Positions 1-39,439 of a DNA stretch of 39,439 nucleotides are shown piece after piece. The notes below the pieces were generated by a model. That model was given only the letters and a program-made list of their open reading frames with translations, did no database searches and had not been told where the DNA came from. Numbering within the stretch: position 1 is the stretch's first letter; each line of letters starts with the position of its first letter. The position numbers were made by a program, and so were the translations under genes. The stretch lies in assembly GCA_020724765.1 (NCBI GenBank), contig DYGJ01000003.1:1-39439 (forward strand), in the 5' to 3' direction. This DNA is from Thermotoga sp. (lineage in GTDB: Bacteria > Bipolaricaulota > Bipolaricaulia > Bipolaricaulales > Bipolaricaulaceae).

Positions 1-377
1 CTCCCGGAAGCTTCAGCGGCCTGTACAGCAGGCACCAGCAGTCGCTTCCCGATCCCCTGGCGGCGGTGGCCCAAGAGGACCCCAACGTCTGCGTTCGCCA
101 GATGCCGGTTGTCGGGCGTGTCGTAGATCTCGAGTGTAGATCTCCCCACAGCCTCTCCGCCTTGCCAGGCGACCCATATGCGCAGGGCAACGAAGGGTGG
201 AACCGTTCGGAGGCCCGTGAGCCACTTATCGTAGGACCGCGGCGGGTCGTCGGGCCACTCCTCGGTTCGCAGACCCCCCGGTCCGCAGACAAGAGCGTAC
301 ACGGCTCGGAGTTCCTCAGGAGTGGCTGCCTCATTGGCGTAGTCGAACGGCTTCACGATCACGGACATCTTGGCCAT
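1..377 (-). CDS. GNAT-family N-acetyltransferase, C-terminus truncated by window edge
   Basis: Minus-strand frame open from ATG at 377 to the window edge (no stop, so absent from the ORF track): MAKMSVIVKPFDYANEAATPEELRAVYALVCGPGGL...ALRIWVAWQGGEAVGRSTLEIYDTPDNRHLANADVGVLLGHRRQGIGKRLL. Contains the GNAT motif A-like HRRQGIGKRLL. Confidence 0.8.
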   Translation of the reverse strand, partial: MAKMSVIVKPFDYANEAATPEELRAVYALVCGPGGLRTEEWPDDPPRSYDKWLTGLRTVPPFVALRIWVAWQGGEAVGRSTLEIYDTPDNRHLANADVGVLLGHRRQGIGKRLLVPAVQAAEASG

Positions 378-531
378 GCCTCTACCTCCCTGTGAGACGA
401 CAACAAGCGGGGATCGTAGCTCGTGCTCCGGAGCCCGGCAAACTAGGGCTCGTGAGGCGCTCCACGCTTGCGACGAAGGATCTTCTGGGCGCGATGTATA
501 CTGGCTTCCGCATCTCTGTAAGGAGGCCGCA

Positions 532-1629
532 GTGCCCTCAGACGAGGTCGTCGCGAAGGACGTAGCGCCCGTGCACGTGCTTACAACCCGGCGAGAGGTC
601 GTTGGCCAGACGGAGATCCTCAAGAAGATCGCGCGGTTGCGTCCGACTGTAGCGGACGTCATCGCGGGACCACCGATGTGCCTGGTGCTCGGTTTCCCGA
701 AGGACGGGCGTATCCCCGTCGAGATCGCCTTCCCAACCCAAGCTCCCGCTTCGCGAGCGGGTCTCAAGACGGCAACACTCCCCGCCTTGCGGGTGTTCTC
801 CATCACCCACGTTGGGCCGCTCGAGGGAGGTCCGGAGGGGGCCACGTTTCGGGACGCTCAGCGCAGGCTGGGGGAGTTCCTTCGCACCAGGAAGCTTCTT
901 CCGGGGGACGATCCGGAGCGCTTCCTGTACCACGAGGGAGCCGAGGTGCACGGAGACCGGACCGAACGCTACGTGACGGAGATCCAGATCCCGGACCATC
1001 TTCCAATCTGGCTCGCAACGCTCGACCGCGGCACGATGGCCGCCGCAGGACGAGAGGCGGCCCAACGGGTGATGGCCGGAAGCGAGAGGCTCGTAGAAGC
1101 ACACGATGGGGTACAGACAGCCGAGTGGGTCCATGGAGCGATCGCACGGCTTGACCGCGAGGTCACCTCTGATCGGGCTCGTGCCCAAATCCTCAATGGG
1201 TGCGCCCATCACTACATCGTCCAGAGCGCGGATGTCCTGAGGCAAGCGTGGCTGGACACGCAGGACCTACGTGCCCTCGTACGGCGGATCACGGACGAGG
1301 CCCTCCTGGGCGGGCGGTACTGGATTGACGAGGAGGGACCCGCCCCTCGTCTGATGATCGAACGTCGCCCGGCGCGGCCTGATGCCTACAACAAGGCGAC
1401 CGATCCGGCAGAGAAGCGCTATCTGGCCTGCTTCTGCCCCCTCGTGCGCGATGCACTCCGGACAGGCGAGCAGGTCTCGCGGACCTTCTGCCACTGCTCC
1501 GGCGGCTGGTATGTCCAGGAGTGGGAACTCGTGTTCGGGGAGAAGCCGCGGGTAGACCTTGTGCAGACAATGCTGGACGGAGCGGACAGCTGTGTCTTCG
1601 CCGTTCACATCCCCGATGGGTTCCTCTAG
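532..1629 (+). CDS. GyrI-like (AraC effector-binding) domain protein with Cys-containing DUF6144-like C-terminal domain
   Basis: ORF 370..1629; GTG at 532 preceded by AAGGAGG. N-terminus (VHVLTTRREVVGQTEILKKIARLRPTV...YVTEIQIPD) resembles GyrI-like domains; C-terminus carries CFCPLVRDALRTGEQVSRTFCHCSGGWYVQEWE. Confidence 0.65.
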   Translation: MPSDEVVAKDVAPVHVLTTRREVVGQTEILKKIARLRPTVADVIAGPPMCLVLGFPKDGRIPVEIAFPTQAPASRAGLKTATLPALRVFSITHVGPLEGGPEGATFRDAQRRLGEFLRTRKLLPGDDPERFLYHEGAEVHGDRTERYVTEIQIPDHLPIWLATLDRGTMAAAGREAAQRVMAGSERLVEAHDGVQTAEWVHGAIARLDREVTSDRARAQILNGCAHHYIVQSADVLRQAWLDTQDLRALVRRITDEALLGGRYWIDEEGPAPRLMIERRPARPDAYNKATDPAEKRYLACFCPLVRDALRTGEQVSRTFCHCSGGWYVQEWELVFGEKPRVDLVQTMLDGADSCVFAVHIPDGFL

Positions 1630-2585
1630 TCCCTGCGGTCCAGGTACTTCTCCCACGCGGTGTAGCTCTCGCCCGTGGTTCCGAACGCCGAGAGGTAGAG
1701 GGCCTCGGCCGGCGGGTTCGACTCGCCGCCTCCCCCCGTGGTCGCGACGACAGCTCCCAGGTCCCGCATCCGCCTCATCCCTTCCAGTAAGAGCACTTTC
1801 GCAAGCCCTCGCCTCTGATGCTCCGGAACGCAACCGACGGGCTCGAAGTAGCCCGATCGTGTGACGTCGTCGTACCACACCGTGGCGAATGCAGCGATCT
1901 CCCCCGACGGCGCCTCGCCCACGAGATCGAGGTCACGGCGGTACAGGGGGGCACGCATGGGGTTGCGGAGCCACGACGTGTCTCCGTCGTACTTCTCATC
2001 TGGCTCATCGGCATGGAACGCGCGCCAGCTCGCCCAGCTTCGCCGCGCCAGGTCGGCGTCGTCCGCGCCCATCGCGCGGATCGTGTACCCCTGGGGAATG
2101 GTGGGCTCGGGGATCGGCAACCCGAGATCTCGCGTGCGCAGCATCTCCTGGCAGATGGCCCGTCGCGCGTAGCCATGCCGCGCGAGCATCCCGGTCCGGA
2201 GCCCGTCCCCGTCGTGAGCGTAGACTTCGAGCACCGGCCGTCCCGACCTCAAGCTGATGGTAGACAGCTGCTCCTCCGCCACGGACAGCATCTCATCCTC
2301 AAGTTCCCCGGTTCGATAACGCGGATCTACCTGGAAGAAGGCCTGCCCTGCCCCCTCCCGGTTCAGCACCGCCGCCAGTTCCCCGCTCGACGTTTCCCAG
2401 AGCACGACGCCCGTCTCGAGGTCGCCGTCGCCAAGGTTCATGATCCCATGCCAGCGCCACCAATCGAGGCGCGCCACGTGCCACGAGTGCTGTCGTCGCC
2501 CGTTCTGTAGGTACACGTCACGCAGAAACTGCCGAATCGCCCAGTAGTCGTCCTCGTTCCTGTAAGCTCGCATCGAAAGCTTCAT
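1626..2585 (-). CDS. GNAT-family N-acetyltransferase (tandem GNAT folds)
   Basis: 319 aa; CVPEHQRRGLAKVLLLEGMRRMRDLGA motif; SD AAGGAGGGA upstream of the ATG. Confidence 0.85.
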   Translation of the reverse strand: MKLSMRAYRNEDDYWAIRQFLRDVYLQNGRRQHSWHVARLDWWRWHGIMNLGDGDLETGVVLWETSSGELAAVLNREGAGQAFFQVDPRYRTGELEDEMLSVAEEQLSTISLRSGRPVLEVYAHDGDGLRTGMLARHGYARRAICQEMLRTRDLGLPIPEPTIPQGYTIRAMGADDADLARRSWASWRAFHADEPDEKYDGDTSWLRNPMRAPLYRRDLDLVGEAPSGEIAAFATVWYDDVTRSGYFEPVGCVPEHQRRGLAKVLLLEGMRRMRDLGAVVATTGGGGESNPPAEALYLSAFGTTGESYTAWEKYLDRRD

Positions 2586-2736
2586 CGTCCCTCCTTCGTC
2601 GTGGAGTGGTGTCGGCTCGGTTCCGCGTGAGCAGCCCCTCGCGACCTGCAGGGAATCGCTCAGGAGATCGTGGTCATCCTCGCCGAACAGCAGACCCCAT
2701 CCGCCTCCAGCCTTGTCCAGCTCCAGGGCACGCCCA

Positions 2737-2906
2737 CTAGTGTAGTGTCCCTGACATGTCTTTCCGGGGCGCCGCTACTCGTGAGGCCGGCGCACCCATT
2801 ACCTTCTTGCCTCTCCCCATGCGATGGGGAGAGGGTGTCCGCAGGACGGGTGAGGGGATGGTTCGAGATCAACCATTGGCAAGGCATTTCCGGGACACCA
2901 CACTAG
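2737..2906. mobile_element. MITE-like element with imperfect terminal inverted repeats and CTAG at both ends
   Basis: Left end ctagtgtAgtgtcccTgaCatgTcttTcc (2737 onward); reverse complement of right end ctagtgtGgtgtcccGgaAatgCcttGcc (from 2906). 24 of 29 positions match. Internal hairpin cctctcccca-tgcga-tggggagagg. No transposase inside. Confidence 0.7.
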
Positions 2907-3430
2907 CGGACAAATCTGTAAGGTCCGACGTTGATCCTGTGCCGAGCTTGTTCGCCAGAGCGCCTACGGCGCAGCTCGATGAGGTTCAGCACGGTGTAGC
3001 CCCGCGCCGCCAGGAAGCTGATGATCGCGTCATTGTCCGGATCCACCCAGTTGTACACCGTGTCGCCACCCAGATCCTGACCCAGCTTCTCGGCGCAAGC
3101 GTACAGCCGTGAGCCCACCCCCTGCCGCCGCCACTCGGGCATCACATAGAGGGACTCCGCCCAGATAACACCCCCATCTACCCGACAGACGAGGTACCCC
3201 GTCATGGTCCCACCCATGCTCTCGGCCACGTAGATCGAGAAGTCTTTCTGAAGGTACTCGGCCAACTCCTGGCTCGCCGCCTCAGAGCCTGCTGGACACG
3301 GTCTACCCCGCAGCTGGGCCAGCGTTGCACGGAACTCCTCTATCAGCCGAACAAGATCGGAACGATCGCTGGTCCGAGCCAAACGGATTCTCAGTTGATC
3401 TTCCCCACAATCGTTTGGCGGTCTGCTCAT
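2903..3430 (-). CDS. GNAT-family N-acetyltransferase
   Basis: ORF 2903..3571; likely ATG at 3430 (MSRPPNDCGEDQLRIRLARTSDRSDLVRLIEEF...). Motif MPEWRRQGVGSRLYACAEKLG. Confidence 0.85.
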   Translation of the reverse strand: MSRPPNDCGEDQLRIRLARTSDRSDLVRLIEEFRATLAQLRGRPCPAGSEAASQELAEYLQKDFSIYVAESMGGTMTGYLVCRVDGGVIWAESLYVMPEWRRQGVGSRLYACAEKLGQDLGGDTVYNWVDPDNDAIISFLAARGYTVLNLIELRRRRSGEQARHRINVGPYRFVR

Positions 3431-3613
3431 CGGTTGCCTGATGTGCGCAGGCCTCCTTTCTGTGGTCGATCTGCCTCCCCAATCAGTAGAACTCACCGCG
3501 TCCACCCGAGCCACCCGCTCGCGTGCTGTCCAACTACAGATCCACGCGTTGCCGAGGTACTCCCGCTGCACACTCCGAACCGCAACTCAGTGGGGGCGGT
3601 CCACTTGCCGAGA

Positions 3614-3718
3614 TCAGACCTTGCCCTCCCGCTTCTCTTTCTTCGCAGCGCGTTTCTCCTTCAGCGTCTTCTGCGGCGGTTTCTTCTTGTCCTTCCTCGT
3701 ATCCAGCGACTTCGCCAT
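3614..3718 (-). CDS. Small basic hypothetical protein (34 aa, MAKSLDT-type)
   Basis: Not in ORF track (below its length cut-off). Translation MAKSLDTRKDKKKPPQKTLKEKRAAKKEKREGKV; SD GTAGGAGGCTTGAG directly upstream. Resembles a recurrent family of small Lys-rich bacterial hypothetical proteins. Confidence 0.65.
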   Translation of the reverse strand: MAKSLDTRKDKKKPPQKTLKEKRAAKKEKREGKV

Positions 3719-4005
3719 CTCAAGCCTCCTACGGGCGGGGAGTTCGTTTTCCTGATCGCCTCAGGCAACCACAGAACCGGAGGATACACATCCCCCTAGC
3801 ACAGCGGCAACCTCTTGAACCAGCCCTGTTTGTTGGAATCAGGCGTCCTGCAGCCCCCACGCGGCCAGGGCCCACAACGGTGGCGTTGATCGCGTACAGC
3901 GTGTGCTCCTTGCTTCTGGCCCGGGGAGATCCGCTTGCTCGGCCATGGTCGAGCGGAGCGCCTCTGAGTTGACCAAGCTGTCGGACATCTCTAGCATGAT
4001 TCTCG

Positions 4006-5043
4006 ATGATCCGGTTTCCGAAGCCCCTTGAACCAGGTGATCTCATCGCGGTCACGGCCCCATCCTCCGGCGTGGCTGCTGCCGAAACTCCCAGACTGGA
4101 GCTCGTCCTTAGGGATCTCCGTGCGCACGGGTACCGGGTCGTAGAAGGGGAATGCCTCCGCGGAGAGCGCAAGAACGCGAGCGCACCGCGGGACCACCGT
4201 GCCCATGAGCTGATGCGCTTCCTCACGGACCCCCAGGTCGCGGCACTCCTGCCCCCGTGGGGTGGCGAGCTCGCGATCGAACTGCTCACCTTCATCGACT
4301 TCGAGAGGCTGCGCTCCCTTCCACCGAAGTGGCTGCTGGGGTATTCGGACCTCAGCACACTTCAGCTGCCGCTGACCCTGATCTCCGGCTGGGCAACGGC
4401 CCACGGGCCCAACCTGATGGATCTCGCACCGAGCCAGACCGATCCGCTGACCACTTCGACACTGAAGATTCTGAGCTTGGACCCGTCCACCCCGGTTGTG
4501 CAGCATGCCTCGACGCACCATCAGATCGAGTGGAACGACTTCAGGGTCAATCCTGACGCTTCACTCAACCTCACTGAACCCACTGCGTGGAAGCGGCTGG
4601 ACGGGGCAACGGCGCCGGTCGAGCTCTCCGGTCGGCTGATCGGAGGCTGCCTGGACACGATCCTGCATCTGGCGGGCTCACCCTACGGCGATGTCCCCCG
4701 CTTCGTCCGCGAATCTGGAGGGGATAGGGCAATCCTCTACCTGGAGAACGCCGAGATGGGTCCCGCAGCCCTGGTCCGTGCGCTGTGGGGGCTTCGGCTG
4801 AACGGGTGGTTCGACGGGCTCTCCGGGCTCATGTTCGGCCGTAGCAGTGGCCCAGCGCCCTCGGGCGCCGATAGCCTCACCTACGAGGAGGCGGTGCGGG
4901 CAGTCCTCGCCGATGTTCCGTACCCAGTCCTCTACGATGTGGACATCGGACACAGACCGCCGCAGCTCACGTTAATCAACGGCGCACTCGCGAACGTCTC
5001 CTTCGACGCGGGGCGTGGACACATCGCTCAGATGCGAGGATAG
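4006..5043 (+). CDS. S66 family peptidase / LD-carboxypeptidase (MccF-like)
   Basis: 345 aa; LEPGDLIAVTAPSSG N-terminus, PPWGGELAIELL and KWLLGYSDLSTLQLPL motifs typical of S66 peptidases. Confidence 0.88.
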   Translation: MIRFPKPLEPGDLIAVTAPSSGVAAAETPRLELVLRDLRAHGYRVVEGECLRGERKNASAPRDHRAHELMRFLTDPQVAALLPPWGGELAIELLTFIDFERLRSLPPKWLLGYSDLSTLQLPLTLISGWATAHGPNLMDLAPSQTDPLTTSTLKILSLDPSTPVVQHASTHHQIEWNDFRVNPDASLNLTEPTAWKRLDGATAPVELSGRLIGGCLDTILHLAGSPYGDVPRFVRESGGDRAILYLENAEMGPAALVRALWGLRLNGWFDGLSGLMFGRSSGPAPSGADSLTYEEAVRAVLADVPYPVLYDVDIGHRPPQLTLINGALANVSFDAGRGHIAQMRG

Positions 5044-5147
5044 AGCCGACCTTCGCAAGGCGGGGTACTCCGCTGAACCCCTCTCCCGCCCTGACTTCCC
5101 CGATCGAACTGCGCTCCTCCAACGATGCCGTGCTAGGCAGAGAAGGG

Positions 5148-5176
5148 CCCCGGATCGGGGCGTTCCCGATCCGGGG
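5148..5176. terminator. Strong GC-rich hairpin between convergent genes
   Basis: ccccggatcggg-gcgtt-cccgatccgggg: perfect 12-bp stem, 5-nt loop, between the ends of the S66 gene (+) and the Cys-rich gene (-). No clear U-tract, so terminator function is tentative. Confidence 0.5.
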
Positions 5177-5212
5177 GCCGATGCACGATCGAAGCAAGCC
5201 AGATCCCGCTGC

Positions 5213-5812
5213 CTACCGACCTCCGCCGATGATGTAGTACGGTTGGAGACAACACGGGTCGCAGCAGGGGTCGCAGCACGGCCCGATGACAGGTAGCGCA
5301 GAGAGCTTGAGGTGAGGATCACAAATGGGAACACCACACGGCCTGGCAGGTCGTGTGCACAGGGAAGAGCGGCAGTACGACCTGTCCGCAATCCTAACGT
5401 AGGATCGAAGAGCCTTTCCATCCGACGTCCTAACCGTGATGAGGTAGAAACCAGGCGAGACCTGAATGCCATCAGACGTCTTCTGGTGCCACAAGATCAA
5501 GGTGGTTGCGCTCGCTGGCGTGGGATAGGTGTACTCGTGCACAACCCCTCCACCCAACGCCTCCACCGACCAACCCGTGATCTTCAGCGCAATCGGGCAG
5601 CAGCAACCGCGGCCCGTGGGGACAACTACCTCGACAACAATCGGCTCCCCAATCCAGAACCCCTCATAGCACAAGGGCTCGGGCGGTGGAGGAGGACAAC
5701 AAGGCGGAGGGGGACACCACGAAGGCGAAGGACAGGACTGGACCCACTGCCCCCACACCAGCCCCCCGCCCAGCACAAGACCTGCAAGCACCAACAGAGC
5801 CACCCGTTTCAT
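5213..5812 (-). CDS. Secreted Pro/Cys-rich protein
   Basis: Likely ATG at 5812: MKRVALLVLAGLVLGGGLVWGQ signal peptide, then SCPSPSWCPPPPCCPPPPPEPLCYEG and a CCDPCCDPCC tail. Confidence 0.7.
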   Translation of the reverse strand: MKRVALLVLAGLVLGGGLVWGQWVQSCPSPSWCPPPPCCPPPPPEPLCYEGFWIGEPIVVEVVVPTGRGCCCPIALKITGWSVEALGGGVVHEYTYPTPASATTLILWHQKTSDGIQVSPGFYLITVRTSDGKALRSYVRIADRSYCRSSLCTRPARPCGVPICDPHLKLSALPVIGPCCDPCCDPCCLQPYYIIGGGR

Positions 5813-5909
5813 GCGGTCATCACCTCGGTGCCATTGTAGCGAGAGGGCATCGCGGAGTACGTGATGCGGGCTACGCTCGCCCGTGCAACACTCTCGTGCT
5901 TCAGGCTGG

Positions 5910-6590
5910 TCAGGCCAGCCTCCGGATCCGCACCTCGATCTCGGGGCGATCCTTGAGCAACTCCACCAGACGGGACGTATCACTGGTCCCGTAGTGGTAG
6001 GGGTAAAGGATGCGCGGCCTCATCGCGACGGCGACCTCGGCCACCATCTTCGGGGTCATCGTGTAGGGGAGGTTCATCGGCAGGAACGCCACATCGATAT
6101 CCCGAAGGGCTTTCAGCTCCGGCGTGTTCTCCGTGTCGCCCGCCACAAGCACGCGAAGGTTTCCGAAGGCGACTATGTAGCCATTGCCATGACCGCGGGG
6201 GTGGAACGGCTCGCCGCTCTCCCTCGTGTGGACGATGTTGTACGCCGGGATCGCCTCGATCGTCAGGCCGTGGACGACGCGACGTTCTCCGTTGCGCATG
6301 AGAATCCCGTCCTGGACCTTCTCCCTGCAACGCTCGGGGTGGACGATCTCCGTCGCGGAGGTTCGGATACGCGCCAGCGCCTCCGGGTCGAGGTGGTCGC
6401 GGTGGTCGTGGGTGATCAGGACCAGGTCTGCCTTGGGCAGCAGCGTGTAGTCGGCGACGCGGCTGAACGGGTCTACGTAGATCTGCGTCCCGTGGTACGT
6501 GAATAGGAGCGACCCGTGGCCAAGGGCCGTGATTTGGAGGTCGCCTTCCGATGTCCCGATCGTATCGGTCTCGAACGTCTTTAGTCTCAT
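5910..6590 (-). CDS. MBL-fold metal-dependent hydrolase (UlaG-like)
   Basis: 226 aa; THDHRDHLDPEAL, VLVAGDTENTPEL, YPYHYGTSD motifs. Confidence 0.88.
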   Translation of the reverse strand: MRLKTFETDTIGTSEGDLQITALGHGSLLFTYHGTQIYVDPFSRVADYTLLPKADLVLITHDHRDHLDPEALARIRTSATEIVHPERCREKVQDGILMRNGERRVVHGLTIEAIPAYNIVHTRESGEPFHPRGHGNGYIVAFGNLRVLVAGDTENTPELKALRDIDVAFLPMNLPYTMTPKMVAEVAVAMRPRILYPYHYGTSDTSRLVELLKDRPEIEVRIRRLA

Positions 6591-6789
6591 CTCAACCTCC
6601 TAGGCCGCCCCTAACGAGGCGGTCGTACCCTGGCCCACGAATGTCCCTATCTGCTCTGCAATGGAGCTTAGCGCATCTCCCGTCCTCCGTCTCCTTTTCT
6701 GCGCGGCTGGCCGTCTACCGGGCCCGTGAGACGAGAGGGACAGGCCGCGCTGCGCTACAATCCCCCGCCCTCGCGGGCGAAGGAGCGCC

Positions 6790-8565
6790 GTGCGATCCCT
6801 GAGATCCGTCTTCCACTACGCCAAACGGTACAAGCTCGCCCTTGTGCTGACGGTGGTGAGCATGCTGGCCCTCGTGGGCATCCAGCTCGTCGCCCCGTGG
6901 CTCATCCGCACGATGATCGCCGCGGTCACCGACCCCGAGGTCGGCCCGGACGCGCTCCGCTTGATAGCCCGGCTGGCATTGCTTGCCCTCGCGGTGTACG
7001 CGCTGCGGTCGGTGATGCAATTCGTCCGCTCGTACGCCGCCCACGTCGCCGGGTGGCACGTCGTGGCCGACGTCCGGCACGACGTCTACCGCCACCTGCA
7101 GCGGCTGTCGCTGCGCTTCTACGAGGACAAGCAGACGGGGCAGCTCATGTCGCGCACGGTCAACGACTCCGACCTCCTCGAACACCTCGTCGCCCACGCC
7201 ATCCCCGATGTACTCGTCAACGTGCTGATGCTCGCTGGCGTCACGGCGGTGCTCGTTCGCATGAGCTGGCAGCTCGCCCTCCTCTCGATGATCCCCATCC
7301 CGTTCATCGTGTTGGCGATGCGTGGGTTCGCCCGCTATGTGCGGCCTGCGTTCCGGCAGCGTCAGGTGGAACTTGGGGAGCTCAACGCAGCCCTGAACGA
7401 CAACCTCTCCGGCATCCGCGAAATCCAGGCGTTCACGCGGGAAGACACCGAGGCGGGCCGTATCTGGAGCCGCATCGTCCGCTACCGCGACTCCCTCTTG
7501 CGCGCCCTGCGGCTGATGGCCGTGTTTCGCCCTTCGGTCGAGTTCGCCGCCTCGATGGGAACGATCCTCCTCATCTACTTCGGCGGCAGGTTGGTGCTGG
7601 ACAAAGCTCTGCCCATCGCCGATCTCGTCGCGTACTTCCTGTACCTGGAGCTCCTCTACCAGCCGGTACGGGCGTTGAGTGACGTATGGGAGAGCATCCA
7701 GCAGGCCATGGCGGGGGCAGAGCGGATCGGCGAGCTTCTGGAGCAGGCGCCGGATGTGGCCGAGCGACCTGGCGCAATCGAGCTTCCGGGCCGGGTGACG
7801 GGGGCAATCCGGTTCGAAGGTGTGAGCTTCCGCTACAGCGTGGGGGACATGGTGCTCGAAGACATCCACCTCGACATCCCCCCCGGCTCCGTCGCCGCCC
7901 TCGTCGGCCCGACCGGCGTGGGAAAGACGACCCTGTCCATGCTCATTCCCCGGTTCTACGACGTGACCGCGGGCGCGATCACGCTCGACGGGCACGACCT
8001 GCGCGATCTCACCCTGGACAGCTTGCGCCGCCAGATCAGCATCGTCCTCCAGGAGGTGTTCCTGTTCCACGGGACGGTGCGCGAGAACATCCTGTTCGGC
8101 CAGCCCGGAGCGGCGGAGCAGCAGATGATCGAGGCGGCCCGGGTGGCCAACGCCCACGACTTCATCCAACAGCTTCCCCAGGGGTACGACACCCTTATCG
8201 GAGAGCGGGGTGTGAAACTCTCCGGTGGGCAGCGACAGCGGCTAGCCATCGCTCGCGCGGTGCTCAAGGACGCGCCGATCCTCATCCTCGACGAGGCGAC
8301 CTCGTCGGTGGACACGGAGACCGAGGTCCTCATCCAGCAGGCCTTGGTGCGGCTGATGGAAGGGCGAACCACGATCGTGATCGCCCACCGCCTGTCCACC
8401 GTGCGCAGCGCCGACACGATCGTCGTGCTCCAGGATGGACGAATCGTGGAACAGGGAACGCACGACGAGCTGATGGCCCGGGGAGGGCTGTATCAGCACC
8501 TCAACCACGTCCAGGTCGAGGATCAGCTGTTGCATGGTCCCATCCCCGAAGCCCAACGCCGTTGA
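6790..8565 (+). CDS. ABC transporter, fused permease and ATP-binding protein (MsbA-type exporter)
   Basis: 591 aa; Walker A GPTGVGKTT, signature LSGGQRQRLAIARA, Walker B ILILDEATSSVD, H-loop IVIAHRLST. Confidence 0.95.
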   Translation: MRSLRSVFHYAKRYKLALVLTVVSMLALVGIQLVAPWLIRTMIAAVTDPEVGPDALRLIARLALLALAVYALRSVMQFVRSYAAHVAGWHVVADVRHDVYRHLQRLSLRFYEDKQTGQLMSRTVNDSDLLEHLVAHAIPDVLVNVLMLAGVTAVLVRMSWQLALLSMIPIPFIVLAMRGFARYVRPAFRQRQVELGELNAALNDNLSGIREIQAFTREDTEAGRIWSRIVRYRDSLLRALRLMAVFRPSVEFAASMGTILLIYFGGRLVLDKALPIADLVAYFLYLELLYQPVRALSDVWESIQQAMAGAERIGELLEQAPDVAERPGAIELPGRVTGAIRFEGVSFRYSVGDMVLEDIHLDIPPGSVAALVGPTGVGKTTLSMLIPRFYDVTAGAITLDGHDLRDLTLDSLRRQISIVLQEVFLFHGTVRENILFGQPGAAEQQMIEAARVANAHDFIQQLPQGYDTLIGERGVKLSGGQRQRLAIARAVLKDAPILILDEATSSVDTETEVLIQQALVRLMEGRTTIVIAHRLSTVRSADTIVVLQDGRIVEQGTHDELMARGGLYQHLNHVQVEDQLLHGPIPEAQRR

Positions 8566-8638
8566 TCGCTCCCGTCAGCAGAGGGAAGATCACGCCACCC
8601 AAACCGTAGAGACACAAGTTCTGTAGAAGGGGGAAGAC

Positions 8639-9910
8639 GTGGAGCAACTGAACAGGTCGGGTAGCGGCGGTCGGTTGCGGGTTAGGGCTGCCCGGCTCGT
8701 GGAGTTCCTCGGCCTGAAGCGGAGCATCCTCGGGCTCCTCTCGATGGCCGTCCTCGTGGGCATGGGGGAGCACATGGCGGAGCAGTTCCTCCCCCTCTAC
8801 CTGCTCGCCCTCGGCGGCGGGTTCCTCTCGGTGGGGTTCCTGAACGGGATGGACAACCTCCTCGGCGCCCTGTATTCATTCCCCGGCGGTTACCTTGCTG
8901 ACCGGATGGGCACGAAACGCGCTCTGCTCTTGTTCAACGTGCTGTCGATGGTCGGGTTTCTCATCGTCGTCCTCATTCCTGCGTGGCAAGCGGTGCTGGC
9001 CGGGGCGGTCCTCTTCCTTTCTTGGACAGCCATCTCGCTCCCCGCGACGATGGGCCTGGTGGCCCGTGCCCTGCCCAAGGACAAGCGGACGATGGGGGTG
9101 TCGATCCACTCCCTCGTGCGCCGGGTGCCAATGGCGCTCGGACCGATGGTCGGGGGGGCGTTCATCGGCATGTGGGGGGTGGAGCTGGGGGTGCGCCTGG
9201 CGTTCGTGGGGGCGCTCGTCATGGCCCTCGTGGCGGCGATCCTGCAGCAGGTCTTGATCGAGGACGACCGTAAGCCGGGGGAAGCGCGCGCGGCCTCCCA
9301 GGCGGAGGGGAACCCGCTCCGGCTATGGAAGGAGATGAGTGGGGACCTGCGGCGGCTCCTCGTGGCGGACATCCTGGTCCGGTTCTGCGAGCAGATCCCG
9401 TACGCCTTCGTGGTGGTGTGGGCGGTGGGAACGGCCGCTGCCCCCGGCCCGGTAACCGCTCTCCAGTTCGGGGTCCTGCGCTCGATCGAGATGGCCACGG
9501 CAATCCTCATCTACATCCCGGTGGCCTATCTCGCGGACCGGGGGCACAAGAAGCCGTTCGTGGTCGCGACGTTCGTCTTCTTCACCCTGTTTCCCGTGCT
9601 GCTTCTCTTTTCCCGTTCGTTCGGGATGCTCGTGGTGGCGTTCGTCCTGCGGGGGTTGAAGGAGTTCGGCGAGCCAACGCGCAAGGCGCTGATCATGGAC
9701 TTCGCTCCAGAGGGGCGGAAGGCGGGGATGTTCGGCCTCTACTACCTCGTGCGGGACGTGATCGTGTCCGTGGCCGCGTTCGGCGGGGCGCTCCTGTGGT
9801 CGGTGCAGCCGGAGGTGAACCTCCTCGCCGCGTTCGGGTTCGGAGCGGCGGGCACGCTATGGTTCGCCCTGAAGGGCCGCGACCTCGGTCCAAGGAGGGA
9901 ACATGCCTGA
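8639..9910 (+). CDS. MFS transporter
   Basis: 423 aa, about 12 hydrophobic segments, GGYLADRMGTKRALLL MFS motif; GTG start. Confidence 0.88.
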   Translation: MEQLNRSGSGGRLRVRAARLVEFLGLKRSILGLLSMAVLVGMGEHMAEQFLPLYLLALGGGFLSVGFLNGMDNLLGALYSFPGGYLADRMGTKRALLLFNVLSMVGFLIVVLIPAWQAVLAGAVLFLSWTAISLPATMGLVARALPKDKRTMGVSIHSLVRRVPMALGPMVGGAFIGMWGVELGVRLAFVGALVMALVAAILQQVLIEDDRKPGEARAASQAEGNPLRLWKEMSGDLRRLLVADILVRFCEQIPYAFVVVWAVGTAAAPGPVTALQFGVLRSIEMATAILIYIPVAYLADRGHKKPFVVATFVFFTLFPVLLLFSRSFGMLVVAFVLRGLKEFGEPTRKALIMDFAPEGRKAGMFGLYYLVRDVIVSVAAFGGALLWSVQPEVNLLAAFGFGAAGTLWFALKGRDLGPRREHA

Positions 9911-10259
9911 CGAAGAGAGATTGATCGCGGCGTGCGGGATCGACTGCACGGATTGCGACATCCGCCGTGCACCAACGGACCCGGAACTGCAGCGCACAAT
10001 CATTGAGTGGTTCAAGAAGAAGCGGAACCTCGACGTGAAGCCGGAGGCGATCCGTTGCTCGTGGTGCCGGGGTAACCGCGCCGATCACTGGTCCGCGGAC
10101 TGCTGGATCCTCCGCTGCTGCGTGGACGAGAGGGGCCTCGCCCACTGCTCCCAGTGCGCGGACTTTCCCTGTTCCCGCCTTATAGAGTGGGCGAAGCAGG
10201 ACGAGGGATACGGCCGGGCATTCGCTCGTCTCCAGGCAATGCGATCGGCCTCAGGGTGA
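9903..10259 (+). CDS. DUF3795 domain-containing protein
   Basis: 118 aa; ACGIDCTDCDIRRA, RCSWCRGNRADHWSADCWILRCCVDERGLAHCSQCADFPCSRL. Start overlaps the MFS stop. Confidence 0.85.
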   Translation: MPDEERLIAACGIDCTDCDIRRAPTDPELQRTIIEWFKKKRNLDVKPEAIRCSWCRGNRADHWSADCWILRCCVDERGLAHCSQCADFPCSRLIEWAKQDEGYGRAFARLQAMRSASG

Positions 10260-10383
10260 TCCTGCGCAGTCCCTGAGAGAGACTGAGGGGTACGTGCCTC
10301 CAGCACGTAGCTTGTGATCCGTACCGCCCTTCTTCGGCCTACAAGGTACAGGCCACGAGCTCGTGCTCTTTCTCAACTCCCGA

Positions 10384-10414
10384 CAGCCGTCGGGCATGAA
10401 GCACGACGTTACGG
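10384..10414. repeat. Diverged copy of the hairpin repeat found at 17429-17460
   Basis: cagccgtcgggcatgaagcAcgAcgTtac compared with the reverse complement of 17429-17460, cggccgtcgggcatgaagcCcgCcgCtac; a 17-nt identical core. Confidence 0.55.
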
Positions 10415-10466
10415 TCCCTCCTGGGTGCAAAGCGTCCTCTTCTTGATCTATCCGTCGGAAGCTGAT

Positions 10467-10475
10467 TGCTATAAT
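10467..10475 (+). promoter_or_regulatory. Extended -10 promoter (TGCTATAAT)
   Basis: TTGCTATAAT about 23 nt before ATG 10498, with an AAAGGAGG SD in between. Confidence 0.6.
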
Positions 10476-10497
10476 CGCAGTACGAAAGGAGGCGTTC

Positions 10498-10953
10498 ATG
10501 TCCGACCGACCACGGGGCGAGAAGGACGAGAAGGAAGAAGAGAAAGAGGAAGAGAAACGACACGAGAAGCAGGAGAAGAGCTGGGACGAGAAATGGCGCC
10601 ACGATCCGGTGGGCGCGTTCGTGTGGGCGTGCATCTTCATCTGGGCGGGGCTGGTGCTCCTCGCCGCAAACACGGGGTACCTGGCGAGGCTCGCCGAGGG
10701 GTGGGGCCTTCCCAGGCTCGGCACGTGGTCCGTGATCCTCGCCGGGGCGGGGGCGCTGGTAATCGTGGGGGTGTTGCTCCGGCTCCTCATCCCATCGCTC
10801 AGGCAGGCGGTGTTCGGGGCGCTCATCGTGGGAGTGGTCCTGATCGGTGTCGGCCTGCACGAAGTGGTGGGCTGGGACGCGGTGTGGCCGACGATCCTCA
10901 TCGTGGTGGGCGTCTCGATCCTTCTCCGAGGGGTCCTCTTCCGCCGCCGCTGA
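10498..10953 (+). CDS. Membrane protein with highly charged N-terminus (DUF5668/LiaF-TM-like)
   Basis: 151 aa; Glu/Lys-rich N-terminus followed by about four hydrophobic helices; promoter and SD upstream. Confidence 0.7.
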   Translation: MSDRPRGEKDEKEEEKEEEKRHEKQEKSWDEKWRHDPVGAFVWACIFIWAGLVLLAANTGYLARLAEGWGLPRLGTWSVILAGAGALVIVGVLLRLLIPSLRQAVFGALIVGVVLIGVGLHEVVGWDAVWPTILIVVGVSILLRGVLFRRR

Positions 10954-11171
10954 ACAGGACCAAGATCCGGCCTAACTGCTGAGATCGCAGAGCGCGTCGA
11001 GCACAACGGCTAGACGGTTCACCGGTTCTCAGTTTCTCGGTCTGGGAGCAAGGCACCGAGAACCCTGGACTGCGGACAACGGGTATTGAATGACGGTCCA
11101 CGAATAACGGACTACGGGTAACGGGGTTCCTCTGCGTTCTCCGCGACCTCAGCGGTGAGAGCTTGTCGGAT

Positions 11172-12317
11172 CTACAGGCGGCCGAGGTTGAGGGTGGAAA
11201 GCTCGTCCCACAGGTACCGCAGCGGCGTCCACCACGCGTCACGGCCGATGCAGCGGAAGTGGGGCGGCCGCAGAGCGAGGATGATGTCCCCGATCTTGTA
11301 CCGGGCGAGGATCGGCGTGGACACGACAAGGCTCCCCATCTCCCCCCGCTTCATCTCGTGGAGGAGTTTCACCCTGCCCCGGCCGGTCTCGACCTCGAAC
11401 AGGAACAGGTCGTAGTTCGGGACCCACGCCCTCTTGTCGTTCTTCTGCTGGCCGAACATCCCCTCGGTGGCGCCGTAGATCTCCCGGATCGCCGCCTTCC
11501 CGTACAGGGCGTCAAGCGCCGGGGCAAGGCGGGTGTTGATCCCCGGCACGCTCCCTAGGGTCATAATTCGCACCTTCCACAGGGATTTGGGGTACACGCC
11601 GTGGGTTTCCTTCAGCCACCGGCCAAACCGGATCGCCGTCGGGGCGACCCCGCCGACGAGGGTCACGTTCTCGTCCCTGCACTTCTGGTAGGCGAACTCG
11701 AACCTGGCGTTCCAGTCGCGGGGCGTCTTCCCGCCACCCAAGGCGTCGATCTCTTCCTGCGACGGCACGGACCGGATCGGGGTCTCGCGGGAGACGTGCT
11801 TGGTGTAGATCCCCGAGCTGTAGCCGTACTCGACCTCGCGGCCCCCCACCTGCACCGTTCCCACCACAGACGGGAAGTTGAGGTTGAGGTTCACGCCCTG
11901 GAAGAGGTCGAACCGCCCTGTCTCGAGCGCGTAGTTGACCATCGCCCGTCCGGCCGCGACGCGCATCCGGAGGTCGGTCGGGGTCATCGGGATGAACTTC
12001 TCCTCGCCCTTCGTGGTGCCACGGGTGATCGCCCACCCGATCGGCGGTTCGGTGAGGAGGAGGTCCACCTCCCCCGCCATTACCCGGCCGATGAGAGGCT
12101 TGTAGTCGTCGTACGTGGCAATGGGGAACGATTTCCGGTACTCATGAAGGTTTCCCACCGATGCCGCCCCGTGTTCGCGACCGTAGCCTGTCCCACGGTA
12201 GATCTGGAGGAGCCTCGCCAGCACTTCCTCCTGGCGCGCAGCGGGATCGGCCACAGCGTCGTGCCACGGCTTCACGAGGGACTGGAGCTGCTCGATCGCC
12301 TGTTCGAGGGCTGCCAT
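11172..12317 (-). CDS. GH3 auxin-responsive-promoter family protein (short form)
   Basis: 381 aa; YDDYKPLIGRVMAGEVDLLLTEPPIGWAITRGTTKGEEKFIPMT, IYGATEGMFGQQ, ILARYKIGDII motifs. Confidence 0.85.
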   Translation of the reverse strand: MAALEQAIEQLQSLVKPWHDAVADPAARQEEVLARLLQIYRGTGYGREHGAASVGNLHEYRKSFPIATYDDYKPLIGRVMAGEVDLLLTEPPIGWAITRGTTKGEEKFIPMTPTDLRMRVAAGRAMVNYALETGRFDLFQGVNLNLNFPSVVGTVQVGGREVEYGYSSGIYTKHVSRETPIRSVPSQEEIDALGGGKTPRDWNARFEFAYQKCRDENVTLVGGVAPTAIRFGRWLKETHGVYPKSLWKVRIMTLGSVPGINTRLAPALDALYGKAAIREIYGATEGMFGQQKNDKRAWVPNYDLFLFEVETGRGRVKLLHEMKRGEMGSLVVSTPILARYKIGDIILALRPPHFRCIGRDAWWTPLRYLWDELSTLNLGRL

Positions 12318-12323
12318 GACGGT

Positions 12324-13082
12324 TCAGAACCCGCAGCGCTCGCGAAGTTCGATCTCGTGGATCTCCTCGACGATCAGCGCTGGCAGCAGGTAGGTCGCCG
12401 ACCTGTCCACACTGATCCAAACCTCCTCTCCTGCCGGAACGAGTCTTCCCCGCACCTGCACGTTCTTGCCCGTGAGCGACTCGAGCAGAGGATCGTCTTC
12501 CCACGGCCAGCGCGGTTCCCCCACGAGCACGTAGAACCCGTCGAGTCCGAGGCCGAACTCCCCTGTCTGAAGGAGGTAGAGCGGTCCCTCGCTCCGCGAG
12601 CACCAGAACTGACGGACCGAGAGGATGTACCCGGTGAGGGCGACCGGATCGTCGCGGGGCTCTTCGCCAAACCGAACCGTGATCCGAAGCGCCTCCTCTT
12701 CGTACACAACGCCGGAGAACAGCGGGGCGATCGTCACGGCCAGGCTGTCCATCGTCGGTCCGGGAGGCCCCTTCCGACCGAGGAGGATGAGAGCGTTGGG
12801 AGTCTCCTCCAGCTCGAACGGTCCGAGCTGGCGCGTCTGCCCCGGCGCGACCACGAGGAACGGGTAGAACGAACGGATGGAGATCGAGTTCGTGTCCTTC
12901 ATGAACACGGCCGCCGAGAACTCGTACACGGTGGCCCCGAAGAGACTCGAGTCCGCGGTGTTCGCGATCTCAACCATCACGTCGAGCGCTCCCGCACCCC
13001 ATCCCACGGTGCTCCCCACAGCGAGCAAGACCGTCATTATCATCGTCCCGAGTGCTTGCCTGCCCCCAACTTGCGTCCGCAT
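12324..13082 (-). CDS. Secreted hypothetical protein
   Basis: Likely ATG at 13082 (MRTQVGGRQALGTMIMTVLLAVGSTVGWGAGALDVMVEIANTADSSLFGATVYEFSAAV...), signal-peptide-like N-terminus. Confidence 0.65.
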   Translation of the reverse strand: MRTQVGGRQALGTMIMTVLLAVGSTVGWGAGALDVMVEIANTADSSLFGATVYEFSAAVFMKDTNSISIRSFYPFLVVAPGQTRQLGPFELEETPNALILLGRKGPPGPTMDSLAVTIAPLFSGVVYEEEALRITVRFGEEPRDDPVALTGYILSVRQFWCSRSEGPLYLLQTGEFGLGLDGFYVLVGEPRWPWEDDPLLESLTGKNVQVRGRLVPAGEEVWISVDRSATYLLPALIVEEIHEIELRERCGF

Positions 13083-13375
13083 GATGCCTCCTTGGAAAGA
13101 GCGCAAGGCGCCCTGTGTCCCAATCCCGATTGTACGCGCGAAGCTCCGACCCACGCGGGGGCGTCTGCACGAGGACCCGCAACGAGGACCCGAAGGGGCA
13201 GTCGGCTCGCCGCGCGATCGCGTCGAGAACGTGAACTGATGGGGACTACATTGGGCTGGGTCCACCGCCAGGCCGGGGTAGTGGAGGGCTGAACTGGACT
13301 GGGATCAAGAACAGGCGAGGCGAAGACCGTCTGGATTCCCGAGTCGAGCATGCGCCAGTAGGGAACAATCCGCCG

Positions 13376-13828
13376 CTATTCGCGAGCCCTGGCGCCGACG
13401 TTGAACCCAGCCGTAGCCCCTGCGGCGGCGAGGGGCGGGGCAAACGGCAGAACGTTCTCCGGGATCTGCAGAGAGATCCCGATCCCCAGAGCGACCCCTG
13501 TCCCCGCGGCTGCGCCGAGGAAGCACAAGCCGATGTTGCCGTCGATCCCAAAAAGCGATCCCGCCACGATCACCCCCAAGCTCGATCCCACGACCGTGCC
13601 TCCGGTGAAACCGAGGAACGCGCCGAAGATGACCCGAGCGAGGGCGTCCCAACCTGTGGCGCCGAAGGCGAACGCCCACGATAGGGTGTAGGCACCGATC
13701 ACCGCTCCCGCGTAGCCGCCGAGCGTGCCGGCCAGGAACTCGGGAAGGACCGCGTTCTCGGGCTGCACCGCGAACGCCGACACACCCGCCAGAACGAGCG
13801 CTAAAGCCACCACCATCATCTTCTGCAC
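13376..13828 (-). CDS. Gly-rich membrane protein, hypothetical
   Basis: ORF 13376..13852; GTG at 13828 preceded by GGGAGGTGA. Several Gly-rich hydrophobic helices. Confidence 0.6.
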   Translation of the reverse strand: MQKMMVVALALVLAGVSAFAVQPENAVLPEFLAGTLGGYAGAVIGAYTLSWAFAFGATGWDALARVIFGAFLGFTGGTVVGSSLGVIVAGSLFGIDGNIGLCFLGAAAGTGVALGIGISLQIPENVLPFAPPLAAAGATAGFNVGARARE

Positions 13829-13949
13829 GACCGTCACCTCCCAGAGAATCAACTTTAGTCTACTGCTCGCGTCGATGAGAAGCCAGGAGACGCCGTCGGC
13901 ATTCGCCCGCCATGGTTGGCCACGCTATCATGCCGGTGGAGGACGTGGG

Positions 13950-14375
13950 ATGAAAAAGACACTGGCAGGCGGGATAGCGTTGTTCCTGATCGGTTGGGCA
14001 GCGCTGGCTGTGGATCTGTCCGGCGCGTGGACGACCCAGTTAACGTTCACCTCGGGCGTCGCCTCCCCGAGTACGACCTTCACCCTTCGCTTGGTGGGCT
14101 CAGGGTGGGCCCTCACCACGGCATGGGATCCAGCGCTCCCGGAGCTGAGCAGTCACACCCTTGCCCTCAACGGAAGCCTGGGACCCCTGGGCATCGTTGC
14201 CGGGGCCTCGTTCCAACTGAGCGCGCCCGGCGGGTCTCCCGCGCTTCGCCAGCACGGGGACCTCGCTCTGTGGTCGGCTGACGGGTTCACGTTCCGCAGC
14301 GGGTTCGTCTCGTTCGAGCTTGCGTTGGGGAACCTGACCTTGCAGCTCACGCTTCACCGCGGTCCTGGCGAGTAG
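13950..14375 (+). CDS. Secreted hypothetical protein (beta-rich)
   Basis: ATG at 13950 after GGTGGAGGACGTGGG; MKKTLAGGIALFLIGWAALAVDLSGAWTTQLTFTSGV signal peptide. Confidence 0.65.
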   Translation: MKKTLAGGIALFLIGWAALAVDLSGAWTTQLTFTSGVASPSTTFTLRLVGSGWALTTAWDPALPELSSHTLALNGSLGPLGIVAGASFQLSAPGGSPALRQHGDLALWSADGFTFRSGFVSFELALGNLTLQLTLHRGPGE

Positions 14376-14393
14376 GGCGCAGAGGGAGGTTCC

Positions 14394-14900
14394 GTGGCGC
14401 GACCGAAGGTCATCCTCTTCGACGCGGTCAGCCTGGACGGGCGGCTGGACGGCGGAGTCGCCAACGCGGTGGACATGGTCCTCTACTACGGGATCGCCGC
14501 TCACTTCCACGCCGACGCGATGCTCTCCGGCTTAGAGACGATCCTCACTGGTTTCGCCGGGCAGGAGGAGCTTCCCGTGGGGAGCCCCCTATCGGATACG
14601 AAGGAACTCCATCCCCTCGCTATGCCGAAGCTCATCATGGCCGACAGTCGAGCCCGGATCCACCTCTGGCGTCTCCTCCGCGCCCTACTGGGGGGGGACG
14701 TGATCGCCCTCGTCTCCCGGCACACGCCTCGGGCATGCCTGGCCGAGCTCGATCGGGCGGGTGTCGAGCACGTTGTGGCGGGCAAGGAGCGCGTGGATGT
14801 TGCGCTCGCCCCCCTCCCCTTGCGGCTCGTCCATCTCGAGAAGATCGCCGAAAACGTGCTCTGGCTGCGGTACAAGGTGAAGCGAGCCCCGCTCGCCTAG
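14394..14900 (+). CDS. RibD C-terminal / dihydrofolate reductase-like domain protein
   Basis: 168 aa; PKVILFDAVSLDGRLDG...DAMLSGLETIL...PKLIMADSRARIHLW resembles RibD_C; GTG start after GGGAGG. Confidence 0.65.
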   Translation: MARPKVILFDAVSLDGRLDGGVANAVDMVLYYGIAAHFHADAMLSGLETILTGFAGQEELPVGSPLSDTKELHPLAMPKLIMADSRARIHLWRLLRALLGGDVIALVSRHTPRACLAELDRAGVEHVVAGKERVDVALAPLPLRLVHLEKIAENVLWLRYKVKRAPLA

Positions 14901-14918
14901 CCGTCCCTGCCCAGGTAC

Positions 14919-16067
14919 TTAGGGTTGAAGGACCTCGGGTGGGAGGATGCGGACCTCCCGTACCTCCGGGAACTGAAGCGCCGTCTTCTCGACCTGTGCC
15001 CGCAGGATCCCCGTCCGGCACGCCCCGCCCGAAGTCCTGTGCTCCGGATCCAAGAGCGACATGGTCAGCAGCCCGTCCTTGAGGAACACCACGCTCAACC
15101 TCACCCCAGGAAGGGGGTACTCCGAGGCGTAGCCCTCCTCGATCTCCCAGGGAAGGAGCCCTTGGCCGAGCAAGAGCTTCAGCTCCCCCTCGACGGGTTC
15201 GGCGTGGGTCGGCACCCAGCGGGCCAAGGGCATCACCGCTTCGGGACTACAGGCCATGGCGCCGTGGAGGAGCAGATCTACGCCGGCGTGGTAGGCGTAC
15301 ACGCGGACAACCCACACGTCGTCAGGAACCTGCCCGGAAGGAACGTCGGGAACACGCACCAGAAGGTCTCCCGCCACCCGATACTCGAACTCCCGATCCA
15401 CCAGCTTCAGGCGAACCACGTACCCCGACGTGATCATCTGGGCGTACATCATCCCCGGTTCGCGCACCCCGAGGCTCGTGTCCGCAAAGTCGCGGGCGAG
15501 AACCTCGACGATCTCGATCCTTCGTGCGCAGACGGCCAGGTCTTCGGCAAGAGAGGCTTGGGCCCACGCCGCCGCGCGGCGGGCCTCCGGGGCTGCTTGC
15601 CACGATGGCTCGTCGGCCCCGGCAACCATGAACGGGGGCAGAGGTTCAAGGAAACGCTGTGGGGCGATGAGAACCCTCTTTCCACCGGCATCCTCTGCCA
15701 CGGAGAAAGACACGACGGTGTACCCTTCGCAAGGGTCTCCCCATGTAAGCGTGTAGGCACCTACAGGGAGCCGGATCCGCCAGTCCGTGAACACGCGCTC
15801 CGCGCCGGGATCGAGGGTCAGGGTCTCAGAGAACGAGGCGACGATGCGCCACGATCCGACCTGCGGCACGAGCGACCAGCCGAGTTCGGCCGGCCGTTCG
15901 ACGTACCCCGCCGGGCCGACCGGAGCCACCCCGCACCGGATCCGGACGATCCCATCGGCCTCCATGCTCAGCCTGATGTCCGGACGCAGCGCTTCGACCA
16001 GCGGCCCCGCGGCCGCCGCCCACCCCACCAGTGCACACACGATGACCACCCATGCTCCGTACCTCAC
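14919..16067 (-). CDS. Secreted hypothetical protein
   Basis: 382 aa; MRYGAWVVIVCALVGWAAAAGP signal peptide; SD AAGGAGGTGCGGTG upstream. Confidence 0.65.
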   Translation of the reverse strand: MRYGAWVVIVCALVGWAAAAGPLVEALRPDIRLSMEADGIVRIRCGVAPVGPAGYVERPAELGWSLVPQVGSWRIVASFSETLTLDPGAERVFTDWRIRLPVGAYTLTWGDPCEGYTVVSFSVAEDAGGKRVLIAPQRFLEPLPPFMVAGADEPSWQAAPEARRAAAWAQASLAEDLAVCARRIEIVEVLARDFADTSLGVREPGMMYAQMITSGYVVRLKLVDREFEYRVAGDLLVRVPDVPSGQVPDDVWVVRVYAYHAGVDLLLHGAMACSPEAVMPLARWVPTHAEPVEGELKLLLGQGLLPWEIEEGYASEYPLPGVRLSVVFLKDGLLTMSLLDPEHRTSGGACRTGILRAQVEKTALQFPEVREVRILPPEVLQP

Positions 16068-16174
16068 ACCGCACCTCCTTGGGCGCGCCCTCGCGCTATC
16101 CGCTTCGCGTTCCAGCGCCGCGCCATCACGTTCCGAGTATAGGACAGATGCGCGCTCTGCCCAAGAGGCTGGTG

Positions 16175-16204
16175 TTGACGCTGGCCCGACCTCGGGAGTA
16201 GAGT
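16175..16204 (+). promoter_or_regulatory. Sigma70-like promoter TTGACG-N18-TAGAGT
   Basis: -35 at 16175-16180, -10 at 16199-16204, only 7 nt before ATG 16212. Confidence 0.6.
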
Positions 16205-16211
16205 CGCGGAC

Positions 16212-17399
16212 ATGGCCCTAACCTGGTCACGGGAAGAGGCGCGGCTCTACCAACTCGCCGCGGTTGGATTGCACGGCAAGCGGTACTCCGAAGGAGAAGA
16301 AGGAATCCGTCAAGCATTCCGAGATCTGAGGGCGGTCCAGCTCGACCCGCTCCCTATCCTAGGGCGGAACCACGACCTCGTCCTCCAATCCCGCGTCATG
16401 GGCACGCATCCGGCGATGTTCCTCGACCTCCTGCACCGCGAGCGGTTGGGGTTCGAGTACTGGGACAAGATGTTGTGCGCGATCCCGATCGAGGAGTTTC
16501 CCTTGCTGCGGGCGCTCATGGAAGCAGGAGGGGAACGGTGGGAACAACAGCGCGAAGAACGCCTGGATCGAGACCACCCTGGAGCGAAGGACGCGGTGCT
16601 GAAGGCGATACGGGGAACTGGCCCTTTGTCCACAGCCGAGCTGAAGAAGCTCTCCGTGGCCCAAGGCGAACACCGGGGGTGGAAGACGACCCAGGCTGCG
16701 GGGGCGGCGCTTGAAGTCCTGTGGAACAAGGGCCGACTTTCCGTCTCCCATCGTGTGAACTACCGCCGGTACTTCGATCTCACGGAGAGGGTCGTCCCGC
16801 GACGAATCTTCTCCCAGGCCACCCCGAGCTGGGAGGGGTTCCTCCGCCATCTGCTGCGGAAACGGGTGGACATGGTGGGGCTTCTTCCCGCGGGCGGGGC
16901 GGCCGAGACGTGGATGTCGCTGCGTCAGGCCCGCAGCGATGGGTTGCCCCAACGGATGGCCGAACAGGGGGACCTGGCCTTGGTTCAGGTGGACGGGGTG
17001 CGCACCTTGTTCTACGCCCGACCCGACGCGGCGAAGGTCCTGCGCGCGGCAGAAAAGGCCTCGCTTGACGATCAGGCCAAGATGATCGCCCCGCTCGATC
17101 CCCTCCTATGGTGTCGGGACGCCCTGGCCAAGGTGTGGGGGTTCGCCTACGCGTGGGAGGTGTACAAGAAACCGGAGCAGCGCACCTACGGGTACTACGT
17201 GCTCCCCGTGCTCCACCGGGATCGGTTCGCGGGGCGGTTCGACGGGAAGTACGAGACGAAGACGAACACCCTCCATGTGCTCGGGTACTGGAAAGAACCG
17301 GACGGGTTTCCCCTCAAGCATCCGGCAATCCGCGACGCGTTCGGGCGGTTCCTCGACTACCTCGGGGGGAAGAAGATCGTCTGGCCCGCGCGCTCATAG
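16212..17399 (+). CDS. ycaQ: YcaQ/AlkX-like winged-helix DNA glycosylase family protein
   Basis: 395 aa; LRAVQLDPLPILGRNHDLVLQSRV, FEYWDKMLCAIPIEEFPLL, IAPLDPLLWCRDALAKVWGFAYAWEVYKKPEQRTYGYYVLPVLHRDRFAGRFDGKY motifs of the HTH_42/YcaQ family. Confidence 0.88.
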   Translation: MALTWSREEARLYQLAAVGLHGKRYSEGEEGIRQAFRDLRAVQLDPLPILGRNHDLVLQSRVMGTHPAMFLDLLHRERLGFEYWDKMLCAIPIEEFPLLRALMEAGGERWEQQREERLDRDHPGAKDAVLKAIRGTGPLSTAELKKLSVAQGEHRGWKTTQAAGAALEVLWNKGRLSVSHRVNYRRYFDLTERVVPRRIFSQATPSWEGFLRHLLRKRVDMVGLLPAGGAAETWMSLRQARSDGLPQRMAEQGDLALVQVDGVRTLFYARPDAAKVLRAAEKASLDDQAKMIAPLDPLLWCRDALAKVWGFAYAWEVYKKPEQRTYGYYVLPVLHRDRFAGRFDGKYETKTNTLHVLGYWKEPDGFPLKHPAIRDAFGRFLDYLGGKKIVWPARS

Positions 17400-17428
17400 C
17401 ACTGCGCTATCTCTGAAATGGGCGTTCG

Positions 17429-17560
17429 GCTGTAGCGGCGGGCTTCATGCCCGACGGCCGTTCGTCGCAGACGAGCTGCGACACTACAGAATCGTGGAAC
17501 AACCGTCGGACACGAGATCCGACGCTACGGAGACGGCGAATGCAGCTGCATTCCAGCCGA
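17429..17560. repeat. Cluster of four hairpin repeat units (REP/BIME-like)
   Basis: A: gtagcggcgggc-ttcat-gcccgacggc; B: tcgcag-acgag-ctgcga followed by cactacag; C: gtcgga-cacgag-atccgacgctacgg; D: cggc-gaatgcagctgcattc-ca-gccg, with a perfect 16-bp palindrome at 17538-17553. B and C run opposite to A. Confidence 0.65.
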
Positions 17561-17635
17561 TCGTGCCGGGGCCTTGCCGTCGCCGAGGCGCCCCAAGGCG
17601 ATAGAATGCACCCGTATTCCAAGGAGGTGGATCGG

Positions 17636-18022
17636 ATGAGATTACTGACACGGGTTGTTGCTGGCGGTGGAGTAGCGGCGTTCTTCTTCTTTTCCTGGGT
17701 TATCATGATGCTCTGGAACAGCATCGTCGTGGGGCATCTCGGCCTAGCGGTTCCTCTGTCGTACCTGCAGACGTGCGGGCTGTGGTTCATGATCATTCTC
17801 CTCTTCGCCTGGACCGGGATCGGCGTGCGGTGGCAGTTCCGCAAGGTGTGGTACCCCGAGCGTCGGAGCGAGGACTTCGGCCGCGACATCGAGCGGAAGA
17901 TCAAGAGCGGCTTCACCCGTTGGGTCGGCGCAGAGAAGGATATGGACTGGGACGAGCTCGGGGAGAAGATCGAGAAGAAGATCAAGTCACGCATCAAGGA
18001 CTGGCTCGCTGAGGAAGGCTGA
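17636..18022 (+). CDS. Small membrane protein with charged C-terminal tail
   Basis: ATG 17636 with SD AAGGAGGTGG; MRLLTRVVAGGGVAAFFFFSWVIMMLWN... two TM segments then a Lys/Glu-rich tail. Confidence 0.7.
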   Translation: MRLLTRVVAGGGVAAFFFFSWVIMMLWNSIVVGHLGLAVPLSYLQTCGLWFMIILLFAWTGIGVRWQFRKVWYPERRSEDFGRDIERKIKSGFTRWVGAEKDMDWDELGEKIEKKIKSRIKDWLAEEG

Positions 18023-18125
18023 TCGGGGTAGCGAACCAGGAGAACAACACTGCAGAAGGACAGCGGGACAGCTCCCGACTCCGCCCTTTCTTGCTTCCTC
18101 CGGGGCGCTCCCTCGGCGGGTGCTG

Positions 18126-19391
18126 CTACTCGTCGCGGCGAACGGTGAGGCGCGACCGTTCCTGAGCTACGACCCTAACCCGGTCGCCCTGGCGCACGGG
18201 GTCGCCCTCGGCGCGGGCCCGCCAGTACTCGCCCCTCACGAGCACCCAGCCTTCCGGATCGAGGTCGTCTTTGGCCACACCGGACAGGCCGACCATCGTC
18301 GTGAGAGATCGCGGCCTTCGGCGCTGGGCGAGAAGTCCCTTCGAGGCGATGAACAGGAAAAGCAGCGTCACCGTCCCCACCGTGGCGGCGACGGTGATCC
18401 ACGATAGCCGCAGCGGTGTTCCCTCGAGCTCGAACAACGAGAACGACCCGATGAGAAGGCTCACCACGCCGCCGGTGGTGAGGATCCCGTCGGTGGGGGT
18501 GAACACGTCCAGCACCATCAGCAGAACCCCGAACAGGATCAGGCCCATTCCGACGAAGCTGATGGGGAGGATCTGCAGGCCGAGCAGGGCGAGCAAGAGC
18601 GAGATCCCGCCTCCGACGAGGCCGATCCCGATCCCCGGGGTGAAGAACTCGTAGATCAGGCCGTACAGCCCGAGCATGAGGAGGATGTAGACAAGGTTCG
18701 GGTCGGCGAGGTAGGAGAACAGCCGGTCCTTGAACGTCATCCCGATTTCCCGCACGGGCAGGCCTGTGGTGTGCAAGACACGCCCGTCGGGGAGGGCGTA
18801 GCCATCGAGCGCGGCGAGGAGGGCGGAGAAGGAATCGGCGATGAGCTCGATCACGCCCAGGTCGAGGGCCTCGGTGGCCGTCAGCGTGGCAGATTCCCGC
18901 ACGGCCCGCTCCGCCCAGTCGGCGTTCCGGCCCCTCAATTCAGCGACAGAACGGATCCGCGCCACCGCGTCGTTCACCGCCTTCTGAACGATGGGATCGT
19001 CTTCCGTGGCCGACTCCCCGGTGATCGCCACCGGGTGAGCGGCGCCGGTGCTTGTGCCGCGGGCCATCGCCGCCAGGTCGGCGGAGATGAGGATGAACGT
19101 GCCGGCGGACGCGGCCCGCGCCCCTGGCGGCCCAATCCAAACTGCCACCGGGACCTCGGAGGCGAGGATCGACTCCATGATCTCCTTCATCGCCGTGTCG
19201 AGGCCGCCCGGGGTGTCGAGGACCAGCACGACAAGCGATGCGCCGACGCGGTTGGCTTCCGCCAGGCCGCGCACGACGTAGCTGCTCGTGGCCGGGTTCA
19301 CCGTCCCATCGAGGGACAGCCGCACCACCTCCCCTGCTGCGGACAGGAAGGCCATCAGCACAGCAACCGCCACGATCACAGACCGACGCAT
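18126..19391 (-). CDS. NfeD family membrane-bound ClpP-class serine protease
   Basis: Likely ATG 19391; signal peptide, VVLVLDTPGGLDTAMKEIMESILASEVPVAVWIGPPGARAASAGTFILISADLAAMARGTSTGAAHPV, then TM segments and a C-terminal NfeD domain. Confidence 0.92.
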   Translation of the reverse strand: MRRSVIVAVAVLMAFLSAAGEVVRLSLDGTVNPATSSYVVRGLAEANRVGASLVVLVLDTPGGLDTAMKEIMESILASEVPVAVWIGPPGARAASAGTFILISADLAAMARGTSTGAAHPVAITGESATEDDPIVQKAVNDAVARIRSVAELRGRNADWAERAVRESATLTATEALDLGVIELIADSFSALLAALDGYALPDGRVLHTTGLPVREIGMTFKDRLFSYLADPNLVYILLMLGLYGLIYEFFTPGIGIGLVGGGISLLLALLGLQILPISFVGMGLILFGVLLMVLDVFTPTDGILTTGGVVSLLIGSFSLFELEGTPLRLSWITVAATVGTVTLLFLFIASKGLLAQRRRPRSLTTMVGLSGVAKDDLDPEGWVLVRGEYWRARAEGDPVRQGDRVRVVAQERSRLTVRRDE

Positions 19392-19486
19392 CGCCTCCCA
19401 TTGTAACGACCCGGGGCGTTGCGATCTGCCCCTGCCCATCTGCGCGGAGCCCATCGAGAGGAATCTGGAGAACGGGGAACGTCCGC

Positions 19487-19492
19487 TATACT
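19487..19492 (+). promoter_or_regulatory. -10 element TATACT for the Mrp operon
   Basis: TATACT ends 7 nt before ATG 19500; no SD before this start. Confidence 0.45.
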
Positions 19493-19499
19493 TGCCCCG

Positions 19500-19979
19500 A
19501 TGAGGCGCTGGATCGGCGGGATCGTGGTCGGGGGGCTTCTGTGGGGGATGTGGGTCCTCCTCTGGCGGGGGGCCGCATGGCCGATCCTGGCGCTGGGGGG
19601 CCTGTTCCCGGTGGCCACCCTCGGGGCCACGAAGGCGGGCACCCTGCCGATGGACTTCCCCCTCTCGGCTTGGTTCCGCCTGGACCTGTGGCTGGCGTTC
19701 GCGGGCACGGTGTGTGCTCTCGTCGTCGCGGCCGTAGCCCGCACAGGGTGGGCGATCCTCACCGGCCGCGTTCGGTCCGGGATCATCGCCATTCCGATCC
19801 GCGTCCGGTCGGAGATGGGGCAGCTCCTCCTCTTGTGGGCGATCACGATCACGCCGGGGACGATTGCCCTGCTTGTGGAGGAGGACACGGCCTACGTGCA
19901 CTGCCTGCATCGACCCTCAGGCCCGTGCCTGTCGGGAACCACGCTCGTCGAGAACCTGCTCGTGAGGCTGTGGGGATGA
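19500..19979 (+). CDS. mrpE: Na+/H+ antiporter subunit E (MnhE/MrpE)
   Basis: GIIAIPIRVRSEMGQLLLLWAITITPGTIALLVEEDTAYVHCL; first gene in Mrp order E-F-G. Confidence 0.88.
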   Translation: MRRWIGGIVVGGLLWGMWVLLWRGAAWPILALGGLFPVATLGATKAGTLPMDFPLSAWFRLDLWLAFAGTVCALVVAAVARTGWAILTGRVRSGIIAIPIRVRSEMGQLLLLWAITITPGTIALLVEEDTAYVHCLHRPSGPCLSGTTLVENLLVRLWG

Positions 19980-20227
19980 GAACCGCTGTGTTGGTCGCCC
20001 TTGTCTTCACCGCGCTCCCCCCGCTAGGGAGGCTGTGGTTGGGGCCCACCCTGTGGGATCGTCTGACGGGCGCGGCGTCGCTCAACGTGCGGGTGACCCT
20101 CGCGTTGGCGGCGGAAGCCGCGTTCGCTGGGCACGGAATCCTCCTCGACGTGGCGCTCGCGTATGCCGTGCTGGGATTTCTGGGCACCGTCCTCGTCGCC
20201 CGGTTCGGGGAACGGGGGCAACGGTGA
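19976..20227 (+). CDS. mrpF: Na+/H+ antiporter subunit F (MrpF)
   Basis: 83 aa; GPTLWDRLTGAASLNVRVTLALAA...DVALAYAVLGFLGTVLVARF; start overlaps mrpE stop. Confidence 0.85.
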   Translation: MRTAVLVALVFTALPPLGRLWLGPTLWDRLTGAASLNVRVTLALAAEAAFAGHGILLDVALAYAVLGFLGTVLVARFGERGQR

Positions 20228-20508
20228 TTGGAACCGTCCTCCTTATCGCCGGGTTGGCCCTCCTGTTCCTGAGCGGCGTGGGGCTGCTGCGCTTTCGTGG
20301 GCCGTACGAGCGGCTCCAAGCCTCGGGGGTAGGCGACATCGGGGGAGCGGTTCTGTTCCTGGTGGGGTTGGTCGTGCGCTTGGGTTGGGAGGCGACCGGG
20401 GGGATACTCGTCGCCCTGACCGTGTTCTTCGTGTTTACGGGGCCTCTCTCGACCCACGCCATCGCCAAGGGCGCGTTCGTGCGCGGCGAGCGCCCCCACG
20501 AGGAGTAA
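20224..20508 (+). CDS. mrpG: Na+/H+ antiporter subunit G (MrpG)
   Basis: GTG start in GTGA overlap with mrpF stop; LLFLSGVGLLRFRGPYERLQASGVGDIGGAVLFLVGL. Confidence 0.88.
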   Translation: MIGTVLLIAGLALLFLSGVGLLRFRGPYERLQASGVGDIGGAVLFLVGLVVRLGWEATGGILVALTVFFVFTGPLSTHAIAKGAFVRGERPHEE

Positions 20509-20514
20509 GGCGGC

Positions 20515-21327
20515 ATGGGCGCAATCCTCTTCTCGGCGCTAACCCTGGCCCTTGCCGTGTTCGCCCTCACCCAGCGTCGGCTCTTGTGGGGGGTGATCGG
20601 GGTCGGCGCGCACTCGCTGGCGCTGGCCGGTGTGTACCTGTTCCTCGCCGCTCCCGACGTCGCCCTCACCCAAGCCGCGATCGGGTTCGGCCTCGTCACG
20701 TTCATCTACCTCCTCGCGTTGCGCCGCACGGGAAAGCTGACCGTGGTGGCCGTAGAGACGCCGCCCCTTCTCCACCAGGAGGGGCAGCGGGTGGCGGGGT
20801 TGGAGTGGGAGATCCTGTCCCGGTTCGGCCGACACCTCCACCAGGACGTCGAGGTGCTGTGGGTGACGCGAGCGGAGATCCCACGCCTCCTCCGCGCAGG
20901 TGAGGCCGACATCGGAGCGGGAGGGTTTCTCCCACGGTCGGAAGACAGAGTCCTTCTCTCCCGCCCCCTCGTGCCGACACGGATCGTCACCGTGCGCTGC
21001 GCCCCAGGACCCCTCGGGGCGGTGGCCGGAGACCGGGGTGAGGACCACCTCCCTGCTGACAGAGCGACGTACGAGGATCACAGGGAGCTGGCTTCCGCTC
21101 TCGGCGCGGGCGAGGTCGGCGGCGTGGTGGCCGATCTGCTCCACGTTCGGCAATGGATCCTCAGCGGCGAGGTTCAGCCCAGCAAGACCTCGGACCAGGA
21201 GGAAACTTCGTTCCGATTCGCAGTCGCCCCGGGTGAGGAGGACGTCCACCAGGCGCTGGACGCGTTCCTTGCCGAACTGGAGGCGAACGGGGAGCTGGCC
21301 CAACTGGTGCGGAGGTACGTCGGATGA
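20515..21327 (+). CDS. MbhD/DUF4040-domain antiporter subunit fused to an SBP_bac_3-like periplasmic ligand-binding domain
   Basis: Residues about 1-70 (RRLLWGVIGVGAHSLALAGVYLFLAAPDVALTQAAIGFGLVTFIYLLALRR) are MbhD-like; the remainder (GLEWEILSRFGRHLHQDVEVLWVTRAEIPRLLRAGEADIGAGGFLPRSEDRVLLSRPLVPTRIVTV...FRFAVAPGEEDVHQALDAFLAELEANGELAQLVRRYVG) looks like SBP family 3. Confidence 0.8.
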   Translation: MGAILFSALTLALAVFALTQRRLLWGVIGVGAHSLALAGVYLFLAAPDVALTQAAIGFGLVTFIYLLALRRTGKLTVVAVETPPLLHQEGQRVAGLEWEILSRFGRHLHQDVEVLWVTRAEIPRLLRAGEADIGAGGFLPRSEDRVLLSRPLVPTRIVTVRCAPGPLGAVAGDRGEDHLPADRATYEDHRELASALGAGEVGGVVADLLHVRQWILSGEVQPSKTSDQEETSFRFAVAPGEEDVHQALDAFLAELEANGELAQLVRRYVG

Positions 21328-21962
21328 GAGTCCTGGCCGCTCTCTCTCTGCTGGTGCTGATGGGTCTGCTTGCCCTCGGCGTGAGCGGGGTGTTCCCGCG
21401 GCCCGCGCTCCCGCCCATGGACGAGGTAGCCGCGGAGTGGGGCGCGAAGAACGTGGTCGCAGCGATCGTCCTTGGTGTCCGGCTGTGGGACACGTTGTTC
21501 GAGATCCTCGTCTACGCGATGACGATGGTCGGCGTAAAACTCGGGCTGCGCCTCCTGCGCTGGGAGCACGCGATTCCGCCGATCCGCGAGACCCCGCTCC
21601 TGCGGCGGTCGGCCGACCTCCTTCTCGGTCCCATCGTGGTGTTCGCCCTTTACGTGGCAGTGAGCGGGCACCTCGGTCCGGGCGGCGGGTTCCCAGCGGG
21701 GGCGATCCTGGGGACGGCGCTCCTGCTCCTGGCGTTGGCCAAGGGTGTAGAGCGGTTGAGCGCGGAGATCCACGAGCCCTCCCTGGAGTGGGCCGAGTAC
21801 GGGGCGATCGTGGCCATCCTCGCCGTGGCCGGGGGCCTGCTTCTCGTGGGCCGCCGCGGGAGCGGATACCTGATCGCAGCGAACGTCCTCATCGCTCTCG
21901 AGGTGGGAATCGGCGCCTGGGTGGTGCTTCACCGGTTCGCGAGTTCGCGGGGGGAGGTGTAA
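21324..21962 (+). CDS. mrpB: MbhE + MnhB/MrpB domain antiporter subunit
   Basis: NVVAAIVLGVRLWDTLFEILVYAMTMVGVKLGLR (MbhE-like) then LLGPIVVFALYVAVSGHLGPGGGFPAGAILGTALLLLAL (MnhB). Confidence 0.88.
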   Translation: MRVLAALSLLVLMGLLALGVSGVFPRPALPPMDEVAAEWGAKNVVAAIVLGVRLWDTLFEILVYAMTMVGVKLGLRLLRWEHAIPPIRETPLLRRSADLLLGPIVVFALYVAVSGHLGPGGGFPAGAILGTALLLLALAKGVERLSAEIHEPSLEWAEYGAIVAILAVAGGLLLVGRRGSGYLIAANVLIALEVGIGAWVVLHRFASSRGEV

Positions 21963-21963
21963 C

Positions 21964-22323
21964 GTGGAAGGTTTGGCAGCGGTAGCGCTGGCGATCGCCT
22001 TGGCGGGATTGGGGTTCTGGAACCTTATCGTGCGACGGAACCTCATTTGGAAGCTTCTCGGTCTGAATGTAGCCGCGAGCGGGGCGATTTTGTTCCTCGT
22101 CGCGCTCGCCCATCGGCCGGGAGCGCGGCCGCCGATCGTCGGCCTCGGGCCGGGCCCGTCCGCCGATCCGCTGCCCCACGCCCTGGTTCTGACCGCGATC
22201 GTGATCGATTTTGCGACGTTGGCGCTGGCCCTCGTGTACGTGATTTTTCTCACCGAACACCGCCACACCCAGGACGTCGAGCGACTGGAGCGCGACGAGG
22301 AGCGCGGGTGGCCGCAGCCCTAA
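21964..22323 (+). CDS. mrpC: Na+/H+ antiporter subunit C (MrpC, NuoK-like)
   Basis: NLIWKLLGLNVAASGAILFLVAL...DPLPHALVLTAIVIDFATLALALVYVIFL; GTG start. Confidence 0.88.
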   Translation: MEGLAAVALAIALAGLGFWNLIVRRNLIWKLLGLNVAASGAILFLVALAHRPGARPPIVGLGPGPSADPLPHALVLTAIVIDFATLALALVYVIFLTEHRHTQDVERLERDEERGWPQP

Positions 22324-23762
22324 GTGGTGTCCTCGCCTACCTCGGCCTGGGCGTTCTCGGGCTCATCGGGGCACCGCGAACGTTCTCCCTGCTCGCCCTG
22401 CTGGGAGGGACGGTTTCGTTCGCGTTGTGGACTCCCGGGTTCCCCGAGGTTCTCGTGGGAGGCCTTCCGTGGGGGGTCGCCCTCGCCGGCGACCCGTGGG
22501 CGGTGGGACTGTGGGCTCTGGCCCTTGTCCTCCACGCCACGCTGCTCATCCACGCCCGCGCCCGACGGGACGCGTTCCATCCCCTGACCACGGTGCTCAT
22601 CGGCACGTGCCTCGCGGGTTCCCTGTCCCGGGATCTGTTCAACCTCTACGTTCTGATGGACCTCTCCTCGCTCCTCGCCCTCGTCCTCATCGCCTCTGGC
22701 CGCCGCGTGCGCGCGGTGTGGGCCGGACTCCAGTACCTCGTCTTGACCGAGGTCGGGCTGACCCTGTACCTGTTCGGCCTTGGCCTCGTCTACGCCCGGC
22801 TGGGGACGCTCTCCGTGTCCGCGTTGGCGGGACAAGGGCCGAACCTCTCCGATCCTGCCCTTGCCGCAGGAGTGGGACTGCTCCTTGCGGGGACGGCAGT
22901 GAAGACGGGGGTGTTCCTCCTCGGCTTGTGGCTTCCCCAGGCCCACGGCCAAGCCCCGACCGAAGTGTCGGTGCTCCTGTCGGGGATCGTGGTCAAGATC
23001 GGGGTCGTGGCCCTGGCCAGGCTTTCCGAGGCGTTCCCGGTGGGGACGGTGCTTCTCCTTCTGGGAATCGTGACCGGGTTCGGCGGGCTTCTGTACGCCC
23101 TGTGGGAGAGGGATCTCAAGGTGTTCCTCGGGTTCCACACCGTGTCCCAACTCGGCTACATGCTGATGGGCCTCGGGCTCGGCGCGGGAACTGGAGCCCT
23201 CCTCTATGTGGTCGCCCACGGGCTGTTCAAAGGGCTCCTGTTCCTCGCCGCAGGGGAGGCCGTGGAGCGGGTCGGCAGGCGCGAAATCACGAGCTTGGCC
23301 GGGCAGCTCTCCCTCCCCGTGGCCGTGGGACTGGGCGTGGGAGCGTGCGCGATCGCCGGACTTCCACCCCTGGCCGGGTTCGCCGCAAAGGGGCTTCTCG
23401 CTCAGGGCGCGCCCGCGTGGGCCAAGGCGCTCTTCTACGCGCTCGGCCTCGGTACCGCGGCATCGTTCTCCAAGCTCATCCCCCTGTTTCGGCCGAAGGA
23501 GGGAGGTCTGGTCGGCGGACTCCCGGTCCTCGCCGCAGCCGTGCTGGGCCTCGGACTCGGAGGAACGGTTCTCGTCTCCGGGCTTCTCAACCTACGCGCG
23601 TGGGGCGAGGCGTTCCTGATCGTGGCGGCTGGGTATGGCACGTACCTCGGGCTGCGGCGGATCCATCCCCGCCTCCCCCGGTGGGGCTTCGACTGGGCCG
23701 TGGTGAGCCTGCTCGTGGGAGCGGTGGGGGTCGCGGGCCTGGTCACGCTAGGTTGGTTGTAG
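22308..23762 (+). CDS. mrpD: Proton-conducting membrane transporter (MrpD, NuoM/N-like), copy 1
   Basis: GTG 22308 overlapping the mrpC end; SRDLFNLYVLMDLSSLLALVLIA, GLWLPQAHGQAPTEVSVLLSGIVVKIGVVALAR, VFLGFHTVSQLGYMLMG. Confidence 0.9.
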   Translation: MAAALSGVLAYLGLGVLGLIGAPRTFSLLALLGGTVSFALWTPGFPEVLVGGLPWGVALAGDPWAVGLWALALVLHATLLIHARARRDAFHPLTTVLIGTCLAGSLSRDLFNLYVLMDLSSLLALVLIASGRRVRAVWAGLQYLVLTEVGLTLYLFGLGLVYARLGTLSVSALAGQGPNLSDPALAAGVGLLLAGTAVKTGVFLLGLWLPQAHGQAPTEVSVLLSGIVVKIGVVALARLSEAFPVGTVLLLLGIVTGFGGLLYALWERDLKVFLGFHTVSQLGYMLMGLGLGAGTGALLYVVAHGLFKGLLFLAAGEAVERVGRREITSLAGQLSLPVAVGLGVGACAIAGLPPLAGFAAKGLLAQGAPAWAKALFYALGLGTAASFSKLIPLFRPKEGGLVGGLPVLAAAVLGLGLGGTVLVSGLLNLRAWGEAFLIVAAGYGTYLGLRRIHPRLPRWGFDWAVVSLLVGAVGVAGLVTLGWL

Positions 23763-23795
23763 GGCGATGGGATTCCACACGCAGAAGGGGATCTC

Positions 23796-25259
23796 GTGAC
23801 CGCGGCCCTGGCAGGGGTCCTCCTCTACCTCGCGCTGGGGGTTGCCGGAATCCTCGGCGCGGGGAGGCTGGCCGCGCTCCTCGCGATGATCGGAGCGTGG
23901 GTCTCGTTTCTGTTCTGGGCGCCGGGGTTCTCCGTCGAGGTGCTGGGAGGCTCCCCGTGGGGGATCCCCCTCGCCGGGGACACCCTCGCCGTCGCGTTCT
24001 GGGCGTTGGCCCCCCTCGTGCACGCCGCGGTATGGTGGCACGAGCGGCACCGTTCCACCACTTTTCACGGCCTGGTCACGCTGCTCGTGGGCACGTGCTT
24101 AGCCGCCGTCCTCTCCCGAGACCTGTTCAACCTGTACGTTCTGCTCGATCTCGGCTCCCTCCTCTCCGTGGTTCTCATCTCCTACGACCGGAAGCCGCGG
24201 GCCGCGTGGGCGGCGCTCCGCTACCTCCTCCTCTCCGCGTTGGGGATGCTCGTCTACCTTCTCGGAATCGGGCTCGTGTACGGCGAACTCGGTACCCTAT
24301 CCCTCGTCCGGATCGCAGAGATCGCTCCCAACCTCTCCCACCCCCCCCTCGCGGTGGGTGTGAGCCTCCTCATCATGGGGGCAGTCGTGAAAGCAGGCGT
24401 GTTCCTGTTCGGGTTGTGGCTGCCGCCCGCCCACGGCCACGCCCCGACCGGCGTATCCGTGATCCTGTCCTCGCTGGTGGTGAAGATGGGCGTGGTCGCA
24501 CTGGCCCGCCTCGCCGAGGCGTTTCCCATTGGGCTGATCCTCGCTGTTCTCGGCCTATTCACCGGTCTGGGAGGAATGATCTACGCTCTGTGGGAACCGG
24601 ACCTCAAGGTGTTCCTTGCGTTCTCGACCGTTTCGCAGCTCGGCTACATGTTGATCGGGTTCGGGGTGGGGGGCGCGGCGGCGTTCGGGGCGACGCTGTT
24701 CCTCATCGCCCACGGGCTGTACAAGGGCCTGTTGTTCTTGGCCGCCGGCGCGGCGATCGAGGAACGGGGTGAGCGGACCTTCGACCAACTCGCGGGGAAC
24801 CTCTCGTGGGGAGTGGCCTTAGGGCTGGCGGTGGGGAGTTGGGCGATTGTCGGGCTTCCCCCGCTGGCCGGTTTCGCTGCCAAGGGTGCCCTGTCGGCAG
24901 GCCTTCCCCCTCTTGCCAAAGGGTTGATCGTGGCCCTCTCCGTGGGCACAGCGGCGGCGTTCTCCAAGGTCCTCCCGCTCCTGCGCTCCCGCGGCCCGAA
25001 ACGGGGCGCGGAAGCAGGGGTAGTGGGCCTTATCCTGGCACTGAGCGCGTTCGGCGCGTGGGGGTTCTTCTTCGTACCCACGGTGCGCAACCCGTGGGAG
25101 TGGGCGATCGGCGGGGCTACCCTCGTCGCGGGCTATGGGGTGCACCGCATCGTGCGGAGCGCGAGTCCGGTTCTGCCCCAGCTCAAGCTGGCCAACGGGA
25201 TGGTCGCCGTGCTGTTGGCAGCGGCTGCCTTGGCAGCGGGGTCTCTGTTTCTGGGGTAG
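23796..25259 (+). CDS. Proton-conducting membrane transporter (MrpD-like), copy 2
   Basis: 487 aa; strongly similar to the preceding ORF (SRDLFNLYVLLDLGSLLSVVLIS, GLWLPPAHGHAPTGVSVILSSLVVKMGVVALARL, VFLAFSTVSQLGYMLIG). Confidence 0.9.
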   Translation: MTAALAGVLLYLALGVAGILGAGRLAALLAMIGAWVSFLFWAPGFSVEVLGGSPWGIPLAGDTLAVAFWALAPLVHAAVWWHERHRSTTFHGLVTLLVGTCLAAVLSRDLFNLYVLLDLGSLLSVVLISYDRKPRAAWAALRYLLLSALGMLVYLLGIGLVYGELGTLSLVRIAEIAPNLSHPPLAVGVSLLIMGAVVKAGVFLFGLWLPPAHGHAPTGVSVILSSLVVKMGVVALARLAEAFPIGLILAVLGLFTGLGGMIYALWEPDLKVFLAFSTVSQLGYMLIGFGVGGAAAFGATLFLIAHGLYKGLLFLAAGAAIEERGERTFDQLAGNLSWGVALGLAVGSWAIVGLPPLAGFAAKGALSAGLPPLAKGLIVALSVGTAAAFSKVLPLLRSRGPKRGAEAGVVGLILALSAFGAWGFFFVPTVRNPWEWAIGGATLVAGYGVHRIVRSASPVLPQLKLANGMVAVLLAAAALAAGSLFLG

Positions 25260-25323
25260 AGCTTCGGCGGGGCTGTTTGGGCCATCGCAAGCGAGTCGCT
25301 ACAATCGACGGCAAGGAGGGAAC

Positions 25324-25479
25324 ATGTCAGAGGGGAAGATACGGGTGAAGGGCGAGTTCGCGGGGATGTTCTGGTTCGCGGGGTGGCTGTTCACGCTGGC
25401 GTTCACGAAGCTCCTGTGGTGGCAGGCGATCCTCGCGCTTGTGATCTGGCCGTACTACCTCGGAGTCCGTCTGCGGTAG
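25324..25479 (+). CDS. Small membrane protein (51 aa)
   Basis: Below the ORF-track cut-off in this form; AAGGAGGGAAC SD then MSEGKIRVKGEFAGMFWFAGWLFTLAFTKLLWWQAILALVIWPYYLGVRLR. Confidence 0.65.
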   Translation: MSEGKIRVKGEFAGMFWFAGWLFTLAFTKLLWWQAILALVIWPYYLGVRLR

Positions 25480-25493
25480 AGCTCCGGCGAGTA

Positions 25494-25534
25494 GAGAAAA
25501 GGAGACCCACGGGGACGCTTGCTGGCTCCCCGTG
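25494..25534 (-). terminator. Rho-independent terminator downstream of tRNA-Arg
   Basis: Minus-strand cacgggga-N11-tccccgtg hairpin (25508-25534) followed by TCTCCTTTTCTC. Confidence 0.55.
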
Positions 25535-25542
25535 TCGTGGTC

Positions 25543-25615
25543 TACGCCCGGCAGGATTTGAACCTGCGGCCTTTGGCTCCGGAGGCCAACGCTCTGTCCC
25601 CTGAGCTACGGGCGC
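25543..25615 (-). tRNA. tRNA-Arg (anticodon CCG)
   Basis: Minus: GCGCCCGTAGCTCAGGGGACAGAGCGTTGGCCTCCGGAGCCAAAGGCCGCAGGTTCAAATCCTGCCGGGCGTA; cloverleaf with anticodon loop CTCCGGA; no encoded CCA. Confidence 0.93.
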
Positions 25616-25620
25616 GTTAG

Positions 25621-25695
25621 GACAGCCACAAGTCTAAGGTCCACAAGTCGAAAGTCCAACTCGGTCTTGGACCTGCGACTTGGGACTCTCGACTG
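25621..25695. repeat. Short direct/inverted microrepeat tract between tRNA genes
   Basis: ccacaagtctaaggt|ccacaagtcgaaagt, then inverted aagtcgaaagtccaa-ctcggtc-ttggacctgcgactt (25645-25681) and gggactctcgact. Confidence 0.5.
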
Positions 25696-25705
25696 CCTTT
25701 TCCTG

Positions 25706-25797
25706 CGGAGGGAGTGGGATTCGAACCCACGGCTAAGGCTCAACACCCCAGCAACGGCTTAGCAAGCCGTCGTCTTCGGCCACTCGACCATCCCTCC
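25706..25797 (-). tRNA. tRNA-Ser (anticodon GCT)
   Basis: Minus: GGAGGGATGGTCGAGTGGCCGAAGACGACGGCTTGCTAAGCCGTTGCTGGGGTGTTGAGCCTTAGCCGTGGGTTCGAATCCCACTCCCTCCG; long variable arm, anticodon loop TTGCTAA. Confidence 0.95.
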
Positions 25798-25881
25798 AAC
25801 AAACCTCATTCTACGCCGGGCACGGACGGGGCGCCAAACAACCCTACAGAATCCCGCTCCGGAACCGGCTATCATCGGACT

Positions 25882-26688
25882 ATGACCCCCAACTGCAACC
25901 ATCCCCTTCATCGCTACCGCGGGTTCCTCCTCGACATCGACGGGGTGCTCGTGCGCGGAGAGACGCCCCTCCCCAACGCCCCCGACGCCCTGGCCCATCT
26001 TCGTGCGATCGGCCCGGTGGTCTTGCTCACGAACAACTCCACCAAGTCGCGGCAGAGAGCGGCGACGCACCTGAGCGAGCGGGGGCTGCCCGTGAGCCCG
26101 GACGAGGTGATCCCCAGCTCGTTCGTCGCTGCCCGCTACCTGCGGACCGAGCATGGCCTGGTGCGATTCTGGTACCTCGGCGAAGGGGGGATCCCCGAAG
26201 AGATGGCGCTCACGGGGCACGTTCTCGTGGAGCCCCTCCACGCGGAGTGGATCGTGGTGGGCATGGATCGAGCGCTGACCTACGCCAAGCTCGCCCAAGC
26301 TCTCCGGGCGCTCCTCGCCGGAGCGCGCCTTCTGGCAACGAACCGCGATGCCACCTACCCCACGAAGACCGGTCTTGTCCCCGGTGGAGGGGCGGTGGTT
26401 GGGGCGTTGGAGGGGATGGGGTTCCCCCCGGAAGTGGTGGTGGGCAAGCCCTCACCTATCGCGTACCACGCAGCGCTGAAGGCTTTGGGGATCGCTCCGG
26501 AGGAAGCGCTGATGATCGGGGATCGGTTGGAGACCGACATCGCGGGTGGGCACAGCGTTGGAATGAACACGGCCCTCGTCCTATCCGGGATCTCCACGGT
26601 CGCGGGCATCGAACAGACGGGGATCCGTCCGACCTGGGTCGCCCCCGATCTTGCAGCGCTCGTGCGCGGAGAGGTCCTCACCCTGTGA
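25882..26688 (+). CDS. HAD-IIA family phosphatase (NagD-like)
   Basis: Internal ATG 25882: YRGFLLDIDGVLVRGETPLPNAPDAL, VVLLTNNSTKSR, EEALMIGDRLETDIAGGHSVGMNTALVLSG. Confidence 0.9.
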   Translation: MTPNCNHPLHRYRGFLLDIDGVLVRGETPLPNAPDALAHLRAIGPVVLLTNNSTKSRQRAATHLSERGLPVSPDEVIPSSFVAARYLRTEHGLVRFWYLGEGGIPEEMALTGHVLVEPLHAEWIVVGMDRALTYAKLAQALRALLAGARLLATNRDATYPTKTGLVPGGGAVVGALEGMGFPPEVVVGKPSPIAYHAALKALGIAPEEALMIGDRLETDIAGGHSVGMNTALVLSGISTVAGIEQTGIRPTWVAPDLAALVRGEVLTL

Positions 26689-26694
26689 GGCGTC

Positions 26695-27597
26695 ATGGCT
26701 AGAAGAGAGCCAGGAGATCCAGCGGTACGCATCACTCTGGTCGGACTCTGTGTCAACCTCGGGCTGACCGCAGTCAAGTTTGGGGTGGGCCTCGCCTCGG
26801 GTTCGATGGCCCTTGTGGCTGACGGCGTGCACTCCCTCTCGGATCTCGTGACAGACCTCGTGGTCCTGGGCGGTCTCCGTCTCTCCCGGCGCCCGGCCGA
26901 CGCCTCCCACGCCTACGGGCACGGGAAGTTCGAGACCTTAGCCACGGCCCTTGTTGCACTGGCGTTGTTCACCGCCGGGGGCTGGATCGCGGGGGAGGGT
27001 GTGCTGGCCCTCATCCGGGGCGCGGTCTCCGTCCCCGGGCCGATCGTGGCCGGGGCAGCCGCCGTGTCCGTGGTCGCCAAGGAATGGCTGTTCCGCGCCA
27101 CGCGGCGGGTGGCGCGGGGACTGCGGTCAAGCGCGCTCGAAGCGAACGCCTGGCACCATCGCTCCGACGCCCTGTCGTCGGTGGCCGTGCTCGTGGGCGG
27201 AGTGGCGGCCACGGCGGGATTCGCCCAGGGCGATCAGGCAGCGGCCATCGCCGTGGCCGTGCTCATCGGGTGGGCGGCGGCGGGCATCCTGCGGCGGGCG
27301 CTCTACGAGTTGACCGAGGGCGCCCTCTCGGAGGCGGAGCAAGACCAGGTGGCGCGAGCGATCGCCGCGGTGGACGGAGTGCGAAGCTGGCACAAGCTGC
27401 GCACCCGGAGCTCGGGGCAGGGAGCGTTTGTGGACGTGCACATCCAGGTAGATCCTCACCTTTCCGTCGCGAAATCGCACGCCATCGCGTCGCGGGTAGA
27501 GGCTGCAGTGCGCGATGCCCTTGGCGGAGCGGCCTCCGTCGTTGTCCACGTCGAGCCGGCCAGCGACGCCAGACCGAGCGGTGGACCAGATTTCTGA
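26695..27597 (+). CDS. Cation diffusion facilitator (CDF) family transporter
   Basis: 300 aa; SMALVADGVHSLSDLVTDLVVLGGLRLSRRPADASHAYGHGKFE, EANAWHHRSDALSSVAVLVG. Confidence 0.93.
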   Translation: MARREPGDPAVRITLVGLCVNLGLTAVKFGVGLASGSMALVADGVHSLSDLVTDLVVLGGLRLSRRPADASHAYGHGKFETLATALVALALFTAGGWIAGEGVLALIRGAVSVPGPIVAGAAAVSVVAKEWLFRATRRVARGLRSSALEANAWHHRSDALSSVAVLVGGVAATAGFAQGDQAAAIAVAVLIGWAAAGILRRALYELTEGALSEAEQDQVARAIAAVDGVRSWHKLRTRSSGQGAFVDVHIQVDPHLSVAKSHAIASRVEAAVRDALGGAASVVVHVEPASDARPSGGPDF

Positions 27598-27635
27598 GAC
27601 CTCTCGCCCTCGGGCAAAGCGATAGGCGGGGAAAC

Positions 27636-30600
27636 CTAGAGCTGCGATTGTCGTCCTTCACCCTCATCGAACGCGAACCCTTTGCGGAATAGGCTCGCAC
27701 ACGCGTCTACTACCTGTGGGTCGTAGAGCCGGCCTTTTCCCGCCTCGATCTCGGCGAGGGCGGCCTCGATCCCCAGGGCCGGCCGGTACGGCCGGTGCGA
27801 ACTCATCGCCTCCACAACATCGGCAACAGCCAAGATCCTCGCCTCGAACAGGACGACGTCGCCTTTGAGCCCTCGCGGGTAGCCCGACCCGTCCAGTCGC
27901 TCGTGGTGCTGGTAGACGATCTCCGCCACCGGCCATGGGAACTCGATCCCCCGCAGCACGTTGAACCCGGCCTCGGGATGCGCCCGCACCAGGTACATCT
28001 CCAGCTCGCTCAACTGTCCGGGTTTGCTGAGGATCTCGGCGGGCACAACGACCTTTCCCACGTCGTGCACGAGGGCGGCGATGCGGAGGCCGTCCTGTTC
28101 CTCCGACGGAAGGCCTAGCTCGCTGCCCAGGGCGGCGACGAGGTCGGCCACGCGCCGCTGGTGCCCCGAGGTGTACGGATCGCGGAGCTCGATCGTCGAG
28201 GCGAGGGCGTTCACGATGTCGTCGAACATCCTTCTCACCTTCGCGTAGCTCTCACGGAGCTCCTTTTCCGCCTCCTTCCGCGCAGAGATGTCGCTCAGCA
28301 CCCCGCGAACCCCCCCCGGCCGCCCGTTCGCATAGAACGCCTTGCTCAAGCTGCGAACCCACAGGACCTGCCCTACCTTGCCGATGACGCGATGCTCAAG
28401 GGGTTCCGAATGGCCGGCGAGGGTCCTCTGGAAGGCTTCGGCAACCATCGGTCGATCATCTGCGTGTACGAACTGGGCGAACGAGCGTCCCGCGATTTCC
28501 TCAGGAGCGTACCCCCCCAGTGCTTGGACTGCCGGGCTGATGTACGTTACGATTCCGTCCCCGTCTGCAGCGAAGATAATGTCGGTGACGTCTTCCACCA
28601 ACTCACGGTACTGCTCCTCGCTTGCCCGGAGATGTTCGAGGAGCCGCGCGTTCTCGATGGCCGCCGCGGCATCGGCAGCGAGCATCTCCAGGAGCATCTG
28701 GTCCTCCTCGGTGTAGGCGCCGGGTCGGTAGCTCTGCGCGGAGAGCATGCCGAGGGAGCGGTCCCCCGCCCGCAAGGGTACGGCCAGGACCGAGCGGACC
28801 GGGGCCTCACTTCCGAAGTGGATCCCCGGAACCTGCTCCGCCCGAGTGTCCAGCACAACCACTGCTCGCCCCGTGTTGACGACGTGCCAGGTGAGCCCCT
28901 GCCCGCAGGGAATCGTGGCCGAAGGCCACTGTCCGCCCTTGTCCCACAGGTACACCGCCTCTGCCTCCGCTTCACCCGTGCGGAGGGCGATGACGAGCGC
29001 CTCGGCGGGCATGAGCTCCGCTACGGCTCGGTGAATGGTGGCGTAGACCTGTTCAGGGTCCAACGAAGCCCGGACCACCTCCTGACTCGCCCGGTGAAGG
29101 ACGGTGAGGCGCTGCACGAGCCGGGCACGTTCCTCCTCAGTCCGCCTTAGATCCGTGATGTCCTCACCGATCGAGAGGACCATCTTGAACCGACCATCCT
29201 CCGTCAGGACCGTGTTGCGCCAGCGGACCAACCGCTGCTCGCCGGCCTTCGTCCGAATCGCGTTCTCATAGTGATGCTCGCTGAGCCCCCGGTCCACGAT
29301 CTGACTCCACACCCCACGCACTGCCGATTGCAGTTCCGGGGGGATAAACATGTCGATCCACTCTTTGCCCAAAACCTCTTCGGCGGCGTAGCCGGTCAAT
29401 TTCTCGGCGTATCGGTTGAAGATCAAGATCCGGGAGTTCTCGCCCAGCCCGATGATGATGTTCGGCGCCCCACGGATGATGGCCTCCGACCAGTTCTTCT
29501 CCGCAAGGAGATCCAGCTCCGCTTGTCTGCGGTGGGTGATGTCGGTTCCCAAGCCCCATACGACCGGCTTCCCCTTCCACATGCCGGGAGTGATCGTTAG
29601 ATCCAGTGTTTTGACCTTTCCGTCTACCCAGTACTCGGTCTCGATCCGCCCTCCGCGCTCCCAGAGATCCCGGTGGAGCCGCATCACATCCGTGGCATCC
29701 ACGCCAGGGGGAATCGTGTCAACCACGTTTCTCCCCACGATCTCCTCTCGTGTGCGTTCGAGGAACGCACAAGCCGCGTCGTTGGCTTGGATGTAGGTGC
29801 CCTCTCGGTCGATCACCAGGATCGGGTTGCCCGTCTGCTCGAACAGCGTCCGGTAACGCTCCTCGCTCTCCTGCAAAGTTGCCTGCGCCTGGACCCGCTC
29901 CGTGATGTCGGTGATGAACCCCTCGAGGGTGATCTCCCCGCCTTCGCTGGCAACGGCGGCCCCCCTTTCCCAGACCCACTTCTCCTCGCCCGTTGCGGTA
30001 CGCACGCGGTAGGTCATGGTGAATGGCTTCCCCCGGGCAACCGCTCCCCGTATCTGGTCCCGTCCCTGGTGGCGATCGTCGGGATGGATGAGGTCACCGT
30101 AGGCCACGTCGCGGTTCCAGACCAGGGCCTGAGGGTCGTAGCCCAGCAGATCCTGACATCCCTCGCTCACGAACTCCATCGTCCAGTCCCGATCGTTTCG
30201 GCAGCGGTACGCCATCCCCGGCAGGTTGGCCATGAGCTGCGCCAATCGCCGCTCGCTCTCGCGCCGTTCCTCCTCCAACTGGATGGTAGAGAGGGCATAC
30301 CCAAGATCGCCGGCGATCTCCCGAAACAGATCCAGCTCCTCAGGATCGCCCGTGAACGTGGACGGCACCCCGACCACGAGGACACCGTGGACGCGACCGG
30401 CGTGAGCGAGGCGTGTCGCCAGACCGGCAGCCGGGCCGTAGTGGGCAGACATCGGGCAAGAGAAACACGTCCCCGCCGCCTGCTCAACGATGGCCACACC
30501 GTCACCCGAAAGGGCCTGCTCCACACACAGCGGAGGGCCGCTTTTCCTCCACATCGCGATCAACGCTGCCATCTCGTCTGGCGTCCCGGTTCCCGCCCAG

Positions 30601-31895
30601 CGTGTGGGCAGTCCCCGCTCATCCACCAGCGCGATCCACGCGCACAACACGCCCCGCGCTTCGACGAGCAGCTCGCACGCATGCTGGATCAACGCGGCCA
30701 CGTCACGTTCGCGCACGATGAGCTGGTTCACGTTGCGGATCGCCCGCAGCACTGCGTTGAGATGGAGAATCCTCTCCCGGCTGTGTCGGAGTTCGATCGT
30801 GCGGCTGAACCTATTGGCGATCGCATCCAGAAGCTCCTGTTCTTCAGGCAAGAACGGATCTGGATCAGGAGGGGGATCGGCGTAGGTAACTTCCACCACG
30901 CCCACCGACTCGCCGTGGCGCCGAAGGGGCGCCGTCTGCCGCCACGGAGTCTCGGGCCCCCCCCCCCCCCCCCCCCCGCTTGCGTAGATCGTTCCCTCGA
31001 ACTCGATGCGCACCGCGGCGCGGTCAGGCCACCGCCAGCCCGAACGGATGAGATCGAGGGAGGCCTCGAGCATCTCCGGAAGCGGCAACTCATCTCGGGT
31101 TGCCAGCTCCCGCACGCGCTTCAGGCACTCCAACTCCTTCACCCGTTCCTCGAGGGCGCGGGTGCGCTCCCGCAGTCCATCGGTCAACCGCTGGTTCTCC
31201 TCAAGGGTGAGCAGCCATCGGTCGAGGGTAGACTGATCGCTCTTCCCCGCCTGTAGCTCTTCGGGAGGGATGTAGTAGACGTTCGCGTAGATCCTCGTCC
31301 CCACAACCGCGATCGGGTGGGTGCGCAGCACATCGAGGAGGATGTCCGCGGGGAAGCGGCGGGCGTCGTACTGGCAGAGCCCGATGCACGGCGAACCGGG
31401 GAAGAATTCGTTGAGGAGCGTCTCGTATTCGATGAGCCGCTCCGAACCCGGCAGGCCGCGCAGGGCCCACGTCATCTCTCCGGTGACGCGGAGGCCAACG
31501 AACCCTTCGTCCAACGCCTGTTGGGTCTCCTGGCGGAGGAGGGAGATCATCCTGTGAGGGTCGAAGACCCCTTCCCTTGTGTACGCGTCGTCCCGGGTCA
31601 GGAAGAGGAGTTGCCCGCCCCTCTCCGCATCGCGGACGTTGATCCCAACGTCGCGCAGGTAGCCGCGGATCTGGCGCGCCGTGCGCGCGTCCACGATGTA
31701 CACCACCCGCTCGCCGGCTTCCAGTCCCCGGCGGAGGTAGTCAGAAAGGACGATCCTGTGTTCGTCGTCGTCCCGGTAGATGACGCACAGGTGGTCGCCA
31801 GGGCGAAGATCCTCTATGCCCGAGAAGGGCCGGTCGGAATGAGTCCATGGCGTCCCCACGCCTGCGCCGTACGTTGTGGCTCCCCCCTCCAACAC
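27636..31895 (-). CDS. MEDS-GAF-multiPAS-HD-GYP sensor / c-di-GMP phosphodiesterase-type protein, containing a poly-G tract
   Basis: 1419 aa; N-terminal MEDS-like (LRPGDHLCVIYRDDDEHRIVLSDYLRRGLEAGERVVYIVD), GAF segments, about four PAS segments, C-terminal HD-GYP (LVHDVGKVVVPAEIL ... YQHHERLDGSGYPRGLKG). Contains seven consecutive Gly encoded by G21. Confidence 0.88.
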   Translation of the reverse strand: MLEGGATTYGAGVGTPWTHSDRPFSGIEDLRPGDHLCVIYRDDDEHRIVLSDYLRRGLEAGERVVYIVDARTARQIRGYLRDVGINVRDAERGGQLLFLTRDDAYTREGVFDPHRMISLLRQETQQALDEGFVGLRVTGEMTWALRGLPGSERLIEYETLLNEFFPGSPCIGLCQYDARRFPADILLDVLRTHPIAVVGTRIYANVYYIPPEELQAGKSDQSTLDRWLLTLEENQRLTDGLRERTRALEERVKELECLKRVRELATRDELPLPEMLEASLDLIRSGWRWPDRAAVRIEFEGTIYASGGGGGGGPETPWRQTAPLRRHGESVGVVEVTYADPPPDPDPFLPEEQELLDAIANRFSRTIELRHSRERILHLNAVLRAIRNVNQLIVRERDVAALIQHACELLVEARGVLCAWIALVDERGLPTRWAGTGTPDEMAALIAMWRKSGPPLCVEQALSGDGVAIVEQAAGTCFSCPMSAHYGPAAGLATRLAHAGRVHGVLVVGVPSTFTGDPEELDLFREIAGDLGYALSTIQLEEERRESERRLAQLMANLPGMAYRCRNDRDWTMEFVSEGCQDLLGYDPQALVWNRDVAYGDLIHPDDRHQGRDQIRGAVARGKPFTMTYRVRTATGEEKWVWERGAAVASEGGEITLEGFITDITERVQAQATLQESEERYRTLFEQTGNPILVIDREGTYIQANDAACAFLERTREEIVGRNVVDTIPPGVDATDVMRLHRDLWERGGRIETEYWVDGKVKTLDLTITPGMWKGKPVVWGLGTDITHRRQAELDLLAEKNWSEAIIRGAPNIIIGLGENSRILIFNRYAEKLTGYAAEEVLGKEWIDMFIPPELQSAVRGVWSQIVDRGLSEHHYENAIRTKAGEQRLVRWRNTVLTEDGRFKMVLSIGEDITDLRRTEEERARLVQRLTVLHRASQEVVRASLDPEQVYATIHRAVAELMPAEALVIALRTGEAEAEAVYLWDKGGQWPSATIPCGQGLTWHVVNTGRAVVVLDTRAEQVPGIHFGSEAPVRSVLAVPLRAGDRSLGMLSAQSYRPGAYTEEDQMLLEMLAADAAAAIENARLLEHLRASEEQYRELVEDVTDIIFAADGDGIVTYISPAVQALGGYAPEEIAGRSFAQFVHADDRPMVAEAFQRTLAGHSEPLEHRVIGKVGQVLWVRSLSKAFYANGRPGGVRGVLSDISARKEAEKELRESYAKVRRMFDDIVNALASTIELRDPYTSGHQRRVADLVAALGSELGLPSEEQDGLRIAALVHDVGKVVVPAEILSKPGQLSELEMYLVRAHPEAGFNVLRGIEFPWPVAEIVYQHHERLDGSGYPRGLKGDVVLFEARILAVADVVEAMSSHRPYRPALGIEAALAEIEAGKGRLYDPQVVDACASLFRKGFAFDEGEGRQSQL
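30957..30977. repeat. Mononucleotide tract (C)21 on + strand, (G)21 in the coding strand
   Basis: ctcggg-CCCCCCCCCCCCCCCCCCCCC-gcttgc; read directly from the sequence. Confidence 0.9.
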
Positions 31896-32011
31896 CGGAT
31901 CGTTGCGCAGAACTCAACCATCACTATACAGCCGAGGCATGCCGGCGACAGTGGCGCCCATCACCCTCGCGCGAAAACGCACCTGTAGAACGGCACATTG
32001 GCGCTCTGACG

Positions 32012-33277
32012 TCAGTGACCAGGGTTCTCAAACCAGACCACGGCGAGGATGGAGCGGAGGCGGTTGAACTCCTCGACGTTGGCCACGAGGTCGAGGCGCC
32101 CGTTCCCATTCACATCGAGGATCACCAGGTCATCCCACTTCTCGCCGTTGAACGTCCCCAGGCCGAGGAACCCCGACCCCCACTTGATCACGTGGGGGAC
32201 CCAGCTCTCGGCGGTCTGTTCGAGCCACCACACGGCGGCGACGTCCTTGGGGAGCCACCCATCGCGGTGGATCGCCACGCCGACGATGTCGGGGAGGCCA
32301 TCTCCGTTGAGGTCGGCTACCGCGACCTGCTCCTTCCCGTAGAACTCCGGGCTTCGGTACAGCGCGCTCACCGGCCACGGTTCCTCGATCCGATCGGGAC
32401 CTGGATTGCGGTACAGGAGGATCGCCTTCCCGCTGTCGAGCGTGTCCCAATCTGCGTTGTTGATCACGAGGTCCAGGAGCCCATCCCCGTCGAGGTCGGC
32501 GAGCACGAACCCGTGTCCGCTCGAAACCGCCGGGTCGATGGCGTACATCTGCACTGGGGGGATCGCGCGGATCCGCGCCCTCCGCGCGCGGGTTCCGGAA
32601 CCAGCGGATGCCGGTCCATCTGAGTCCCTCCAACGCATCGGGGGTCCGTCTCCCCCCGGCGAGGCGAGCGGCCCGGCCGCCGACGAGGATGTCCGGGAAC
32701 CCGGATCCGTCGAGATCTGCAACCTTGGCGTACAGGTAGTGCCCAACCCCCGTGCCCTCCGGGAGGGCTCCTCCATCCGTCCAGGCGTAGGCCGAGGGGA
32801 AAGACCCCGAATCGGGCGGAAGCTGCCCCCACAGGATCCGCACCGCCGCGGGATCCCCGTGGTGCTCGATCCCCTGGACGACGACGATATCCATGATCCC
32901 GTCGCCGTCGAGATCGCCGAACGCCGCGTTCTCGGCGTTGGCAAAGGTTCCTGCATCTACCGCCGGCCAGGGTCGGTCGGGAGAGAGGTCCGCTCCAGGG
33001 TGGAACACGACGCGAATCCGGCCCGTCCACTCGTAGTTGACGAGGAAATCGGAGAAGCCGTCGCCGCTCACGTCGGCCACGTCGAGGCCGTTGGGGATCC
33101 AGTCTCCGGGGTTGTCCACCGGACACACCGCCACGGCGCCCCAAGCTCCGGATAGCGGGGGTGGGGAGTACCGTCCCCATCGGTAGAGAGGATAGATCCC
33201 GGCCACGAGGTCGTGGGCGTAGAAGAGAACCCGACCACGACAAGTGGAGCGAGGAGGAGCCACGACCACCACTTCAT
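32012..33277 (-). pseudogene. Secreted FG-GAP/VCBS repeat protein, apparently frameshifted twice
   Basis: Signal peptide MKWWSWLLLAPLVVVGFSS starts at 33277 in one frame; repeats (DVSGDGFSDFLV, DLDGDGIMDIVV, DLDGSGFPDILV) continue in a second frame (ORF 32130..33296); further repeats (DLDGDGLLDLVI, DLNGDGLPDIVG, DVNGNGRLDLVA) return to the first frame (ORF 32012..32956). Confidence 0.7.
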
Positions 33278-33426
33278 GGACCGATCCTTCCTGCAAGGAG
33301 CACGTCGGTCAACCGGGCATGGCCCAGGGCTTCGTTTCGGTCTGAGCTAGGTTGTTGTGACCCATATGAGGTGGGCGCAGTGTTCTCGCCTCGCAATGAG
33401 GTGCGCGTCCCCGACAATGTCCCGCT

Positions 33427-33849
33427 TCACCGGAAGACCTTCACGCCGCAGCGGTTCGCTGCCCTGCGCAGGCCCGCATCGCGGGTGGCCAACGGCACTC
33501 CCAGCCGCATCGCCAGGTCCAAGTAGGACGCGTCATAGACGGATAGGCCGTGCGCTCTCGCCAGCCTCACCCCATCGCCCAGCACGCGCTCCACCGGCTC
33601 CGCCTCGACCGCGATCGAAAGCTGACGGAGAAGCGACAGGAAGCGCACTCCATCCGCTTCGTTCATCCGACCGCGGCGCTCGGCCACCACCACGGCGTTC
33701 CCCACCTCAAGCGGCCACACGGATGGCACCACACCTCGGCCTCGGGTCACGGCGTCCAATGCCGCCTCGGTGTAGGAGGTAGTCTCGTCCTCGAACGCCC
33801 ACGCCACCGCTATCGAGGCATCCAGCACGAAAACAGGCTCACGCTCCAT
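33427..33849 (-). CDS. PIN-domain toxin (VapC-type)
   Basis: 140 aa; FVLDASIAVAWAFEDE, PSVWPLEVGNAVVVAERRGR, GLSVYDASYLDLAMRLGVPLATRDAGLRRAA. Confidence 0.9.
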   Translation of the reverse strand: MEREPVFVLDASIAVAWAFEDETTSYTEAALDAVTRGRGVVPSVWPLEVGNAVVVAERRGRMNEADGVRFLSLLRQLSIAVEAEPVERVLGDGVRLARAHGLSVYDASYLDLAMRLGVPLATRDAGLRRAANRCGVKVFR

Positions 33850-34078
33850 CCCGACCTTCCTCGATGAGCTCGCGGGCGCTGATCGGCTTCAGCGTCCTTC
33901 CTTTCCGGAAACCGCGCAGCTGTCCGGCCACCTGCTGGGGATCGGCCTGAGGGCCGACACGGGAGAGAACAGCCACGGGCACGCCATGCTTTGTGATCAC
34001 CACCCGCTCCCCCCGCGCCACGCGCTCCAGGATCTGGGCAAGATGCGTCTTGGCCTCGTATGCCCCAACTTCGGTCAA
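33839..34078 (-). CDS. Phd/YefM-type antitoxin
   Basis: TTG start at 34078 after AAAGGAGGAACC: (M)TEVGAYEAKTHLAQILERVARGERVVITKHGVPVAVLSRV; overlaps the toxin start. Confidence 0.85.
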   Translation of the reverse strand: MTEVGAYEAKTHLAQILERVARGERVVITKHGVPVAVLSRVGPQADPQQVAGQLRGFRKGRTLKPISARELIEEGRDGA

Positions 34079-34174
34079 GGTTCCTCCTTTAGACCAGTCG
34101 TTGACCAGTATAGAGAGAAGTGGAGGGGCGCGCAATGCAGGGTGGAGTGGGCTCGCCGTGGCCTGGCGCGCGTG

Positions 34175-36613
34175 CTAACGGAGTTGCGTCCGGCGAAGGA
34201 GGTTGGCGTTGGCCACCACGGTCACCGAGCTCGTCGCCATCGCGATCTCGGCCAGCACCGGGTGCATCCAACCGGCCATCGCCAGCGGGATCATCACCAC
34301 GTTGTAGAAGAACGCCCAGAACAGGTTCTGGCGGATGACGCGGAACGTGGACCGCGAAAGGCGGATCGCCTCCACGATCGACGTCAGCTCCCCCCGCACG
34401 ACGGTCACGTCGCTCGCCTCGATCGCGATGTCCGTTCCCGTGCCGATGGCGATCCCCACGTCGGCCTGGGCGAGGGCCGGCGCGTCGTTGATCCCATCCC
34501 CGACGAACGCCACCGATCCGAACGTCGCTTGGAGTCGGCGCAGCTCGGCCACCTTCCCGTCGGGCGAGACCTCGGCTCGCACCTCGTCGATCCCCACCTG
34601 GCGGGCGATCGCCTCTGCGGTGTGGCGGTTGTCGCCGGTGAGCATCGCGGTGCGGATCCCCAGCCGGTGGAGCTCGTGGACCGTCGCTGCCGCGTCGGCC
34701 TTCAACGTGTCGGCGATCCCGATCACGCCGAGGACTCGGCTGTTCACTGCCACGAGTACCGCGGTCTTCGCCTCCTCCTCCAACCGGCGCGAGGCATCCT
34801 CCAGTGGAGCAGGGTCCACACCGCTCTCGGCGAGGAGCGCCCGCGACCCCACGATGACCTGCTGCCCCCTCGCCTTGGCCACCACGCCTTTCCCTCGGAC
34901 CGCCCGGAACTCCCGCGCCGCCTCGACGGCCAACCCGTCGGCCTCCGCCCGCCGCACGACCGCTCGACCCAGAGGGTGCTCGCTGCCCGCCTCGGCGGCA
35001 GCCGCGATCGCGAGCAATGCCTGCGGATCGCCCCTGTCGAGTGAGATCGCGTCCGTGACCACGGGCTGGCCCTGGGTGAGCGTGCCCGTCTTGTCGAAAG
35101 CGACGGTCCGTACCCCGCGGAGCGTCTGGATCGCCCCTCCGGAGCGGATGAGGATCCCCCGCTCGGCGCCGAGGCCGCTCCCCACCATCAGCGCGGTGGG
35201 GGTAGCGAGGCCGAGGGCGCATGGACAGGCGATCACGAGCACGGCCACGGCCGACACAAGGGCGAGGGTGACGGTCCCCAAGGCGGGGTTCACCCAGGGG
35301 AGGAACGCCCCCGCCGCAACGAGGTTCCGCATGAGCCCCGGGAGCAGGAGCCAGGCGGTCACGGTGAGGAGGGCAATCCCAAGGATCACCGGGACGAACA
35401 CCGCCGTCACGCGGTCGGCGAGCTCCTGGATCGGTACCTTCGACCCCTGAGCCTCCTCCACGAGCCGGATCACCTGGGCGAGGAACGTGTCCCGCCCCAC
35501 CCGCGTTGCCCGGATCCGCAGGAGCCCCTCCTGGTTCACCGTGGCCCCGATCGCCTCGTCCGCCGGGCGCTTCGTCACAGGCATCGACTCGCCGGTGGCC
35601 ATGGACTCGTCCACCGCGCTCTCGCCCTCGACCACCACCCCGTCGGTGGGGACCTTCTCCCCCGGGCGGACGACCATCACGTCGCCCACCTGGACCTCGG
35701 CGATCGGCACCTCGACCTCCACCCCGCCGCGGAGGACGCGGGCGGTCTTCGCCCCGAGTTCCAGGAGCCTGCGGATCGCCTGGGACGCGCGGCCCTTGGC
35801 CCGTTCCTCCACGTAGCGGCCGGTGAGGTGGAACGCCATGATCATCGCCGCCACGCCGGCGTAGTTCGCCACCGGAGCGAAGAACGAGACTGGTCCGGAG
35901 AGGAACGAGACCCCGGTGCCGAGGGCGATGAGGGTGTCCATGTTCGCGGCCCCGTGCCGGACTGCAGCGAACCCCGCCCGGTAGGTGCGGCGGCCGACGA
36001 TGAACAGCACAGGAAGGGCGAGGACGATCATCCCCACGTTGTGTGCGGTGTGGCTCGGCCACATCACGCCCCACAGCATCTCGGGAACCATCCACACGAT
36101 GATCGGGACGGTGAACGCCCATGCCACGAGCATCCTCATCCGGGACGCGCGCATCTTCTCTTCAGCCACGTCCTCCGGTGTAACGGGCGCCTCAGTCGGG
36201 GTCTCCCGCACCCCATAGCCTGCTCTCGCCACCGCGGCCGCGAGGTCGCTCCGTTGGGCCATGCTGGGGATGAACGACACCGCGGCCACCTCGGTGGCCA
36301 GGTTCACGCTCGCTTCGACCACGCCAGGCACGCTGAGGAGGGCCCTCTCCACGTGGCTGGCGCACGAGGTGCACGTCAACCCCACGATGGGAAGGCGGAT
36401 CGTCTCTACCGACACGTCGTAGCCCGCGTCACGCACCGCCTGGACAAGAGAGTCCAGGGACACGTCGTTCAAGAGGTCTACCGTGGCCCGCTCCGTGGCT
36501 AGGTTCACCTCGGCGCCCTTCACGCCCGGAATGGCCAGCAGGGCCTTCTTCACGTGGGCGGCGCACGAGGCGCAGGTCATCCCCTGCACCGGGAACTGCA
36601 CGCGATCGGACAT
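34175..36613 (-). CDS. copA: Cu+-type P1B ATPase (CopA)
   Basis: Two N-terminal HMA domains ([22 protein letters not shown]), CPC motif [45 protein letters not shown]. Confidence 0.94.
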
Positions 36614-36779
36614 GGACTCAGTGTACCGACCCCACCCCGGGTGGGTCCAGTTCGCTGGCCGCGAACTGCGCTGAGTCAGCCCTGTACCGACGCGAGAACG
36701 CTCCAGGGCCAAAACCCGGCATGGCGAGGGAACAGAGCAAAGTCAAGGCAACGGAACTCGATCACCGGGACACTCGCCG

Positions 36780-38993
36780 TCACCCCGTGAGCTGCGAGGC
36801 AGACCTTCTGCGTCCTTGTACCTCTCTGGAGAGAAGCTGGGCGTTTGCGGCCACGACCACCGTGGACACAGCCATGAACGCCGCACCCAAGGCGGGAGAC
36901 AGCAACACTCCCAGCCACGCCAACACGCCGGCAGCAAGGGGGATGGCTACCACGTTGTACCCCGTGGCCCAGCCAAGGTTCTGGACCATCTTCGCGTACG
37001 TGGCCCGAGAAAGGTGGATGACCGTGGCCACATCCTGGGGATCGTTCCGCACAAGCACGATATCGGCTGACTCAATGGCCACGTCCGTCCCGGCACCGAT
37101 GGCGATCCCTACATCCGCCTCCACCAGAGCCGGGGCGTCGTTCACTCCATCTCCGACCATGGCCACAACCAAGCCCCGGGCCTTGACCCCCCGAATCCGA
37201 TCGGCCTTCTCGTGGGGGAGGACCTGGGCGAAGTAGTCATCCAGCCCGAGCTTGCCGGCCACCCACGCCGCCACTGCCGAGGAGTCCCCGGTGAGCATCA
37301 TCGTTTGGATGCCCATCTCCTTGAGCCGGAGGAGCGCCGCGCGGGATTCGTCCCGGATCAAGTCGGCCACAGCAATCGCCCCTTCCACCTGGTTCTCGAT
37401 GAGCACGTAGACGACGGTCTTCCCCTGGGTGGCGGCTCTTCCCACTCGGGCGTCTTCCACAGAGAAGCTGTGCGCAGCGAGGTATCCTGGGCTGACCACC
37501 TTGATCGCCTTCCCGTCCACGGTTCCGGTCGCGCCCTGCCCTGGAATGGCGGAAAAATCCGTGGGAGCCGGGACGACAAGTCCCTGCTCTATGGCAGCCT
37601 GGACGATCCCGGCGGCGATGGGATGCTCGGACCTGGACTCCACCCCCGCGGCCAAGCGGAGCACTTCCTCCTCGGGAAGCGTCCCCAGTGGTATTACGTC
37701 GCTGACTCCGAACCGACCCTCGGTGAGCGTGCCGGTCTTGTCGAACACGACGGCCTGAATGTCCCGGGCCCGCTCGAACGCGGTCCGATCGCGAATGAGG
37801 AGGCCCTGACCTGCGGCGAGGGATGTGGACACGGACACCACCAGCGGGATGGCCAACCCCAGCGCGTGGGGACACGCGATGACCATCACCGTCACCATCC
37901 GAGCCAGGGCGAAGTTGAACTCGACGCCTGCGACCAGCCACCCCACCAACGTGGCTGTGCCCACGCTTACGGCAACGATGGTGAGCCAAAGCGCGGCTCG
38001 GTTGGCCAAATCTTGCGTGCGAGAGCGGGCTTCTTGCGCTCGGCGCACGAGCTCGATCACCTGGAACAAGTAGGTCTCCGCGCCGGTTCTTCGCACCTCC
38101 ACAACGATGGCCCCTTCCCCGTTCACCGCCCCACCGATCACCGCATCCCCAGAGTCTCTCTCCACTGGGCTGCTCTCCCCGGTAAGCATGGCCTCGTTGA
38201 CCGTGGTTCGGCCTTCTACCACCACGCCATCGATGGGGATCTTCTCCCCAGGCTTCACCAGCACCCGGTCGCCCGGCGTGAGTTGGGAGATCGGCACCTC
38301 CCGCGTTGCGCCGCCGTCCTCCACCCGGTGCGCCTCGGATGGCAACAGCGTCACCAGCTTTTCCAGGGCCCGAGAGGCCCCCAGAACCGATCGCATCTCG
38401 ATCCAGTGGCCGAGGAGCATCACGTCAATGAGGGTGGCGAGCTCCCAGAAGAGGACCTCACCGGGGACGCCCAACGTCACCACGCCGGAATAGCCGTAGG
38501 CCATGGTGATGGCCATCGTGATCAGTGTCATCATCCCCGGCTGAAGTTCGCCCATCTCCTTCCCAAAGCCTTTGAGGAACGGCCACCCCCCGTAGACGTA
38601 GATCAGGGTTGCAAGGAGGAATTGGAGGTAGCCCGCCTCGGGGAAGTAGAGGACCTCCTCAAGGCCGAGCAACCTCTGGATGGGGTGCGAAAGCAAGAGG
38701 ATCGGTACCGTGAGAAGGAGAGACACCCAGAACCGCCGCCGGAAGTCAGTGACCATGGTGGCGTGGTGGCCCATGTGTCCTCGGTGGTCATGCTGCGCAA
38801 CCTCCGCGGACCGGTGCTCATGAGCAGCACGACCCTCCCGTCCGGGAGGCTTCCAGTACTTCTTCGGGGCCAGGTCGAACCTGCTTGCGCAGGTCTCGGA
38901 GCAAAAATGGAGTGTGTGCCCGCGGAACTCCCGGGTGGCCCTCGCTTCACGGTCTTCGATCGCCATCCCGCACACCGGATCCCGGACCTTCAC
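36780..38993 (-). CDS. copB: CopB-type P1B ATPase with N-terminal YHS domain and His-rich linker
   Basis: YHS-like DPVCGMAIEDREARATREFRGHTLHFCSETCASRFDLAPKKYW, His-rich HEHRSAEVAQHDHRGHMGHH, CPH motif VIACPHALGLAIPLV, DKTGTLTEGRFGV. Confidence 0.93.
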   Translation of the reverse strand: MKVRDPVCGMAIEDREARATREFRGHTLHFCSETCASRFDLAPKKYWKPPGREGRAAHEHRSAEVAQHDHRGHMGHHATMVTDFRRRFWVSLLLTVPILLLSHPIQRLLGLEEVLYFPEAGYLQFLLATLIYVYGGWPFLKGFGKEMGELQPGMMTLITMAITMAYGYSGVVTLGVPGEVLFWELATLIDVMLLGHWIEMRSVLGASRALEKLVTLLPSEAHRVEDGGATREVPISQLTPGDRVLVKPGEKIPIDGVVVEGRTTVNEAMLTGESSPVERDSGDAVIGGAVNGEGAIVVEVRRTGAETYLFQVIELVRRAQEARSRTQDLANRAALWLTIVAVSVGTATLVGWLVAGVEFNFALARMVTVMVIACPHALGLAIPLVVSVSTSLAAGQGLLIRDRTAFERARDIQAVVFDKTGTLTEGRFGVSDVIPLGTLPEEEVLRLAAGVESRSEHPIAAGIVQAAIEQGLVVPAPTDFSAIPGQGATGTVDGKAIKVVSPGYLAAHSFSVEDARVGRAATQGKTVVYVLIENQVEGAIAVADLIRDESRAALLRLKEMGIQTMMLTGDSSAVAAWVAGKLGLDDYFAQVLPHEKADRIRGVKARGLVVAMVGDGVNDAPALVEADVGIAIGAGTDVAIESADIVLVRNDPQDVATVIHLSRATYAKMVQNLGWATGYNVVAIPLAAGVLAWLGVLLSPALGAAFMAVSTVVVAANAQLLSREVQGRRRSASQLTG

Positions 38994-39208
38994 CTTCTCC
39001 TCCTTTCGGACGACAAGCCTCCATCGCAGGAGGCAACCCCTCTACCTCCTCACACATGATCCCCCTTTTTTCGCGGGGTTCCAGCATGGCCAACCGCGCG
39101 CATCAGAAGGAAACTCCACCATCCCCCTAGCACAGTGTGATCCGTCCTATGTTGAACCCCGAGCTCTCAGTTCTGAAGGCTCGGGTCGTGCGGGTCGCGC
39201 GCTCCGTA

Positions 39209-39364
39209 TCAGGACGTGTCGGGCGTGCTTCCTGTTTCTTCCCACAGCCACGCAGCCACGGACTCTTTGGGGTCCGTCTCGAAACGAACCTTGCACACTG
39301 GGCCGCAGGAGTAGCAGGTCCTCTCATCGTGAGCCGCCGTCGCCTCGCGCAGACCCACCGACAT
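39209..39364 (-). CDS. Small Cys-motif protein (51 aa), hypothetical
   Basis: Not in ORF track. MSVGLREATAAHDERTCYSCGPVCKVRFETDPKESVAAWLWEETGSTPDTS; same strand as and upstream of the CopB-type ATPase. No strong SD seen. Confidence 0.4.
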   Translation of the reverse strand: MSVGLREATAAHDERTCYSCGPVCKVRFETDPKESVAAWLWEETGSTPDTS

Positions 39365-39439
39365 CCCGCCTACCGGATCGAGGTTCCTTGGCTCTTCCTC
39401 ACCACATCCTCCTCACCATGGTTGGACTACTGCTCACGT

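Follow-up and report, generated by a model that had tools for sequence, protein, structure and literature searches.

A solute-binding-protein fold joined to the MbhD subunit of a predicted Mrp-type antiporter in Bipolaricaulota and Thermotogota

An operon predicted to encode a stand-alone Mrp-type cation/proton antiporter in a member of the Bipolaricaulota contains an MbhD subunit that is joined, in one reading frame, to a solute-binding-protein (SBP) fold of family 3. The fused gene lies at 20515-21327 on the forward strand of the window (the whole stretch of 39,439 nucleotides that was analysed); it is intact and encodes 270 amino acids, and its stop codon overlaps the start of the next gene as ATGA at 21324. 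The same fusion is found throughout two phyla. Comparison of the homologues and analogy with related complexes put the added domain down as a probable conserved regulatory or structural attachment, not as a sensor of the outside.

Both parts of the protein exceed the curated gathering cut-offs of Pfam. Residues 9-73 match MbhD (PF13244, DUF4040; E 3.3e-16, 59.6 bits against a cut-off of 27.2) and residues 80-270 match SBP_bac_3 (PF00497; E 1.7e-9, 38 bits against 26.4). The sequence-only reading of this DNA was thus right that an MbhD/DUF4040 segment and an SBP family 3 part share a single in-frame ORF within an Mrp operon, and the PF00497 search that it proposed for the C-terminal part is positive. 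When 18 homologues were scanned singly, MbhD was called in 18/18 and SBP_bac_3 in 16/18. A profile of the family matches amino-acid SBPs of solved structure, 6h30 being the best match (E 3e-22), as well as the MbhD chains 6u8y_D and 6cfw_D (MBS and MBH).

The predicted structure agrees with this division. An AlphaFold model built on 18 sequences has a mean pLDDT of 86.8; values are about 90 or more across the bulk of the SBP part and lower, about 60-76, in the transmembrane (TM) part. The MbhD part (residues 1-73, 20515-20733, +) has three TM helices, modelled at residues 2-19, 23-43 and 47-72, the last being TM3. The SBP part (residues 74-270, 20734-21324, +) begins directly after TM3 without a linker, its first strand (74-79) starting two residues past the helix. 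Its fold is two-lobed, as expected of the Venus flytrap that had been suggested, with lobe 1 at about 74-153 and 226-270 and a shortened lobe 2 at about 160-224 (borders read from the strands of the model). The best Foldseek matches to amino-acid SBPs reach E ~1e-15 and target TM-scores of ~0.64-0.79.

The fusion was sought in all genome contigs, and phyla beyond those among the matches listed may carry it too. Matches that extend from MbhD into the SBP part occur in 58 of the 100 Bipolaricaulota genomes, many of which are incomplete, and in about 70 of the 104 Thermotogota genomes (both counted from the listed rows), so the search for the same fusion in other clusters succeeded well beyond the window. 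SBP_bac_3 is above the Pfam cut-off in several of the Thermotogota proteins, and several Bipolaricaulota families are without any MbhD match. Because the same architecture recurs in so many separate genomes, an assembly chimera or frameshift is ruled out; a chimera had already been called unlikely from the in-frame sequence and its ATGA overlap with the next gene. Two overlapping samples of 300 and 200 Bacillota genomes yielded no two-lobed fusion; MbhD and SBP are on separate genes there, and the only extensions of MbhD are short tails. Spread by plasmid was considered and rejected, none of 72,556 plasmid records carrying the fused gene. One record titled Caldisericota (L051) holds a protein 46% identical to that of the window; the title looks wrong, because its contig coordinates match a genome (G052) of the window's own family. 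A literature search in a library with few subscription journals returned no paper describing an MbhD-SBP fusion. With Pfam matches of this significance, domain databases should already show the architecture, and we claim no first sighting.

The fused gene belongs to a tight forward-strand operon in the order MnhE, MnhF, MnhG, fused ORF, MbhE-like+MnhB, MnhC, MnhD, MnhD. It is preceded by MnhE/MrpE (19419-19979, PF01899; translation may start some residues into the listed ORF), MnhF/MrpF (19976-20227, PF04066) and MnhG/MrpG (20224-20508, PF03334). It is followed by an MbhE-like segment fused to MnhB (21324-21962; PF04039 at E 1.7e-15, PF20501, the MbhE model, weakly and below its cut-off at E 0.0042), by an MnhC/NuoK-like subunit (21964-22323, PF00420) and by two MnhD genes (both PF00361), copy 1 at 22329-23762 (exact start uncertain) and copy 2 at 23796-25259, with 56% identity to each other. 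MrpB, C, D, E, F and G subunits are therefore all present by Pfam, and the place of the fused gene between MnhG and MbhE/MnhB is the one expected of MbhD or MrpA-C. The E, F, G, B, C and D subunits have homologues in the single operon of the seven-subunit Mrp antiporters (MrpA-G), but operons of the present type have no full-length MrpA with a NuoL-like N-terminal part, one or two MnhD genes standing there instead. The tandem pair (22329-25259) is shared by most of the window's genus; a single MnhD is present in most of the remaining Bipolaricaulota and in the Thermotogota loci examined. The slot order E-F-G-A'-B-C-D is common to both phyla and mostly kept; two Thermotogota loci (L161, L169) have C and D ahead of A'-B. 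Two further genes flank the operon of the window: a 52-aa membrane-protein-like ORF with no Pfam match directly after it (25321-25479) and, upstream on the opposite strand, an NfeD1b-type membrane protease gene (18129-19910, -), whose real start is probably further in because the listed ORF overlaps MnhE.

A second, plain MbhD is often encoded in the same genomes as the fused copy. In the two loci examined in detail this plain subunit is part of an Mbh/Mbx-type redox complex, since it adjoins NuoB/C/D- and NuoH-like subunits both at L155 in Bipolaricaulota (from the translations) and at L157 in Thermotogota (from Pfam). No such NuoB/C/D/H-like redox subunits were called next to the fused gene at the loci examined, and among the loci compared the SBP part is confined to the copy without a redox arm. 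At L154 and L155 the cluster around the second MbhD also includes a ferredoxin-like protein and small and large subunits of hydrogenase type; these genomes pair an Mbh-type complex with the stand-alone antiporter.

Across 44 homologues, Lys and Arg residues are rare before TM1 (mean 0.09 per sequence) and in loop 2 (0.05) but common in loop 1 (2.07) and after TM3 (2.82). With three TM helices, this positive-inside pattern leaves the N-terminus outside and therefore the SBP part inside. The five-TM topology of NuoJ has been measured as N-out/C-in (PMC4604451), and TMH17-21 of MrpA share the NuoJ fold (PMC7419157). The MbhE-like partners mostly start with MR or MK, starts that would continue the NuoJ path and agree with a cytoplasmic SBP part; the partner in the window begins with MR (N-in by this start) and retains a DTLFE motif, which from its spacing is taken to correspond to MrpA Asp792/Glu796. 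Neither hydropathy nor the AlphaFold model contains a fourth TM helix, and the fused domain, unlike amino-acid SBPs, has no signal peptide. Charges and homologues together thus strongly suggest that the SBP part lies in the cytoplasm, between the equivalents of NuoJ TM3 and TM4. The sequence-only reading had placed it in the periplasm and had counted a cytoplasmic topology against itself; the charge pattern, the NuoJ topology and the MR/MK starts of the partners lead us to reject the periplasmic location, and the predicted position is not the extracytoplasmic one of a functional SBP family 3 receptor.

Family-3 SBPs hold amino acids with an [ST]x[TN]xxR motif, an aromatic-proline-aromatic motif and a GTT-type motif. 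We compared 44 fused domains (21 from Bipolaricaulota and 23 from Thermotogota) with 20 free SBPs of the same two phyla, which are near relatives because they were picked by their match to the family profile. The first two motifs are present in 20/20 free SBPs and the GTT-type motif in 19/20, but each of the three is found in 0/44 fused domains. One canonical ligand-site residue, Asp207 of lobe 2 (codon 21133-21135, +), is kept in 41/44. Position 156 (Arg156 in the window, codon 20980-20982, +) is Arg or Lys in 35/44 fused domains, as against Asp, Asn or Glu in 20/20 free SBPs, and this basic residue may take the place of the ligand's ammonium group facing Asp207 and keep the two lobes joined. 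Asp207, Arg/Lys156, Arg210 and Arg/Lys212 are conserved in most fused domains, while E97, G136 and D207 are nearly invariant among them. Lobe 2 is shortened, severely so in Thermotogota: D207 comes 90-102 residues after G136 in free SBPs, as against usually 71 in the Bipolaricaulota domains and 24-59 in those of Thermotogota. The fused domain thus resembles amino-acid SBPs (family 3, PF00497) and the SBP sensor domains of BvgS and MltF in its two lobes, its sequence profile and the lobe-2 Asp, and differs from them in its predicted cytoplasmic location, the missing signal peptide, the lost motifs and the shortened lobe.

In a quick tree with unknown root and several long Thermotogota branches, one branch with 100% SH-aLRT support sets all free SBPs apart from all fused domains, consistent with one ancestral fusion event followed by remodelling. 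Within the window's genus, most dN/dS values fall at 0.1-0.4 for the SBP part and at 0.05-0.1 for MbhD, which argues that the SBP domain is maintained, though freer to change.

The helix that carries the domain also bears a cation-site position. MbhD Glu69 of MBH, equivalent to Glu706 of MrpA, is a Na+-coordinating cation-site residue (PMC7419157). In the alignment to 6cfw_D its counterpart in the window is Gln53 (codon 20671-20673, +), so that the acidic residue expected of MbhD or MrpA-C is missing here. Among the 44 relatives, position 53 is Glu in 32 and Gln in 11 (6/21 Bipolaricaulota and 5/23 Thermotogota). The window and most of its genus have Gln in place of the Glu69 of MBH and keep the DTxxE pair in the MbhE partner; ion selectivity may differ with Gln53. 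Because TM3 bears this position and is joined to the SBP part without a linker, an effect of the domain on the cation path is plausible.

From these observations we propose that the ORF encodes the MbhD subunit (NuoJ-like, a split-off MrpA-C) of an Mrp-type cation/proton antiporter that stands alone, in which an SBP-family-3 fold was fused onto the cytoplasmic end of TM3 and then remodelled. Sitting on TM3 without a linker and working without the canonical ligand, the domain might serve as a cytoplasmic strut or allosteric cap that stabilises the split complex or conveys to the cation path a signal from the cytoplasm or a contact with a partner. To the core of this proposal, that a repurposed cytoplasmic SBP-fold module stabilises or allosterically controls an antiporter without MrpA-N or a redox arm, we would give an even chance.

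The main rival to this structural or allosteric role is a cytosolic metabolite sensor, in which a non-canonical cytoplasmic ligand, such as an anionic metabolite bound by the new Arg/Lys residues, would close the lobes, move TM3 and so switch the antiporter. A two-lobed fold that keeps Asp207 and has gained conserved Arg/Lys residues around the cleft could still bind something; Bipolaricaulota retain both lobes, the joint to TM3 has no linker and the SBP part is under purifying selection, all of which speak for a sensor. The loss of all three canonical motifs weighs against it, as does the Thermotogota lobe 2, whose 24-59 residues between G136 and D207 are too little for an ordinary clamshell, and we regard it as possible but rather doubtful. 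The fuller version of this idea, a cytoplasmic Venus flytrap with a remodelled pocket that senses a cytosolic metabolite and directly switches the cation-path TM3 of an Mrp-type antiporter, is somewhat less probable again; a literature search turned up no account of Mrp or complex I relatives being controlled in this way. That the domain is instead vestigial, an old fusion decaying without function, would fit the graded shortening of lobe 2 and the faster change of the SBP part relative to MbhD, but it is very unlikely given a dN/dS well below 1 in nearly all pairs, the presence of the domain in most sampled operon-bearing genomes of two phyla and the near invariance of E97, G136 and D207. Proteins of SBP family 3 are as a rule extracytoplasmic amino-acid binders, and this, together with the similarity in sequence and fold, speaks for the periplasmic amino-acid or compatible-solute receptor gating ion exchange from outside that was first suggested for this gene; with the domain predicted inside, no fourth TM helix, no canonical motif in 44/44 and a shortened lobe 2, it is the least probable reading.

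The NuoJ/MbhD subunit is common to Mrp antiporters and complex I, and its TM3 is thought important for coupling. A large, linker-free domain on the cytoplasmic end of TM3, kept in two phyla and, in the genomes checked, limited to the antiporter copy that lacks a redox arm, offers a natural experiment on the control of this helix. It would also show a nutrient-binding fold that, having lost its ligand site, is predicted to act inside the cell. Because Thermotogota, with many cultured species, carry the fusion, it is accessible to experiment.

Among known MbhD and MrpA-C (NuoJ-like) subunits, the likeness extends to three TM helices, an APDVA motif, the place before MbhE/MnhB and the matches to 6u8y_D and 6cfw_D. 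The known forms stop after TM3 or continue straight into MbhE, whereas the protein of the window adds a 197-aa SBP fold. A further comparison is with the PRK07377 models of NCBIfam and with Bacillota MbhD proteins of 175-190 aa, in which MbhD is followed by a soluble tail of ~105-115 aa, too short for two lobes. We observed this form in seven loci (L085, L073, L074, L170, L171, L172 and L175; Bacillota and one Thermotogaceae), with a tail modelled as alternating strands and helices and without a fold match. For the Bacillota short-tail form the AF2 mean pLDDT was 76, with Foldseek matches confined to the MbhD part and none at E <= 0.001. The short tail is a doubtful homologue of SBP: Bacillota-type tails alone give no Pfam SBP match and no significant PRK07377 match, the PRK07377 tail alone likewise falling short of significance (E 0.23). 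With MbhD included, the PRK07377 models align with the Thermotogota fused proteins into the first lobe, and in two Bacillota genomes the family match reaches model position 135 at E 1.5e-23.
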